Origin: Halomicronema sp. CCY15110
Lineage (GTDB): Bacteria > Cyanobacteriota > Cyanobacteriia > Phormidesmidales > Phormidesmidaceae
Assembly: GCF_016888165.1 (NCBI RefSeq)
Contig: NZ_JACSWC010000435.1
Location: 1 to 64,000 of the forward strand
DNA length: 64,000 bases
Direction of reading: 5' to 3'
Part shown: in pieces, positions 1 through 64,000 of the stretch
How the letters are laid out: every line of letters starts with the position of its first letter
How positions within the stretch are numbered: position 1 is the first letter of the stretch
The notes under the pieces: generated by a model
What the model was told of the DNA's origin: nothing
The model's input: the letters and a program-made list of their open reading frames with translations, nothing else
The model's database searches: none
Program-made: the position numbers and the translations under genes

Positions 1-42
1 TTAAGCTAACTGTTGAGCTCTGAAAACCCAGGTTTAGCCCGA

Positions 43-1728
43 CTATTTAGTACATTTGGTCACCTTAACAGGGGTAGTCGAGTAATGGTTAAGTACTCGC
101 AGAGAGTTAGGGCAGGTATCAATATTTTTCTCAAAATAACGTACCTTCTTATCTTGATAGTCCCGTCTCCCCTGGGCAGAATTCTTCCGTCGAGTAATCA
201 AAACTAGATTTCCGAGTTTGTGAGTCATCTTCTCACGTTGCTCTGGAGTGAAGTCTTTTACCCACTGGCTCTCTTCACTAGGGTTCTGAGGCAAAATGTG
301 CTCAATCGATAAAGTGGAGAAATTCATCTTGTGAGCATGGTTTGTATAGACAAAATCCAATTTAAGCAATACATATCGCACAAATCTGCGTCCATAGATA
401 TCTTCTTGGATCACCCGCTTAAAGGAGTCACTATCCATATCAAAGCAGTCCGATTCAAAAAGCTCATCCAAAGTGACTGCTTGATCAATTATGCGAGTGA
501 TATTATTCATAGCTTCAATTCGATCTGTGGGACTATATTGACAGATCCAATCTGCTGAAGCTTTATTGTCAAGAGCAACCAGAAAACGATAAATCTGGTC
601 ACCACCAAATTTATCGTGGTATCTCAAAAGAGGAGGGATCCAGTCTGTAGATTGCAAACCTGTCAACATAACCTGGATTAGATTGTCAAATTTGAAGCTA
701 TTCGTAAAATCATAGTTACTGCCAGAAAATAGTTTTCCATAGTGGTCCAAATATCTTTCCAGCATCAAGAAGGTTTCTTTACCCTTCTTGAGTAATGGCT
801 GCTTCAACTCACCCGTTGATTTGTTTTTCTCTTTAGGTTGATAAATTTTGTCTTCAAACTCCTGAAGCAAATTCAACCTTGCCTTGTCCTTCACCAAGAT
901 GGTTCGAATATAGTTCAGGAATCGGTCAAAGTCATCTCCAAGTTCACCTTCGGCCCTTTCCCAAAACTCTGCATATTTTCTCTTGTCGCTCTCTAGCTCT
1001 AGAGCCCCCAGATTTACAGACTTCAAGATGTCACTGTTGCGGAGTGGCACCCCCCGATTGTTGAGAATAGTAAACAGGCGGAAAGCGTCTTCCAGATCTT
1101 CTGTCGCAACAAAAATTAGTAAGACGTTATTCAAGAGAAAGCCTAGTAGCTCTTCAGGATCTACATTTTGCTTCTCAAAAAACTTGCGGATTTCCAATAC
1201 GGCAAAAGCAAGATTTCGAGCAGAAATATCTGTCGCTGATTTCCCAAAGCTCTCCAGTGCGTCTACAAGATTGGTTCCACCATAGGGCTTGATGAACTTA
1301 TCTAGAAAGTCTTCTACTTTTTCTCTAATGCTAAAAACCAACCGAGTTCTTTCTGGAATTTTCTTGAACTTACTTGCTTTTTGGTAGATACATCTCTGGC
1401 AATCTTCTCTAGCTTCTTCATCTTCCGACAAATCGCGAATTACAGCCAGCAACATGAGAAGTGTGGTCATTCTCTGCTGGCCATCGAGCAAGTCGTTCTC
1501 ATCAAACTCCTGTCCAGCTTTAGGATTGGCGGCTTTAGCCTGGAAGACAAAAGAACCTAGAAAGTACTCGGACTCGGGCTTGCTCTGCATAGCAAATGTC
1601 AAGTCATCAAGCAGATCATGGATTTCCTCATAGCCCCATACATAAGGTCGTTGATACTCTGGAATGCGAAACCACAAATTACTGAAAATATCCTTGACCA
1701 GAATTTTCTCACTTTTGATTTCGCTCAT
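43..1728 (-). CDS. GmrSD-type DUF262/DUF1524 protein
   Basis: A 561-residue protein of the DUF262-DUF1524 family, the single-chain relatives of GmrS/GmrD type IV (modification-dependent) restriction enzymes. Near residues 22-30 is the EYQRPYVW segment and near 82 the LDGQQR motif of the DUF262 (ParB-like NTPase) fold. The C-terminal DUF1524 part carries an HNH-like nuclease signature: IEHILPQNP near 476, then LGNLVL with conserved Asn/Arg near 505. The ATG at 1728 has an AGGAG 8 nt upstream. Family knowledge suggests NTP-dependent cleavage of modified phage DNA; that activity is inferred. It diverges from the helicase operon, and its base composition is visibly more AT-rich than the core genes after 13.8 kb, as expected for acquired DNA. 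Confidence 0.88.
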   Translation of the reverse strand: MSEIKSEKILVKDIFSNLWFRIPEYQRPYVWGYEEIHDLLDDLTFAMQSKPESEYFLGSFVFQAKAANPKAGQEFDENDLLDGQQRMTTLLMLLAVIRDLSEDEEAREDCQRCIYQKASKFKKIPERTRLVFSIREKVEDFLDKFIKPYGGTNLVDALESFGKSATDISARNLAFAVLEIRKFFEKQNVDPEELLGFLLNNVLLIFVATEDLEDAFRLFTILNNRGVPLRNSDILKSVNLGALELESDKRKYAEFWERAEGELGDDFDRFLNYIRTILVKDKARLNLLQEFEDKIYQPKEKNKSTGELKQPLLKKGKETFLMLERYLDHYGKLFSGSNYDFTNSFKFDNLIQVMLTGLQSTDWIPPLLRYHDKFGGDQIYRFLVALDNKASADWICQYSPTDRIEAMNNITRIIDQAVTLDELFESDCFDMDSDSFKRVIQEDIYGRRFVRYVLLKLDFVYTNHAHKMNFSTLSIEHILPQNPSEESQWVKDFTPEQREKMTHKLGNLVLITRRKNSAQGRRDYQDKKVRYFEKNIDTCPNSLRVLNHYSTTPVKVTKCTK

Positions 1729-2032
1729 GATTGCTCTCCTTATGCACCAGGTGTCTAAATGCTGTTTCAGTTCGTGTAGATCTGATGGTTCGTCCTATCC
1801 ATCAAGCTAAATATTTCAGTCTTGGCTTACAGACTTGAACTCGCCAACACATCAACTTCTGTGACTGAGTGAAGCGATCTAGCTGAACCAGATTGAAACG
1901 AAATCTTGAATTCATCTCAACCTATTGAAGGTTACCCAAGTCGATTGGGCAAAATTACTTATAGCGGAATAATGTTGCTGAGCTTCATGTAGCCAGCTCA
2001 ATATCCGTCTAGTCCCTGAAACTTGTACTGCC
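1729..2032. other. divergent intergenic region of the defence genes
   Basis: About 300 bases between the divergent DUF262 gene and the helicase operon. It should hold both promoters. I see no RNA gene, repeat or convincing -35/-10 pair. Confidence 0.4.
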
Positions 2033-4141
2033 GTGACTGCTTGGGCCATTTCCGTAGCTAACACTTTCTTAAATGAACTCCTGAACCTGCCTCAGGCAAT
2101 TCAGAAGAAAGTCAGCAAAGTCGTCAAAGTGCTTGAGGCAGACCCGATCTCAGCTCAAGGGGATGCCAAAAAGCTCAAGGGCTACACCAATAACGTGTAT
2201 CGGGTCCGGCTGGGTGACTATCGCCTGTTCTACAGTTTCGGCCAGGGCTGGGTTAAGCTCCTCAGCATCCGCAAGCGTGACGAGCGCACCTACGAAACTG
2301 AAATTCCCGAGTTCGACGCTCCAACCCCACCGCCTAACGAGGGTGTCCTGACGCCCCAGCCGCTTGAAGCCTCCTCTGTCGCTCCACCTGTAGACCACAG
2401 CATCGCCACTACAGTTCAACAAGAGAACCCGGCTGAAACCACTCAAATTACGACAGCTCTGCCCATTGAGCTGACAGCAGCACTCTTGGAACAGTGGCAA
2501 ATCCCAACGGACTACTGGCCAGACATTCTCAAGGTCGACAACTCCGAAGAGATTCTAGAATTGCCCATCCCCGAGCATTTGATGAGCCGCATTGTCGATA
2601 ACCTGTATCCCCGTCCTATCGAAGAAATCTCGGCTCAGCGGGAGTACATTCTTCAACAACCTGAGGATTTAGATCGCTTTGTAGAAGGTAACCTGAGTGC
2701 TTTTCTGCTCAAGCTCGATCCAGAACAAGAAAACCTGCGGGAGTTTGGCAAACAAGGCCCCGTATTGGTGAAAGGTGGTCCCGGTACCGGAAAATCTACC
2801 CTGGCCCTTTATCGGGTGGAAACCCTCCTGAGCCGGGGATATAAGTCGATTCTGTTTACCACCTATACCAAAGCCCTAGTGGCTTATTCTGAGCAGCTTT
2901 TGGCTCAACTTTTAGAACAATCCCCTGAAAAAGCTGGGGTCAAAGTGAGTACTGTCGATGGATTGGTGTATCGGCAGTATGTCACCACCTATGGCAAACC
3001 TAAATTGGCTAAAGACCGCCAAAGCGAGGCCATGCTACAAGAAGCCCTCCAAACCGCAACGATGCCTGGTCAAAATCTCTTTGCTCGTCGGGCACGGCAG
3101 CAAGCCCTGGAACGGCTGGGGCCGACTTACTTACTTCAGGAATTTGACACGGTTATTGAAGGCTGGGGAATTGACACTCTTGAGGCATATTTAGCCCATG
3201 CGCGGCGGGGCCGAGGAATTCCCCTTCAAGCATCAGTTCGTGAAGCAGTGTGGGCCACTTACCAGTGCTGGCGTCAGCTCATGGCCAAAGCTGGGTTTAT
3301 TACCTTTGCTCAAATGCGATCGCAGGCTCTTGACCTCGTTCTCAAACTGGAGGAAAAGCCTTACCAGGCTGTTGTTATTGACGAGGCCCAAGATTTATCT
3401 CCTGTATCTCTACGGTTTCTCTTGGCCTTGCTCCCCTCCCTGGACGGCGTTTACCTAACGGCTGATGCTTCTCAGTCCCTTTACCAGCGGGGCTTTAGCT
3501 GGAAGCAAATTCATCAGGACTTGCGAGTAACAGGCCGAACGCTGCTACTCAAGCGAAACTACCGCAACACCGAGCAAATTATTACGGCCTGCACCGCTAT
3601 TCTCCAGAATACCGAGGCAGGCGATGTGGAATGCCTGGTGCAGGAACCTTCGCCACATCAGGGAAACATCCCGACTGTGCGGTTGACAGATAGCTTAGAT
3701 CAAACTGCCAAACTCATTCATGACTTTCTGATTAAGGCAGCGAGACATCACCGTATTCCCCTCCATGGTGGGGCGGTGCTCTGTCCGAGTAATCAGATGG
3801 GTGAGAACATGGCTCAAGCCTTATCCAATCTCGGGTTGGAAACCCAGTTCTTCCACGGCAACAAGCTTGATCTTAATGCGAACTGCGTCAAAGTCCTGAC
3901 CTTGCACTCGGCCAAGGGGCTAGAGTTCCCATTTGTCGCTGTTGTTGGGCTACAAGAAGGACGACTCCCCAAGCTAGATCCCAACCTTCCTGATGAAGAA
4001 GTTCCCGTTGCCATAGATGAACAGAGGCGCTTATTTTTCGTCGGCTGCTCCCGAGCCATGCGAGCCCTCACAGTCATTGGTTCCCGCTCAAATCCATCTA
4101 CTCTGCTCAATTCCCTGACTGCTCCCTCCTGGCAAAGATAG
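2033..4141 (+). CDS. RelE/ParE-like domain fused to UvrD-like SF1 helicase
   Basis: A 702-residue fusion. Residues 1-88 resemble a RelE/ParE toxin: the stretch with VYRVRLGDYRLFYSF followed by KLLSIRKRDERTY is the typical core strand pair and Arg. A Pro/Thr-rich linker (about 90-140) leads to an SF1 helicase: Walker A GGPGTGKST near 247, Walker B VVIDEAQD near 449, the LTADASQS motif III region, the LHSAKGLEF motif near 623, and the C-terminal motif VI Arg in FFVGCSRAM. No antitoxin gene precedes it. The GTG start is used because no in-frame ATG occurs before about residue 180, but no clear ribosome binding site is present. It ends 8 nt before the SF2 helicase, so the two are probably co-transcribed. 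The toxin fold may act as a nucleic-acid or ribosome-binding module; that is inference. Confidence 0.88.
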   Translation: MTAWAISVANTFLNELLNLPQAIQKKVSKVVKVLEADPISAQGDAKKLKGYTNNVYRVRLGDYRLFYSFGQGWVKLLSIRKRDERTYETEIPEFDAPTPPPNEGVLTPQPLEASSVAPPVDHSIATTVQQENPAETTQITTALPIELTAALLEQWQIPTDYWPDILKVDNSEEILELPIPEHLMSRIVDNLYPRPIEEISAQREYILQQPEDLDRFVEGNLSAFLLKLDPEQENLREFGKQGPVLVKGGPGTGKSTLALYRVETLLSRGYKSILFTTYTKALVAYSEQLLAQLLEQSPEKAGVKVSTVDGLVYRQYVTTYGKPKLAKDRQSEAMLQEALQTATMPGQNLFARRARQQALERLGPTYLLQEFDTVIEGWGIDTLEAYLAHARRGRGIPLQASVREAVWATYQCWRQLMAKAGFITFAQMRSQALDLVLKLEEKPYQAVVIDEAQDLSPVSLRFLLALLPSLDGVYLTADASQSLYQRGFSWKQIHQDLRVTGRTLLLKRNYRNTEQIITACTAILQNTEAGDVECLVQEPSPHQGNIPTVRLTDSLDQTAKLIHDFLIKAARHHRIPLHGGAVLCPSNQMGENMAQALSNLGLETQFFHGNKLDLNANCVKVLTLHSAKGLEFPFVAVVGLQEGRLPKLDPNLPDEEVPVAIDEQRRLFFVGCSRAMRALTVIGSRSNPSTLLNSLTAPSWQR

Positions 4142-4149
4142 GTATTGCA

Positions 4150-7100
4150 ATGAAGCTGCCAATCAAACTACAAGAACTCCTTCAGCAAAGCGATGAGTCA
4201 ATCGCCTCCATTAGCCGACTGATGGCCGTCGGCAATGCCTGGGTTGACTGTTCTGACGTGGAAGTTGTTGCCGATGACAAACTAGCTTTACTGTTGTCGG
4301 AAATCCCCACCGATTGGGACATTATCGAGCTTTCCGAAGTCATTGATGCAGACACTCTGTCAGACTCCCTGGCTGAACAAATCGTTGGAGCCATAGACCT
4401 ACGCCTGGGTCGGGTGACAGTCCAATCGGCTCCCACCTTTGCAGATGAGGATGAACCCTCCAAGACCCTGGATATCTTCAATCTGCGAGATGAAGTGATT
4501 GAGGACTACCGCACCTACATCGAAAGCTTTCTAAAGATCCGAGATCCAAAGGTTGAAGCGTTTGTTCAAAACGAACTCGACAAAGGAGAACTCTGGCCAG
4601 ATTCCCTGGTACAGCTCAACCCCTCTTACAAGCCGGGGGCCTATATCCACCCTCTAATAGCAGAAGGACTGCTGCATCCTGACTGTGCCCGGTATTTCCC
4701 CGACTACGTCAGTAAGTACCCCTTCCGCTATCACCAGGAGCAGGCTTTTCGTGTCGCCCACCGACAGGAACCCTACGTCCTCACCACCGGTACAGGGTCG
4801 GGGAAGAGCATGACCTATGTTGTACCCATCATTGACGACATCCTGCGAAACCCCCAGATTCAAGGAGTGAGAGCCATTCTGGTTTATCCCATGAATGCCC
4901 TGATTAACTCCCAAAAGCAGGAGTTCGATAAGTTTCTTGGAGAAGTGGGGGGCACCCATATTCGGGTAGAGCAGTACACCGGCCAAGAAAACCTGGCCCA
5001 AAAGACCAGCATCCAGCAAAATCCTCCTCAGATTATCCTGACTAACTACGTGATGCTGGAGCTAATGCTCAGCCGTACCCATGAAGAGAAGTTAGTAGGC
5101 TCCCAAGATCTGAAGTTTTTAGTCCTAGATGAGTTGCATACCTACCGGGGTAGACAGGGGGCCGATGTCGCCATCTTGGTGCGTAAACTCCGCCAACGCT
5201 GCGGTCAGAATTTGCTGTGTATCGGCACTAGCGCCACCATGTCTACGGAGGGCACCCGCGATGACCGTCGCCAAACCGTTGCTAAGGTTGCCAGCAAACT
5301 TTTCGGGATTGAGGTGAAAGCATATAACGTTATCGATGAAACCCTGGAACGCTCGATTCCAGGCCCAATTCCTATTGCCGAGGTACTAAGGGATGCTCTT
5401 TTGAGCAGTCTCCCTCATGAAGAAACCCAAACCCTAGTCAAGGAAGCATTTCAGGGGCATCCTCTGGCGGCCTGGATAGAGATGGCGTTTGGCCTGGAAG
5501 ATGAAGAAGGTCACCTGGTACGCCGCACGCCTATTTCTTTATCTCAGGGAGCTAGTCAGCTCTCAGAAATCACCCAGGTATCCCTAGATACTTGCCAGGA
5601 TATGCTCCGTCGGATGTTCTTGTGGGGCAGCAAAACTGGAGGATTAGCATTTAGGTTGCACCAGTTTATTTCCCAGGGGGGAAGTGTCTACTCCACGGCA
5701 GAGCCTGCGAACAAGCGGGAACTGACTTTAGAGGGGCAATACGCTACTACCGAAAAACGGCTGTTATATCCCCTGGTATTTTGCCGAGAATGTGGCCAGG
5801 ACTATTATCTGGTCTATTTCAACCGAGAGCAAGACCAGATTCAGCCTCTTTTGCCTACCCAACTCACCTTCAACCCTGATAATGCTGATATTCAGGAAGG
5901 CTATTTGACTCTGAATGAACCCGGTCTGTGGAATGAAAGTGAAGCAGATCGACTACCGGATACTTGGTTTAAGGAAACTAAGCGGGATGGTCGAGTTCCA
6001 AAGAAGGAATATGCACCATTCATTCCTCAACGTCTAAGAGTATTGCCTGACGGCAAAATCACGACTTCCCTATTAAGCGGGACAGAATTCTGGTTCTCAC
6101 CCAAACCCTTTACCGTATGTCTTCACTGTGGAGTGGTCCACGACCGTCGTAAAAGTGAATTTACCAAGTTGTCTCGCCTCAGTAGTGAAGGACGCAGTAC
6201 AGCCACGACACTGCTTTGTCTCTCTACTGTCAACCGGCTAAAAAGCAGTGATGCGGTGAAACCAACTGCCCAAAAGGTCTTAAGCTTCACCGATAACCGT
6301 CAGGATGCCTCCCTCCAGGCCGGTCACTTCAATGATTTTGTGCAAACTAGCCTACTGCGAGCCTCCCTCAATGGAGCCTTAACCAAACAGAAAAGATTAA
6401 CTCATACTGACTTAGTGAAGTGTGTTATCCAGCAAATGAATCTCCCTCAAGAGGTTTACGCCCGGCAGGCTTCAGATATTGAAGGGCCGGGCAAGCGACG
6501 CAATGAACGAGCTTTTCAAAAGCTGGTTGAATATCGTCTCTATGAGGATTTAAGAAAAGGATGGCGATTCGTTCAGCCGAATCTAGAGCAATGTGGTCTA
6601 CTGGCGATTCAATACGAGGGCATCGACGAAGTGTGTGCTTCAGAACAGCTTTGGGAGCGCCATCCTCATCCCCTATTGCGGCAAGCCACTCCTCAGCAAC
6701 GGTGTGATGTGGTGAAAGCGTTGCTGAATCAACTCCGAAAAGATTTGGTTCTAGATGCCGTTCTCCTGCAACCAGCAAATATTGACCAATTACTGAGAGA
6801 GGTTAATCAAGCGATCGCTGATCCTTGGTGTTTTGACGCCTTCGAGCGACTCCATGAAGCCCGTTGGGCGACAACAACCCCAAACGGGACTCGCAAGGTT
6901 CAAGTCAAGCTTACAGCCCGCAGCAAAATTGGTCGATTCTTGCGGTCTGAGCGAGCCTGGCCCTGGCTCAACCAGCCAATTTCTGAAGATGACTACAGCC
7001 GACTCATCCATGCCCTCGTAACTGCCCTCGCCGATGCAGGTTACTTTCTCCAGGAAGAGAACCGGATTCAGCTCAGAGTAGATTCTCTCCAGTGGATCGC

Positions 7101-9513
7101 CTGTAAAGCAACTCATATTTCACCAGACCCGATGACTTCAAGGCGGTTACAAGGTAGTGAAGATTCTCAAATTAGGGTCAACCAGTTTTTCCAAGACTTT
7201 TATGAACGCAGCAGTTCCGGTATCCATACTTTTGAGGGGAGAGAGCATACAGGCCAGGTCAGAAATGAAAAGCGACAAGAGCGGGAAGCAAAGTTCAGGG
7301 ATGGCAAACTAGCTACCCTATTTTGTTCGCCCACTATGGAATTGGGCATCGATATTGCTGATCTGAATGTGGTTCACATGCGAAATGTACCGCCAAGCCC
7401 GGCCAATTATGCCCAGCGCAGCGGTCGGGCCGGACGCAGTGGGCAAGCTGCGATCGTGATTACTTACGCTTCCATAGGCAGTGGTCATGATCAGTATTTC
7501 TTCAAGCGACAGGACCAAATGGTTGCTGGGGTGGTCGTGCCGCCAAAATTGGAATTGGGTAACCAAGACTTGATTCGATCTCACGTTCACTCCATCTGGT
7601 TGGCTCACACTGACCTCTTTCTGGAGAACTCCATGAATCAAGTCCTTGATTTGGACTTAGATAGTTATCCTCTTAAAGAAACGGTCAGGAATCAGCTCAC
7701 CCTCACCTCCGCTGGCTTAGACAGTTGTTTCCAGGCAGTAAAATCAATTCTGTCTGATTGGGTTTGCCAAGAAGATTTAACTCAAGCTTCTTGGTACAGC
7801 GAAGACTGGTTGCGATACACCCTTGATACAGCCTTGAACAGTTTTGATCGGGCCTGTAACCGCTGGCGAAATCTTTATATTGATGCGGTTACCCAGCTTA
7901 ACACTGCACGACAAGTTATTGACCGCTCCGCTAAAGGTAATGTTACTCAGGAAGATAGAAACAATGCTGAAGCCCTTGAAAAAGAGGCAAGACGCCAGGT
8001 TGATCTGCTTGTGGGTCGGGTAAAGAAAGGCAGCAGCCAGACCCAATTTGAGTTCTATCCCTATCGTTATTTTGCGGCAGAAGGATTCCTGCCGGGATAC
8101 AACTTTCCTCGGCTGCCGGTGCGGACTTATGTGCAATCAGGAGAAGAAGGAGAGTTTATTGCTCGTCCAAGGGTGGTTGCGATTCGGGAATTTGCTCCAG
8201 GCAACATTCTTTACTACGAAGGTAACAAGTTTCAGATTGCTAAAACTCGAATCCCTGTCGGGGGAATCGATGCAGCTTATCAACGAGTCGCGTTATGTCC
8301 GACTTGTGGCTATTTCCATGACGGCGACAATTCTCTTCGTGAGTTGTGTGAGAACTGTGGCTCTCGATTGGGACCAGATAGCCAGGGGAACCCGGCCAAG
8401 GTCAGCCGACTACTCACAATGGAAACTATGCTGACCCGCCGCCGCGAACGTATCACTTGCGATGAAGAAGAGCGTCTGAAATATGGTTACAACATCACCA
8501 CCCATTTCCGTTACAGCAACGGACGCAAGCAGCAAGCAAGAGTCCACGCGGATGATGGCACTAAGCTGATGGATTTGACCTTTGGTGAAACAGCTAAAAT
8601 TTGGCGTATTAACCGGGGATTAACCCGCAGTCAGGAAAAAGGCTTCAAACTTGATTTAGCCAGTGGTCGATGGGGGGAAAACATACAAGATAAAGAGGCA
8701 TCTATGCCGGAATCCCTTCATACAGAGGTTCATTTGCTAGTAGATGACACTTGTAATGTGCTTCTGGTTGAACCAACTCAGGTGCCGACTAACGATGGAG
8801 AAGCATTCCTTGCTAGCTTCCAATATGCCTTACAGCGAGCAATTCAGGCCGTTTATAAGTTGGAAGACGATGAATTAGCCTCAGAAAGGCTTGGTCAGGG
8901 AAAGCACATGCTGTTCTGGGAAGCATCTGAAGGGGGTGCTGGAGTGATCTCGCAGATTCTGGAAAATCCTGAATCATTCCAACGACTGGCAACCGAGGCG
9001 CTAGACATCTGTCACTTTAATCATGAAAAAGAAAACTGCTCTCAAGCCTGCTATGAGTGCTTGCTTTCTTACCGCAACCAGTTTGATCATCCCCTTTTGA
9101 ATCGGTACCTCATCAAATCTTGGTTAGAAAAACTCATTACAAGCCAAGTCTGCACATCCTCTATCGACACGGATTCGCGGCTTGATCACTATCAGTTACT
9201 CCGTTCTCAAACCGATCCCAATTCTGAGCTTGAGCGACAAGTCTTAGACGAGATATTTCAACGGGGAATTCAGTTACCTGACTCAGCCCAGTTATTGGTC
9301 GAGGCGGCAAACTGCAAACCTGACTTTGTGTATATCGAGAAAAAAATTGCCATTTTCTGCGATGGTTCAGTACATGATCACCCTGAACGACAGGAGCAAG
9401 ACCAGATAGACCGCGACAACTTGAAATATAGCGCCGGATACCATGTGCTGACTCTGAAATATAGTGAGAGCTGGCAATCTAAACTCGCGATACTCGCAAG
9501 TCTACTTGGGTGA
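4150..9513 (+). CDS. giant SF2 helicase, DUF1998-type, with C-terminal nuclease-like domain (DruE-like)
   Basis: A 1787-residue protein. Helicase motifs: TGTGSGKS (near 214), YPMNALINSQ, DELH (near 326), GTSATMS, then after a long insertion SPTMELGIDIADL and QRSGRAGRSG (near 1087). Cysteine pairs that could bind zinc: CRECGQDY near 545, CLHCG near 658, CPTC...CENC near 1383-1405. A DUF1998-like end contains CYECLLSYRNQ near 1634. The last 70 residues, with KPDFVY, KKIAIFCDG and a trailing GYHVL, resemble the Vsr/DUF559-type PD-(D/E)XK endonuclease fold. Domain order and size resemble DruE of Druantia; DISARM DrmB also has DUF1998. No Druantia partner (DruA-D, F-H) is nearby, so the partner here is the upstream RelE-SF1 fusion. 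A DNA translocase-nuclease defence role is inferred. Confidence 0.9.
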   Translation: MKLPIKLQELLQQSDESIASISRLMAVGNAWVDCSDVEVVADDKLALLLSEIPTDWDIIELSEVIDADTLSDSLAEQIVGAIDLRLGRVTVQSAPTFADEDEPSKTLDIFNLRDEVIEDYRTYIESFLKIRDPKVEAFVQNELDKGELWPDSLVQLNPSYKPGAYIHPLIAEGLLHPDCARYFPDYVSKYPFRYHQEQAFRVAHRQEPYVLTTGTGSGKSMTYVVPIIDDILRNPQIQGVRAILVYPMNALINSQKQEFDKFLGEVGGTHIRVEQYTGQENLAQKTSIQQNPPQIILTNYVMLELMLSRTHEEKLVGSQDLKFLVLDELHTYRGRQGADVAILVRKLRQRCGQNLLCIGTSATMSTEGTRDDRRQTVAKVASKLFGIEVKAYNVIDETLERSIPGPIPIAEVLRDALLSSLPHEETQTLVKEAFQGHPLAAWIEMAFGLEDEEGHLVRRTPISLSQGASQLSEITQVSLDTCQDMLRRMFLWGSKTGGLAFRLHQFISQGGSVYSTAEPANKRELTLEGQYATTEKRLLYPLVFCRECGQDYYLVYFNREQDQIQPLLPTQLTFNPDNADIQEGYLTLNEPGLWNESEADRLPDTWFKETKRDGRVPKKEYAPFIPQRLRVLPDGKITTSLLSGTEFWFSPKPFTVCLHCGVVHDRRKSEFTKLSRLSSEGRSTATTLLCLSTVNRLKSSDAVKPTAQKVLSFTDNRQDASLQAGHFNDFVQTSLLRASLNGALTKQKRLTHTDLVKCVIQQMNLPQEVYARQASDIEGPGKRRNERAFQKLVEYRLYEDLRKGWRFVQPNLEQCGLLAIQYEGIDEVCASEQLWERHPHPLLRQATPQQRCDVVKALLNQLRKDLVLDAVLLQPANIDQLLREVNQAIADPWCFDAFERLHEARWATTTPNGTRKVQVKLTARSKIGRFLRSERAWPWLNQPISEDDYSRLIHALVTALADAGYFLQEENRIQLRVDSLQWIACKATHISPDPMTSRRLQGSEDSQIRVNQFFQDFYERSSSGIHTFEGREHTGQVRNEKRQEREAKFRDGKLATLFCSPTMELGIDIADLNVVHMRNVPPSPANYAQRSGRAGRSGQAAIVITYASIGSGHDQYFFKRQDQMVAGVVVPPKLELGNQDLIRSHVHSIWLAHTDLFLENSMNQVLDLDLDSYPLKETVRNQLTLTSAGLDSCFQAVKSILSDWVCQEDLTQASWYSEDWLRYTLDTALNSFDRACNRWRNLYIDAVTQLNTARQVIDRSAKGNVTQEDRNNAEALEKEARRQVDLLVGRVKKGSSQTQFEFYPYRYFAAEGFLPGYNFPRLPVRTYVQSGEEGEFIARPRVVAIREFAPGNILYYEGNKFQIAKTRIPVGGIDAAYQRVALCPTCGYFHDGDNSLRELCENCGSRLGPDSQGNPAKVSRLLTMETMLTRRRERITCDEEERLKYGYNITTHFRYSNGRKQQARVHADDGTKLMDLTFGETAKIWRINRGLTRSQEKGFKLDLASGRWGENIQDKEASMPESLHTEVHLLVDDTCNVLLVEPTQVPTNDGEAFLASFQYALQRAIQAVYKLEDDELASERLGQGKHMLFWEASEGGAGVISQILENPESFQRLATEALDICHFNHEKENCSQACYECLLSYRNQFDHPLLNRYLIKSWLEKLITSQVCTSSIDTDSRLDHYQLLRSQTDPNSELERQVLDEIFQRGIQLPDSAQLLVEAANCKPDFVYIEKKIAIFCDGSVHDHPERQEQDQIDRDNLKYSAGYHVLTLKYSESWQSKLAILASLLG

Positions 9514-9629
9514 GATTTAAGGGCTTTCTATACCTGTGAACAAGAAGCAGAACTGCTGTCCAAGCAGGTTGGATTTTCCCAAGGATTACCTTTAAGTATC
9601 ACCGGGAACCTTTGCTTGGTCTGCAACCA

Positions 9630-9866
9630 TTAGCGAATATCTGCCTGCAAGACAATTTTGGTCAAAATCCGCATCACCTCGCCAGCGCGCCCCGTTGGCA
9701 AAGGATTTGACCACTCCTTCATCTCAGCAAACCGGAGGATGTGGAGAGATTTCACAATATTTTCAACGCCCTCTGGTGACCCCATCACCATGATGCGCAC
9801 CCTATCGCGCCCATTTTCTTGCGGTCCCTGAGCAGAGGCCGCAGTAATATCAATTTTCCCAGCCAT
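9630..9866 (-). CDS. small conserved cyanobacterial protein of unknown function
   Basis: A 78-residue protein beginning MAGKID; an upstream in-frame start at 9899 would add 11 residues, but the ATG at 9866 has a GAG-type ribosome binding site and a more natural N-terminus. The central VRIMVMGSPEGVENIV segment followed by FAEMKEWSNPLP and GEVMRILT is a pattern I recognise from small proteins annotated as hypothetical in many cyanobacteria. No function is known to me. It diverges from the XRE regulator gene, 138 bases away. Confidence 0.6.
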   Translation of the reverse strand: MAGKIDITAASAQGPQENGRDRVRIMVMGSPEGVENIVKSLHILRFAEMKEWSNPLPTGRAGEVMRILTKIVLQADIR

Positions 9867-10004
9867 ATTCTCAGATTCCACGAAACACTTGACAGACATT
9901 CACGACCTCGACGTATGCCAGTAGGCTTACATCCTCAGTGTAATTCAATGTATGCCATCCGGCACACATTTACCGCATCAAAAACCTCTGACACGATTAG
10001 AGGC

Positions 10005-10256
10005 ATGGGAAAAGCTGGGAAAGTCTTAAAACAGGTGCTAGAAGAGTACGGGATTAGCCAAAACGGTCTCGCGACCACGCTAGGCACAGAACGCGGCACC
10101 GTCTACCGCTGGGTACATGAATTGCGAGACCCATCGGCTGAAACTCTGGTGGAAATCACCAATGCTCTGCGCACACTTAACCCTGATGCTGCCCAGACCT
10201 TTGTTCAGCGCTATCTTGGCGATGTTGCACAGGGGAGTGCTGAGGGGGATTCTTGA
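10005..10256 (+). CDS. XRE-family helix-turn-helix protein
   Basis: An 83-residue DNA-binding protein. The segment LEEYGISQNGLATTLGTERGTVYRW is a Cro/C1-type helix-turn-helix, followed by a short tail with VEITNALRTLNPDAAQTF. The reading frame is open further upstream to 9819, but the ATG at 10005 gives the usual length for this small cyanobacterial regulator, and the N-terminal extension would look unlike protein. Target genes are unknown; the divergent 9630-9866 gene is the natural candidate. A strong hairpin follows 40 nt after the stop. Confidence 0.75.
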   Translation: MGKAGKVLKQVLEEYGISQNGLATTLGTERGTVYRWVHELRDPSAETLVEITNALRTLNPDAAQTFVQRYLGDVAQGSAEGDS

Positions 10257-10296
10257 GATTGATGATTTGTTTTCGACAAATATCAACACAGCAATT

Positions 10297-10350
10297 AGCC
10301 CAAAGCTAGGAGCAGGTACTCATTCGATGCTCCAGCTTTGGGCTGATTTT
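10297..10350 (+). terminator. hairpin terminator between XRE gene and integrase 1
   Basis: Arms 10297-10314 and 10328-10344 (AGCCCAAAGCT...GGAGCA against its complement) pair over 17 bases with one bulged A, followed by GATTTT. It ends the XRE transcript and probably also blocks the convergent integrase transcript. Confidence 0.75.
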
Positions 10351-10373
10351 CACAGAGTCAGACTTGGTTCAAA

Positions 10374-11984
10374 TTAATCGGCTACTTTCCACCAATTCTT
10401 CGCCTTCTCAGTTCTTTCGCGGCTGGTGAGCTGACTGTAGGTGCGATCCGCTTCTCGGACGGAGTGCCCCATCATTTCGGCCAGAGCCTCATCGTGATCG
10501 CGATTCCCATACTTCCGTTGCCAGGTGATCGCAATGCGCCGGAAATCATGGGCTGAAGTGCGCTTCGGTTCTCTGTAGAGAACGCCCGTTGCCGAATACA
10601 TGGCCCTGGAGACGACCTCACTTAATTTAGTGCCCTCGTAGGGTTTGCCTACATCATTCGGCTTCTGAGGCGCTAGACGAATAAAGACTCGCTGATGCTC
10701 GGTGGGAATCTTGGGTCGCCAGACGTTGAGCCATTCATCTAAGTCGGCGGTGAGGTTAGATGGGAGGGCAAATTCACGATCCTTTCCAGTTTTGCTACCC
10801 GTTTTGTGATCGTCAGGTTGCAGCCGCACCACATAGCCATCCTCTTCCCGAAACAAAGTTCGCCCCACTTCTAATTCGCGAAGTTCGCGTTGACGGATGG
10901 GGCAGTAGGTCAAAATAGCGATGAGCAGATACCGTTGCCAGCTTTGCATAATGGCCCGGTCGGGTCGTCGGTGCCCAGCGACGCTGCGTTTGCCCCCTGT
11001 CCGCTCCAATCGCGTCCGTTGAGGCGCACAGCATTTGCGGAGATATTTGGTCACTTCGACGCATTGCTCAAAGGTGAGCAATTTCTCTTCCAGCATCTCC
11101 TTGGAGGCGGTGCGTTTGGGTTCTTTTTCCCGTTTGTGGGCAATTTCGAGGAGCAGCGCCCGAATCTCTTCGATCTCCTCAATGTCACGGTATTTCGCCT
11201 GCTTAGATCGGCGATAGTGCTGCCACTTGGCAACATTTAAGGCCGCAGCCCCCTTAAGCGTTGCCCAGCCGTACCCATTACCGCGATCATTGATGCCCCA
11301 AGCAATGAATTCATCCAGCCACTCGCGATCGGCCATCATTTCCAGCTTGAGTTCTTCCAAGGGAACATCCTGAAAGCGATGCATCCATCCGAAAAAGAGG
11401 CGAATTGCGTGCCAATAAGTTGTAAAGGTGGTCTGCCGTAGCGGCGAATCCTTTCGCTTAGGAATTTCGGGGGCTGTCACAAAGCGATGAAATTGATCGA
11501 CCTGGCGCTTAAGTGCGGGGCTAAATTCTTCTTCCTTAAGCCCGTATGGGTTGGCAGAGAATTGCCGCCGCTTGCCTTTTCGTTCTCTGCCCAGGTTGTA
11601 CCCCGCCCACATGCGGGGCGTTAGCTTTCCGTCGTATGTGCCAAAGGCGTCATGATACCAAGCCTGGTCTTGAGCCCAGCAGATAAATCGATTGAGGGCT
11701 GACTTGTAGTTTGCCAGGGTACCGTCGCTGAGTTGATTGGCAGCGGCGATAGATAGCAGGTGAGTCTCGGGATTCTTGAAGTCGCGGATCGGGAGTTCCT
11801 TCAGCGCCGAAAGCAAATCCTCCTCTTTTTTTAGTTCACTTGGCGAGAATCCATATCCTGGAAGGACATACTTTCTCAGCGTGGTCTTCAAGTTCCCGAT
11901 CAATTTTGGATTGCCTTGAGAAATCCTTGAATCCTGAAAAAGCTCTAGTACATCGAGCACGGTGCCTGGAACGTAGTAAGTCAT
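10374..11984 (-). CDS. tyrosine recombinase (phage integrase family) 1
   Basis: A 536-residue integrase from the ATG at 11984 (MTYYVPG); an upstream in-frame start at 12047 lacks support. An N-terminal SAM-like core-binding region (about 70-250) is followed by the catalytic domain. Visible active-site features: Arg in CPIRQRELREL, HDFRR, and the final GHS with Tyr in DRTYSQL. It is longer than XerC/D-type proteins (about 300 residues) and resembles site-specific integrases of large islands. It lies next to a second, unrelated integrase on the same strand, as is common at the end of an integrated element. Which of the two moves this island cannot be read from the sequence. Confidence 0.88.
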   Translation of the reverse strand: MTYYVPGTVLDVLELFQDSRISQGNPKLIGNLKTTLRKYVLPGYGFSPSELKKEEDLLSALKELPIRDFKNPETHLLSIAAANQLSDGTLANYKSALNRFICWAQDQAWYHDAFGTYDGKLTPRMWAGYNLGRERKGKRRQFSANPYGLKEEEFSPALKRQVDQFHRFVTAPEIPKRKDSPLRQTTFTTYWHAIRLFFGWMHRFQDVPLEELKLEMMADREWLDEFIAWGINDRGNGYGWATLKGAAALNVAKWQHYRRSKQAKYRDIEEIEEIRALLLEIAHKREKEPKRTASKEMLEEKLLTFEQCVEVTKYLRKCCAPQRTRLERTGGKRSVAGHRRPDRAIMQSWQRYLLIAILTYCPIRQRELRELEVGRTLFREEDGYVVRLQPDDHKTGSKTGKDREFALPSNLTADLDEWLNVWRPKIPTEHQRVFIRLAPQKPNDVGKPYEGTKLSEVVSRAMYSATGVLYREPKRTSAHDFRRIAITWQRKYGNRDHDEALAEMMGHSVREADRTYSQLTSRERTEKAKNWWKVAD

Positions 11985-12215
11985 TGTTGGTATTAAAAAT
12001 GTGACTATTTCACTATTATACTGGTGCTTAAATCCGCCAAAAATCACATACCCAATAATATCTAAAGTCTTCAGAATCCATTCAGAAAAGGGCTTTTAGA
12101 AACTGCGACGACAATTAGCTTAGGATTCTAGGAATATGAATCCTATCAGCAAGGTAAGAGGTCTCATGGAACAAAATAATCCAAGTGAATGCCATTTGGT
12201 TGCTTATACAAAATA

Positions 12216-12242
12216 TCCCAAGCCCTGAGTAAGAGCTTGGGA
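12216..12242 (-). terminator. terminator of integrase 2
   Basis: Arms 12216-12223 and 12235-12242 (TCCCAAGC / GCTTGGGA) with an 11-base loop; on the minus strand the stem is followed by TATTTTG. It lies 30 nt downstream of the integrase stop. Confidence 0.7.
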
Positions 12243-12271
12243 TTGATGATTCTTGGCAAGATACTGATATA

Positions 12272-13471
12272 TCAGAACTCTGGAACAACCAGTTCACGCT
12301 TGTTCCCGGCATAGTGTTGATAGATGACCTCCGGAGAGTTGCCGACTAGACGAGCAACATCCTTCGCATCGAGTTTGCCCGTTTCTAGCGCATGGGTAAT
12401 GAAGGTATGGCGTGTCTGATAAATCTTGCGGTATTCAATCCCGAGCCCCTTCAGCACTTTCTTCCAAGTGCGATTTCTAAAGTTGTTGAGATCGATAGGT
12501 TCTTTCTTGGGGGAGGGGAACACCCAGGCATCCGAAGATGCCTCCTCGGGTTTGATGGATTTCAGAAGCTCTTGAAGTTTTGCGTTGCAGGGAAATCGCC
12601 GTCTTTCTTGGGTTTTTAACCCTTTGCGGATTTTCCTACCTCCATCGGTATTGATCAAAGCCTGCTCAAACAAAATCTGGCTGAAATCCTCAGTGACGTG
12701 TTTCCACTGTAAAACGACCGCCTCAGATGGCCTACACCCAGTCGCAAAGAGGAATTCAATCAGTGGGGCATAGTAGCTGTGCTTGTGCGCTGATTTTGGC
12801 GAACAAAACTGATTGCTTCGTAGGGCTTGGAGAATTGCGTCTCGCTCTTCTATCGAGAACGGATCGATTTCTGTAAAGCCCTCTTCTCCTGACGCCTTGG
12901 GCAGTTTGATTTCTGCCGCCATGCCGTCGAAAGGATTTTGGTCGGCAAGGCCAGACTTCATCGCGAATTTGCAGCAGGCACTGAGTCGGGTGATGAATCG
13001 CTTGGCTGAGTTCAGGGGGACTGTTTGTAAAACGTGATCCCGAATTTGGGAGGCTTCCTTCAAGCTATGGGTTGGCAGCTTCTCCAGGTAGCCTGTGTAG
13101 ACCCCATAGGTATATTTCATGGTGTTCTCGCTGCATTGGGGGCGCTTAAACTCCAGAAATGCCTCCCACAATTCTTTGAGAGAAACCTCGGGTGTAATTT
13201 CGGGTGTAATCTTCTCGGCAGTGCTGAGAGCCGATTGCGGCTTGTATTTGTCCAGGGTCTCATCGAAATTGCCCGAAACGATATCCAACTCAATCTGGCG
13301 AGCTTTCGCTTCTGCGGCCTTGCGATTGATCGTGGTATCGGGCAGGCCCATGCTCAAGTAGTGGCGCTTTCCGGCATAGCGAAATCGGAGTTGCAACCGA
13401 TTGTTGGAGTTGATGACTTTAACGGAACCTTTGGATGCTTTGGTTGAAGAGCTGGAGTGCATAGTTTTCAT
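12272..13471 (-). CDS. tyrosine recombinase (phage integrase family) 2, tRNA-Gly-associated
   Basis: A 399-residue integrase from the ATG at 13471 (MKTMHSS); a GTG at 13498 and an ATG at 13462 are alternatives. N-terminus: an arm-type DNA-binding domain (about 15-75, RLQLRFRYAGKRHYLSMG); then a core-binding domain (about 100-190); then the catalytic domain with Arg in ATGCRPSEAV, RHTFITH, and the terminal Tyr in YQHYAG. Its 5' end lies 180 nt from the 3' end of tRNA-Gly(CCC), the usual arrangement when an integrase uses a tRNA gene as attachment site. Four short repeats lie between the two. It is probably the integrase of the 1-13.6 kb island. Confidence 0.9.
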   Translation of the reverse strand: MKTMHSSSSTKASKGSVKVINSNNRLQLRFRYAGKRHYLSMGLPDTTINRKAAEAKARQIELDIVSGNFDETLDKYKPQSALSTAEKITPEITPEVSLKELWEAFLEFKRPQCSENTMKYTYGVYTGYLEKLPTHSLKEASQIRDHVLQTVPLNSAKRFITRLSACCKFAMKSGLADQNPFDGMAAEIKLPKASGEEGFTEIDPFSIEERDAILQALRSNQFCSPKSAHKHSYYAPLIEFLFATGCRPSEAVVLQWKHVTEDFSQILFEQALINTDGGRKIRKGLKTQERRRFPCNAKLQELLKSIKPEEASSDAWVFPSPKKEPIDLNNFRNRTWKKVLKGLGIEYRKIYQTRHTFITHALETGKLDAKDVARLVGNSPEVIYQHYAGNKRELVVPEF

Positions 13472-13501
13472 CAGATCGCATGTACTTAAATATGGCACAC
13501 G

Positions 13502-13568
13502 CTTACACCCGCTTTACACCCAAATTACACCCAAAATTGCCTAATCATCCCCAAACTACACCCAAAAA
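13502..13568. repeat. TACACCC direct repeats upstream of integrase 2
   Basis: Four copies of TACACCC, three of them extended to TACACCCAAA, at about 13504, 13515, 13527 and 13558. Short spaced direct repeats beside an integrase gene are typical of arm-type integrase binding sites; that role is inferred. Confidence 0.6.
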
Positions 13569-13609
13569 TCGGTCAGACCACATTTAAGGATCTCTTAGTC
13601 TGAATAGCG

Positions 13610-13643
13610 AAAACCCCTGAAACCAATGATCTTCAGGGGTTTT
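13610..13643 (-). terminator. terminator downstream of tRNA-Gly
   Basis: Perfect 12-base arms: 13610/13611-13622 (AAAACCCCTGAA) and 13632-13643, with a T run on both strands. It follows the tRNA-Gly 3' end by 8 bases on the minus strand. Confidence 0.85.
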
Positions 13644-13650
13644 CTTGAGA

Positions 13651-13722
13651 AGCGGGTGAACGGACTCGAACCGTCGACATTCAGCTTGGGAAGCTGACGT
13701 TCTACCACTGAACTACACCCGC
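13651..13722 (-). tRNA. tRNA-Gly(CCC)
   Basis: A complete cloverleaf on the minus strand: acceptor GCGGGTG/CACCCGC, D-arm GTTCAGTGGTAGAAC, anticodon stem TCAGC/GCTGA with loop TTCCCAA (anticodon CCC), T-arm GGTTCGAGTCC. CCA is not encoded. It reads GGG codons. The integrase-bearing island adjoins its 3' end. Confidence 0.93.
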
Positions 13723-13826
13723 GAGGAAGTTAAGAGTGTTGGGTTTTTGATTTTAAGTTAAGAACACGAGTCTGCATTCAAAACTCAACATTGAACACTC
13801 AAAACTTGCGAAGCTTCATTATACGG

Positions 13827-16800
13827 CTATTTCCCAGTCAGAGTTTTGTCAGGTTCTAACGCTTTGTGAAGCGGAGCGGAGTCGTCGGGATCTTTGAGGC
13901 GACGGAAGAGATTCGCGATCGCCCCCTGAAACTGATCAAGATAGGTAAAGAACACCGGCACCACCACCAGTGTTAGCAGCGTTGAGGTGCTGAAGCCGCC
14001 GATCACCGCGATCGCCATCGGACTGCGAGTTTCTCCGGCGGCCCCGATTTCCAGGGCGATGAACACCATCCCCGCCATGGTCGAAATTGAGGTCATCAGG
14101 ATAGGACGGAGGCGAGTGGTGCCCGCTTCCATCACCGCTTGACGGCGAGACTTGCCGTGCTGTTTGGCCATGAGGGCGTAATCTACCAGCAGAATGGCGT
14201 TTTTAGTCACCAGTCCCATCAGCAGCACAATCCCGATGAGGGCAAAGAGGCCCAGAGGCTTTTGGGTGATGAGCAAGCCCATGAGTGCGCCACCAATTGA
14301 TAGGGGCAGCGCCGCCATGACCGCAAAGGGATAGAGGAAGTTGTTGTAGAGCAGCACCAGTACCGCATAAATCATCAACACCGCCGTCCCCAACGCCAGC
14401 AAAAAGCGACTGAAGATTTCGACCATGATTTCAGCATCTCCCGCAGGCTGCTGCTGCACATCAGCCGGCAGGGTTTGCAAGGCTGGCAGCTCGTCTACCA
14501 AGGCGACCCCCTGGCCGAGGGTGAGGCCCTGGAGGTTGCCGCCGATAGTCACCTGACGGGCGCGATCGAAGCGGTCGATTTGGGCAGGGCCGCTGCCGAA
14601 GGCGATGTCGGCAACAGCGACCAGCGGCACCAGATTGCCGTTCTGACCAGGGACTTTGAGCTGGCGCAGGGTATCGAGTTGGTCGCGCTCGGCAGGGTCG
14701 AGTTGCACCCGGATGGGGATTTGCCGATCGCCCAGCGTAAATTCCGCCAGGTTCGATTCTGTATCGCCTAGCGTGGCGAGGAAAGCGGTGGTCGCGATCG
14801 CCTGCACGGACACGCCCAAATCGGCTGCCCGCAGTGGATCGGGAGTGATCAAGATTTCCGGCTTCACCAAACTGGCACTGGAGGTCACTTCCACCAAGCC
14901 AGGAATTTCTCGCATTTGCCGAGTGAGGGCGTTCGAAGATTCCAGCAGCGTCGTCGGATTGTCGCCCTTGAGAATAATGGTCAGGTCTTTGCCTGCGCCC
15001 CCCGCCCCCTGACTTTCGAAGCTGATGCGAGCCCCGGGAATGGTTTGAAAAATTTGGCGCGCCGCTTGCTCAAACTCATCCTGGGTCGCCGTTCGTTCGT
15101 TGTCGGGCTTCAGATTGACAAACATGGCCGCTGTATTGATGCCCTCGGTACCTTCGGAAGACAACACCGTGGCAACAGCTTCGTGTTCTAAAAGGGCGGT
15201 GGTCACCCGTTCCGTCACCTGATGCGTATTTTGCAGGGTGGAGCCGGGGGGCAGTTCTACATTAATGGTGGAAAGCCCCGTATCGCCGGATTCAAACAGA
15301 CTGGTAGGAATGTAGGGCACCAGCATCAGGCTACCGATGAAAAACATGACGGCCAGAGCGATTGTCAGTAACCGATGACGTAATCCCGCATTCAGCAAGG
15401 TTTGATAAGGCCGAAAGCGCCGGACCGGCTGGCCGTAGCCATTCAAAGGGACCTTGCCGTTACCGTTACCATTGAGGATTCCATTGCCGTTGCCGTTGCC
15501 GCTGAGAGCGGGTTGGGCGATCGCGGGTTTTGCCTTAAGCAGGTAAGCGGCCAGCATGGGGATTATTAGCCGAGCCACCAACGTGGAGAACATGGTCGCA
15601 GTGGCCACTGTGACGCCAAAGGGCTTGAAGAACTGACCGGGAATGCCGCCCATGAAGGCAACCGGAATGAAGACCGCGACGATAGTGGCGGTGGTTGTCA
15701 CCACTGCGAGCCCCACTTCGGAAGTGGAGTCTAGAGAAGCTTTGAAGGGCGGTTTACCCATGTGAATGTGGCGCTCGACGTTTTCGATTTCGACGATCGC
15801 GTCATCCACCAAGTTGCCCACGGCTAAGGTGAGGCCCAGCAGCGACATGCTGTTGAGGGTGTAGCCCAGCCAGTCGATCACGATAAAGGTCGGAATGATG
15901 GAGAGGGGCAGGGCGGTGGCCGTAATCAGGGTGGCGCGCCAATCGCGCAAAAAGACGCCGACTACCACCACGGCCAAAATACAGCCGATCACCAAGGCAT
16001 CGATCGAGGCGCGATAGGAATCCCGAATTTCCGTAGCGCGGGTGAAGATGAGCCGAAACTCGATGTCTTCCGGCAGCGTTGCTGCCAGTTCCGCAATTCG
16101 AGCAGTGACCCCTTCTTCAACGGAGACGAGCACGCTACCAGTGCTGCGCAGGACGGAGAACGACACTACACCCTGATTGTCCAGGTAGGCGGCCTGGCGG
16201 ATCTCGGCATAGCCCTGGTCTACAGTGCCCAGACTGTTGAGGGGGACGGCAGTGCCGTTGGGCAACTGAATCTGATAGTTGGCGAGAGCTTCCACAGTCG
16301 GGGCACTGCCCAGGGTGCGGAGTCCCTGTTCTTGCTGACCCAGGGTGGCGCGACCGCTGGGCAGGTTAACGTTAAGCGCCCGAATCTGGTCGTTGACTTG
16401 CGTGGCGGTGATGCCTAGCGCGTCGAGTTGTTTGGGGTCGAGATCCACCCGAATTTCCGGATCGACACCGCCAATGCGATCAACTTGGGCGACGCCCGAT
16501 ACCGAGAGCAAGCTACGGCTGATGTCCTGATCCACTAAGTCGCTCAATTCTTCCACCGATCGCTGATCGGAGGTCACCGCATAGGTCAGAATTGGCCCCC
16601 CTTCAAAGTCGAGTCGTCGCACGACAGGATCTTGAGCGGCAGCGGGGAGGTCAGAACGAATGCGGGCGATCGCATCCCGCACATCATTAGTCGCGCGATC
16701 GGTATCAACGCCCAGGTCAAAGCTAATCACCGTTTGCGAACTGCCATCGGTCACTGTAGAGCGCAATTCGTCAATGTTGCCCAGTCCTGCCACAGCGTCT

Positions 16801-17009
16801 TCCACCTTTTTAGTGACCTGGGTCTCCAGTTCTTCGGGGCCGGCTCCGGTCTGGTTCACCGTGACAATCACCGCCGGGAAGTCGATATTGGGGTTCAGGT
16901 CAACGCCCAACCGCCCAAACGAAACCAGCCCTGCCAAGGTGAGCACCAGGAACAGTACCAGAGTGGGGATGGGACGGCGGATAGACCAGCCAGAAACGTT
17001 GAAAGACAT
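13827..17009 (-). CDS. RND multidrug efflux transporter (AcrB/HAE1 family), permease
   Basis: A 1060-residue inner-membrane pump, the normal length for the family. Starting at the ATG at 17009 (MSFNVSGWSIRRP) gives the standard N-terminal cytoplasmic stretch and TM1; an in-frame upstream extension to 17132 is not protein-like. The porter domains have the expected PNIDFPAVIVT start, and the proton-relay Asp pair is present in TM4 (GNLVDDAIVEIE). A second transmembrane block begins after about residue 530. The loop near 500-520 contains an unusual Asn-Gly repeat. The adaptor gene lies 168 nt upstream on the same strand; together with an outer-membrane TolC protein encoded elsewhere they would make a tripartite exporter. 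The substrate is unknown. Confidence 0.95.
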   Translation of the reverse strand: MSFNVSGWSIRRPIPTLVLFLVLTLAGLVSFGRLGVDLNPNIDFPAVIVTVNQTGAGPEELETQVTKKVEDAVAGLGNIDELRSTVTDGSSQTVISFDLGVDTDRATNDVRDAIARIRSDLPAAAQDPVVRRLDFEGGPILTYAVTSDQRSVEELSDLVDQDISRSLLSVSGVAQVDRIGGVDPEIRVDLDPKQLDALGITATQVNDQIRALNVNLPSGRATLGQQEQGLRTLGSAPTVEALANYQIQLPNGTAVPLNSLGTVDQGYAEIRQAAYLDNQGVVSFSVLRSTGSVLVSVEEGVTARIAELAATLPEDIEFRLIFTRATEIRDSYRASIDALVIGCILAVVVVGVFLRDWRATLITATALPLSIIPTFIVIDWLGYTLNSMSLLGLTLAVGNLVDDAIVEIENVERHIHMGKPPFKASLDSTSEVGLAVVTTTATIVAVFIPVAFMGGIPGQFFKPFGVTVATATMFSTLVARLIIPMLAAYLLKAKPAIAQPALSGNGNGNGILNGNGNGKVPLNGYGQPVRRFRPYQTLLNAGLRHRLLTIALAVMFFIGSLMLVPYIPTSLFESGDTGLSTINVELPPGSTLQNTHQVTERVTTALLEHEAVATVLSSEGTEGINTAAMFVNLKPDNERTATQDEFEQAARQIFQTIPGARISFESQGAGGAGKDLTIILKGDNPTTLLESSNALTRQMREIPGLVEVTSSASLVKPEILITPDPLRAADLGVSVQAIATTAFLATLGDTESNLAEFTLGDRQIPIRVQLDPAERDQLDTLRQLKVPGQNGNLVPLVAVADIAFGSGPAQIDRFDRARQVTIGGNLQGLTLGQGVALVDELPALQTLPADVQQQPAGDAEIMVEIFSRFLLALGTAVLMIYAVLVLLYNNFLYPFAVMAALPLSIGGALMGLLITQKPLGLFALIGIVLLMGLVTKNAILLVDYALMAKQHGKSRRQAVMEAGTTRLRPILMTSISTMAGMVFIALEIGAAGETRSPMAIAVIGGFSTSTLLTLVVVPVFFTYLDQFQGAIANLFRRLKDPDDSAPLHKALEPDKTLTGK

Positions 17010-17177
17010 AGAGGGGGGTGAGGGTAGTTGGGTGGCAGGGTGGTTGGGTGATTGGTAGGTGGTCTTACAGGGTTTCGTCGGGGCGAGGCATTCTGGTTGC
17101 CACGGTTTGGATTGATGCCAAGCACTTTGCACAAAATGCCTCGCCCCGAACGGATGTGGCGGATAATCCGATCGCCC

Positions 17178-18473
17178 CTATTCCGCGACGGTGACGACAT
17201 CACCCGCTTGCACGTAACTGGCCCCGGCGACGATGACCTGTTCGCCAGAGTCCAAACCCTGGAGAATCTCGACGCGATCGCCGGCTTCGTCATTACCAGG
17301 CACGCGCGCGCCAATCTCGACCGGGCGGGCGATCGCCGCTTGCTCTGGCCCCAACACGTAAACACGCACCGAGCCATCGGGTTGTGGCAGTAGCGCTTGC
17401 GCCGGGATTGTTAAGCCAGAACGCTGTCCTGACTCAATTTCTGCGGTGAGGAACATGCCCGAACGCAGGCGATCGCTCACCGGCAGGCGAATCAACACTT
17501 TGGCAGTCCGGGTTTCCGGGTCTACTAGCGGTTGAATCTCCTGCACCGAACCTTCTACCTGAATCGCCGAATCCGTACTGGAAGTGACTCGCGCCGGGGC
17601 TCCCACCTGCACTTGCGACAGCTGCGCTTGGGGTACTTCGGCTAGCAGTTCCAATTGATTGCCTTGAATCAACGACACCACGGCGTTGCTAGTGGAAGAC
17701 ACATTACCGACACTGGCCGGGCGCTCAGCGACAATTCCCGCCAAAGGCGCGACGACAGTGGTGCGGCTAAGTTGGGTCTGCAGACTTGCCAGCGCTGATT
17801 GTTGGCTGCGGATATTGGCCTCGGCACTGGCGACAGTCGCCCTCGCGACCCCGACATCTTCACGAGCCGTAACAGCCTGAGTAGCGCGACTGTCCAATTC
17901 TTCACGACTCACGGCCCCCTGGTTGGCTAGAGATTGATAACGCTGGCGGTTACTGTCTGCCTCAGCTAACCGGGCTTGGGCCTGTGACAGGGTTGCCTGT
18001 TGCTGCTGTAATTGGGCTTGGGCGACCTCAATTTGCGCCTGCGCTTGCTGAATCTGGGTTCGCAATTCGGTGTCGTCCAGAATCATCAGCGGTTGCCCCG
18101 CCGCCACCCGATCGCCCTCTCTCACCAACACCTCACGGATCTGCAACCCACTGATTTGGGGAGTCACTGCTAGTAAATCTGCTGGCTGTACCGTCCCTGA
18201 AACCGTCAAGCGCGCGCTAACCTGCCCCGTCTGCACCGGAGCCACCGTCACCGTTTGCGCACTCACCTGACTGGTGGATTCAGCGGGTTGTCCTTCTTCG
18301 GTAGACGTCGACCCACCAGCCAAAAGGCGAGGGCCAATGAGGGCGATCGCCACCCCAATGCCTACGCCGATCAACAACTTTCCATAGCCTTTGGGAGATT
18401 TCTCTACCCCTTTGGGAAAGGATATTTCCATACCGTCTGTCGCCGCCAAGTCGGAATCTTGCAATGATGTCAC
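17178..18473 (-). CDS. RND efflux periplasmic adaptor (HlyD/AcrA family)
   Basis: A 431-residue membrane-fusion protein from the GTG at 18473; an ATG at 18431 would give 417 residues, and neither has a clear ribosome binding site. One N-terminal transmembrane anchor (KLLIGVGIGVAIALIGPRLL). Then a lipoyl-like half (VSGTVQPADLLAVTPQISG), a long Gln/Ala-rich coiled-coil hairpin (about 130-215), the second lipoyl half (LSRTTVVAPLAGIVAERPASVG), a beta-barrel and a membrane-proximal domain ending in VTVAE. It links the pump 13827-17009 to an outer-membrane channel. Both genes run in the same direction and probably form an operon. Confidence 0.94.
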   Translation of the reverse strand: MTSLQDSDLAATDGMEISFPKGVEKSPKGYGKLLIGVGIGVAIALIGPRLLAGGSTSTEEGQPAESTSQVSAQTVTVAPVQTGQVSARLTVSGTVQPADLLAVTPQISGLQIREVLVREGDRVAAGQPLMILDDTELRTQIQQAQAQIEVAQAQLQQQQATLSQAQARLAEADSNRQRYQSLANQGAVSREELDSRATQAVTAREDVGVARATVASAEANIRSQQSALASLQTQLSRTTVVAPLAGIVAERPASVGNVSSTSNAVVSLIQGNQLELLAEVPQAQLSQVQVGAPARVTSSTDSAIQVEGSVQEIQPLVDPETRTAKVLIRLPVSDRLRSGMFLTAEIESGQRSGLTIPAQALLPQPDGSVRVYVLGPEQAAIARPVEIGARVPGNDEAGDRVEILQGLDSGEQVIVAGASYVQAGDVVTVAE

Positions 18474-18845
18474 AGCCCAAAATGCACGCCAAAAGTGCCC
18501 TTACAATCAATCACTCGTTAAGAAGTGTAAATTCATTATGACTTAAGATTTGCCTGGCCGTGGTGAACCGGAGAGGCGGCTGGTCAGATCAGCATCCTGA
18601 GCCCAATCAGCATTGTTCGTTTCCCAAATGCCTGGCCTCAGCCCACTGACAGCAAACTTTCACACACAAATGACGGGGTGGGGCACAAAAAGTTGCCAGA
18701 TATCGCTCTTGTTTATCAAGATTTGGTCGAAATGAATTGCTGATAATCGGTAACAGGCTCTCCCAGCGCCCTCAATATCAGACAGAGAATACGCCGCCCA
18801 GCGGTAGGCCATCACGGCAGAGAACTTGATTGCAGCCACAAAAAA

Positions 18846-18870
18846 GGAAGGAGAGCCAAAGCTTCCTTCC
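18846..18870 (-). terminator. terminator of the DoxX gene
   Basis: Arms GGAAGGA (18846-18852) and TCCTTCC (18864-18870); on the minus strand the stem is followed by a run of six T (18840-18845). It lies 45 nt after the DoxX stop. The rest of the 18474-18914 gap shows nothing I can support. Confidence 0.85.
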
Positions 18871-18914
18871 CTTAAAAGTTTTTTTGCTTGCGTTATGACC
18901 GCGATGGCGATCAA

Positions 18915-19454
18915 CTAGACGACTGCATTCTCATCTTTAACGGCTTCGGAAGCTTCAAATGAGTTCTCCAGACGCATAATCCGCTTCTCTTTGAGGGTCA
19001 AAGATGCACTGTCAAGCGCGTTGGCAATGAGTGCGTCGAACGAGTACAACCCTGCGCCATTGACCAAGAAGTAGAAGAAGGAAGCGGCGTAAATGGCCGA
19101 GAGTTCCAGATAAGGCAAGCTCAGACCAGCCACTGAAATGTGGTGATACATCGCAACACACATGGTGCCAAACAGACCTAAGGACGCAAACCGGGTGAAC
19201 AGACCCATGGCGACCAATGGAGCGGCGATCACCTCGGTGTAGGCGGCGACATAGCTCAAAAAGATGGGGAAGGGCAAGCCGAGATATTCGACGTAGGCCC
19301 GGGCAAAGCTTTCGATGTCAGCTAGTTTGTCAAAGCCGTTATGAACCATCATCACCCCCAGGGTAACTCTCAGAATTGCCAGGGTTGCCTGAGAGAGGGT
19401 GTTGGCAGAGATATTGGGCCTGAAAAGCTTGGCAGCGTTGGAAGTGAGTTGCAT
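18915..19454 (-). CDS. DoxX-family membrane protein
   Basis: A 179-residue protein with four hydrophobic segments: TLAILRVTLGVMMVHNGFDKL at the start, FLSYVAAYTEVIAAPLVAMGLF, SLGLFGTMCVAMYHH and YLELSAIYAASFFYFLVNGAGLYSFD. The helix pattern, the early HNGFDKL and the late GAGLYSFDALI match DoxX/DoxD-like proteins, whose function is mostly unknown (links to quinone or thiol redox chemistry have been proposed). The ATG at 19454 is preferred over a TTG at 19463. It appears to be a single-gene unit with its own terminator. Confidence 0.88.
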   Translation of the reverse strand: MQLTSNAAKLFRPNISANTLSQATLAILRVTLGVMMVHNGFDKLADIESFARAYVEYLGLPFPIFLSYVAAYTEVIAAPLVAMGLFTRFASLGLFGTMCVAMYHHISVAGLSLPYLELSAIYAASFFYFLVNGAGLYSFDALIANALDSASLTLKEKRIMRLENSFEASEAVKDENAVV

Positions 19455-20155
19455 AGGATTCAACAGATGAGATTAAAAAACTCCGGCGGAATATTTATAA
19501 CTTAACAAAGTTATTTAAGAAGTGTAAATCACGACAATAGAAAATTCTCATCTTTTTGACCGATGGCGACACAAGTTTGCGCGTGCATGGTCTGAGCCAA
19601 CGATTCAAGTGACAGTCGTAACGATACCTTCAGCTTCGAGGCGATCGCGGATCGACACTCCGGCCCCAATTTGGCTTTCCAAAAAGGCTGAGAGGGCTTG
19701 AATCGCGTTTAATGCTGCCGTCAGATTCTGGGGCCGTTGATGTTGCCCAAGATCGAGATAAAACTGTATGAGGCGATCGCTCCACCCCCTTTACTCGGGT
19801 TGTTGTAGCCTTTCTCAAAATTCGTGATGGATCATCAATCGCGGCTGAGCCTTGGCATCTTCATCGTTGTTGCACCGGGCGGCTGACGAGGGTGCTGAAA
19901 TATTGCTGTAGCGTTGACAATCGAAAGGCTGTGTAAATCTCAGAGATTGTCGTCAGGAGCATAGATATGACAGTCGCGATCGTCATCTGTCTTTTGGGGC
20001 TAGGGCCGATAGCAATAATCAGTCATGATACAAAGCTGGACTGGCGCGCCAGCCTTTGGGGCTAGAGGTTGGGGAAGGCACTGGCGGCTGAGTCGTCACT
20101 GCCCGATCACCAAGGTAAGGGCCTCCGTCCTACTGTTACTTAATCAGGAATTAGC
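19455..20155. other. 700-base gap with a possible gene remnant
   Basis: No intact gene. On the minus strand, 19605-19777 reads as a protein-like C-terminus (with NLTAALNAIQALSAF and SIRDRLEAEGI) that has no start codon and meets a stop just upstream, so it may be the decayed end of a gene. The remainder shows nothing recognisable. Confidence 0.35.
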
Positions 20156-21088
20156 GTGCTCGGTTTCATCTTAGTTTTGCTGTCATCAGTATTCTTCTGC
20201 ATTCAAAATGTCGTGGTGCGGATTTTGTTTGCCGAGCAAACGCTCATCGGGATTGGCGTTACCGGGGGCTTTTTAACGCCAACGTTGCACAATTCTTTTC
20301 TGCTGTTGCTGTTGCGCATGGTGCTAGCGGTGCCGTTGATGGGGTTGCTCGCCAGTCGGCTGCATCCCCCGATCTGGAAAGAGGTCCGCAGGCTGGCACA
20401 CCCGAGTGAGCGGCGGGCGTTGGGGCACGCGATCGCGGGGGGACTGCTGATGTTTACCTACCTGGCGCTGCTGTATGTCTCGATTGGGCTCATTGCGACC
20501 GCGATCGCCCTCACGCTATTTTTCACGTTCCCGATCTTTACCGCCCTGTTGTCGTGGCGCTTTTTGGGGCAGCGACCCAGCGCCATGCAGTGGGGCATCA
20601 TGGGCTGCATCATGGTGGGCAGTGCGTTGACGATTCCGGCAGAGCAATGGTCCGGGGGCGGTAACTGGGTCGGGGCGGTACTAGGGGTCGCCAGCGGCGT
20701 GGCCTACGCCAGTTACACCGTCAACGCCCAAAAAAGTTTTGACTATCTCAATCCCCTGACCTACACCTGGCTTAGCTTTGCGCTGACGCTGCTATTTTCT
20801 GCGGCCTGTCTGGTGGTGTGGCCCGTTGCCCATCCCCAAGACCTAGCCTGGACGCCCATCTGGATCTGGAGCTTAATTTCTGGCATCGTGACTTTTGCTG
20901 GGCACATGCTTTTCAACTCGGGCATCAAACACATCGGGGCCACCTTGGCCTCCATGCTGGGGTCGGCCAACCCAGCGTTAACGGTGGTGCTGGCCTGGGT
21001 TGCCATTCGCGAAACGTTGGCTACAGTACAGCTTTTGGGCGTTGGCATTGTGACGGCCAGTGTGGCCTCACTGGGTCGCTTTAAGTAG
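20156..21088 (+). CDS. DMT-superfamily (EamA) transporter
   Basis: A 310-residue membrane protein starting at GTG with an AGGA 7 nt upstream. About ten hydrophobic helices are arranged as two EamA repeats: the first begins MLGFILVLLSSVFFCIQNVVV, the second after about residue 165 (GNWVGAVLGVASGVAYASYTV). The end FNSGIKHIGATLASMLGSANPALTVVLAWVAIRET is the conserved last part of the second repeat. Members export metabolites, amino acids or drugs; nothing here identifies the substrate. It is convergent with ppsA and shares a hairpin terminator with it. Confidence 0.9.
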   Translation: MLGFILVLLSSVFFCIQNVVVRILFAEQTLIGIGVTGGFLTPTLHNSFLLLLLRMVLAVPLMGLLASRLHPPIWKEVRRLAHPSERRALGHAIAGGLLMFTYLALLYVSIGLIATAIALTLFFTFPIFTALLSWRFLGQRPSAMQWGIMGCIMVGSALTIPAEQWSGGGNWVGAVLGVASGVAYASYTVNAQKSFDYLNPLTYTWLSFALTLLFSAACLVVWPVAHPQDLAWTPIWIWSLISGIVTFAGHMLFNSGIKHIGATLASMLGSANPALTVVLAWVAIRETLATVQLLGVGIVTASVASLGRFK

Positions 21089-21133
21089 CATCTCACGCGC
21101 TTGTGTTCTAGCCGTCCGGCGTTTAAATCGAAT

Positions 21134-21167
21134 CGCCTCGGGGTGAATAGTTATCCACTCCGAGGCG
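21134..21167. terminator. bidirectional terminator between DMT transporter and ppsA
   Basis: Twelve-base arms 21134-21145 (CGCCTCGGGGTG) and 21156-21167, paired throughout with one G-T wobble, loop of 10. It sits between two convergent stops (21088 and 21192) and so can serve both. Confidence 0.75.
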
Positions 21168-21191
21168 TAGGTCGTTAACTCAAGTCGCTGA

Positions 21192-23615
21192 CTACAGGGA
21201 CTGTTCGAGTTCTGCGATCGCGAGGGTCGTCTTCACCACCACATCCGGATTCAGACTCATGGAGTCGATGCCCTGCTCGACGAGGAAGCGGGCGAACTCG
21301 GGGTAGTCGCTGGGCGCTTGACCGCAGATGCCGATCTTGCGACCCTTGGCTTTCGCGGTGGCGATCGCTTTGGCGACCAGGCGCTGCACGGCGTGATTGC
21401 GCTCGTCAAACAGATGAGCCACAAGGGCAGAGTCGCGATCGAGGCCCAGGGTTAACTGCGTCAGGTCATTCGAACCGATGGAGAAGCCGTCAAAGACTTC
21501 GGCAAACTCTTCGGCCATCATGACGTTACTAGGCAGCTCACACATGACGTAGATTTGCAGCTCGTTTTCCCCCTGCACCAGACCGTGCTGGGCCATTTCC
21601 GCAATCACGCGGCGACCCTCATCCGGCGTGCGGCAAAAGGGAATCATCAAAATCACGTTGGTCAGCCCCATGTCATTGCGGACGCGCTTGAGGGCCTGAC
21701 ATTCCAGGGCAAAGCCTTCGCGGTAGCGATCGTCGTAATAGCGAGAAGCGCCTCGCCAGCCGATCATGGGGTTTTCTTCCTCCGGTTCAAACGCCGCACC
21801 GCCTAGTAAGTGAGCGTACTCGTTGCTCTTGAAGTCCGACAGTCGCACGATCACTGGCTTGGGATAAAAGGCCGCCGCGATCGTGCCAATGCCTTGGGCG
21901 AGTTTATCCACAAAGTATTGCGGCTTATCGTCATATTGCTCCGTTAGGCGAGCAATTTTGCGCTTAGCGGCACTGTCCGTCAACACCTCAAAGTTGATCA
22001 GCGCCATCGGATGCACTTTGATGTGGTTCGCGATGATGAACTCCATTCGCGCGAGGCCGACACCTGCGTTGGGTAACGCCGAAACGCTAAAGGCGATTTC
22101 CGGGTTACCGACATTCATCATGATCTGGGTGCGCGGCGTGGGGCAATCATCCAGCGGGGTCTCTTCCACCCTAAAGGGCAATTCGCCTGCGTAAACTTGA
22201 CCTTCTTCACCCTCGGCACAGGAAACGGTGATGGTCTGCTCCGTATGAATCACCGCCGTGGCGTCCCCGCAACCCACGATCGCCGGAATCCCCAACTCCC
22301 GCGCAATGATTGCCGCGTGACAGGTGCGGCCCCCCTGGTCGGTGACGATCGCCGCTGCCTGCTTCATGATCGGCTCCCAGTCGGGATCGGTCTTGGCCGT
22401 CACCAGCACTTCTCCCGGCTGAAACTGCTCAATATCGTCCACGTCCAAGATGACGCAGGCATTACCGCTGCCGACCATAGCCCCAACGGCGCGCCCCGTC
22501 GTCAACACCTCGGCATCAGCAGGTTTCTCTAGCTGATAGGTTCGCAGCACGTTGCCCTGCCGCTGGGACTGCACGGTCTCAGGCCGCGCCTGCACGATGA
22601 ACAGTTCCCCCGACTGACCATCTTTCGCCCATTCAATATCCATCGGCGAATAAACGCCGCGCAACTGGCTGTAGTGGTCTTCAATGTCACAGGCCCACTG
22701 GGCGAGTTGCAACACATCAAAGTCAGAAATGGCGTAGCGATGGCGTTCCCAGCGGGGCACTTGAATGTTTTTCACCAATTTGGTGCCGCCGGTGTTGTAG
22801 ACCATGCGGAGGGCTTTGCTGCCCATCCGTTTGCTCAAAATCGGCTGATGGCCCGTCTTGAGGGTGGGCTTAAAGACGCGATATTCATCCGGGTTGACGG
22901 TGCCCTGCACAACGTTTTCCCCCAAACCGTAGGCCGCCGTCACCAGCACCACATTTTTGAAGCCGGTCTCAGTATCGATCGAGAACATGACGCCGGAAGT
23001 TGCCAGGTCAGACCGCACCATCTTTTGCACACACACGGAAAGCGCCACCTCGAAATGGTCGAAGCCCCGAGCTTGGCGGTAGGAAATGGCGCGATCGGTA
23101 AACAGCGAAGCAAAGCATTTTTTGCAGGACTCAATGACTTCTGATTCGCTGTGGACGTTGAGGTAGGTTTCTTGCTGTCCGGCAAAGCTGGCGTCGGGTA
23201 AATCTTCTGCTGTAGCGCTAGAGCGGACAGCCACATCAGTGTCCGCACCGTAACGGTTGCACATCTCCCGATAGGCGTCGCGAATGGCGACTTCTAATTC
23301 GGGGGGAAAGGGTGCATGGAGAATGAGCGATCGCGCGATTCTGCCGTGTTCCTGCAAGTTGGGCACATGGGTCACATCCAGGTCAGCAAAGAGCGATCGC
23401 AACTTTGCATCGAGCTCATTGAACTGAATAAAGTGGCGATAAGCATAAGCGGTGGTCGCAAACCCCGACGGCACATTAATGCCCTTCGGCACTAACTGTT
23501 GAATCATTTCGCCCAAGGAGGCATTTTTACCGCCGACAATAGGTACATCTTCTAACCGAATTTGATCAAGCCACAATACGAGATCTTGAGCTTTTTCAAC
23601 TGTGGTAGAAATCAT
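21192..23615 (-). CDS. ppsA: phosphoenolpyruvate synthase
   Basis: An 807-residue enzyme, normal length for pyruvate, water dikinase: pyruvate + ATP + water to PEP + AMP + phosphate. N-terminal ATP-grasp domain with VGGKNASLGEMIQQL near 27 and VAVRSSATAEDLPDASFAGQ near 130. The swivelling phosphohistidine domain holds the catalytic His in GGRTCHAAIIARELG near 430. The C-terminal TIM-barrel contains CELPSNV and the Cys/Gly segment GICGQAPSDYPEF with SLNPDVV at the end. AGGAG lies 8 nt before the ATG. It supplies PEP for gluconeogenesis. It is a single gene with a long upstream region. Confidence 0.97.
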   Translation of the reverse strand: MISTTVEKAQDLVLWLDQIRLEDVPIVGGKNASLGEMIQQLVPKGINVPSGFATTAYAYRHFIQFNELDAKLRSLFADLDVTHVPNLQEHGRIARSLILHAPFPPELEVAIRDAYREMCNRYGADTDVAVRSSATAEDLPDASFAGQQETYLNVHSESEVIESCKKCFASLFTDRAISYRQARGFDHFEVALSVCVQKMVRSDLATSGVMFSIDTETGFKNVVLVTAAYGLGENVVQGTVNPDEYRVFKPTLKTGHQPILSKRMGSKALRMVYNTGGTKLVKNIQVPRWERHRYAISDFDVLQLAQWACDIEDHYSQLRGVYSPMDIEWAKDGQSGELFIVQARPETVQSQRQGNVLRTYQLEKPADAEVLTTGRAVGAMVGSGNACVILDVDDIEQFQPGEVLVTAKTDPDWEPIMKQAAAIVTDQGGRTCHAAIIARELGIPAIVGCGDATAVIHTEQTITVSCAEGEEGQVYAGELPFRVEETPLDDCPTPRTQIMMNVGNPEIAFSVSALPNAGVGLARMEFIIANHIKVHPMALINFEVLTDSAAKRKIARLTEQYDDKPQYFVDKLAQGIGTIAAAFYPKPVIVRLSDFKSNEYAHLLGGAAFEPEEENPMIGWRGASRYYDDRYREGFALECQALKRVRNDMGLTNVILMIPFCRTPDEGRRVIAEMAQHGLVQGENELQIYVMCELPSNVMMAEEFAEVFDGFSIGSNDLTQLTLGLDRDSALVAHLFDERNHAVQRLVAKAIATAKAKGRKIGICGQAPSDYPEFARFLVEQGIDSMSLNPDVVVKTTLAIAELEQSL

Positions 23616-24516
23616 TTGCTAACTCCTGTCTATAATGCCTGACGCTTCCCAAGGGATGAGTCTAGCCAAATTGCAAAACGCCCATCAATTAGATTTAGGT
23701 AGTCACCCAAAACTGAAGTCCAGCAACATCCCCTTTCCCAGTTGGTGAGATTGACCAGACGGAAACGAAAATCACATTAGGAGACCACTCGTTCCAAAAT
23801 GAGCAATAAATGCTTTTCGTGGCTCAATTTCAACTGGGATCAGTTCTTCCTAGTGCTTCATCAGTCAGTCCTTAAGCAACCTTAGGGCTAATTGAGTCCT
23901 CAGCCTAATTAGGAAGCTTCTCTTCGAAAGATATTCAAAATTGATGGATCAACCGTATATTTTTATCGTATGAAAATCGCGATCGCTTTCGGAGAAAATC
24001 CCACAAATCTTAGCTGAAACTGTTAATTTCAATAAACAACTCCTGTGGTTAGACTTTCCCTACGGGAGGAAAATAAATCATGTTTAAGAATCGCTTGGTT
24101 GAACCGACTGGGGAGAGGCTCAATTTGGCATTGCGGGTAGCGATCGCGGGTATCTTGCCCACCCTACCCCCCTTGATGAATGGGGGAACGGGGAAAACAT
24201 TCTGCTGGAAACTCCTCATTATCCATATCCCAATGGCCCTCGGGCGCAGGCTGTTGCAGCCTGCGATCGCCCCTCACAAAGTCGGAAAATGTCTGTCTTG
24301 TGCTTATTCGCACTCAGTAGTCAGTAATTCTCGCTATGGTCAGTGAAGTTGGGATCAGGCTTTAGGGCTGAGGGGCTGGAGTTTGAGTTCTAGGTTGCAG
24401 GTTTAGGGATGAAGGTTGCGGGTAGTCTGCTCCCATACCCATACCCATACCCAATACCTTTACACGCCTTTCCCTCTCCCGTCGGCTAGATTAGACCAAA
24501 GCTCAGGATGCCAAAG
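23616..24516. other. 900-base gap upstream of ppsA and the STAND gene
   Basis: It must hold the ppsA promoter and the NB-ARC gene promoter, both unrecognised. A possible 88-codon reading frame at 24080-24346 has a GGAGG ribosome binding site, but its sequence is not protein-like and it contains repeat-like DNA. A short tandem repeat lies at 24432-24457. Nothing else is seen. Confidence 0.4.
24432..24457. repeat. CCCATA tandem repeat
   Basis: Three exact copies of CCCATA followed by the variant CCCAATACC, 60 bases before the STAND gene start. Low-complexity DNA, possibly slippage-prone. Confidence 0.75.
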
Positions 24517-26925
24517 ATGAGCGCAGATAAGGTTTTAGAACTCGCAGATGCGCTAGTGTTTCGCACCACTGGCAAGCATCTGAACGATCTCCAACGCAAG
24601 ATTTTGAGAGCAGTCTGGCGACGGCAGACCTATGGCGAAATCGCCCAGCGGATGCGCTATACCGAGGGCCATGTCAAGGATGTGGCGTCGCAGCTGTGGC
24701 AGGCGCTGTCGCAAGCGCTGGATGAGCGGGTGACGAAAAGCAATAGCCTTGCCGTGCTCGAACGGTATTTGCAAAAAGCCAAGGTCAAGCTGACCCCACC
24801 GCTACCCGAGCCTCCCGTGATCATGGAAGCCCAGAGTTTCCTGGGGCGTGAGGCCGCGATCGCCCATCTGGATCAACTCATTACGCAGGGGCATCGGGCG
24901 ATCGTGCTGCAAGGGGAAGGGGGCATCGGTAAAACGACATTGGCTCAGCAATATCTCGAACATCACGATTTTGATGTGGTCTTAGAACTGTTGATGGCGA
25001 AGGAAACCACGAACATTACCCCGACTGAACAAGTCGTGGAAGAGTGGCTGCGGCAGGATTTTCAAATTGAGCCAGGGCAGGACTTTGGCGTCACCTTGGA
25101 TCGGCTCAAGCGACAGTTGCGAGAGCAGCGGGTTGGCCTCCTTATCGATAATTTAGAACCCGCGTTGGAGGCCCAGGGGCGATTTTGGCCCCAGTATTCA
25201 CGCTACGGCGACCTGATGCGGGTCTTGTGCGATCCCAAAGGTCAAACGGTCACCCTGCTGACCAGCCGCGATCGCCTGTGCGAACCGGGCGTTGCCGTCC
25301 ACCATTACCGCCTGCCCGGACTCAGCCGGGAGACGTGGCAACAGTTTTTTGCCCAGGGGGCGATCACGGTGAGTCCATCCCCGTTGGCCGCCATGCACCG
25401 AGCCTACGGGGGCAATGCCAAGGCCATGAATATTTTGCGGGGGGCGATCGCGGGGGATTTTGACGGCGATGGCAACGCCTATTGGCAAGAAATGGGCACC
25501 GATCCCCTCATGACGCTGGACTTAAAAAATCTGGTCACCAGTCAGGTCAATCGCCTCAAAGATTTGGATGCCGATGCATACCAACTGTTCTGCCGCTTAG
25601 GGGCATTTCGTTATCAGGATGTGCCGCGAATCCCGACCGATGGCTTGCTGGCCCTCCTGTGGGACGTTGACCCCAGTCGTCATCGTCAGGTGATCACCTC
25701 CCTGCGCAACCGCTCCCTGCTCGAAAGCCACAGAGGACATTACTGGCTACATCCCGTCGTTCAGGCCGAAGCCCTGGAACGCTTGCGCCAGAGGCCCGAT
25801 TGGCAAAAAAGCCATCGCCAAGCAATTCAGTTCTGGTCGGCCCAGGTCGCAACCATCACCGCCACCGGGGAAGCCATACAAGCATTAGAGGCGTATTATC
25901 ATGCGCTGGCGATCGCTGATTATGCCGCCGCTGCCGATGTGTTGCTCAAAAGTCGCCACAATCAATGGGGACAGCATCTTACCCTGGGCAGCACACTGTA
26001 TCGCATGGGGTTGTTGCAACCGCTGCTGGCGGCGATTCCTTCATTATTGCCGCACCTGCCTGACGACCAACACTCCAGCGAACTACGCAATATTTTGGCC
26101 GACGTGTATTGGATTACCGGCAAAATTCATGCCGCGATTTCCATGCAAAAACAGGCGCAAGCGATCGCCCGCCAGGGACTCGAAACCACTGAAAAAAATC
26201 CCGCCGACGCCCACAGCCTCTACTGCTGGCGGATGCTCGAAGTCGATGCCCTGCTCAGCCTTGGCCTCTATCATCTCGACCTGTGGGAACTGGCTGAGGC
26301 CGCGCAGTTCTTTCAAACCGTGATCACCACTGCCCAAGGTACCGCGCACCATAGCTGGGCTGACAAAGGCCAGTTGTGTCTGGCGCTAGTGGCCTCCCAT
26401 AGCCTGCATGATGAGCGCGTTGATTTGTCCAGCATCTGTGAGACGCCACACCTCCGTGAATTGGCCGAAACCCTGGCGGAGCAAGCCTACCGAGAGATTG
26501 CTGATGCCTCCCGCCCCGAATACACCGGACGTTTTGCCTTCTTCATTCAACTGCTGGCCCAAACCTACACGACTCTCGGCAATAGCGAGCGAGCGACAAA
26601 ATTATACGAACGCGCGATCGCCTTCGCCGAAGAGAGCCACTACATTCAGGTCAAGGCCAAAGCCCTCATTGGCTGGGGCCAACTACTGCGACAGCAGGGC
26701 AACATTAGTCCGGCCATTCAAAACCTGGCTCTAGCGCTGGAATTGCTGGAAGACCTGGGTGCCCAGAGCGACCTTGCGGAGGCCCACTGGCAGCTGGGCC
26801 TGACCCACCAAGCCCAACCCGATCAGATTGCCGCCCAAACCCACTTTGCCGCCGCCGTGCAAATTTTTGAGGCCATCCAAGCGCCGCGACAAGTTGCCAA
26901 GGTGCAGGCCGCTTTGCGCAACTAG
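24517..26925 (+). CDS. STAND NTPase: HTH + NB-ARC + TPR
   Basis: An 802-residue protein. The ATG at 24517 is chosen because AGG lies 9 nt before it; the ATG at 24508 directly abuts that AGG. N-terminal about 90 residues form a helix-turn-helix-like domain (RKILRAVWRRQTYGEIAQRMRY, then a helix with GHVKDVASQLW), like the vWA-MoxR-associated HTH domains at the front of cyanobacterial STAND proteins. NB-ARC ATPase: P-loop QGEGGIGKTTL near 133, Walker B LLIDNLEP near 215, a TSRDRL segment near 250. C-terminal helical repeats (about 470-800) look like TPRs (AEAHWQLGLTHQAQPDQIAAQTHF). Such proteins act as signal or phage-sensing switches; no effector domain is fused here. No functional partner is adjacent. 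Confidence 0.85.
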   Translation: MSADKVLELADALVFRTTGKHLNDLQRKILRAVWRRQTYGEIAQRMRYTEGHVKDVASQLWQALSQALDERVTKSNSLAVLERYLQKAKVKLTPPLPEPPVIMEAQSFLGREAAIAHLDQLITQGHRAIVLQGEGGIGKTTLAQQYLEHHDFDVVLELLMAKETTNITPTEQVVEEWLRQDFQIEPGQDFGVTLDRLKRQLREQRVGLLIDNLEPALEAQGRFWPQYSRYGDLMRVLCDPKGQTVTLLTSRDRLCEPGVAVHHYRLPGLSRETWQQFFAQGAITVSPSPLAAMHRAYGGNAKAMNILRGAIAGDFDGDGNAYWQEMGTDPLMTLDLKNLVTSQVNRLKDLDADAYQLFCRLGAFRYQDVPRIPTDGLLALLWDVDPSRHRQVITSLRNRSLLESHRGHYWLHPVVQAEALERLRQRPDWQKSHRQAIQFWSAQVATITATGEAIQALEAYYHALAIADYAAAADVLLKSRHNQWGQHLTLGSTLYRMGLLQPLLAAIPSLLPHLPDDQHSSELRNILADVYWITGKIHAAISMQKQAQAIARQGLETTEKNPADAHSLYCWRMLEVDALLSLGLYHLDLWELAEAAQFFQTVITTAQGTAHHSWADKGQLCLALVASHSLHDERVDLSSICETPHLRELAETLAEQAYREIADASRPEYTGRFAFFIQLLAQTYTTLGNSERATKLYERAIAFAEESHYIQVKAKALIGWGQLLRQQGNISPAIQNLALALELLEDLGAQSDLAEAHWQLGLTHQAQPDQIAAQTHFAAAVQIFEAIQAPRQVAKVQAALRN

Positions 26926-27669
26926 CCTGGATTATTCACAAACAGCGCAAGAGGGAGAAAAAAGAGCCTGAAACGCCGTAGAACCATGCTCTTCCAGAAA
27001 TCAGGGCTTTGCCCTCAAATAAGTCGCCCATCGTCATTGGCTTGGTTTTGAAGATTTATCAAGACGATAGCCCGGCAGGCGATTCAGCCAGCACCCAATT
27101 GCCTGCCGGGAAGGAAGTACCGCATCGGCAGCCCTTGGCAACCAGCGCCTCGCGGATCGCACACGCACTGACACGCGCATACTGAAACGTTCACCTGCTC
27201 GGGCAGGCATCTTGTCTGCTCTGGAACAGCCGAGACGGCTGTCCACACTTAGTTAAATCCCATTCCTTAGTTCCACTTGAGCCGGTCACATCGACTCATG
27301 GATGCGAGGGGATGCGAGGGATTGAAAACAGTTGTCTGGGGCGACGGCGGCTCGAAGAATCATGACGTTTGGCGCTGATGTGCCCGATTACCGGGGATAA
27401 TGAAAACAAGAGCATGACCGCCCCTGCTGGCCGCCTCAAAGCCAACTGATGGGCGATTCAAATGCTCTGCTAGGGGGTAATTTCCCTCTTATCGCGACCA
27501 GAAAACATCAGGTTGCCCTTAACAGATTATGGGCTTGTACGCTGTTGCGATCGCCGTCTTTCTTGTTTGTGATTGGGGATAGTGCGGCAGCGTCATGAGG
27601 GGTTGCTCTACATTGCGGATAAAACCGTAAAACCTGCACCACAGCCATTGCCTTGGAGGTGTCAACGTC
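26926..27669. other. 744-base structured intergenic region
   Basis: No gene seen. It contains a hairpin with perfect 10-base arms (27071-27080, CCCGGCAGGC, and 27101-27110) that may end the STAND transcript 145 nt downstream, and an exact tandem duplication of GATGCGAGGG at 27301-27320. The last 100 bases lead into the small membrane-peptide gene. Confidence 0.45.
27655..27660 (+). promoter_or_regulatory. strong ribosome binding site of the 42-residue peptide gene
   Basis: GGAGGT, 9 bases before ATG 27670. It is the main support for this short gene. Confidence 0.7.
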
Positions 27670-27798
27670 ATGATTGAAACCATCGTTTTTAGCCCCACAC
27701 TTTATCTCGCCGTCAAATTCTTGACGCTAATGATGGTGATTGCTGCTTATTGGTTTATCACGGCACATCATGCAAAGCATCACCAGCCAGAGTCTTAG
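27670..27798 (+). CDS. 42-residue single-span membrane peptide, unknown function
   Basis: An open frame of 42 codons read directly from the sequence: starts MIETIVFSPTLYLAVKF, ends HAKHHQPES. One hydrophobic helix of about 25 residues (YLAVKFLTLMMVIAAYWFI) is followed by a His-rich polar tail. It is preceded by a consensus GGAGGT at ideal spacing, which random short frames rarely have. I do not recognise the family. It may be a small membrane subunit or a toxin-like peptide. It stands alone between long non-coding stretches and is followed after 100 nt by a perfect palindrome that could be its terminator. Confidence 0.55.
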   Translation: MIETIVFSPTLYLAVKFLTLMMVIAAYWFITAHHAKHHQPES

Positions 27799-27900
27799 AG
27801 AATCCAAATTAAGGGCAATCAGGTTTCTACGAACCATCGAGTTGCAGACACGCCTGTTGCACCATGGGGACTTTTAGGTTTGCTCAAGTCACTAAATATC

Positions 27901-27938
27901 GGCTAAATTCCCGCTGCGATCGCAGCGGGAATTTAGCC
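27901..27938. terminator. 38-bp perfect palindrome centred on GATC of HIP1
   Basis: Arm GGCTAAATTCCCGCTGCGA (27901-27919) is followed directly by its exact reverse complement. It lies between the converging small-peptide gene (+) and zinc-ribbon gene (-), so a bidirectional terminator is the simplest reading, although a T run is lacking on both sides. Confidence 0.6.
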
Positions 27939-27975
27939 GCCATCAAAACAATAAGCATGGCGGCCCAGAATCCGT

Positions 27976-28158
27976 TTAGTGGCGTTTACGGGCTTTCCAG
28001 GTGCCGCCATAGGTATAGTGCGGATTGTCCTGTTGGACTTGGGGCCAGCAGTCGGGGCAAACCAACTGCCATCGGCCTGATGCGTCCGTCTGGACTCGGT
28101 ACAGCACCGTCGCCACGGTCTGACAGCGATCGCACGGTTTTTCGCGTACCCGTGCCAT
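27976..28158 (-). CDS. small zinc-ribbon protein
   Basis: A 60-residue protein from ATG 28158 (MARVREKPC), with AAGG about 6 nt upstream. Two CxxC pairs (CDRC near 9 and CPDC near 36) with a basic C-terminus (GGTWKARKRH) are typical of a zinc ribbon that binds nucleic acid. An in-frame upstream start at 28251 would overlap the DUF3288 gene and is not needed. It follows that gene by 28 nt on the same strand, so the two probably form an operon. Function unknown. Confidence 0.75.
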   Translation of the reverse strand: MARVREKPCDRCQTVATVLYRVQTDASGRWQLVCPDCWPQVQQDNPHYTYGGTWKARKRH

Positions 28159-28186
28159 TAACCTTGCTTCATCCCCACTTGCAACC

Positions 28187-28471
28187 TCAACTCCAGTCTT
28201 CACGATTGCGTCCGAGATTGTGATAGATACCGCCTTGGGCGTGGAGTTCACGAGTCTTAGCGTACAGTTCTTCTTCTGTAAGGCCAGTTTTTGTCAGGGC
28301 CTTTTCCAGATCGCGCTGAATATCGCGTGCGCCCTGAAAGCCTTTATAGCGAATGATGAGGCGGGCCAGTTCCGAGAGATTGTAATCGGTGACCTCGCCT
28401 TGTAAAAGCTGGTTGACGATACCGCGATCGCCTTTATATTGCGGATGTTCCTGATCGGTGCTTTCAGTCAT
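28187..28471 (-). CDS. DUF3288 family protein
   Basis: A 94-residue soluble protein matching the cyanobacterial DUF3288 family: DQEHPQYKGDRGIVNQLL at the N-terminus, the central LSELARLIIRYKGFQGARDIQRDL, and a helical C-terminal part (TEEELYAKTRELHAQGGIYH). Mostly helical, no membrane segment, function unknown. It lies between gnd (separated by a hairpin) and the zinc-ribbon gene, with which it is probably co-transcribed. Confidence 0.88.
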   Translation of the reverse strand: MTESTDQEHPQYKGDRGIVNQLLQGEVTDYNLSELARLIIRYKGFQGARDIQRDLEKALTKTGLTEEELYAKTRELHAQGGIYHNLGRNREDWS

Positions 28472-28503
28472 ATTTCGCCAATAATTCGCAAATCAAACGA
28501 CAA

Positions 28504-28542
28504 GGGCAGAGAACTGGGCTAATACCCTAACATTCTCTGCCC
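28504..28542 (-). terminator. terminator of gnd
   Basis: Arms GGGCAGAGAA (28504-28513) and its exact complement (28533-28542), loop of 19; 35 nt after the gnd stop on the minus strand. The T run is weak. Confidence 0.6.
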
Positions 28543-28576
28543 CTGCTGTCGGCCATTTTCTTAAGCTAAGAATGAC

Positions 28577-30058
28577 TTAGACTGCTGCCTTGCTGGGGGC
28601 CGGAGTCCACTCATGGTGGACGAAGTTGCCTCGGGGCTCATCTACCCGCTCAAAGGTGTGCGCGCCAAAGTAGTCGCGCTGGGCCTGGGTGAGGTTTTGG
28701 GGCAGGCGATCGCGGCGATAGCTGTCAAAGTAATCCAGCGACGCGCTGAAGGCCGGGACGGGAATGCCCGCCTGCGCAGCAAGGACAATGACTTCCCGCC
28801 AAGCGGCTTGGCGATCGAGAATCGTCTGCTTAAACTCTGGTGCCAACAGCAGGTTCGCCAGTTGACCGTTCTCGTCGTAGGCGTGCTTGATTTTGTTGAG
28901 GAACCGCGCCCGGATGATGCAGCCCCCTTTCCAGATGCGAGCGGTTTCGCCCAGGTCAATCTTGCCGCCAAACAGCTCTTGGTTGCCCTTCGCAATCAAG
29001 TCCATGCCCTGGGCATAGGAACAGATTTTGGAGCAGTACATCGCATCGCGGATTTTATCGACCATCGCCTTCTTATCACCGGTAAAGGTGAAAGACGGGC
29101 CGCTCAATTCTTTGGAGGCCGCCACCCGCTGATCCTTCAGCGATGACATAATCCGGGCATCCACTGCCGCGCCGATGGTGGGAATCGCGATCCCCATTTC
29201 CAGCGCGTTCGTCGCTGTCCAGAGTCCGGTGCCTTTCTGACCCGCTGCATCGACGATCAACTCCACCAACGGCTTACCCGTCTTTTCATCCATGTTGGTG
29301 AAAATGTCTTTGGTGATTTCGATGAGGTAGGAGTCTAGTTCTGGCGTGTCATACCACTCGCTAAACACTTCGTAGAGTTCTTCGTGGTTCAAGCCCAAGA
29401 CGGTCTTCATCAGGTCATAGGCTTCGGCGATGATCTGCATGTCGCCATACTCAATGCCGTTGTGCACCATCTTGACGAAGTGACCCGCTCCACCGGGGCC
29501 GATGTACGTGACGCAGGGGCCATCATCTACTTGCGCAGCAATCTTGATGACGATCGCCTCAATTTCCTTGTAAGCCGCTTCAGTGCCGCCCGGCATCAAA
29601 CTCGGACCGAGGAGTGCGCCTTCTTCACCGCCGCTGACGCCCATGCCAATAAAGCCTAGGCCCGTGGGTTCGATTTCTTCGGTGCGGCGTTGGGTATCGG
29701 TGTAGAGGGAGTTGCCCCCGTCAATAATCATGTCGCCTTTGTCGAGCAGGGGCTTGAGCTGCTCAATCACGGCATCCACCGCTCGCCCGGCCTTCACCAT
29801 GACCAAAATGCGGCGGGGACGCTCTAGGGCGTTAACAAAAGATTCCAAGCTGTAGGCCGCAAATACCGGCTTATTGGGGTCGGCATCACTGTCTTTGGCG
29901 ACTTCGAGATTGAACTCGGTTTGCGCCCGTTTTACAAAGTTGTCAGTCTTTTCGGGTGAACGGTTGTAGACCGCGACGGGAAAGCCTTTGCTTTCAACGT
30001 TTAGGGCCAGGTTTTCACCCATGACCGCCAGGCCGATTACACCAAACTTCTGTGCCAT
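28577..30058 (-). CDS. gnd: 6-phosphogluconate dehydrogenase, decarboxylating
   Basis: A 493-residue enzyme: 6-phosphogluconate + NADP to ribulose 5-phosphate + CO2 + NADPH, the oxidative pentose phosphate pathway that feeds cyanobacteria in the dark. N-terminal Rossmann motif GVIGLAVMGENLALN; GVSGGEEGALLGPSLMPGG near 130; the catalytic Lys/Asn region GAGHFVKMVHNGIEYGDMQ near 190; the substrate-binding C-terminus with QRDYFGAHTFERVD. ATG 30058 is chosen over an upstream in-frame start at 30172 because MAQKFGVIGL is the standard N-terminus. Slightly longer than the usual 470-480 residues. Confidence 0.97.
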   Translation of the reverse strand: MAQKFGVIGLAVMGENLALNVESKGFPVAVYNRSPEKTDNFVKRAQTEFNLEVAKDSDADPNKPVFAAYSLESFVNALERPRRILVMVKAGRAVDAVIEQLKPLLDKGDMIIDGGNSLYTDTQRRTEEIEPTGLGFIGMGVSGGEEGALLGPSLMPGGTEAAYKEIEAIVIKIAAQVDDGPCVTYIGPGGAGHFVKMVHNGIEYGDMQIIAEAYDLMKTVLGLNHEELYEVFSEWYDTPELDSYLIEITKDIFTNMDEKTGKPLVELIVDAAGQKGTGLWTATNALEMGIAIPTIGAAVDARIMSSLKDQRVAASKELSGPSFTFTGDKKAMVDKIRDAMYCSKICSYAQGMDLIAKGNQELFGGKIDLGETARIWKGGCIIRARFLNKIKHAYDENGQLANLLLAPEFKQTILDRQAAWREVIVLAAQAGIPVPAFSASLDYFDSYRRDRLPQNLTQAQRDYFGAHTFERVDEPRGNFVHHEWTPAPSKAAV

Positions 30059-30452
30059 AAAAAGGTCTCTCTGAACTTGCCTAAGCGAACAATATGAGTG
30101 CTGATAGCAGCCGTGCCCCCAAAACGACGCTTTGGGTGTTGTGCCCATGCACATCCCAGGGCAGTGCGTCACAGCGAGATGTGTACAGGTTAGTCAACTT
30201 TTTTGAGAGACCGAATATCCCAAAGGTTTTCTTTGGAATAGGCCTGAGAAATCTCTATCTCAAGGTCGATGGTGTTATGAATCCGTGATTTTCGGTAGAG
30301 TTCTGACGCGGTTGCTGAGCTTTAGTGCCAGGGGCAGCCTCCGGTTTTGCCATGAGCAAAGTCCCAGCTCTCAATTCTGAGCCCCCGGTTTCTGGGGGGC
30401 GAGGGGTCAGAGGGCGAGGGTAAAGAGGACGGCAGCGATCTCCGCCGCAACG
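30059..30452. other. gap between gnd and the AraC-type fragment
   Basis: Nearly 400 bases without a recognised gene. It should hold the gnd promoter. It may also contain the eroded N-terminal coding part of the AraC-family gene, but I could not trace a convincing frame. Confidence 0.35.
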
Positions 30453-30800
30453 GTGCGCACGTGGTTCCAATATGCGGGGGGCTTGCCGACTTACCAACTG
30501 TGGCAGGTGTTGGATTATGTGGATGCCCATTTGACTCAAGACATCAAACTGGCTGACTTAGCCCAGCTTCTGGATATGAGTCCGTTTCATTTTGGCCGCA
30601 TGTTCAAACAGGCGATCGGCGTTTCGCCCCATCAATATGTGATTCAGCAACGGGTCGAGCGGGCCAAGCGACTGTTGAGCCAGAGCGATCGCGCCATCAT
30701 CGACATTGCCCTGGACTGTGGGTTTAGCAGCCATAGTCACCTGACCAAGCAGTTTCGGCAACTTACGGGGATGACGCCCAAAGCCTTTCGACAAGGTTAG
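30453..30800 (+). CDS. AraC-family HTH domain protein (N-terminally short)
   Basis: A 115-residue protein made of little more than the AraC/XylS DNA-binding domain: two helix-turn-helices (LADLAQLLDMSPFHFGRMFKQAIG and IIDIALDCGFSSHSHLTKQFRQLTG) ending in MTPKAF. Usual members carry 150-200 further N-terminal residues for effector binding or dimerisation. The start is a GTG without a clear ribosome binding site. It is either a stand-alone HTH regulator of the MarA/SoxS size class or the surviving end of a decayed gene. The HTH itself is intact. Confidence 0.72.
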   Translation: MRTWFQYAGGLPTYQLWQVLDYVDAHLTQDIKLADLAQLLDMSPFHFGRMFKQAIGVSPHQYVIQQRVERAKRLLSQSDRAIIDIALDCGFSSHSHLTKQFRQLTGMTPKAFRQG

Positions 30801-30830
30801 GGAATTGCGCGCAAAAAAGCTCCCCATGAA

Positions 30831-30888
30831 CCGAGTTTCGACTCCGCTCAACTCTCGATACTGGTAGGCTGAGCGAAGTCGAAACCGG
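30831..30888. repeat. REP-like inverted repeat
   Basis: Arms 30835-30850 (GTTTCGACTCCGCTCA) and 30870-30885 pair at 15 of 16 positions. The GTTTCGACTTCGCTCA-type palindrome is a dispersed repeat that I recognise from many bacterial and cyanobacterial genomes. It lies just after the AraC-type gene and may also end its transcript. Confidence 0.7.
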
Positions 30889-30962
30889 ATTGAACGGGTA
30901 CTTTTTTAGTTGCAGATCCCTTAGCGATCAAGAAGTTTTAAGTTTTAGGATAGGACAAAAAC

Positions 30963-30992
30963 AGGCACCTCTCTAGCTACAAAGAGGTGCCT
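30963..30992 (-). terminator. terminator of hspA
   Basis: Perfect 10-base arms AGGCACCTCT (30963-30972) and 30983-30992; the minus strand continues GTTTTTG. 45 nt after the hspA stop. Confidence 0.85.
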
Positions 30993-31036
30993 GCATAGTC
31001 TAGCTATCAATTAATCGTCTAGCGCTAACGGCTTTG

Positions 31037-31480
31037 TTAGCTCAGCGCAATTTTGACAACTTTGTTGCGCTCTTCTGCTGCTTTTGGCAGGTGTAGTTTC
31101 AAAATGCCATCGCTATAGTCAGCTGTTGCGCCGCTATTATCAATTCGAGTCGTCAAAGGGATTACTCGACGGAATGAACCATAGTGAAATTCACTACGAG
31201 TCATGCCATTTTCTTCCGTTGTTTCTTCTGATTTGCGTTCTCCACTAATGACAACCGAATCTTCAGCGACTTGAATATCCACATCTTCCGGCTTCAAGCC
31301 GGGCAATTCAACTTTAAGCGCGATCGCGTCATCGGTTTCAGTCAATTCAGCGGCGGGCATAAAGCTCTTAAAGTCGATATCATCATCTCTGAAGGGGCTG
31401 ATAGAGTCAAACAAACGATTCATTTCTCTTTGCAGAGAGCCAAATTCACCAAAGGGTGTATGACGAAGTGCGAGTGTCAT
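31037..31480 (-). CDS. hspA: small heat-shock protein Hsp20 (alpha-crystallin family)
   Basis: A 147-residue holdase chaperone. Short N-terminal arm with RHTPFGEFGSLQREMNRLF, the alpha-crystallin domain (about 45-135: ALKVELPGLKPEDVDIQVAEDSVVISGERK), and a C-terminal tail with KVVKIALS. Such proteins bind unfolding proteins and, in cyanobacteria, thylakoid membranes during heat stress. The ATG at 31480 follows a perfect AGGAGGT, which settles the start against an upstream in-frame TTG at 31504. That ribosome binding site forms the loop of a hairpin that directly abuts the start codon, suggesting temperature-controlled translation. Confidence 0.95.
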   Translation of the reverse strand: MTLALRHTPFGEFGSLQREMNRLFDSISPFRDDDIDFKSFMPAAELTETDDAIALKVELPGLKPEDVDIQVAEDSVVISGERKSEETTEENGMTRSEFHYGSFRRVIPLTTRIDNSGATADYSDGILKLHLPKAAEERNKVVKIALS

Positions 31481-31501
31481 AGAACTCACCTCCTGAGTTC
31501 T
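31481..31501 (-). promoter_or_regulatory. hairpin enclosing the hspA ribosome binding site (candidate RNA thermosensor)
   Basis: On the minus strand the last 21 bases before the ATG read AGAACTC-AGGAGGT-GAGTTCT: a perfect 7-bp stem whose 7-base loop is exactly the Shine-Dalgarno sequence. The stem seen is direct; thermosensing is inferred from small heat-shock genes whose 5' leaders are known to act this way, including cyanobacterial hsp17. Confidence 0.6.
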
Positions 31502-32160
31502 CAATCAACAGTTCCTATCAAGTTATAGGACTCCGGCTAGCGAAAATTCAGTCCCGACAAATAGTCTTGGATAACTAACTTTCGACATCTAAATTCTATC
31601 AATTCGCTGCAACCTGTAATTTCGGTTTTTAGCACCTATTGCATTAGGGTTTTCCCAACTGTTTAGAGCTAGATCGGTTTTTCAGAAAACTTAATTCGGT
31701 TGGCCAGTTTTTATTAGTCCTGTAAACCCGCAGACTGAAATTTTGCCGTTTAACAATCCTCAGCGAGTGCTTCACGACTCATCTTAGAGAGTGTTTGAAA
31801 AGTTCCCCACCCAGGTTTTGCCACCTGGGACATCTAGAAACATGACGAGAAAAGAAGCGTTCCAGACCAATCTCAAGGGACTTAGGTCATTTTTGCTACG
31901 CAAAGCAACCCTTTTAAAGCATCCTCTCAGAGGTCATCTTAGAGGGCTCGCAGAAACGGCTACTCAGGCTGCCAAATTAAGCCGTCAAAGATAAATTTTT
32001 CTATCGAAATTGTCCAATTGTTGTGTATTGAGTCGCGATTGACTGACTTTTGTCGCTGAGTGTGAGGTTATGTGTATCTGAGCAGAGATCGCGTTCTCCC
32101 CCGCTGCAAAATGGCTTTAGCACATCAGTGCCCTATAGATGTCATTGGCGGTTCTCTATT
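31502..32160. other. gap between hspA and the TetR regulator
   Basis: About 660 bases. It holds the hspA promoter (not recognised). A 156-base segment is flanked by direct repeats of TCATCTTAGAG (near 31778 and 31934) and contains CCCAGG-ttttgcca-CCTGGG, possibly a relic of a small mobile element. Otherwise nothing. Confidence 0.35.
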
Positions 32161-32829
32161 ATGGTTGCTTATTACTCTCCCGTTGCAACCGGCCTGGCAA
32201 ACGATACGGAAACCAAAATTTTGCAGGCGGCCCAGCAACTGTTTGCCCGTCAGGGGTATGGCGGCACCACGACCCGAGATCTCGCACAGGCGGCCGGCGT
32301 TGCTGAAGGCACCCTATTTCGACATTTTGAAAGCAAGAAAGCCATTCTGCTGAAGGTGGCCTCGGATGGCTGGACCGAGTTGCTGACCGATCTACTGACT
32401 GACCTGAGCGAAATGGCAAACTATAAGGCGATCGACCAGGTCATGCAACATCGCCTTAACGATATTCCCCGGAATGCGGACCTAATGCGGGTGTGCTTTA
32501 TGGAGGCCCAGCTACATCTGGAATTACAAGGCCCGGTGCAGGGCGAAATGCTCGCCAAAATGGTCGATGTGACGGAAGCCTTTTTTCAAACTGCGATCGA
32601 TCGCGGTATTTATCGTCCCCTCAATCCGCGAGTGCTGGCCCAAATTTTCTTAGGCATGTTCGCGATCGCGGGCTTCACCCACTCGACTTTGGATACACCC
32701 GCCAGTACATCAGAGCAGGTACAAGCTTTCGCGAGAGGGCTATCTGATGTCTTTCTGAATGGGGTGTTGGCGGAACGCGATTGTTTGACCGACGCTCAGC
32801 CAGTGCTTGATCAATCAGGGCGCGCTTGA
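32161..32829 (+). CDS. TetR/AcrR-family transcriptional regulator
   Basis: A 222-residue regulator from ATG 32161 (MVAYYSPVATG); the frame is open further upstream but that part is not protein-like. N-terminal HTH near 20-65: TKILQAAQQLFARQGYGGTTTRDLAQAAGVAEGTLFRHFESKKAILL, the canonical TetR pattern. The C-terminal helical ligand-binding domain is variable and does not identify a ligand. No pump or enzyme gene adjoins it, so its targets are unknown. Confidence 0.92.
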   Translation: MVAYYSPVATGLANDTETKILQAAQQLFARQGYGGTTTRDLAQAAGVAEGTLFRHFESKKAILLKVASDGWTELLTDLLTDLSEMANYKAIDQVMQHRLNDIPRNADLMRVCFMEAQLHLELQGPVQGEMLAKMVDVTEAFFQTAIDRGIYRPLNPRVLAQIFLGMFAIAGFTHSTLDTPASTSEQVQAFARGLSDVFLNGVLAERDCLTDAQPVLDQSGRA

Positions 32830-33255
32830 AAATAAGGCATTGCAGAATACCGGAATGATTTTTCAAGATCGAGCCCGATGACACCTGGAAGAAAACGCGA
32901 TGCCATGCCCCAATGGCCCCACTGCTGAACTCCGCAACAATGATCGTCACTGTGGATTGTCCCCCACGCTGTGATGCCTGAGCCGAAAGCACGATAGTAA
33001 GGTCGCCCATCCTGAAACGATGAGGCTGGGAAATCTTCTTGAGGAATGAGGCTTGAATAGTCGTCGCGGCTGTCCACTGACCGACCAAGTCTTTATTGCT
33101 TTGGTCGAAATTGGCTTTGTAAAAGCCTGGGCTCTTAACAGTTGTGGCTGGGGTTAAAGCGATCGCTTCGCCCAATTATCCGGACTAAAAAATTGCTTGG
33201 CTACGCTAAGCAAGTGTTTCCAGAACCGGATCAAAAATTCTCTGTAAAGAAAGAA
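32830..33255. other. gap between TetR gene and tRNA-Ser
   Basis: About 425 bases. Overlapping minus-strand frames (to 33175) exist but are not protein-like and overlap the TetR end. Nothing supported. Confidence 0.35.
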
Positions 33256-33342
33256 CGGAGAGGGAGGGATTCGAACCCTCGTTAAGGTTGCCCCTAAACA
33301 GCATTTCCAGTGCTGCGCCTTAAACCGCTCGGCCACCTCTCC
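33256..33342 (-). tRNA. tRNA-Ser(GGA)
   Basis: An 87-base class II tRNA: acceptor GGAGAGG/CCTCTCC with discriminator G, anticodon loop CTGGAAA between GCAGCA and TGCTGT, a long variable arm, and T-arm GGGTTCGAATCCC. CCA not encoded. Reads UCC/UCU codons. Confidence 0.94.
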
Positions 33343-33603
33343 AAATTTTGGCGTGATCCATTCGCAGTGAACCAATCACAGTGTTTAATCCTATCAGAGA
33401 ATGGCCGGACTAAGCCGCGATCGCCTCTGAAAAGTCTGCAAAACCTGAGCCACCCATTTTCGAGCTGAGATTCCTTGGCCCTGCCGCCCGAGTGGCCCCG
33501 CAAACGCAAAATCCTGTGAGAGCATAGACGGTGAGGCCAACGTTCACACTTGCCGTTTGGTTGATCGATCACTGCTTTCATTTTTCACCAGTTGACTATC
33601 AGC

Positions 33604-33972
33604 ATGACCCGCTCCCACCGCATCAACATTCATCATCGCGATCTCGACCAGCACTACACCGTCGAAGTGCCCGAAGACCGCTACATTTTGCAATCGGCGG
33701 AAAACCAGGGAGCTAAGTTGCCCTTTGCCTGCCGAAATGGAGCCTGCACAACTTGTGCCGTGCGGATTTTGTCAGGTGAGGTGGAACAACCAGAAGCCAT
33801 GGGTCTTTCTCCTGACTTGCGGGAAAAAGGCTATGCCTTGCTGTGCGTCAGCTATCCCCGCACAGCGCTAGAAGTGGAAACCCAGGACGAAGACGAAGTT
33901 TATGAGCTGCAGTTTGGACGCTATTTTGGCAAGGGCAAGGTGCGCTTTGGCTTGCCACTGGAAGACGATTAA
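33604..33972 (+). CDS. plant-type 2Fe-2S ferredoxin with C-terminal extension
   Basis: A 122-residue electron carrier. The cluster ligands are visible: CRNGACTTC (CxxxxCxxC) and the distal Cys in LLCVSYP. Photosynthetic PetF is about 97 residues; this one has an extra C-terminal tail (EVYELQFGRYFGKGKVRFGLPLEDD) that marks a separate cyanobacterial subgroup whose redox partner is not known to me. ATG 33604 is chosen over an in-frame TTG at 33592. The next gene starts 66 nt later on the same strand. Confidence 0.88.
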   Translation: MTRSHRINIHHRDLDQHYTVEVPEDRYILQSAENQGAKLPFACRNGACTTCAVRILSGEVEQPEAMGLSPDLREKGYALLCVSYPRTALEVETQDEDEVYELQFGRYFGKGKVRFGLPLEDD

Positions 33973-34038
33973 GGCCCTTGGCTGGGCATACTCAAGCGGG
34001 GAAGCGTTATCTTTGGCAACCTTTTCCGCTGGGGCATC

Positions 34039-34590
34039 ATGGGCAGGGGAGACACGTCGATATTGAGACGGCGATCGCGACTAATCGGGCTCGCGGCGAT
34101 AGTGCTCGCCCTGATACTGTGGCTCATTCCCCCAGCGGCGGCCACCCAGACCGTGACGATCGATTATGCCAAGAGTGGCAACACGCTGGAACTGTTGTTT
34201 GAGCTGAGTCCAGAGCAACCGGTGACCGCCATTCGCTTAGCGGCGATCGAAGCGCCGGATCGCGACCAAGAACCTTGGGGATCGCAGGCTCGCGACTGCT
34301 TGGCCGACTTGCGGGATCAGATTATTCAGCTTGAACTGGTTGATAACCAACCCGATGCTTACAATCGCCTGTGGGCGTATGGCTGGCAACAGGGCGAATT
34401 GATCAACGCGACGTCTTTGGCCCAGGGCTGCACGTATCTGGCCGATCCGACGGATGAATTCAGTCCGCATTATCAAGAATTGCTCTATGCGCAGGAGCGA
34501 TCGCGCCTGCTGGGCTTAGGCATTTGGGATCCCCAAAATCCGTTGCGAGAGACGGCCCAACGTTTTCGTGAGCGATCGCCTTCCCCTTAA
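34039..34590 (+). CDS. exported thermonuclease-like (SNase fold) protein
   Basis: A 183-residue protein. N-terminal signal sequence: basic RRRSRL then a hydrophobic stretch ending PPAAATQ. The body resembles the staphylococcal nuclease fold: IRLAAIEAPDRDQEPWGSQAR (the family's R..GIDAPE-like strand), NRLWAYGW, GELINATSLAQGCTYL and QERSRLLGLGIWD. The Arg residues expected for catalysis appear, but the acidic metal ligands are only partly conserved, so activity is uncertain. Probably secreted or periplasmic. Overlaps the extended 5' frame of the next gene but not its chosen start. Confidence 0.75.
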   Translation: MGRGDTSILRRRSRLIGLAAIVLALILWLIPPAAATQTVTIDYAKSGNTLELLFELSPEQPVTAIRLAAIEAPDRDQEPWGSQARDCLADLRDQIIQLELVDNQPDAYNRLWAYGWQQGELINATSLAQGCTYLADPTDEFSPHYQELLYAQERSRLLGLGIWDPQNPLRETAQRFRERSPSP

Positions 34591-34618
34591 ACTAGGGATG
34601 ATCAGCCAGGGAAAATGT

Positions 34619-35467
34619 ATGACTACCGTTAGCGATCGCGATTTGCAGCGCTATTTAGAAGTCGCGACTGAAGCGGCCTTGGCGGCGGGTGCGGTGTTGC
34701 AAACCTATTGGGGCAAACTGGAGCACATTGAGCAAAAAGGTCGCCCCGGTGATCTTGTCACCGAAGCCGATAAAGCCGCCGAAGCGGTGGTGCTCGACGT
34801 TTTGACTCGGCACTTACCCGACCATCCCATCCTGGCCGAAGAGTCAGGCAGCCTCCGGGCAGCTGACGAAAGTCCCTTTCTTTGGGCCATTGATCCCCTC
34901 GATGGCACCACCAATTACACCCATCAGTATCCGTTCTCAGCGGTATCGATCGGGTTATTAATTGACGGTCATCCAGCCGTGGGGGCGATCTTTGACCCCT
35001 TTCGCGAAGATCTCTTTCGCGCCGCCAAAGGTCACGGAGCCACCCTCAATCGGCGCTCAATTCAGGTCTCCACGACCGACAAACTGGCCGATAGCCTGCT
35101 CGTGACTGGCTTCGCCTACGATCGCCACGAACGCATCGACAATAACTACGCCGAATTTTGTCATCTGACACACCTGACCCAAGGCGTGAGACGGGGGGGA
35201 GCGGCTTCGTTAGATTTGGCCTACGTGGCGTGTGGGCGGCTGGATGGCTATTGGGAACGAGGGTTGTCGCCTTGGGATATGGCCGCTGGCGTCGTCTTAG
35301 TCGAAGAAGCGGGCGGACACGTAACCGCCTATGATGAAACTGATTTTGATATCAAATCCGGCCGCATCTTGGCGACAAACCAGCGCATCCACACTATCCT
35401 TAGCCAAGTGTTAAAACAGGTGCAACCGTTAGAAAACTTTCAGCCCATGGCGATCGCTGAATCATGA
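34619..35467 (+). CDS. inositol monophosphatase family protein
   Basis: A 282-residue Mg-dependent phosphatase of the SuhB/IMPase/CysQ family. Motif 1 region EADKAAEAVV with EES near 80; the metal-binding WAIDPLDGTTNYTH near 95; the second signature WDMAAGVVLVEEAGG near 220. Likely substrates are inositol phosphate, histidinol phosphate or fructose bisphosphate, which the sequence does not decide. ATG 34619 (MTTVSDRD) is preferred; an earlier in-frame ATG at 34568 would overlap the nuclease gene. Position upstream of hisZ (one gene between) makes a histidinol-phosphatase role worth considering. Confidence 0.92.
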   Translation: MTTVSDRDLQRYLEVATEAALAAGAVLQTYWGKLEHIEQKGRPGDLVTEADKAAEAVVLDVLTRHLPDHPILAEESGSLRAADESPFLWAIDPLDGTTNYTHQYPFSAVSIGLLIDGHPAVGAIFDPFREDLFRAAKGHGATLNRRSIQVSTTDKLADSLLVTGFAYDRHERIDNNYAEFCHLTHLTQGVRRGGAASLDLAYVACGRLDGYWERGLSPWDMAAGVVLVEEAGGHVTAYDETDFDIKSGRILATNQRIHTILSQVLKQVQPLENFQPMAIAES

Positions 35468-35614
35468 TGACTTGACGATAACTCCGGGAGTTAATGACTG
35501 AACGCCTGCGCACTCTACCTTGCAGGGCAGAAGCGTAGATCTCAAGCAGCACACGCCGCACTACAGCCAGAAATCGGGAGAATGCCTCAATAGGCGAGGG
35601 AAACGTTAATAGGT

Positions 35615-36562
35615 ATGAATATAGAGCAAGGGTTATTCCAATTTGACCTGACTGACTATCACGCCATCTTAGGGGTGGCCCTGGACGCTGACGCCAAAGC
35701 CATTCGTAAGCGGTATCTCAAAATTGCGCGCAAGCTGCACCCCGATAGTTTGCGCGATAGCACCAGCGAAGATCGGCAAAAGGCGAACGAACTGCTCTCC
35801 AAGATGGTCAACCCGGCCTACGAAAGCCTGACCCAAGAAAAGGTCATAACTGAACATATGATTGTGTTGCGGCTACGGGGGCAACGCTTAAGTCGAGATA
35901 CCTCGGTGACTTTGCAGTCAGAGGCGGCGCAGGCGATCGCCCAAAGCAACAATGCCAGTTCGGCCTATGTGAATAGCCTGCAAACCCTGGCTGAGGAGCA
36001 GTACGAAGCAATTGACCAAGTCCTGGATGTGATCGGTCAAATTAGCGAGCTCAATCTGGCCTACTTGATGTGTACGTCCGGGGGCAGTGGCAGCGGGGCA
36101 AAACCCGCCAATCCTGCCGCCAGCAGCACCAGTAGATCCCCCGCCGCAACCTCGGCCAACTCGACCTCTCCCCGTCAACCCGCCGCCCCGCCGCCCTCAC
36201 CAAAACAGCAGCGAGAAGCGATTATCGAGAGCTATCAGCGGCGCGCGGCCAGTTTTGCCGCGAAAAAAGAGTATTCCCGCGCCATTTTGGAAATGCGCGA
36301 TGCTATCAAGTCGAATCCGACTAATGGGCAGTGCCATGCCCAGCTGGCAGCCTATTATTTACAAGCGGGACAGGCCAAAATGGCCAAGATTCATCTCAAG
36401 CGAGCCTTAGAGTTGGCTCCCGATAATACCCTGGCCCGCGAGTTAGAACCCAAGCTAAATCAGGCGACTGGCAGCCAGACGACGCGGAATAGTAGTGCCA
36501 AGAGTGCGCCACCAAAATCGAAAGGCGGCTTATTTGGCTTGTTTGGAGGGAAGCAAAAGTAA
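35615..36562 (+). CDS. J-domain protein with TPR repeats
   Basis: A 315-residue protein. Residues 10-75 are a J domain with the HPD motif (KIARKLHPDSL), the Hsp70-activating signature. A middle helical part (about 90-150) is followed by a Ser/Pro/Ala-rich low-complexity linker (about 155-205), then two or three TPR-like repeats (AILEMRDAIKSNPTNGQCHAQLAAYYLQAGQ, about 215-285, each written here as a pattern) and a Gly/Phe-rich end (LFGLFGG). Probably a DnaK co-chaperone, specific client unknown. Its stop codon directly touches the hisZ start, so the two are co-transcribed. Confidence 0.88.
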   Translation: MNIEQGLFQFDLTDYHAILGVALDADAKAIRKRYLKIARKLHPDSLRDSTSEDRQKANELLSKMVNPAYESLTQEKVITEHMIVLRLRGQRLSRDTSVTLQSEAAQAIAQSNNASSAYVNSLQTLAEEQYEAIDQVLDVIGQISELNLAYLMCTSGGSGSGAKPANPAASSTSRSPAATSANSTSPRQPAAPPPSPKQQREAIIESYQRRAASFAAKKEYSRAILEMRDAIKSNPTNGQCHAQLAAYYLQAGQAKMAKIHLKRALELAPDNTLARELEPKLNQATGSQTTRNSSAKSAPPKSKGGLFGLFGGKQK

Positions 36563-37780
36563 ATGAGTTATCAGCCACCGTCCGGAACCCGCGATTTGTT
36601 GCCGCTGGATGTCGCCCAAAAGTATTGGATTGAGGCGCGTCTGGAGGCCATGTTTCAGCGGTGGGGATATCACCGCATCATTACCTCCACGGTGGAGAAC
36701 TTGGATACGTTGATGGCTGGGGGGGCGATCGCTCAGTCTTCGGTGATTCAGCTCCAGGGCGACGGGCCAGAACGACTCGGCTTACGGCCCGAACTCACGG
36801 CGTCCATCGCGCGAGCTGCTGTCACCCGCATGGCGCAAGTCACCTATCCTCAACGGCTGTATTACACCGCTAACGTGTTTAGCCGGGCACCGAAAGGGTC
36901 GCAGGCGGGGCAGCGCGAATATTATCAAGCCGGAGTCGAACTGCTGGGAACGAGCGGCACCCTGGCGGATGCCGAAACCTTGCGGCTGCTGCTGAGCTGT
37001 GTCAAAAACTTGCAACTCACGGATTGGCAATTGATTTTGGGTAATGCGGATCTGACCCGATCGCTGCTCCAAGCATTTCCCGAAAGGTTGCGGGGCACCG
37101 TGCGAGCAGCGATCGCCCAACTCGACCGCATCACCTTGGAAACCCTGGATTTGCCGGATGAGTTACGGCAGCGAGCCTTGCAACTGATGGATTTGCGCGG
37201 ACGACCCCAAGACGTGTTGCAAACAGTCAGCCAACTGCCTCTCACGCCAGAGCAGCAGGCGATCGTCAATGAACTCAAGTCTTTGCTGGAACTCTTAGAT
37301 CGGGCCAAGCCGGCCTCTCCAGTGATTCTTGACCTGAGCTTGGTGCAGTCGTTTGATTACTACACCGGCATCATCTTTGAGGCGGTGGTCAACACGCCCC
37401 AAGGGCGACAAGTCGTGGGCAAGGGCGGACGTTACGACAATCTGCTCGGCGTGTTTGATCCCAAAGGGCGCAGCTATCCCGGCATCGGCTTCATGCTGAA
37501 TGTGGAAACGCTGCATCAAGCCCTGGCGGGGACGGGCTGTTTGCCAGAAGTGATTCCGCCGAGCGACTGGCTCGTGGTGCCCAAAACGCCCCAGGCCGCG
37601 ATCGCGGCCTTTCAGTATGCCGAAACCATTCGCGAAGCCGAAGCGTTGGTCAGGGTGGAGCTTTATTTAGAACCTGAAGACGACGTTGCGGTGATTCGCC
37701 AGCGGGCGCGCGATCGCAACATCAGCCGTATCGCTTGGATTACGGACACCCACCCACCGGAAATCGAAGCGGTAAACTGA
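36563..37780 (+). CDS. hisZ: ATP phosphoribosyltransferase regulatory subunit
   Basis: A 405-residue histidyl-tRNA-synthetase paralogue. N-terminus YQPPSGTRDLLPLDVAQK, then class II core features: GYHRIITSTVENLDTL, LRPELTASIARA, and a degenerate histidine-A region (SFDYYTGIIFEAV, GGRYDNLLG). It lacks the C-terminal tRNA-binding domain of HisS. HisZ joins the short HisG catalytic subunit to make the first enzyme of histidine synthesis and gives it allosteric control. The start directly follows the stop of the J-domain gene. A ferredoxin gene follows after a hairpin. Confidence 0.93.
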   Translation: MSYQPPSGTRDLLPLDVAQKYWIEARLEAMFQRWGYHRIITSTVENLDTLMAGGAIAQSSVIQLQGDGPERLGLRPELTASIARAAVTRMAQVTYPQRLYYTANVFSRAPKGSQAGQREYYQAGVELLGTSGTLADAETLRLLLSCVKNLQLTDWQLILGNADLTRSLLQAFPERLRGTVRAAIAQLDRITLETLDLPDELRQRALQLMDLRGRPQDVLQTVSQLPLTPEQQAIVNELKSLLELLDRAKPASPVILDLSLVQSFDYYTGIIFEAVVNTPQGRQVVGKGGRYDNLLGVFDPKGRSYPGIGFMLNVETLHQALAGTGCLPEVIPPSDWLVVPKTPQAAIAAFQYAETIREAEALVRVELYLEPEDDVAVIRQRARDRNISRIAWITDTHPPEIEAVN

Positions 37781-37787
37781 ATCTAGG

Positions 37788-37825
37788 CTGATTTCTCTGG
37801 GCAAAGTAAAACTTTGGGAAATCAG
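37788..37825 (+). promoter_or_regulatory. hairpin between hisZ and ferredoxin gene
   Basis: Outer arms CTGATTTC (37788-37795) and 37818-37825, plus an inner AAAGT/ACTTT pair. It could be an attenuator, processing site or partial terminator before the ferredoxin gene. No T run follows. Confidence 0.5.
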
Positions 37826-37857
37826 GTTAAAGAAGACGCCGATTAAGAGAGGAGAAT

Positions 37858-38085
37858 ATGGCTCATACAATTGTGACCAACGTGTGTGAAGGGGTGGCTG
37901 ATTGTGTCGATGCTTGCCCAGTAGCCTGCATTCACGAAGGCCCCGACAAAAATGCCAAAGGCACCGATTGGTACTGGATTGATTTTTCCACCTGCATCGA
38001 TTGCGGCATTTGCTTACAAGTTTGTCCCGTTGAGGGCGCAATTCTGCCCGAAGAACAACCGGAATTGCAAAAAACGCCAGCTTAG
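37858..38085 (+). CDS. bacterial-type ferredoxin, two Fe-S clusters
   Basis: A 75-residue electron carrier. Cluster ligands: VCEGVADCVDACPVACI at the N-terminus and CIDCGICLQVCP near 48-59 (a classical CxxCxxCxxxCP). The spacing of the first set fits a 3Fe-4S/4Fe-4S (7Fe) or 2[4Fe-4S] type. GAGGAG lies 5-6 nt before the ATG. Such ferredoxins next to hisZ are common in cyanobacteria; redox partner unknown to me. Confidence 0.9.
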   Translation: MAHTIVTNVCEGVADCVDACPVACIHEGPDKNAKGTDWYWIDFSTCIDCGICLQVCPVEGAILPEEQPELQKTPA

Positions 38086-38723
38086 GCCGCGGCGAGAAAA
38101 TCACATCCCAGTTGAGGGGCGTGACTGGATCGTGAGGGGGCTGAGTTGGGGGGACTATCTTTGGTCAGGCATCGGCAACTTTGTGGTGAACGTATCCCCT
38201 GAAGACAGGTCGGTGGGCGATCGCTCTGCCGGTTCCAGCCATCCCGCAACCGTGCTGATCCGCAACCGTGCAGATAAGGCTGATGGCTTGGCTGTGGCGC
38301 TCACCACGAGTTTTGCTGAGTTCAAGTGTTGACGGATACACTTTTCCAAAAGTTCAAACACTTTGAACCAATTACCTTTTTCCCGTAAATCTATCTAGAA
38401 ATTGTGGGCCTTTCTGAGGTGCGGGGGGCATTATGAAACTGTTGAAAGACACTTATCCTGAACCGCTTCTAAGCCTAGCTACTTATTTAACCTAACACTC
38501 TATGTTTAAGCGCCCCCAGTGCCTTGTGCACTGGGGGTTATTACATTTTGGGGAAGCTCCTAACGCCAGCTCCTTGCTCCCCAGGGCGCATTAGTTAAGC
38601 CACTGTATTACGAGAAGCGCGCCCGCCCGCTGAGCCATGCCAGCAACGGTGATGAGCCAGGCCGCTGTGAGCCTTCCAGGGGGAGTCCGTAATGGTGACT
38701 CTAACGGCATCCAGCGACGAGCT
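38086..38723. other. 638-base gap between ferredoxin and protease genes
   Basis: No gene is supported. Convergent ends on both sides. A hairpin at 38513-38537 is the only clear structure. Confidence 0.45.
38513..38537. terminator. hairpin, probable terminator
   Basis: Perfect 10-base arms CCCCCAGTGC (38513-38522) and 38528-38537, 5-base loop. It lies between convergent genes; no strong T run on either side. Confidence 0.6.
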
Positions 38724-40799
38724 TCATAGCAAGGCGAGGGTGAGTTGCCAATTCAGTAATTGTCCGGTGTGACCAGGGGCGCGATCGCTGACTCGGAGCG
38801 CCCAACGTCCGGCGGCAGAGCTACCAATGGCCCCGATCAAGATCGGGGTATTTTGCACGTTGTATTGCCGATTAAGTTGCTGCTGGTTGCCCAGGGTGCG
38901 GCCTTGCAACAATAACTCCTGGCCCGTCGGCAGGCGCAAATACACTTCGACATCGCCTAAATAATCATGCGCCAGGGTGACGTGAACGGTTAAATCTTGC
39001 ACCGTCCCCGTGGTGCGAACCTGCTGGGGACGGCTCACCCCAGTAGCCTGATTATCCGGAATCGAGGTCAGGAAATCATCCTTAAGCGCCACCGTGCGGG
39101 TATAAGTGCGGCCCTGCCATAACCGCCGTTTCGCCTCCATCACGGCCCGGTAGGCATTCACCCGACCGTAGCCAAACCATTGGGAGTGACCTTGCTGGTC
39201 GTAGGTACCGTAACGGGTTCCCAGTTGGGGGTCGGGGGTAGTATCAGTGATTTTGTCTGCCGTTTGTTGCAGAATTTGCTTCACTGCGCGTGCCGTAAGT
39301 GATGGATTGGCCGACAAGACTAGAGCCGCGACTCCGGCCACCTCTGGACAAGCGCTCGATGTGCCGCCAAAGGTGTGGGTATAGGCATCGAGATCGTAGC
39401 CTGCGGTGCCGGTGCGATCGCTAGTCACCATGCCTCTACCGGGGGTTGCCGTCGCGATCGGCGGCCCGGTTTTGATGCTGCCCGTCTCCGGCAACGACAC
39501 CGTGGGATGTCCATTATTGCTAGGCGCGGCCACCGCCACATCCCGCCCCCAATTGCTGTAAGCCGACTTGCTGTTGAGACTGGTGCAAGCTGACACCGTA
39601 ATCACGTCGGGATGCACCGCGAACCCGCTCAGCCATGCCGTCTGCCCGCTCACCGCATTGCGCGGCCAGTCCCGTTCGTTCACGGTGCCATGCACGGGAC
39701 GGTTGGCATTCCCCGCCGAAAACACAATCACACAGCCTTTGCCATCGCGGCCCTGAGTGGCCGCTTGGGTCAGCACCAAGCGTTGCCGTAGCGACAGGGG
39801 ATACTTAATCGCTGCGGGTGACCAGCTACAAGAGATCACGGCCGCCCCTTGCTGCATCGCCCACCGGAACATTTCTTCAATGGCCGCATCGTCTAAAAAA
39901 CCCGTCATCCGCAGAGGCATCAATCCACAGCCGGGGGCCACACCAACAATGCCGCTGGCATTTTCTTCGCCGATCGCCAGTCCCGCGCAAGCGGTGCCGT
40001 GATTATCGGTTGTCGCATCGGGCAGGGGGACGGCATCCTGCGCTTTGAGGTCTTTGGGAGCCACAATTTTGCCGAGGCCCTGCAAATCGGGATGAGCTAG
40101 GTCAAAGCCATCGTCACATACGGCCACCACCACCGAGCGCGTGCCACGGGTCAAATCCCACGCAGCTTCGGCGGCAATGTGGGCATTTGGCTGAACTAAA
40201 GCGCTGACCACTGGGGTCAGGTGCCACTGCTGCCGAAATAAATTGTCCGTAGGGCGATATTGCGGCGCGGTGGCCATCACTACGTTCGGTTCTGCCGTCA
40301 ACACTTCGGTCAGCCGCATCAAGTGATTGGCAATTTTGAGGGGATTTTCACTCGCTGACGGCGTCACGCGATACACAAACGTGTTGGGAATGCCTGCCAG
40401 TGTTTGGGCGATCGCTAATCCCGGCGGAGCCGCGATCGCCTGCCGCTGGGCTGCCATGACGGCAGGGGCAAATTGCACAGTGATCTGGTCAGTGAGATAA
40501 ATCCAGCTGCGGGGACTCGCCGCTAAGCGATAAACCCGACTGGCGAATTGGACCCATGCACTTTGCCGAGCCGCCGCGAGGGCCGATTCTAAGTGATCCG
40601 GGGCCACTTGCCATTCCACCAGTTCACCGCGGGCGACCGGGCGCACGGCCAGTGGCGCAATGAGCGATCGCAGCTCATCTACGGCGGTCGGGGCCGTCAG
40701 GCGCGTGGTGAAGCGATCGCTCACCCGACTCAGCAACAGTTCTTCCCCCCCCCGCTGTAAGATGAGCCCGGGTCTGGATTGGTCGCTACGATTGGTCAT
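38724..40799 (-). CDS. S8 (subtilisin-like) serine protease with C-terminal P domain
   Basis: A 691-residue protein from ATG 40799, which has AGAGGT upstream; an ATG at 40823 is an alternative. Catalytic triad in order: Asp in VAVCDDGFDLAHPDL (about 220), His in DNHGTACAGLA (about 265), Ser in GGTSSACPEVAG (about 480). The last 120 residues form a proprotein-convertase P domain (VHVTLAHDYLGDVEVYLR, then GRWALRVSDRAPGHTGQLLNWQL), which stabilises the protease or binds substrate. No N-terminal signal peptide is visible, so it may be intracellular or exported by another route. The first 150 residues may be an inhibitory prosegment. Confidence 0.92.
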   Translation of the reverse strand: MTNRSDQSRPGLILQRGGEELLLSRVSDRFTTRLTAPTAVDELRSLIAPLAVRPVARGELVEWQVAPDHLESALAAARQSAWVQFASRVYRLAASPRSWIYLTDQITVQFAPAVMAAQRQAIAAPPGLAIAQTLAGIPNTFVYRVTPSASENPLKIANHLMRLTEVLTAEPNVVMATAPQYRPTDNLFRQQWHLTPVVSALVQPNAHIAAEAAWDLTRGTRSVVVAVCDDGFDLAHPDLQGLGKIVAPKDLKAQDAVPLPDATTDNHGTACAGLAIGEENASGIVGVAPGCGLMPLRMTGFLDDAAIEEMFRWAMQQGAAVISCSWSPAAIKYPLSLRQRLVLTQAATQGRDGKGCVIVFSAGNANRPVHGTVNERDWPRNAVSGQTAWLSGFAVHPDVITVSACTSLNSKSAYSNWGRDVAVAAPSNNGHPTVSLPETGSIKTGPPIATATPGRGMVTSDRTGTAGYDLDAYTHTFGGTSSACPEVAGVAALVLSANPSLTARAVKQILQQTADKITDTTPDPQLGTRYGTYDQQGHSQWFGYGRVNAYRAVMEAKRRLWQGRTYTRTVALKDDFLTSIPDNQATGVSRPQQVRTTGTVQDLTVHVTLAHDYLGDVEVYLRLPTGQELLLQGRTLGNQQQLNRQYNVQNTPILIGAIGSSAAGRWALRVSDRAPGHTGQLLNWQLTLALL

Positions 40800-41015
40800 C
40801 CCTGCACCTCTGGAACCTGGCATCGACCGTCAGCGTCTAATCGCCTTGGCCCGCGATCCGGTCGCTGATCAGACTCAACGCCGACGCTGTGCCTCAACTG
40901 TAGTCAACGCTAACGCCGTTGGTCGCAAGTTAGGTTTTAACTTCAAGTTTCAAGTGAAATGGTAAGATACATCGGTATTTTTGCATTCCGTCAACATTTG
41001 CACTCAGGTTCCCCC

Positions 41016-41573
41016 ATGGCTGTTCATTTCTCTTCCGATTTTCGTAATTTGCACCGTTGGCTTGGCGGTAGCTTGCTAGCGCTCGGCCTAGTCGGGGGCC
41101 TGGGCTCCACCGTGCTTGCACAAGAGAATGACAGTCCCGAGTCTGAAGTGCGGCGCATCGACTCGGTATCGACCAGTGAATTTAGCGTGCCCCATGCGGA
41201 CAAGCTAGTCGCCGAGGGGACAGCTGCGATCGCGACTCAAGACTACACCGAAGCGATCGCGAAGCTAGACGAAGCCCGCGAACTCTACAACCAGCTATCC
41301 CTTTTCTATCAAGAGCTAGCGCAAATGTTCTTTGGGGTAGATACGCGGCAAAACCGCAGCAACCGTGATCTGGCGATCGAAGCCGCCCAAAAGCGAGACG
41401 AAACCACCTACCAACTCGCACTGATTTATCGCAGTCAGGGTCAACCTGAAGAAGCCATTCCCCTCTTCATGGAAGTGCTGCGCAGTCAACAGCCCACTCG
41501 GGACTTGGGAGAGCAGGCCTATCAGCAACTATTCGAAATGGGATTTGTGGAAGCCCCCTACCAATTTAATTAA
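41016..41573 (+). CDS. exported helical-repeat protein of unknown function
   Basis: A 185-residue protein from ATG 41016. The N-terminus has a signal peptide ([23 protein letters not shown], cleavage expected after VLAQ), so it goes to the periplasm or thylakoid lumen. The mature part is helical with TPR-like spacing ([47 protein letters not shown]). I recognise the type as a conserved cyanobacterial protein but know no function. It precedes bolA-grxD on the same strand, 56 nt away. Confidence 0.78.
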
Positions 41574-41629
41574 GTCGGGAAAACGAAATTGATAGACTAG
41601 GGCAAACACCCGTTCACCAGAGGAAAAGC

Positions 41630-41890
41630 ATGGTCACAGCTGATCAAGTCATATCAATGATTCAAACCGAAATGCCTGACGCGGAAGTGAACGTTAACGA
41701 CTTAACTGGCGGAGGCGACCACTTGGAAGTTACGGTAGTGTCGGAAGCGTTCGCTGGGCGCAGTTTAGTGCAGCAACATCAGCTGGTGTATAAGGCTGTG
41801 CAATCCGCCATGTCTAGTGAGGCCATCCACGCCCTCGCGCTGAAGACTTACACCCCAGACATGTGGTCAAAAGTTGGCCAGAGTGCTTAA
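41630..41890 (+). CDS. BolA-family protein
   Basis: An 86-residue BolA fold protein: [19 protein letters not shown], then [31 protein letters not shown] with the conserved His that helps hold a [2Fe-2S] cluster shared with monothiol glutaredoxins, and [16 protein letters not shown] lies upstream of the ATG. The next gene, 60 nt on, encodes the Grx4-type partner, a pairing known across bacteria, where it works in iron-sulfur cluster transfer and iron homeostasis. Confidence 0.93.
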
Positions 41891-41950
41891 TGGCTGATTC
41901 CTTTTTCTTTTTGTATTTGTATTTGCATCCCAACGACGAGGTAATCCCCC

Positions 41951-42274
41951 ATGGCTCCAGAGGTTAAAGAACGCATCGAAACCCTCATCAATGACCACAA
42001 AATCGTGGTGTTTATGAAGGGCAACAAGTTGATGCCCCAATGCGGTTTTTCCAATAACGTAGTCCAGATTTTGAACGTTTTGGGCGTTCCTTTTGAGACG
42101 TTTGATGTGCTCTCTGACTACGACGTGCGTCAGGCCATTAAAGAATATTCCAACTGGCCCACGATCCCCCAGGTTTACCTGAACGGTGAATTTCTTGGTG
42201 GCTCTGATATCTTGATTGAGCTGTACCAAAATGGTCAGCTGCAAGAGACGGTGGAAGTGGCTTTAGCGTCCTAA
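41951..42274 (+). CDS. grxD: monothiol glutaredoxin, Grx4 family
   Basis: A 107-residue thioredoxin-fold protein with the CGFS active site (Cys31 to Ser34) and the glutathione-binding WPTIPQVYLNGEFLGGSDI region (about 68-86). These proteins bind a glutathione-ligated [2Fe-2S] cluster as homodimer or with BolA and hand it to apo-proteins. Length and motif are standard. It forms an operon with bolA and ends at a strong hairpin. Confidence 0.95.
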   Translation: MAPEVKERIETLINDHKIVVFMKGNKLMPQCGFSNNVVQILNVLGVPFETFDVLSDYDVRQAIKEYSNWPTIPQVYLNGEFLGGSDILIELYQNGQLQETVEVALAS

Positions 42275-42327
42275 ACGTCGGTCATCTGATTAAAGATTAA
42301 CTCCGGTCATTGACTTGAACGATTGCT

Positions 42328-42358
42328 TGCCCAGTCAGATTTTGCATCTGGCTGGGCA
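42328..42358 (+). terminator. terminator of bolA-grxD
   Basis: Thirteen-base arms 42328-42340 (TGCCCAGTCAGAT) and 42346-42358, one G-T wobble, 5-base loop; 54 nt after the grxD stop. Confidence 0.75.
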
Positions 42359-43171
42359 TCGTGTATTTGACTTGTTTGGGGAGCAGTCAACGGCACGGGC
42401 GCGTATCCCCAGCAGCAGAAAAGAAGCACCGCAACTCATGTAGGTCATTCATCGGGGTTGGGGTGGGCATGTGGTTCGCCAGTGGAAGTAGCAATATGAG
42501 CTTAGCGGGTAGGCCAAAGCGTGAGCTGCATCGGGGCACCTGACAATAGTTGTCTTAAGGCCGTTACACATTACAAATCAGCAACTGTAGCTGATGCGAT
42601 GTCAGTATTTGGGTAGGCTTCAGAAATGGTGCAGACTTTGCCTTTCCTCGGCGAGGCTATTAAGTCCACACATCCTACCCTGATCCCAGAGGACGAAGGG
42701 ACAGGGAGGATGTAGATGTGGGCGCGGCTTCCCGCAAGGGTGGCGGATGGATAACGAAATTTATGCCATCGAGTACCTAGGACCTGTGATCATTTAGTCA
42801 TCAAAGCCTTGCGGCAAAAGGACGACAGGCCCTAGTTTAGTTCAGGAGTGCGGGCGCGGTAATGCTGATCCCACCAGGTCTCTGGAATTAATTGATGACG
42901 CGCCCTAGACTCCAAAATGCGACGTTGCCCCCTTCTTTCTCAAAATGCTGCGAGGAAACCAGCGTTCACAGCCTCCCGGAGTACGGGGATTTAAGGGGCA
43001 AGAAGACATCTTCCGAGCCGGGCAGGTGGCTGGTGTGTATCAGATAGCTGGATCAGGAGAGAAACTGCAGGCGGTGAAATCCACCCCCATGTCAACCCTT
43101 CACTTTTATCCCTGAATAAGGTTTAACGCCGCTCAGGGCATTCCCCATTCATCGATCAGGAGCACGCAATC
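42359..43171. other. 813-base gap upstream of the sensor kinase
   Basis: No gene, tRNA or repeat that I can support; short frames here are not protein-like. It should contain the promoter of the kinase operon. Confidence 0.4.
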
Positions 43172-46100
43172 ATGTTAGTGAGGTGGCCTCTCTTTCCAAC
43201 CTGGCGACGGGAAACCTTTGGCCTCGTGGGCCTGATGGTGCTGGGGGTGTTGGGAAGCTATTGGCACTGGTCGTTTTTCTTTAATATTGATTTTCTGTTT
43301 GGCTCCATCGCCGTATGGTTGGTGCTGTGTCTTTATGGTTTGCGATGGGGGGCGATCGCTGCGATCGCTTCGGCCAGCGTTACCTATTTCCTGTGGCATC
43401 ATCCCTACGCCATCATCATTTTTACCTGCGAATTTTTGTTTGTCGGTCTGCTCTACGAGCGCTACAAACTCAACCTGGCTATCCTGAATTGGATTTATTG
43501 GATTGCCATTGGCATCCCTTTGGTCTGGCTGTTTTATCGTTACGCCCTAGGGGTCGAGCCGACCCAAGTCCAAATTGTCATGCTCAAGCAGGCAGTGAAT
43601 GGCATCTTTAATGCCCTGACTGCCAGCCTGCTCTTAACTTACACATCGCTGCACCGCTGGTTGGGGCGGCCTCAAACCTGGAGTGTCCTGTCGCTGCAAC
43701 AAACCCTGTTCAATATTTTGGCGGCGTTTGTCTTTTTTCCCACACTCATCTTTATGGCGATCGGCAGTTACCAAGTAGTCGACAATATTAAGGCTGAGAA
43801 AACTCAACAGCTTCAAGATGCGACCGCCCATGTGGATTTTCTGATCAATAATTGGTACCAACAACATCAGCAGGCCATGGTCGCCCTGGAACCCCTAGCG
43901 ATGGATGTGATTACCGATGCTACACGCCTTCCGCAAACGTTAGAGGTGCTACAGCAGCAGGCCAAAATCCTCACCACGGTGATTCCTGATTTTCAAGAAA
44001 TCGCGATCGCCGATCGCCAGAATCGAGTGCTTGCCGCAGCGCCCAGCGGCAGTGAGGGAGAACGGATGCCCAGCCTTGACCCGAGCCCTGAATCAGGCAT
44101 CCCGAATACGCGACTCATCACCGAAGGGGTTACTCAGTCGGAGGTGGTTATCCTACAGCAAGACATCTTTCGCCATGGCCAGCTAATCGGTAACATTTGG
44201 GGACAAATTGATCTCACTGGCTTACAGCAGTTGATGGCTGATACGCTCATCGGCTTGCCGATGCAAGCCACCCTGCTCGATCGCCAACAACAAGTGGTTA
44301 CCAGTACCGTCGCCGGATCCCCCCCTGGTAGCGTACTCACGATTCACCAATCAGGGGAACGATTGCCGATTGCGCCTCAGATTTATCAATGGTTGCCGAC
44401 CGATGGCAGCCCAGTCGCTATGGTGCGCTGGCGTAATTCCTCATTGATCATGGAATCACCCCTGCAACCCAGCACACCGTGGACTTTAGCCCTAGAGTCG
44501 CCGGTCGCCGATCAGGTCGCGATGATCGAAAACTTTCATACCCGTAACCTCTCAATTTTGATGTTGGTGTCGGGGCTGGCGTTTGCTTTGGCGACCTTGG
44601 TCAGCCAAAAACTCCTGAAACCCCTGTCACAGTTGGCCCAAGTGACGCACAATTTGCCGAACCAACTGATCGAAAAACGCCAGATCGCCTGGCCCCAAAG
44701 TCCGGTTTATGAACTCACCTCTTTAGTCCGTAACTTTCAGCAGATGGCGACTACGCTCACGCAAAAATTCCAGGAAATTCAGCAGGCCAAGCAAACCGCC
44801 GAAACTGCTAACCAGGCAAAAAGTGATTTTTTGGCCACGATGAGTCATGAGTTGCGCACCCCGCTCAATGCCATTCTCGGATTTGCTGATCTGCTTTACC
44901 GCAACCCGACTCTGGCGGAATACCACACCGAGTTACAGCAGATTCACCAAAGCGGGGCGCATTTGCTCGAACTCATTAATGATGTGTTGGATCTGGCCAA
45001 GATTGAGGCGGGACGCACCACACTCCATGAAACCCACTTTAGTTTGCGGGAACTGATCGATCATTTGGCGTCCACGTTCAGCCTCAAAACCGCATCCCAG
45101 GGGATTCGCTTTGAGGTGGAGCGATCGCCCCAATTGCCCACCTTCATCCGGGCCGACCAGCGGAAACTCCGCCAGGTACTGCTTAATTTGTTGGGCAATG
45201 CCATCAAATTTACTCGGGAGGGACAAGTCACCCTCAGAGTGACGCATTCTCTCGATGGCAGCGGGCCGGGGAACGGCGATCGCGCTTGGCTACAATTTGA
45301 GGTGAGCGATACTGGCCCGGGCATCCCCCCCGCCGATCAAAAGCGTCTGTTTCAAGCTTTTTACCAAACCCAAACCGGTAAAAATAGTCAAACGGGCACC
45401 GGCTTGGGACTCCGCATCAGCGATCACTTCGTCAGCCTGATGGGGGGCAATCTATCCGTCACGAGCACCGTCGGCCAAGGTAGCTGCTTTGGGTTTGCAG
45501 TGCCCGTACAAATTTCAGATGGCGGCGATGAGTTGCCGCCGCAGCCTCGGCAGGCGATCGCGATCGCCCCCAACCAGCCGTCGTATCGTTTACTCATTGT
45601 GGACGACCATCCCAGCAACCGCTTACTGCTGTACCAACTGTTAAATCCACTCGGCTTTGAGGTCAAAACAGCGGCAAACGGGCAAGCCGCGATCGACCTC
45701 TGGGCCGCCTGGCAGCCCCATCTCATTTGGATGGATATACACATGCCAGATTTAGATGGCTACGCGGCCACTCGGCAGATCAAAGCTCAATCGACTGATC
45801 CAGAGACCGTCGTTGTGGCCCTCACAGCCAGCGTCTTCGAATCAGAAAAATCCCTAGTCTTGGAAGCGGGATGCGACGATTTCATCCGCAAACCTTTCCA
45901 ACGAGATGACATTATTGCCATCCTAGAACAGCGTCTTGACGTTAAATTCATCTACGCCCAACCCCCGCCCATTGATCCGCCGACAGCCCAGTCATTAGGC
46001 CCCCTATCAGAGCAAGAACTAGATCACTGGAAAACCCTGGATCCCGCCTGGCGCAAAGCTTTATATCGCACTGCCACCCAGGCCGATCAAGCCACACTGC

Positions 46101-46210
46101 TCGATTTGTTGCAGCAAATACCCGCCGATCAAACAGCACTCCGTCACAAGCTTTACCACTGGATCATTAATTTCAACTATGACAAAATCATGGCACTAGT
46201 CGAGGGTTGA
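43172..46210 (+). CDS. membrane hybrid histidine kinase (HisKA-HATPase-REC)
   Basis: A 1012-residue sensor. Residues 1-160 hold five to six transmembrane helices (MASE1-like), about 175-470 a further helix, an outside sensory region of Cache-like appearance and another helix. A short HAMP-like linker and coiled coil lead to HisKA with [19 protein letters not shown] (phospho-acceptor His559), HATPase with [22 protein letters not shown] and GTGLGL, then a receiver domain with the phospho-acceptor Asp855 in WMDIHMPD and the conserved Lys in RKPF. A C-terminal helical tail follows. The signal is unknown. The GGDEF/EAL gene starts 1 nt after its stop, so this is the likely controller of that protein. 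Confidence 0.93.
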
Positions 46211-46211
46211 G

Positions 46212-48422
46212 ATGACTTCAGATACCCACCCTCCCGCGACCATTTTAGTCGTCGATGATGTCCCTGAAAATCTGCGGCTGCTGACCCAAGAACTACAGCA
46301 GCATGGTTATGAAGTGCGCGGTGTGTTAACGGGCAAAATGGCCCTCACGGTGGCACATTCCACCCCGGTGGATTTGATTTTGCTGGATGTGCGACTGCCC
46401 GATATGGATGGTTATGAAGTCTGCCAGCGGCTCAAAGCAAACCAAAGCACCGCGTCCATCCCCATCATTTTTATCAGCGCTTTAGATGAGTCGTTGGACA
46501 AGGCCCAAGCATTTGCGGTCGGTGGAAGCGACTACATCACCAAACCGCTTAAAACCATTGAAGTGATTGCCCGCATTAAAACCCAGCTCAGCCTGGTGAA
46601 AGCACGCCTACAACTGCAGCAGTTTAATCAAGATTTAGAAGCTCAGGTACAACAGCGCACAACGGAATTAGCCCAGGCCAATCAAGCCCTGCAAGCGGAG
46701 ATGCAGACCCGTCAGCAGGTAGAGGCTGAACTCCGGACGAGCGAAGCGCGCTATCGGCTAATTGCTGACCACATGAGTGATTTGGTGTGCTTACACCAGG
46801 TCGACGGGACCTTGCAATATGTCAGTCCGTCTTGCCAATCATTGCTGGGCTACGACCCAGAAACCCTTTGTGGCCAGAACCTTTTGTCGTTCTGCCATCC
46901 GGATGATGTCGATTTACTGCGGCAATGCTTTCAGCCGCCAACGGCCCCCGAGCCATTGATTACTAGCTGTTATCGGCTGCGCTGCCAGGCTGGTCATTAC
47001 ATTTGGTTAGAGACTTTGGCGCGCCCCTTGTCAAACGATGCGACTCAAGTGACCGGAGTGGTGACTAGCTCGCGCGATGTAACGCAGCGCCTCAACATCG
47101 AGGAACAACTGCGCTATGACGCCCTGCACGACAGTTTGACCGGGCTGCCCAATCGTAATTGGTTATCACAGCAGCTCGATCTGGAATTGGTGCGCTGTCG
47201 GCGGCAGAAAAATTGTCAGTTTGGCCTGTTAATGCTTGATTTAGATCAGTTTAAATCAGTCAACGATACCCTTGGTCATTTAATGGGCGACCAACTGCTC
47301 ATTGCCGTCGCCGAACGTTTACAAGGCTGTTTGCGAGAAACGGATGTAATTGTACGCATCGGCGGCGATGAATTTGTTGTCTTATTAGAAAATACGGGCG
47401 ATGTGCAGGAGGCCATTCAAGTTGCCAGCCGCGTCAAACACAGTCTCCAAACTCCTTTCAACATTCAAGGCCGCATCTTACGGACATCGGCAAGTATTGG
47501 CATTCTGATCAACAATGATACTTACAGCGCTAGCGACGATTTACTCCGAGATGTGGATATTGCCCTATATCAGGCCAAAGAAGGCGGGCGCGATCGCTAC
47601 GAGATCTTTGGGACCGATATGTTTCAAATGACCCTGAAACGGGTCAATTTGGAAAATGATTTACACAGCGCGATCGACCAACACCAATTTGTTAACTACT
47701 ATCAACCTATTTATGCTTTGCCAGACTATCAACTGATTGGGTTTGAGGCGTTAGTGCGATGGTCTAAGCCCGGCCAAGACTTAATTATGCCGGGAGAATT
47801 CATCGACCTCGCCGAAGAAACGGGCTTAATTGTTGCCATGACACAGCAGGTAATCCAACAAACCTGTGAAGCGATTCAGCACTGGCAACATCACAGTTTA
47901 ATGACTGAAGATTTACGCATTTCGGTCAATATTTCCGGCCAAAGTTTCCGCGATCCAGAACTGTTGCCCATGCTAGATCAAAGCCTAAAAAAAATGGCAA
48001 TATCACCGCAATGCCTCACTCTAGAAATCACTGAACGGATTTTGTTAGAGCAGTCTAGCAACATCCTAGATACACTTACCAAAGTCAAACAGCGAGGGAT
48101 TCGTCTGAGCATTGACGACTTTGGTACTGGCTACTCTTCTTTGAAATACCTCAGCAAATTTCCCATTGATATTTTAAAAATCGACAAGTCCTTTGTCGAC
48201 GAGATGACCGAGAATAGTCACAGCATTGTACGCACCATTGTTGAGTTAGCCCAAAATCTCAACATGAGCACCGTGGCCGAAGGCGCTGAAGACGAACGGC
48301 AAGTACAAGAACTTACCGCGCTTGGCTGTGATGCTGTGCAAGGCTATTTTTTCTCGCCTGCGTTATCTCTGGCCGCCGCGACCAAATTGCTGGCAGACCT
48401 GAATTTAAGACAATCTGGGTGA
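46212..48422 (+). CDS. response regulator with PAS, GGDEF and EAL domains
   Basis: A 736-residue c-di-GMP enzyme. Receiver domain 10-125 with Asp59 in LLDVRLPDMDG; coiled coil about 135-180; PAS domain about 185-300 (LIADHMSDLVCLHQVDGTLQYVSPS); GGDEF domain with intact GGDEF at 384-388 (diguanylate cyclase active); EAL domain with intact EAL at 512-514 and the DDFGTGYSSL loop (phosphodiesterase active). Both catalytic signatures are complete, so the net direction must be set by phosphorylation and PAS signals. Co-transcribed with the preceding kinase. c-di-GMP in cyanobacteria controls motility, aggregation and surface growth. Confidence 0.95.
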   Translation: MTSDTHPPATILVVDDVPENLRLLTQELQQHGYEVRGVLTGKMALTVAHSTPVDLILLDVRLPDMDGYEVCQRLKANQSTASIPIIFISALDESLDKAQAFAVGGSDYITKPLKTIEVIARIKTQLSLVKARLQLQQFNQDLEAQVQQRTTELAQANQALQAEMQTRQQVEAELRTSEARYRLIADHMSDLVCLHQVDGTLQYVSPSCQSLLGYDPETLCGQNLLSFCHPDDVDLLRQCFQPPTAPEPLITSCYRLRCQAGHYIWLETLARPLSNDATQVTGVVTSSRDVTQRLNIEEQLRYDALHDSLTGLPNRNWLSQQLDLELVRCRRQKNCQFGLLMLDLDQFKSVNDTLGHLMGDQLLIAVAERLQGCLRETDVIVRIGGDEFVVLLENTGDVQEAIQVASRVKHSLQTPFNIQGRILRTSASIGILINNDTYSASDDLLRDVDIALYQAKEGGRDRYEIFGTDMFQMTLKRVNLENDLHSAIDQHQFVNYYQPIYALPDYQLIGFEALVRWSKPGQDLIMPGEFIDLAEETGLIVAMTQQVIQQTCEAIQHWQHHSLMTEDLRISVNISGQSFRDPELLPMLDQSLKKMAISPQCLTLEITERILLEQSSNILDTLTKVKQRGIRLSIDDFGTGYSSLKYLSKFPIDILKIDKSFVDEMTENSHSIVRTIVELAQNLNMSTVAEGAEDERQVQELTALGCDAVQGYFFSPALSLAAATKLLADLNLRQSG

Positions 48423-48477
48423 AAGATGAGCAGGCAAGTGGTAAAGGAGATAAATCTCTAGGACTCCCTAGCTTGAG

Positions 48478-48502
48478 AGCCCCTCACGATTTGGAAGGGG
48501 CT
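48478..48502 (+). terminator. hairpin after the GGDEF/EAL gene
   Basis: Seven-base arms AGCCCCT (48478-48484) and AGGGGCT (48496-48502), 56 nt after the stop. No T run. Confidence 0.45.
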
Positions 48503-48544
48503 AGAAGTATCAGCAGCACCGTCCCTTGCTAGTAGGCGTCTGAG

Positions 48545-48763
48545 CTACAAGGGGGCATCACTCTCCCGATCAGCCAGCGCGATCGCTCTGTAAAACTTCT
48601 GTACTACCGATGCAAGCAGAGACTCAGGCTCAATTCCCCAGTTGGGGGCTCGATCATTGCAGCTGAAGACATCCAACGAGTCCAACCAGCGATCGCGATG
48701 ATACAGAAAACTTTCGTAAATCGCTTGGCGAAATTGGCGTCGTGTTTCAAGATGGCTTGACAT
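48545..48763 (-). pseudogene. possible remnant of a transposase N-terminus
   Basis: A 72-codon frame beginning MSSHLETRRQFRQAIYESF. The RQFRQAIYESFLYHRDRW-LDSLDVFSC pattern recalls the N-terminus of IS701/DDE_5-type transposases of cyanobacteria, but the catalytic part is absent. It may instead be a chance frame. The rest of the 48423-48864 stretch shows no gene. Confidence 0.3.
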
Positions 48764-48864
48764 CAGTGGTAGAGCATGAAGATTAATATCCTCTACTACT
48801 TTCCTAATCTTCAGTCATCCCGATTGCCCAAAGTCCAGTTGGGAGAAATCTGCATTCCCCCACA

Positions 48865-48902
48865 AAAAAACTCCACAGCTCAATGTTGCTGTGGAGTTTT
48901 TT
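48865..48902 (-). terminator. terminator of the rplK-rplL cluster
   Basis: Arms 48865-48878 (AAAAAACTCCACAG) and 48889-48902, perfectly complementary, with T runs on both sides; 32 nt after the rplL stop. Confidence 0.92.
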
Positions 48903-48933
48903 AGATCATACATGCGCCATGCGCGATCGCTGC

Positions 48934-49338
48934 TTACTTGAGAGCGACTTTGGCACCAGCATCTTCAAGCTGCTTCTTCGCATCTCCAGCGTCATCCTTA
49001 GAAATGCCTTCTTTGATGGCTTTGGGAGCAGACTCCACGATTTCTTTGGCTTCTTTCAGACCCAAACCAGTCAAACCGCGCACCACCTTGAGGATGGCGA
49101 TCTTCTTATCAGCGGGCACTTCTTCCAGAACCACGTCAAATTCAGTCTTCTCTTCCTCGGGTTCAGCGTCAGCACCAGCGGGGGCACCGGGCATCATGCC
49201 GGGCATCATCATCATGCCGCCGCCAGAAGCAGACGCATCAACGCCAAACGCTTCTTCGATCTGCTTGACCAGCTCAGAAGCTTCCAACAAAGACAAAGAT
49301 TTCAGTTCTTCAAGAATTTGATCAGTTTTTTCAGACAT
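48934..49338 (-). CDS. rplL: 50S ribosomal protein L7/L12
   Basis: A 134-residue stalk protein. N-terminal dimerisation domain ([28 protein letters not shown]), a flexible Ala/Gly/Met-rich hinge (about 35-60, [24 protein letters not shown]) and the C-terminal factor-binding domain ([26 protein letters not shown]). It recruits elongation factors. AGGAGAG lies before the ATG. Last gene of the cluster; the hinge is Met-rich, somewhat unusual but seen in cyanobacteria. Confidence 0.97.
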
Positions 49339-49409
49339 GAGGTCTCTCCTAAGTACAAATCGCGAACAAATCAGTCACGAAACAATTGGACAAGTCACAC
49401 CAAGGCCGA

Positions 49410-49976
49410 CTACGCCGCCTCTTGGTCTTTTTCGGACACGGCTTTGACGGCACGCACCAGCGAAGATGGAACTTCTTTGATGCCCACGGCCAATTTCTTC
49501 GGTACCGCATTGGTACCCACTGCCAGCTTGGTCGGAACGGCATTGATGGCACCAGCGATGCGGGCAATCAACTCTTCTCTCGTTGGCAGTTCGGTGATGG
49601 CGTCTAGTTCAGCCGTGCTCAAGGCCCGACCTTCCATCACACCACCGCGAAGTTCAGTCTTCTTGGTGTCTTTTTGGAAGGCTTTGTAAGCCTTAATCGC
49701 CCCACCTAAATCCTCTTGAACTAGCAGAAATGCCGACGAGTCCTTAAGGAACTGCGTCATCGGCTGCCAGTTCTCGTCATTTTCAACCGCAATCCGCATT
49801 AACGTGTTTTTAGTCACTTTGCAGATTGCGCCTTTTTCCCGCAGGCGATCGCGCAAGTCAGAAATTTGGGCCACAGATAGACCTTTAAAGTCAATCACCA
49901 TGGCCAATTGAGCTGTGCTCAAAAGCTTCTGTAACTCAGCGACAATCTCCTTCTTATTTTCGAGCGTTCTACCCAT
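49410..49976 (-). CDS. rplJ: 50S ribosomal protein L10
   Basis: A 188-residue stalk-base protein: MGRTLENKKEIVAELQKLLSTAQLAMVIDFKGLSVAQISDLRDRLR with KVTKNTLMRIAV near 57, and a C-terminal Ala-rich helix that binds L7/L12 dimers. AAGGAGGT precedes the ATG. L10 with L12 normally autoregulates its own leader; a terminator-like hairpin lies 82 nt upstream. Confidence 0.96.
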   Translation of the reverse strand: MGRTLENKKEIVAELQKLLSTAQLAMVIDFKGLSVAQISDLRDRLREKGAICKVTKNTLMRIAVENDENWQPMTQFLKDSSAFLLVQEDLGGAIKAYKAFQKDTKKTELRGGVMEGRALSTAELDAITELPTREELIARIAGAINAVPTKLAVGTNAVPKKLAVGIKEVPSSLVRAVKAVSEKDQEAA

Positions 49977-50057
49977 TTCGGTCTCACCTCCTTATTGGGT
50001 TGAGAGCCAGTCGTCAATCAGCTTTCTGCCCCGATCTAGTCAAACCAAGCATCAAAA

Positions 50058-50081
50058 AAGCCCCGATAATCACCGAGGCTT
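50058..50081 (-). promoter_or_regulatory. attenuator/terminator in the rplJ leader
   Basis: Stem 50058-50065 with 50074-50081 (minus strand AAGCCTCG / CGGGGCTT, one T-G wobble) followed on the minus strand by a T run (50054-50059). It lies between rplA and rplJ, where L10-leader attenuation or partial termination is known to set different expression for L10-L12. Confidence 0.65.
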
Positions 50082-50249
50082 TAGAACACTTCCTAGATAA
50101 GTTGCGACGTCAAGCAGCAAGCTATCACAGCAAAAGTATTTCCAAACCTCGGTAGGACTTATGAATGCCTACTGTCTTCGGTTACTCATTCAATTGGGAA
50201 CTGAATTTGTATCCGTAGCGTTATCCCAAATCACGACAAAAAACCAAAC

Positions 50250-50966
50250 CTAGTCAGTCTCCGCCAGCTTATAGTCGCGCAGAGCACTAATATCAACTTC
50301 AATCGAAGGACCCATTGTAGCAGACACGTACATGCTTCGCCAATACCGTCCTTTTGCCCCAGACGGCTTATTGCGATCCACACATTCTTGAAGCGCCTTC
50401 AGATTTATCAGCAAATCTTGGGCGTCAAAACTAGCCTTGCCAAATTGCACATGCACAATGCCGCTCTTATCGGCTCGAAATTCGAGCTTACCCGCCTTGA
50501 ATTCTTCAATTGCGGTGGGCAAATCGGTCGTTACAGTGCCCCCCTTGGGAGAAGGCATTAAGCCACGGGGACCTAGCAAGCGACCCAACTTAGCAATTTT
50601 TGGCATCATGTCCGGGGTTGCGATGAGGACGTCAAAGTCCATCATGCCCTTCTGGATATCATCAATCAGTTCTTCAGAACCAGACAAGTCAGCCCCCGCA
50701 TTGGTCGCTTCGGCGACTTTCTCTCCCCGCGCAATCACGGCAACGCGCACAGTTTGGCCGGTGCCTTTGGGCAAAATCACCGTCGTACGCAGTTGTTGAT
50801 CGGTGTATTTAGGGTCAATGCCGAGACGGATATGCGCTTCTGCTGATTCTGAAAACTTTGCCGTGGCTGTTTCCTTGAGCAAGGTAAGCGCTTCCAGCGG
50901 TTCATATGGGCGGTCTTCCACCTTTTCCAGCAGGGCTGTCAGTCGTTTAGAAACCTTTCTTGCCAT
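50250..50966 (-). CDS. rplA: 50S ribosomal protein L1
   Basis: A 238-residue protein: [24 protein letters not shown] at the start, [40 protein letters not shown] near 120, and [20 protein letters not shown] at the end. Binds 23S rRNA at the L1 stalk and, in other bacteria, represses its own operon. AAGGAG lies before the ATG. It lies downstream of rplK. Confidence 0.97.
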
Positions 50967-51068
50967 TGTTTAATCTCCTTGGGGTACTCACGAAGGAAAC
51001 CTTCTCCCCCACTAAATGAACAATCGAGCGCTCAGCGATCGCCGATCTTGAAATAGTCAACGATGAAT

Positions 51069-51494
51069 CTAGTCAGCGACGGTGACGCCCATGTTGCGGG
51101 CAGTACCTTCCACAATGCGAATTGCGGCTTCAATGTCGTTAGCATTGAGGTCAGGCATTTTCGTTTCCGCAATCTCTTTTAGCTGAGCGCGGGTAATAGA
51201 ACCCACCTTCTCCTTGTTCGGCTGACCGGAACCCCTCTCAATCCCGATCGCTTTTTTGATCAACACTGAAGCGGGTGGCGTCTTCAGAATAAAGGTGAAA
51301 CTCCGGTCTTCAAATACCGAAATCTCCACCGGTACCACCAAGCCTACTTTTTCTGCAGTCCTAGCATTGTACTCTTTGCAAAACGCCATGATATTGACGC
51401 CATGTTGCCCCAAAGCTGGGCCAATGGGTGGTGCTGGGTTAGCTTTTCCCGCAGGAATCGCCAACTTAATCAGTGCAACTACCTTTTTTGCCAT
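51069..51494 (-). CDS. rplK: 50S ribosomal protein L11
   Basis: A 141-residue protein: [34 protein letters not shown] (the usual N-terminal Pro-rich methylated region), then the rRNA-binding C-terminus with [23 protein letters not shown] and [10 protein letters not shown]. Part of the GTPase-associated centre. Starts 3 nt after the nusG stop. Confidence 0.98.
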
Positions 51495-51497
51495 CGA

Positions 51498-52169
51498 TCA
51501 ACTCTCTTTTTGTACCTGATTAAACTCTAGTTCCACCGGGGTATCGCGCCCAAAGATGGAGAGCAAAGCCTTTAATTTACTACGTTCAGGGCTGACTTCA
51601 ATGACTTCCCCTTCGAAGTCTTTGAAGGGGCCGGACAGCACCGAAATGCGATCGCCGGCTTCCATATCGACCTTCACAACTGGCTGCTGCTCTTGGGTCT
51701 GCTTGAAGATGCGCTCTACTTCCGATCGCCCCAGCGGCATGGGTTTGACATGACCCCGACCCCGCCCAATAGCCCGACGCTGCTCAGCGCCCACAAAATT
51801 GATGACGTGCGGGGTGTTTTTAATCACCAACCAAGCATCTTCAGGCACTTTCCACTCTTCCAGAGTTTCGTCCCGCTTTTGCTTAATCTTGATAAGCACA
51901 TACCCCGGAAAGACTTTCTCCTCGGCATCGATGTGCTTGCCGTCCTTGCGCACCTTCTTGACTGGCGTCTGAGGAATCTCAATCTGGATGATATCGTCAA
52001 CTACATCTAGCGTTTGCAAACGCTGCTCCAGGCTGGCCTTAACTTTTTTTTCGCAGCCAGAGGCGACCTGAACCGCATACCAGCGTAGAGGTCTCTTTCT
52101 CTGAGAACCTTCCTCTGCTTGCGAATGTTCTAGCTCTTGCCCCGCATTAAAGTCTGCGTCTGAAACCAT
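51498..52169 (-). CDS. nusG: transcription termination/antitermination factor NusG
   Basis: A 223-residue protein. NGN domain (RWYAVQVASGCEKKVKASLEQR to PRIG-like segment, about 28-150), which binds the RNA polymerase clamp, and a KOW domain (about 168-223, GDRISVLSGPFKDFEGEVIEVSPERSKLK) that links to NusE/Rho. The N-terminal 25 residues are an acidic extension, usual in cyanobacteria. It begins directly after the secE stop. Confidence 0.97.
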   Translation of the reverse strand: MVSDADFNAGQELEHSQAEEGSQRKRPLRWYAVQVASGCEKKVKASLEQRLQTLDVVDDIIQIEIPQTPVKKVRKDGKHIDAEEKVFPGYVLIKIKQKRDETLEEWKVPEDAWLVIKNTPHVINFVGAEQRRAIGRGRGHVKPMPLGRSEVERIFKQTQEQQPVVKVDMEAGDRISVLSGPFKDFEGEVIEVSPERSKLKALLSIFGRDTPVELEFNQVQKES

Positions 52170-52415
52170 TTAAAATACCTGCCTTGAGGCCCAGCCAAAC
52201 AGCTGATCAATCAGATAGATCAGAGTTGCCGAAAGGCTAACCATCAAAATAACTGCCGCCGACTCGCTAATAAGCTGCTGCCGAGAAGGCCAGACGACTT
52301 TTGCCAACTCGTCTTTGGTGCCTTTTAAGAAAGCCACCGCATTAGCATTTGAGGACGACTGCTTGGCCGACGCCTCAGGAGTGCTTTCTTTTTTTTCAGC
52401 TTCTTTCTTAGCCAC
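52170..52415 (-). CDS. secE: preprotein translocase subunit SecE
   Basis: An 81-residue membrane protein: a charged N-terminus (KKEAEKKESTPEASAKQ), the conserved amphipathic FLKGTKDELAKVVWPSRQQLISE, and one transmembrane helix (SAAVILMVSLSATLIYLIDQLFG). It clamps the two halves of SecY. First gene of the secE-nusG-rplK cluster, directly after tRNA-Trp. Confidence 0.96.
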   Translation of the reverse strand: MAKKEAEKKESTPEASAKQSSSNANAVAFLKGTKDELAKVVWPSRQQLISESAAVILMVSLSATLIYLIDQLFGWASRQVF

Positions 52416-52547
52416 GCGAATCGCCCTATAAAGTCCAAAATCGAAACGACATCAACTGCTATTTTGACAAGAAATTATTATTCAAACATCACCAAGCCCA
52501 AAGATTTTGCGGGCAAAACCTTTGGGTCAGTGGTGCTATTCACCCAG

Positions 52548-52620
52548 CGCGCCCTCGAGGACTCGAACCCCGGACATCAGGTTTTGGAGACCTGCGTTCT
52601 ACCAACTGAACTAAGGACGC
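52548..52620 (-). tRNA. tRNA-Trp(CCA)
   Basis: A 73-base cloverleaf: acceptor GCGTCCT/AGGGCGC with discriminator G, anticodon loop CTCCAAA between GCAGGT and ACCTGA, T-arm GGGGTTCGAGTCCTC. It lies between rplS and secE, the usual cyanobacterial place. Confidence 0.94.
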
Positions 52621-52674
52621 ATGTCAAAGCCCCGTGGGGGACTTAATAGTATCACGGATGACCTGGCCCGACCC

Positions 52675-53037
52675 CTACAAACTCCGGTCAAACCGCTGCT
52701 TGAGTCGGGTCGCCTTACCCACGCGATCGCGCAAATAGTAAAGCTTGGCACGACGAGCCTTGCCTCGACGCAGCACCTTAATGCTGGCGATCAGCGGCGC
52801 GTGCACCAAAAATACCCGCTCCACACCAACGCCCTGGAAAACGCGCCGAACGGTGATGGCCGCGTTGATACCGCCGCCACGCTTAGCGATGACCGTACCC
52901 TCGTAAGGCTGGATCCGTTCTTTGCCCCCTTCCTGAATACTGACGCCGACACGGATAGTATCGCCCACGTAGATTTCAGGAAGATCAGTCTTGATGTAGT
53001 CCGCTTCTAGCGAACGAATAGCTTGCTCGGCATTCAT
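52675..53037 (-). CDS. rplS: 50S ribosomal protein L19
   Basis: A 120-residue protein: [33 protein letters not shown], the [30 protein letters not shown] core, and [21 protein letters not shown]. Sits at the 30S-50S interface. It lies upstream of tRNA-Trp and the secE cluster on the same strand. Confidence 0.97.
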
Positions 53038-53429
53038 AATTTTTAGAAAAGCGCACAGTCTTTAATACTAAGACAAGCTGTTTATAGTTGTCTAGCCCCA
53101 ACGACAAAGAATTATGATTCACTCCGTTGAGGGCGATCGCGGACATTTGCAACCGCCAGACAACCTGCCACATAGTGTCGGAATCTCAAGTTACACTGCT
53201 TTCTAGCGAGTTGTCTAACACTTAGGGGTTACTGGCGGTGAGCATTCGCGAAAGTTTTCGTGAGTATCGATCAGGCGACCTTGGGTTCTGGTTGCCGGGG
53301 CTGAGTTGTCTCAAGGTGACAGCAGCTGAGCGCCGGCCGAACTCCCGAGTTCCTGAGCTTTCGTGCAAGTAACGTGAATTCACACCTGAGCGAATATCCA
53401 ACTTTTTTGAGGCTGCACCGATTTAATTT
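53038..53429. other. divergent region between rplS and map
   Basis: About 390 bases holding the promoters of rplS (-) and map (+). No other feature is seen. Confidence 0.4.
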
Positions 53430-54260
53430 ATGAATTTGTTGTCCCAACTGCTTTCCCGACCGAGTGCTCAAACCCAAGCCAGACGGCGGCGCGTTAAGGG
53501 GATTGAGCTCAAAAATGCCGCCGAGATTGCGACGATGCGGCAAGCTGCCAATATCGTGGCGACCGTGCTGCATGAAGTGGCCCAGCGAGTGCAGCCGGGA
53601 ATGACGACGGCTGATTTAGACACCTTTGCAGAAGCTCGCATTCGTGAACTGGGGGCAACGCCCAGTTTCAAGGGTTATCACGGGTTTCCTGGGAGTATCT
53701 GCGCTTGTCTGAATAATGAGGTGGTTCATGGTATTCCTCGACAGCGCAAGGTGATTCGGGCGGGCGACGTGCTCAAAGTTGACACGGGTGCTTACTTTGA
53801 AGGGTTTCATGGTGATTCGTGCATAACGATTCCTGTGGGCCAGGTGTCGCCAGCGGCTCAACGCTTAATCGAGACGGCGGAGGCGGCTTTATACGCTGGC
53901 ATTGAGCAGGTCAAAGCGGGGAACACGCTGATGGACATTGCCGGGGCGATCGAGGATGTCGCTAAAGCCGCCAACTTCAGCATTGTGGAGAATTACGTGG
54001 GACATGGGGTCGGGCGCAACCTGCATGAACCGCCGTCGGTCTTCAATTTCCGTACCCGGCAGTTGCCCAATGTGCGGTTAGAAGCGGGCATGACGCTCGC
54101 GATTGAACCAATTTTGAATGCGGGTAACAAACACACCCGGACGCTCAGCGATCGCTGGACGGTGGTAACCCTTGATCGCTCAATCTCAGCTCAGTTTGAA
54201 CACACAGTGTTGGTGACGGAAACGGGGTATGAAATTTTGACTGATCGCAGCGGTCTCTAG
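53430..54260 (+). CDS. map: methionine aminopeptidase, type I
   Basis: A 276-residue metalloprotease that removes the first Met from new proteins. Metal ligands are visible: Asp in [17 protein letters not shown] (both Asp residues), His in [15 protein letters not shown], Glu in MTLAIEP, Glu in QFEHTVLV. The first 25 residues ([17 protein letters not shown]) are a basic extension before the usual [16 protein letters not shown] start; a later start is possible. Confidence 0.96.
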
Positions 54261-54321
54261 CGATTGGCTCCAGCAGTCCTTGAACAGTCGGCCAACCCAC
54301 CGCTAAATCGTGAAGCCGTTA

Positions 54322-56205
54322 CTAATCGCGGGGATCAGCAGTCCAAAATACGACCAGAGTGCTGGCCGCCTCATTCCTTAAAGGAATTACTGACGCCAAG
54401 AGTTGCACTGCGCCGTTGAGTGACATCTGAATCAGGGGCGCACCGCAATATTCGCCAGCATCGGCCGCTTCAGTGGTATACAACCGTGACAACGTGCTTG
54501 GCACTTGGTCCGCCGCCTCCGACAAAATAAGGGCATCGGCGGCGGTTTCAACGGGGCGAAAAGTTTCAGTGGTGAGATCAGCCAAGAAACAACTTTGTTC
54601 AATGTCCACCGGCCAACCGCTTTCTAGCGAAGCGGCGGCTAGTGCCAGTTGTTGATTCAAGCTACCGACTGGGGAGGCTGCCACCCGTTGTCGGCCAGTT
54701 TCTAATAAGGTGGTTTGCTGCGGTGGATTAAAGGCGATCGCGACATCGCTGCCTGGATCGCTGGGTGGCCTTGCATCTGGATTGCTACGGTCAAGGGTGC
54801 TGTCGGGCGGGCGGTCAAACGTATCTGATTCTAGTGATTGGCAGTCATCGGCGTCATACGCAATTGGCACCTCGATCACCCAGATCTGCGGCGCGTCTGA
54901 GGGAGTAAACGCCACGGTTTTGACTAACTCACGGGCGCGATCGTCAAAGTATTGATAGCCCGTGGATCGTAATGTCACAGGGTCACTGCCCAAGGTACCG
55001 TCAGGCTGCACCAGGACGCCCACCTCGACCTGCTCTTTTGGGTCCACGGGCAAACAAATGCCGAGCGGATACGACACATCCGGGATAAAGCCTGCCCATT
55101 TTGGGATCTCCAGATCATCGTCCTCAGGCAAGTCGATCGCAGCTGACTCGCGCAAGGTTTGCAACCAGGCTGCTTTCGTCGCGTCAGCCGCTCGGGGCGT
55201 GGTGACAGCTGGCCCCACATAGCTTGCCAAAACGGTGAAATAACCATCGGGCAGGCGATCGACGTCAGGGGGCCAGTCACAGTCGGTGTCGTCGTAGTCT
55301 ACGGCAAGCTCAACTCGGTAAGCTCTGGGTTCAGCCACTTCTGGATATGCATACTGCCGCACTCGGTCTTCAGCAGCGTTATCAAAGGCGCGGTACTGGG
55401 TCTGCTGAACGAAGGGTTGATAGGAGTCGAGAGTACCGTCACCATCCACCAAGACTAATATTCGTGCCGCATCTGGGGGCGCTGGCAAACAAATGTTGGC
55501 GGCGTACGGTAAAGGCTCGAATATTTTGAGCGGACGGATTTCTAAGTCAGCAAATGTAGGACCGCGATCCCGTAGACTCTGCAACCATAGCTCTCGTCTT
55601 TCTGCCGCTTGGCCCTCGGTTAGTTGCAAGCCACTGTAGGTTTTGAAAATTTCAATGTAGTCGCCAAATGGGTCAGCCTCAGCAGCAGTGGCATCGCCAG
55701 GGCGATCGGGTGGTCTGCGACCAATGTCACTGGTGGCCCGACCGTCGGTGGGAGACGGCTGCGGATTGGGCTCGGTGGCCTGGTCAGCATTGGGCAGGTC
55801 ACCAATGAGTTCCGGTGAGCCGACATTATTTGGATTGGGTGAAGGGCGATCGCTCGGGCGGCGATTCCCGCTTTGGGGATTTTGCTGGCGCGGCGCGGCG
55901 CGGCCCGCTGGGGCCGTGGCCGTGGGACGAGGGGTGGCACTACTAGGCCGAGCCGTTTTGACTGTCCCAGGGTCGGTGTTGGCCGCAGTGGGTCGCTCCG
56001 ACGGGGCATCAATTTTAATTACTGCCACCCCGTCTTCCTCTGGATCCGGAGGCGGTAGCAATTCCTCTTCCGCTGGCCCGGTAGGAATGAATAAAACGAG
56101 ACCATGCAACCCCAATGAGACCAGCAACATCGGGGCAATGAGCCAGCGCCACTGCGGCAAGGTCGAAGTCAGCTTCGGGGGAGTCGGAATGCGGTCTTGC
56201 GCCAT
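54322..56205 (-). CDS. TonB-like protein with a duplicated C-terminal domain
   Basis: A 627-residue protein. One N-terminal transmembrane helix (RWLIAPMLLVSLGLHGLVLFIP), an acidic then long Pro/Ser/Arg-rich disordered stretch (about 45-190), then two related segments: about 205-310 (LQSLRDRG, ICLPAPPDAARILVLVDGDGTL, YDDTDC) and about 347-455 (LQTLRESA, ICLPVDPKEQVEVGVLVQPDGTL, YDADDC). A third C-terminal part is unrelated to these. The layout fits TonB-type proteins that span the periplasm to energise outer-membrane receptors, but no ExbB/ExbD or receptor gene is nearby, so the role is inferred. Confidence 0.75.
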   Translation of the reverse strand: MAQDRIPTPPKLTSTLPQWRWLIAPMLLVSLGLHGLVLFIPTGPAEEELLPPPDPEEDGVAVIKIDAPSERPTAANTDPGTVKTARPSSATPRPTATAPAGRAAPRQQNPQSGNRRPSDRPSPNPNNVGSPELIGDLPNADQATEPNPQPSPTDGRATSDIGRRPPDRPGDATAAEADPFGDYIEIFKTYSGLQLTEGQAAERRELWLQSLRDRGPTFADLEIRPLKIFEPLPYAANICLPAPPDAARILVLVDGDGTLDSYQPFVQQTQYRAFDNAAEDRVRQYAYPEVAEPRAYRVELAVDYDDTDCDWPPDVDRLPDGYFTVLASYVGPAVTTPRAADATKAAWLQTLRESAAIDLPEDDDLEIPKWAGFIPDVSYPLGICLPVDPKEQVEVGVLVQPDGTLGSDPVTLRSTGYQYFDDRARELVKTVAFTPSDAPQIWVIEVPIAYDADDCQSLESDTFDRPPDSTLDRSNPDARPPSDPGSDVAIAFNPPQQTTLLETGRQRVAASPVGSLNQQLALAAASLESGWPVDIEQSCFLADLTTETFRPVETAADALILSEAADQVPSTLSRLYTTEAADAGEYCGAPLIQMSLNGAVQLLASVIPLRNEAASTLVVFWTADPRD

Positions 56206-56822
56206 GGTCTAACAAAACAGTTGGAAAAACGAAGCTAATCACAAAGGCTAGGGATCACGCGAATCCCAGCGAGCGGGGGATGGCAACCTTGGGGTGATGA
56301 TCACCCACTGGGTTGGGCGCGGTGCTAACAACAACCAGGTCCCCAACTGGATCACCCCACAAATGAGCGTAACGGAATTAAATCCGCCTTGCGATCGCGC
56401 CCCAGTTGGAACAATCTATGATGGCATCTTTATGATTCTCAGACCGCCAATTGCGAGTGACCACACTCAACCGATCCATGGGCCTACAATTGGCCGATGG
56501 TGGCTGAAATATTGACGTCGCCACTGTCTGATTTTCTCCCCGCAGCGAGCGAATTGTTCACCATCCTGCAAATTTGATGTCCCAGACGGAGACGGATCGG
56601 TTCCCCGTGTCTGATTGCCGAGCGACGATTTCCGTAAAACTCCACGCAATATCAGCGGCTGTAACCGCACGGTTGGCACTGCTGATATCGGCGACAATGC
56701 TTTGCCGAATTTAACAAAATTGCACAGACCAATCTTGCTGTGTCAGGAAACACAGTATGGTTTGAAATGAGCCTGCTTGCGACAGCACTCGTCCTCAACT
56801 TTCGCAGTTTTACATCACTGTT
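56206..56822. other. 617-base gap upstream of acs
   Basis: Divergent promoters of the TonB-like gene and acs must lie here. Short frames (56294-56515) are not protein-like. Nothing else seen. Confidence 0.4.
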
Positions 56823-58793
56823 ATGTCTCAACCGACGATTGAATCGATTCTCAACGAAAAGCGCTTGTTTGAGCCCGCCGCCGACTTTTCTGCCGATGCT
56901 CGCATCAAAAGCATGGCGGAATACCAGGCCCTTTACGACAAAGCCGCCGCTGACCCCGCCGCATTTTGGGCCGAACTAGCGGAGCAAGAACTGCATTGGT
57001 TCAAAAAGTGGGACACCACGCTGGACTGGCAACCGCCCTTTGCCAAATGGTTTGTCGGGGGCAAGCTCAACATTTCTTATAACTGTCTGGATCGACACCT
57101 GACCACTTGGCGGCGCAATAAAGCCGCCCTGATTTGGGAAGGCGAGCCGGGCGATTCGCGGACGCTGACCTATGGCGAACTGCACCGCGAAGTCTGCCAA
57201 ATGGCCAATGTGCTTAAAGACCTGGGCGTGAAGAAGGGCGATCGCGTCGGGCTGTACATGCCCATGATTCCTGAAGCGGCGATCGCGATGCTGGCCTGTG
57301 CCCGCATTGGCGCACCCCATACGGTAATTTTTGGCGGCTTTAGTGCCGATGCGTTGCGCGATCGCCTCAACGACGCCGAAGCCAAACTAGTCATCACCGC
57401 CGATGGTGGCTTTCGCAAAGATAAAGTGATTCCCCTCAAAGCGGCGGTGGATCAAGCCCTAGAGAACGATTCGGTTCCCAGTGTCGAGAACGTGCTCGTG
57501 GTTGAGCGCACCAAATCCGGTGTCCCCATGGTCCAGGGGCGCGATCACTGGTGGCACGATCTCCAGCCCACGGCTTCCGGCGACTGCCCCGCCGAAGAAA
57601 TGGACGCCGAGGACATGCTGTTCATCCTTTACACCAGTGGCACCACGGGCAAACCCAAGGGCGTCGTCCACACCACGGGCGGCTACAACCTGTACACCCA
57701 CATGACCTTCCAGTGGACTTTTGACCACAAAGACACGGACGTTTACTGGTGTACGGCAGACGTGGGCTGGATTACGGGCCACAGCTACATCGTCTATGGG
57801 CCGCTGTCGAACGGGGCCACCAGCCTGATGTACGAAGGCGTGCCGCGACCCTCTAATCCCGGCTGTTTTTGGGATGTGGTGGAAAAATACGGCGTCAACA
57901 TCTTTTACACCGCCCCGACCGCCATCCGCGCCTTTATGAAAATGGGCGAGGATGAGCCGAAAGCCCGTGACCTGTCTTCCCTGCGCATTCTCGGCACCGT
58001 GGGAGAACCGATCAATCCCGAAGCCTGGGTGTGGTATCAGCAGGTAATCGGCGGCGGCCACTGCCCGATTGTCGATACCTGGTGGCAAACGGAGACAGGC
58101 GGGTTCATGCTGACGCCGCTGCCAGGAGCCACACCCACTAAACCCGGTTCCGCGACCAAGCCCTTCCCCGGCATCATTGCCGACGTGGTGGATTTGGATG
58201 GCAATTCCGTTGGCGACAATGAAGGGGGCTATCTAGTGATCAAGCATCCCTGGCCTAGCATGATGCGGACGGTCTACGGTGACGACGATCGCTTCCGGCG
58301 CACCTATTGGGAGCACATTCCGCCCAAAGATGGTCAGTATCTGTACTTTGCTGGGGACGGGGCGCGGCGCGACGAGGATGGCTATTTTTGGGTGATGGGC
58401 CGCGTGGATGACGTGCTCAGTGTCTCGGGTCACCGCCTGGGCACCATGGAAATTGAGTCGGCGCTGGTATCGCATCCGGCGGTGGCGGAAGCTGCCGTAG
58501 TGGGTCGCAAAAACGAGATTACGGGTGAGGAGGTGTTTGCTTTCGTGACGTTAGAAAGTCATCACCAACCCAGCGAAGCGTTGAAGGGCGAGCTGAAGCA
58601 GCATGTCATTAAGGAGATTGGCATCATTGCTCGGCCCGCCGATATTCGCTTTGCGGACTCGCTGCCCAAGACGCGATCGGGCAAAATCATCCGTCGCTTC
58701 CTCCGTAACCTCGCGAGTGGCGAAGACATCGTCGGCGATGCCAGCACGATGGAAGACCAAAGCGTCCTCGATAAACTCCGCCAGGGGGCGTAA
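56823..58793 (+). CDS. acs: acetyl-CoA synthetase, AMP-forming
   Basis: A 656-residue enzyme: acetate + ATP + CoA to acetyl-CoA + AMP + PPi, by an acetyl-adenylate. N-terminal [22 protein letters not shown]-loop-like [18 protein letters not shown] near 262; [10 protein letters not shown] near 418; the hinge [20 protein letters not shown] near 530; and the C-terminal catalytic Lys in [14 protein letters not shown] near 618, the site that acetylation switches off in the family. Normal length, apparently single gene. Confidence 0.97.
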
Positions 58794-59060
58794 GGGCTGA
58801 GGATCGTTGAAGGGGGCTCTAGGTGTCGTCGCGGAGCTGCTGCAAAATCGCCTGGGTGGTGGGATGCTCAGAGAGCTGATGGGTTTGCCTAGCTGTCAGG
58901 GCCTCGCGAATCGTACCCATGAAATTGTTCAGGAAATATGCCCCAGCTGAGCGATCGTTTCTGTTGGCTACGCAGTCTGGGGAACAGCCACGGTCAAATA
59001 TGATGCTTTGAGAACGTTTGTTTGCCCTGCCGCCCCGCTTGATCTGCTACCCAAACCACC

Positions 59061-60617
59061 ATGAATGCTTTTGTTTTGCGCCGCTACTGGCCCATTCTTG
59101 TCATGCTGCTGGGCTTGCGGCTCGTTTACTGGCTGGGGGCGTTTCCCAATCCCGATGAGGCGTATTACTGGCTGTGGGGGCAGCACCTCGACTGGTCATA
59201 TTTTGATCATCCTCCTTGGCATGCGTGGGTGCAGGGTGGATTTACGGCGGCTTTCGGGCGATCGCCGTTTGTCCTGCGGCTCCCCAACTTGCTCACCACG
59301 GGCTTGCTGCTGTGGCTGTATGGGGTCATTTGCCAACGCTTGTATGGTCGTCAAGGGGCAAACGCCTTTGGTCTTACGGTCTTACTGCTGCTGTCTTCGC
59401 CATTATTTTTTTTGTTTTTGGCGATGGCCTGGCATGACCATTGGCTGATCTGGTTTGGGACGGTATCGGGCTATTGTCTGATTCGCTTTCTGAGCTGCGA
59501 TCGCCCCCCAGTTTATGCCTGGCTGTACGCCGCTGGACTGCTCATGGGATTGGCCGGGCTATGCAAATATGTTGCACTGCTCCTCGGTTTGGGCTACTTG
59601 GTGGCGATCGCTTCCCACCCCCGCTGGCGATCGCTCTTTACCAACGGACACCTGTATGGCGCGATCGGGCTGGCGCTGCTAGTGATGACCCCAGTCTTTT
59701 GGTGGAACTCACAGCATGACTGGGCTTCATTTCAGTTTTACCTAGGCCGTAGCGTACAGGCCGAGTCGTCCACGATTGATTGGTTTGGGCCGATTGGGTT
59801 TGTGTTGCTCAGCGCCTTACTCTTTGGCCCGCTGCATAGCTGGCTCACCTGGCAATGCCGTCAGCGGGGATTGATGTCGCCATTTGGGGCGACCTATCAG
59901 CGAGTCGCGTTCAGCGTTTTCGCCACGTCTTCGCTGCTGCTGGCGGCGTTGTCCCTGATCGCCCCTGTGCTGTATTACTGGAATATTTTGGCCTACCCGC
60001 TGTTGTTGCCGTTGCTAGCGGGGCATTTTCTTAGCCCCCAGCGACTCCACGGAGTGCGCGATCGCCGCCTGCTCCACACCACCCTGGGCTTAGGTATCGT
60101 TGTGGCGACTGTATTGGTAGTTCACTTCACCTTCATGCCGCTGACAGCCCTGATTTCAGACACCGGCGATGATGACACCCGCATGGTTTACGGCTGGCTG
60201 CCAACCGCTGAGTGGCTCAAGCGCGAAGCCGCCGCCTTCGCCGAGCCGCCACTGTTATTGACGACAGATTATCGGTCAGCTTCAGCCTTGGCTTACATCC
60301 TGAATGACCCGACGGTGCTGGCAATTTCAGGTCGCGTTGATCAATTCGACTTTTGGTACAAGACCGCTGAACTCAATGGGCGATCGGGTCTGTTACTAGG
60401 AGATGACTGGCATCCGATTTGTCCAACCCACCTGACGATGTTTGATGAGACGACTTCGCCCACCACGTTTTCAGCGCAGCACTGGGGCACTTTTATCAAG
60501 CAATACACCCTGGTGCGCGGGAACGACTTTCAAGCTGAGGGAATGACCGCTGATCCATTCAGCCCTGAGTATCCGCTGGCCTTCACCACCGATGGCGAGC
60601 AGTGTGCGTCCCCGTAG
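59061..60617 (+). CDS. GT39-family membrane glycosyltransferase 1
   Basis: A 518-residue protein of the PMT/ArnT clan. N-terminal helix then the catalytic acidic loop NPDEAYYWLWGQHLDWSYFDHPPW near 30-52, with the PDEAYYW and DHPP motifs of bacterial members. About ten further hydrophobic helices, and a soluble C-terminal part (about 370-518). The family moves sugars from polyprenyl-phosphate carriers onto lipid or protein on the outer face of the membrane. Acceptor and sugar are unknown. Confidence 0.88.
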   Translation: MNAFVLRRYWPILVMLLGLRLVYWLGAFPNPDEAYYWLWGQHLDWSYFDHPPWHAWVQGGFTAAFGRSPFVLRLPNLLTTGLLLWLYGVICQRLYGRQGANAFGLTVLLLLSSPLFFLFLAMAWHDHWLIWFGTVSGYCLIRFLSCDRPPVYAWLYAAGLLMGLAGLCKYVALLLGLGYLVAIASHPRWRSLFTNGHLYGAIGLALLVMTPVFWWNSQHDWASFQFYLGRSVQAESSTIDWFGPIGFVLLSALLFGPLHSWLTWQCRQRGLMSPFGATYQRVAFSVFATSSLLLAALSLIAPVLYYWNILAYPLLLPLLAGHFLSPQRLHGVRDRRLLHTTLGLGIVVATVLVVHFTFMPLTALISDTGDDDTRMVYGWLPTAEWLKREAAAFAEPPLLLTTDYRSASALAYILNDPTVLAISGRVDQFDFWYKTAELNGRSGLLLGDDWHPICPTHLTMFDETTSPTTFSAQHWGTFIKQYTLVRGNDFQAEGMTADPFSPEYPLAFTTDGEQCASP

Positions 60618-60931
60618 AGGCAACCAGGACAATTGACAGGCAGGCGCTGACCAGGCAAGCGTTGCATTCAAGCGTCGAGGGTAGCCTCAATCCGACAACG
60701 CCGACCTGACAACATCAGTATTGCCCAAACGCTGGCAACCGAATCCCTAATCCCTGCTCCTAACCGTGAGGTTGAACGAGGGGCAGGCAGCGATCGCCCA
60801 AGCCGCCAGCAGGCACACAAAAAGGAGCACAGCTAATACGCCATGCTCCTTAAAGACACCCTATACGCAAGTTTGGTTGTTTCCAACCCAGTCAAAACGA
60901 GACTTCAAATAACTGAATAATTGACCTGGAC
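60618..60931. other. gap between glycosyltransferase 1 and sigF
   Basis: About 310 bases between convergent genes. Only a hairpin terminator (60832-60851) is seen. Confidence 0.5.
60832..60851 (-). terminator. terminator of sigF
   Basis: Arms AAGGAGCA (60832-60839) and TGCTCCTT (60844-60851), with the minus strand continuing TTTTTG. 80 nt after the sigF stop. The 4-base loop is longer if the flanking bases stay open. Confidence 0.65.
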
Positions 60932-61720
60932 TTATGGCTCAGTTTGCAAAGCTTGAGGCTGCAAAAAGGCGACCATCTGGTCGATACCGCGTTGAATGCG
61001 GCGGGTCACTGTCATGGGGCTCACGCCAATCCGTTCGGCGACTTCCTTGCGGGATAGGCCATTGAAGAACACATATTCAATGGCGGAACGAGTTTTGTCT
61101 TCCAGTTGAGCCATGGCTCGCTGCAACTGCTGACGATCTTCTTCGAGCAACTGCATCCGCAGGTAGTAAGTATCGGGCAGCGTATCGCCTAACGTGATGC
61201 TGGAATCAATCTGGTGGCAAACGGTGGCATCGAGGCTCAGGGGCATCCGGTTCTTGCTGGCCATTTTGACTTCACGCCATTCTTCAACCGAGACGCAGAG
61301 CGCTTGAGCCATTTCATGATCGTTGGGTTGGCGGCCCAGTTGGCGAATCATTTCGCCTTGGCACTTTTGAGCTTCTTTTTGCAAGTCTTGCCAACGGCGG
61401 GGAATCTTAACGGTAGTGCCGCGATCGCGCAGGAAATGTAGCATTTCGCCGCGAATGTAGGGGACGGCAAAGGAGCTAAAGGCACAGCCTTGCACCGGGT
61501 TAAAGCGCTCGATGGCACGAATCAGTCCTAAATAACCAATTTGCTCAAGGTCTTCATAGGGCTCAGAGCACTGATGGCTGACCCGGTGGGCAATCTTTCT
61601 CACGAGGCCAGCATTCAAACGAACCAAGCGATTACGCAATTCAACAGAAGGCTGATGTTTGTATGCAATCAGCATTTCCATACCGCGAGAGCGAAGAGAA
61701 GCAGAAGTCTGGTTAGCCAT
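60932..61720 (-). CDS. sigF: RNA polymerase sigma factor, group 3, SigF type
   Basis: A 262-residue alternative sigma factor. Region 2 with LVRKIAHRVSHQCSEPYEDLEQIGYLGLIRAIERFNPVQG and FSSFAVPYIRGEMLHFLRDRGTTVKIPRR (about 35-105, written as its two halves), region 3 (about 110-165) and region 4 with the HTH LSRKEVAERIGVSPMTVTRRIQRG (about 225-248). Size and sequence match the SigF group of cyanobacteria, which in Synechocystis controls pili and motility and autoregulates. A perfect inverted repeat lies 66-94 nt upstream of the start. Confidence 0.92.
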   Translation of the reverse strand: MANQTSASLRSRGMEMLIAYKHQPSVELRNRLVRLNAGLVRKIAHRVSHQCSEPYEDLEQIGYLGLIRAIERFNPVQGCAFSSFAVPYIRGEMLHFLRDRGTTVKIPRRWQDLQKEAQKCQGEMIRQLGRQPNDHEMAQALCVSVEEWREVKMASKNRMPLSLDATVCHQIDSSITLGDTLPDTYYLRMQLLEEDRQQLQRAMAQLEDKTRSAIEYVFFNGLSRKEVAERIGVSPMTVTRRIQRGIDQMVAFLQPQALQTEP

Positions 61721-62357
61721 TTCGATGGATTTCCTTGCGTTTAGAGCGACAGTTTTAGGAAACTAGATTCATTTTCAACATCTAGCCCGTATAACACCAT
61801 CGTTGTTATACGGGACTCTCAGTACACTGCCAAAAAAGTCTCCGTAGATCTGCTGAATACATATTTGGATAAGCATGTTCAAGCCTGATATGAAAGGGAT
61901 TCAGAGCCTCCTCTAGAAGCCAAATGCCTTCCGTAATTATGCGAATTTTGATTTCGAGGTCAAAAAAATCCGGATCAAAATAGTTTAAATCACGGAATCT
62001 TTATAAGAGTTTCTGGAAAAACTTTTTTTTGTAAGGGCTCAAAAAGACAGTTGACATCTTTCGGTTAAAAACTGTCAAAAAACCCATGATCTGATCTCGA
62101 GAACTGGCAATGAGCTTTAAGAAATCTTGCCCAAAAAGGTAGCTGTCTTCACACTTTCTAAATAACAGCTCACTTTGTAAACTTTTGATAAGGCTGGCGT
62201 TGTCGGCTGGCCGAACATCCCGGATCTGGGCTGCTGATTATGCGGTTGTGCAGATTTGTCAGGGCGACACGAGCCCGACCATGACTTGGTTGATGCTGAT
62301 GTGCGAAATCGCCATCAGCAGGTGAGAATCTTGTTACAAACGCCTGCCACCACCTGC
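61721..62357. other. divergent region between sigF and glycosyltransferase 2
   Basis: 637 bases. It holds the 61786-61814 palindrome, an AT-rich stretch (61930-62080) with a GACAGTT/AACTGTC inverted pair (62046-62076) that includes TTGACA, and no gene that I can support. It must contain both promoters. Confidence 0.45.
61786..61814. promoter_or_regulatory. perfect 11-bp inverted repeat upstream of sigF
   Basis: CCCGTATAACA (61786-61796) and its exact complement (61804-61814), 7-base spacer, 66-94 bases upstream of the sigF start. Two-fold symmetry and spacing fit an operator; a leader hairpin is the alternative. Confidence 0.55.
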
Positions 62358-63953
62358 ATGATCTCAAAATTGACGGCCCGACAAAATGACTGGACTTGGT
62401 TGTTGCTGCTATGGGGAGCGGCGCTGTTGCTGTGCTGCATCGATTTAGCGGGAGTGCCGCTGCGGGACTGGGATGAGGGCACGGTCGCGCAAGTTGCCCG
62501 AGAAATGAGCCGAGGAGGCACCTGGTCAGCGTGGTTACATCCCCAACTATGGGGCCAGCCGTATCTCAACAAACCGCCGCTGTTGCACAGTTTCATTGCG
62601 GTCAGCTTCCAACTCTTTGGGGTGCAAACCTGGGCGGCGCGACTACCCGGGGCCATGTTGACTGCGACTTCGGTGCCGATGCTATATCTGCTCGGGCGTG
62701 AGATCTTTCCCGCCCGGCTCTATGCCCTGATGGGGGCAGGAGCTTATTTGACCTGGTTGCCAGTGGTGCGCCATGGTCGTTTAGCCATGCTTGATGGGGC
62801 AGTGGTGTGCTTTTTTATTACCCTGCTCTGGTTGTTGCGGCGATCGCAGCGCCAACCGTGGGCCTATCTGGGGGTGGGGGGGTGTTTTGCGGCGATGTGT
62901 CTGACCAAAGGTATTTTGGGGGGCTTGTTGCTAGCGATCGCCCTCCTGTGGGTGCTGTGGGATGCGCCGAAGGAATGGCGATCGCCCTATCTATGGGGCA
63001 GTTTGGTGCTGGGGGGCATCCCGGTACTCGGTTGGTATGCCCTGCAATGGCAATACTATGGCGACCAATTTATTGATGTCACGTTGTTGAACCAAAACTT
63101 TAGTCGCGTTTGGGAGACTGTCGATGATCATCAAGGCCCACCGTGGTATTACCTACTGGAGCTCTTGAAATATAGTTGGCCTGGGCTGATTTTTTGGCCC
63201 ACAGGATTGTGGTTGACCTGGCGATCGCGCTACACCCCTTGGGCCAAGCTCATCTTGGTCTGGACAGTGGTTTATCTGCTCACGATTTCCGTGATGAGCA
63301 CCAAACTGCCTTGGTATATTTACCCACTGTATCCGGCCATGGCGATGACGGTGGGGGTAGCCCTCACCGCGACGTGGAATCGCCACCGACACTGGAGCGG
63401 GCGCGAGTTAACGCTAAAACGGATTCCCCTGGGTTGGGCGATTTTACTCGCTCTATTCAGTGTGGGCGGGGCGATCGGGCTCGTTTATGCCAGTCCATGG
63501 GGACCAGAGCCTTCACTCGCCTTGGCGGCTACTGGTCTGGGCATCATGGTGACGACGGGCCTCGCGGCCTACCTAGCGGCCCGGCAACAAACGCGCTTTA
63601 TCCCTATTTTGCTCATTGGCCTGTATGCGAGTTTCCTCACCTTAATGCTGTCTGACCATTGGCTATGGGAGTTAGGAGAGGCGTTTCCGGTCTTGCCAGT
63701 CGCTAATCTGGTCAATGCGCAGGTGCCCCCCGAGGCAGCTTTATACATGGCGGATTTTTACGATCGCCCATCGCTGGATTTTTATTGCGATCGCCGCGTC
63801 GTCGCCCAACCGTCAGCGGTTTTGCTAGAAAATTGGCCCCAAGCAACGCCGATGTATGTGTTGACTCAGAATCTCGAACCCTATCAAAGCGGAGCCCCCC
63901 AGACGACAGCCCTGGGGATGGCTGCCGATTGGTATTTGGTCGTGAATCAGTAA
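62358..63953 (+). CDS. GT39-family membrane glycosyltransferase 2 (ArnT-like)
   Basis: A 531-residue protein from ATG 62358 (MISKLTARQ); the frame is open earlier but without protein-like sequence. N-terminal helix, then the ArnT/PMT catalytic loop VPLRDWDEGTVAQVAREM near 32-50 with the DWDEG acidic pair, and LNKPPLLH. About eleven hydrophobic helices and a soluble C-terminus ending near YLVVNQ. Like ArnT it probably transfers a sugar from undecaprenyl phosphate, donor and acceptor unknown. It is a distant relative of 59061-60617, with sigF between them. Confidence 0.88.
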   Translation: MISKLTARQNDWTWLLLLWGAALLLCCIDLAGVPLRDWDEGTVAQVAREMSRGGTWSAWLHPQLWGQPYLNKPPLLHSFIAVSFQLFGVQTWAARLPGAMLTATSVPMLYLLGREIFPARLYALMGAGAYLTWLPVVRHGRLAMLDGAVVCFFITLLWLLRRSQRQPWAYLGVGGCFAAMCLTKGILGGLLLAIALLWVLWDAPKEWRSPYLWGSLVLGGIPVLGWYALQWQYYGDQFIDVTLLNQNFSRVWETVDDHQGPPWYYLLELLKYSWPGLIFWPTGLWLTWRSRYTPWAKLILVWTVVYLLTISVMSTKLPWYIYPLYPAMAMTVGVALTATWNRHRHWSGRELTLKRIPLGWAILLALFSVGGAIGLVYASPWGPEPSLALAATGLGIMVTTGLAAYLAARQQTRFIPILLIGLYASFLTLMLSDHWLWELGEAFPVLPVANLVNAQVPPEAALYMADFYDRPSLDFYCDRRVVAQPSAVLLENWPQATPMYVLTQNLEPYQSGAPQTTALGMAADWYLVVNQ

Positions 63954-64000
63954 CCGGTGGGAACCGGCAATCACCGGCAATTCTCCGGTGCGCCAGGGCT

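Follow-up and report, generated by a model that had tools for sequence, protein, structure and literature searches.

The gene pair in the window

The window is the whole stretch of Halomicronema DNA that was analysed, 64,000 nt of contig C374. It contains two large motor genes, one SF1 and one SF2, on the same strand and 8 nt apart, and the open reading frames and domains confirmed the initial annotation in this respect. The two genes and the surrounding features are listed in Table 1.

Table 1. Features at the locus; positions are those of the window, residue numbers those of the encoded protein.
Feature	Position	Strand	Details
77-bp repeat	1..77		also at C73 end (100%) and inside C375 (96%); contig end caused by this repeat; overlaps GmrSD gene 3' end
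GmrSD-type (type IV restriction-like) gene, accessory cargo	43..1728	-	divergent from pair
ArmD-like RelE-UvrD gene (gene 1)	2033..4141	+	702 aa, intact ORF
RelE/ParE-like domain of gene 1	2033..2296	+	aa 1-~88
UvrD/GajB-like SF1 helicase of gene 1			Walker A 248-256, DEAQD 450-454
ArmC-like YprA/DUF1998 SF2 helicase-nuclease gene (gene 2)	4150..9513	+	1787 aa, intact ORF
Gene 2 motifs			Walker A 213-220, DELH 327-330, QRSGRAGR 1089-1096, Zn CYEC 1634-1637
C-terminal Vsr/EDxHD-type PD-(D/E)xK nuclease motif region of gene 2	9316..9513	+	D1725, D1738-G1739, H1742-D1743
Small Cro/CI-type HTH gene	10005..10256	+	longest ORF 9819-10256; ATG at 10005
Integrase-like gene, SAM-like N-domain	10374..12047	-	69% identical to 535-aa element gene of L031
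Tyrosine recombinase of element	12272..13498	-	49% identical to L031 recombinase
tRNA-Gly(CCC), right attachment site	13651..13722	-	

Gene 1 begins with a GTG codon, and the N-terminus of its product lines up with those of the orthologues. The N-terminus matches the Pfam family ParE_toxin with an E-value of 2e-4, slightly short of the family cut-off, and the isolated N-domain matches PDB 1wmi (E=5e-6) and RelE3 (3bpq, E=3e-5). In the AlphaFold model, this domain is predicted to adopt a RelE-like arrangement of helices and strands, followed by a UvrD fold. The basic residues R57, R59, R64 and R82 of the RelE domain are invariant among 20 homologues. The UvrD core contains the Pfam domains UvrD_C and UvrD-helicase and matches UvrD (4c2t) in Foldseek, and the best PADLOC model for gene 1 is GajB. 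With ArmD of E. coli ATCC 8739, the strain used as the source of ARMADA reference proteins, gene 1 aligns over its whole length, N-domain included (25%, 730 columns).

Gene 2 contains DEAD, Helicase_C and MZB/DUF1998 domains in the Pfam profile search. Its best PADLOC model is DruE3, and neither DruH nor DruA-D is found nearby, which bears out the initial annotation of a DruE-like protein outside a Druantia system. The motif PDF...FCDGxxHD at residues 1724–1743 is invariant, and the alignment with E. coli ArmC takes in the C-terminal nuclease. The model of the last 498 residues is of low confidence (mean pLDDT 65). In Foldseek, the DUF1998 region of this model matches MrfA and DrmB, and there is a weak match to the EDxHD endonuclease I-Bth0305I (3r3p; probability 0.97, E 0.18). 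At this pLDDT, only the MrfA/DrmB match and the invariant motif were relied on from the C-terminal third.

Promoter and terminator scans gave results at chance level. Elsewhere in the window, positions 50045–50199 hold an ordinary ribosomal protein L10 leader (Rfam RF00557).

ArmA and ArmB genes and the carrier element

The ARMADA systems are described in a preprint (Bell et al. 2025, PMC12458937). According to its main text, ArmA is a BrxHII-like helicase, ArmB is a PglX-like methyltransferase and ArmC is a YprA helicase with a Vsr nuclease, while type II adds ArmD, in which a RelE-like N-domain precedes a GajB-like helicase. The type II system of E. coli is described there as non-abortive and as needing all four genes, and the Walker A lysine of ArmD is essential. 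A YprA protein with a RelE-UvrD protein therefore corresponds to the ArmC/ArmD of type II as presented in that text, and the pair is not without a named precedent, as had been supposed. The match is partial. The two protein kinds agree with ArmC and ArmD, but the YprA protein falls into the type I clade, the gene order is swapped and the ArmD is of a different lineage.

An ArmA-like helicase gene and an ArmB-like methyltransferase gene lie contiguously upstream of the pair and in the same direction in seven genomes (G049, G055, G029, G007, G077, G071 and G179). The same ArmA-ArmB order before D-C is found in Xenococcaceae (L144), in Pseudanabaena (L138) and on the closed plasmid pPg_03 of P. 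galeata. In the Halomicronema genome itself, contig C141 carries a homologue of ArmA (a BrxHII/DrmD-like helicase) and one of ArmB (a PglX-like N6-methyltransferase) with intact methyltransferase motifs DPACGSGHF and NPPW, followed by Septu PtuA-PtuB. Consistently, G179 holds an unbroken A-B-PtuA-PtuB-D-C cluster, which agrees with the A-B-PtuA-PtuB order of C141. The C141 genes and the pair diverge in parallel from G049/G055 (85/72/81/78%), and also in parallel when compared with G007/G029. Across 97 genomes, the methyltransferase clade co-occurs with the pair; the exceptions are G008, where the contig is truncated, and G078.

The right end of C141 overlaps contig C419 by 66 bp, and this overlap matches no other place. 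C419 carries a 49-bp, 88% copy of the 3' part of tRNA-Gly (C419:6967-7015) as the left attachment remnant, as well as two genes with homologues at the far end of the element in G049. A shared element is indicated by the left attachment site on C419, its overlap with C141, and the right attachment site on C374. A direct overlap between C141 and C374 was looked for and not found. Because the facing ends of both contigs fall in repeats, their junction is unassembled, and therefore the placement of all four genes in one locus is a strong inference from the contig sequences, not a direct reading.

In G049 and G055, perfect direct 48-bp tRNA-Thr repeats bound elements of 30.2 and 30.4 kb with the same content, and the pieces of the Halomicronema element sum to at least 28.5 kb. 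The carrier of the four-gene system is very probably a roughly 30-kb tRNA-integrated mobile element. The initial proposal of a defence locus on an integrated island was upheld: the GmrSD-type gene is divergent from the pair, and recombinase genes beside a tRNA-Gly bound the island. The left tRNA-Gly 3' half (C419:6967-7015, L227) differs from the tRNA gene in the window by paired T-stem changes, a pattern that would fit an element replacing the tRNA 3' end with its own copy when it integrated.

The accessory slot between the methyltransferase and RelE-UvrD genes differs from element to element, with Septu PtuAB, GmrSD, AAA-kinase, ParA/ParB or toxin-antitoxin genes (L099:873-4434, L100, L101, L034, L039 and L229:7345-9456). 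The GmrSD gene also lies beside the pair in L032, and GmrSD-type genes are found in L033 and L034. The slot appears to be a place inside the cluster where additional defence genes are taken up. ParA/ParB genes lie upstream of the pair in five relatives and were considered as a part of the system. They are missing in L033, and no close homologue of ParB was found in the Halomicronema genome (best match 26%, with an interrupted frame), so they were treated as element cargo.

Phylogeny and distribution of the two proteins

In a YprA tree of 62 sequences with SH-aLRT support, the window protein lies inside a clade of 100% support together with proteins of Actinomycetota, Pseudomonadota, Chloroflexota and others. 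This clade stands apart from those of type II ArmC, Druantia and other proteins. E. coli ArmC groups with the cyanobacterial type II proteins in a clade of their own. Most other members of the window's clade have the order YprA-ArmA-ArmB: of 80 loci fetched, 49 have ArmA next after YprA, usually with ArmB behind it. The preprint text gives the order YprA-ArmA-ArmB for type I and a reported cyanobacterial order with A-B before C (PMC12458937). By gene content, gene order and clade, the window's YprA clade is identified as ARMADA type I. Most type I relatives lack the stretch of ~85 aa at the N-terminus of the cyanobacterial YprA protein (window 4150-4410). It recurs in two large ORFs, together with an ArmA-like helicase (G021:C93, L084:679; G046:C1, L085:9407), and, judged from this distribution, is a portable domain.

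ArmD-like genes were found in only 6 of the 80 loci, namely three cyanobacterial ones (one fragmentary), L164, L177 and L204. Plasmids of Chroococcidiopsis and Dolichospermum carry close type I relatives that consist of A-B-C and lack ArmD, so ArmD is not an obligatory gene in the type I clade. In the RelE-UvrD tree two lineages were obtained. One comprises type II ArmD and its kin, including the copies of L164, L177 and L204, and the other is the lineage of the window. Aligned with hhalign, the N-domain profile of one lineage matches that of the other (about 83%, E 1e-5), and each ArmD-type N-domain tested falls into one of the two lineages.

The initial annotation had suggested that adjacency of the pair be checked elsewhere. 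Adjacent pairs were found in 10 sampled genomes with gene 1 identities of 51–100%, far beyond chance, and the genes are separated by 4–21 nt or overlap slightly in nearly all loci measured. RelE-UvrD of the window lineage, or its DISARM sister, adjoins a YprA-family gene in 20 of the 22 decidable genomes, and in all adjacent cases it is the co-oriented last gene before the YprA gene. Co-location thus stood for these genomes but not for G078 and G079, where the RelE-UvrD gene is present away from a YprA gene. In G078, the two proteins are encoded on separate contigs, and no close ArmB homologue was found.

Nine cyanobacterial DISARM loci carry the sister lineage of the window's RelE-UvrD immediately upstream of drmA, along with drmB and drmC wherever these are assembled. 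Of six loci measured, five have a 4-nt overlap between the RelE-UvrD stop and the start of drmA. This arrangement is not described in the papers retrieved. L046:8234-14310 is an example, and the Halomicronema genome itself has such a cluster on C351 (G000, L079), with RelE-UvrD cut by the contig end. On a plasmid of Deinococcus sp. NW-56 (L219:11980-14001), a RelE-UvrD 34% identical to that of the window lies between brxC and an N-6 methylase in a BREX operon.

Two other arrangements were observed. A separate and strongly supported YprA clade of about 1900 aa occurs in the sampled cyanobacteria (L051-L055, L065, L067, L069 and L087), most members having an ArmD-like UvrD gene directly downstream and several having ArmA/ArmB-like genes upstream; it is possibly a further ARMADA type. 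In L217:14109-19799 and L036:3350-9031, window-lineage RelE-UvrD genes lie beside strongly diverged YprA genes (about 1895 aa) and diverged ArmA/ArmB genes. Since copies of the window lineage adjoin such diverged YprA genes, RelE-UvrD has been exchanged between YprA clades.

Likely function of the system and relation to known systems

The pair very probably makes up the second half, armD-armC, of a four-gene anti-phage system of the ARMADA type, carried on a tRNA-integrated element. By sequence, the full set consists of an ArmA-like helicase, an ArmB-like methyltransferase, a variable slot, RelE-UvrD and the YprA helicase-nuclease. The pair had been proposed as a two-gene module, and a self-sufficient system of RelE-UvrD and YprA, working without methyltransferase or BrxHII helicase, would agree with their adjacency, common orientation and short spacing. 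Nothing further upstream is assembled in the window or in G200, and G008 is a short contig. However, ArmA and ArmB genes precede the pair in every adjacent-pair relative with upstream DNA available, and the methyltransferase clade keeps company with the pair across the 97 genomes. In the preprint text, deletion of ArmA or ArmB abolishes the activity of E. coli ARMADA II (PMC12458937). A two-gene system is thus highly improbable.

RelE-UvrD could also be an independent defence or toxin cargo gene that happens to lie in the variable slot ahead of the final gene of an ARMADA I system with only the three genes A-B-C. Its constant place as the last, co-oriented gene before YprA, its adjacency to YprA-family genes in 20 of 22 genomes and the 4-nt overlap with drmA in five DISARM loci make this reading unlikely, and the E. 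coli counterpart ArmD is essential according to the preprint text (PMC12458937). In its favor, close type I relatives do without RelE-UvrD, the slot before the YprA gene houses many unrelated accessory genes, and DISARM loci and one BREX operon also have RelE-UvrD. A DNA-repair pair of UvrD-like and MrfA-like proteins with no role in defence is scarcely credible. Although the YprA/MrfA and UvrD families include repair members, the YprA protein falls into the defence branch (similar to ArmC and DruE, with a C-terminal nuclease), RelE-UvrD is sporadic (9 of 292 genomes of the phylum), and the mobile element that carries the pair also has GmrSD and Septu genes.

For the four-gene system, a mechanism was derived from ARMADA, DISARM and Druantia III. 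Host DNA would be marked by the ArmB methyltransferase with the ArmA helicase, self-marking being inferred in the ARMADA preprint text too. The YprA protein would load on foreign DNA (on 3' single-stranded DNA in Druantia III), translocate and cut through its C-terminal nuclease. DruE, which is related to gene 2, has been shown to load on 3' single-stranded DNA and to cut long DNA (PMC13192584). RelE-UvrD would act as a partner SF1 motor needed for activity. Basic residues in RelE/YoeB-type RNases contact RNA. Since such residues are kept in gene 1, its RelE domain may cut or bind phage RNA; it may also dock on nucleic acid. Taken alone, this mechanism could equally well prove right or wrong. 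A wider idea is offered tentatively and is rather doubtful: RelE-UvrD of one lineage might be an exchangeable subunit common to ARMADA type I, DISARM and the BREX operon, so that modification-linked defence systems with unlike nucleases would have one RNase/translocase module in common, which might add RNA cleavage to the destruction of DNA.

A false two-gene candidate is thereby replaced by a testable and very probably complete ARMADA I variant with all parts identified. RelE-UvrD, which the main text of the preprint ties to ARMADA type II (PMC12458937), is common in two lineages to ARMADA, DISARM and once BREX. Because it is shared, exchanging it between systems would give access to its role, whether that is RNA cutting or a motor function for the YprA nuclease.

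Among the known systems, Gabija resembles the locus in the GajB-like UvrD core of gene 1. The fused RelE domain is a difference, and Gabija was rejected since no GajA (OLD-type nuclease) lies beside the pair, whose neighbors are GmrSD and YprA. Druantia III shares a YprA-family helicase-nuclease, DruE. In contrast, the Halomicronema locus has a Vsr-type and not a PLD nuclease, and its YprA protein belongs to another clade; DruH had no match in the 80 related loci or beside the pair. Druantia was rejected on the missing DruH and the YprA clade. Cyanobacterial DISARM (L041-L049) has a sister-lineage RelE-UvrD before drmA, a DrmD-like helicase and a DrmMI-like methyltransferase, and its DrmB shares the DUF1998 module with gene 2. 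However, DISARM splits the helicase and DUF1998 modules into DrmA and DrmB and has a separate PLD nuclease, DrmC, whereas the single 1787-aa Halomicronema protein holds both modules and a Vsr-type nuclease. Membership in DISARM, which requires separate drmA and drmB, was rejected.

ARMADA type II (E. coli ATCC 8739 and NCTC 12900) has the same four protein kinds, with RelE-UvrD homologous from end to end. It was ruled out by YprA clade and gene order: the Halomicronema YprA protein belongs to the other clade and has 1787 aa versus 2113 in type II, and the order is A-B-(slot)-D-C instead of A-B-C-D, with ArmD of the other lineage. ARMADA type I is alike in the YprA clade, the BrxHII-like helicase, the PglX-like methyltransferase and the C-terminal Vsr-type nuclease. 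Compared with type I, the Halomicronema locus adds RelE-UvrD immediately before the YprA gene, a B-D accessory slot and a tRNA-integrated carrier element. Judged by the main text of the preprint, a type I cluster that carries an ArmD of the lineage common to DISARM is new, although the supplements of the preprint may already list it.
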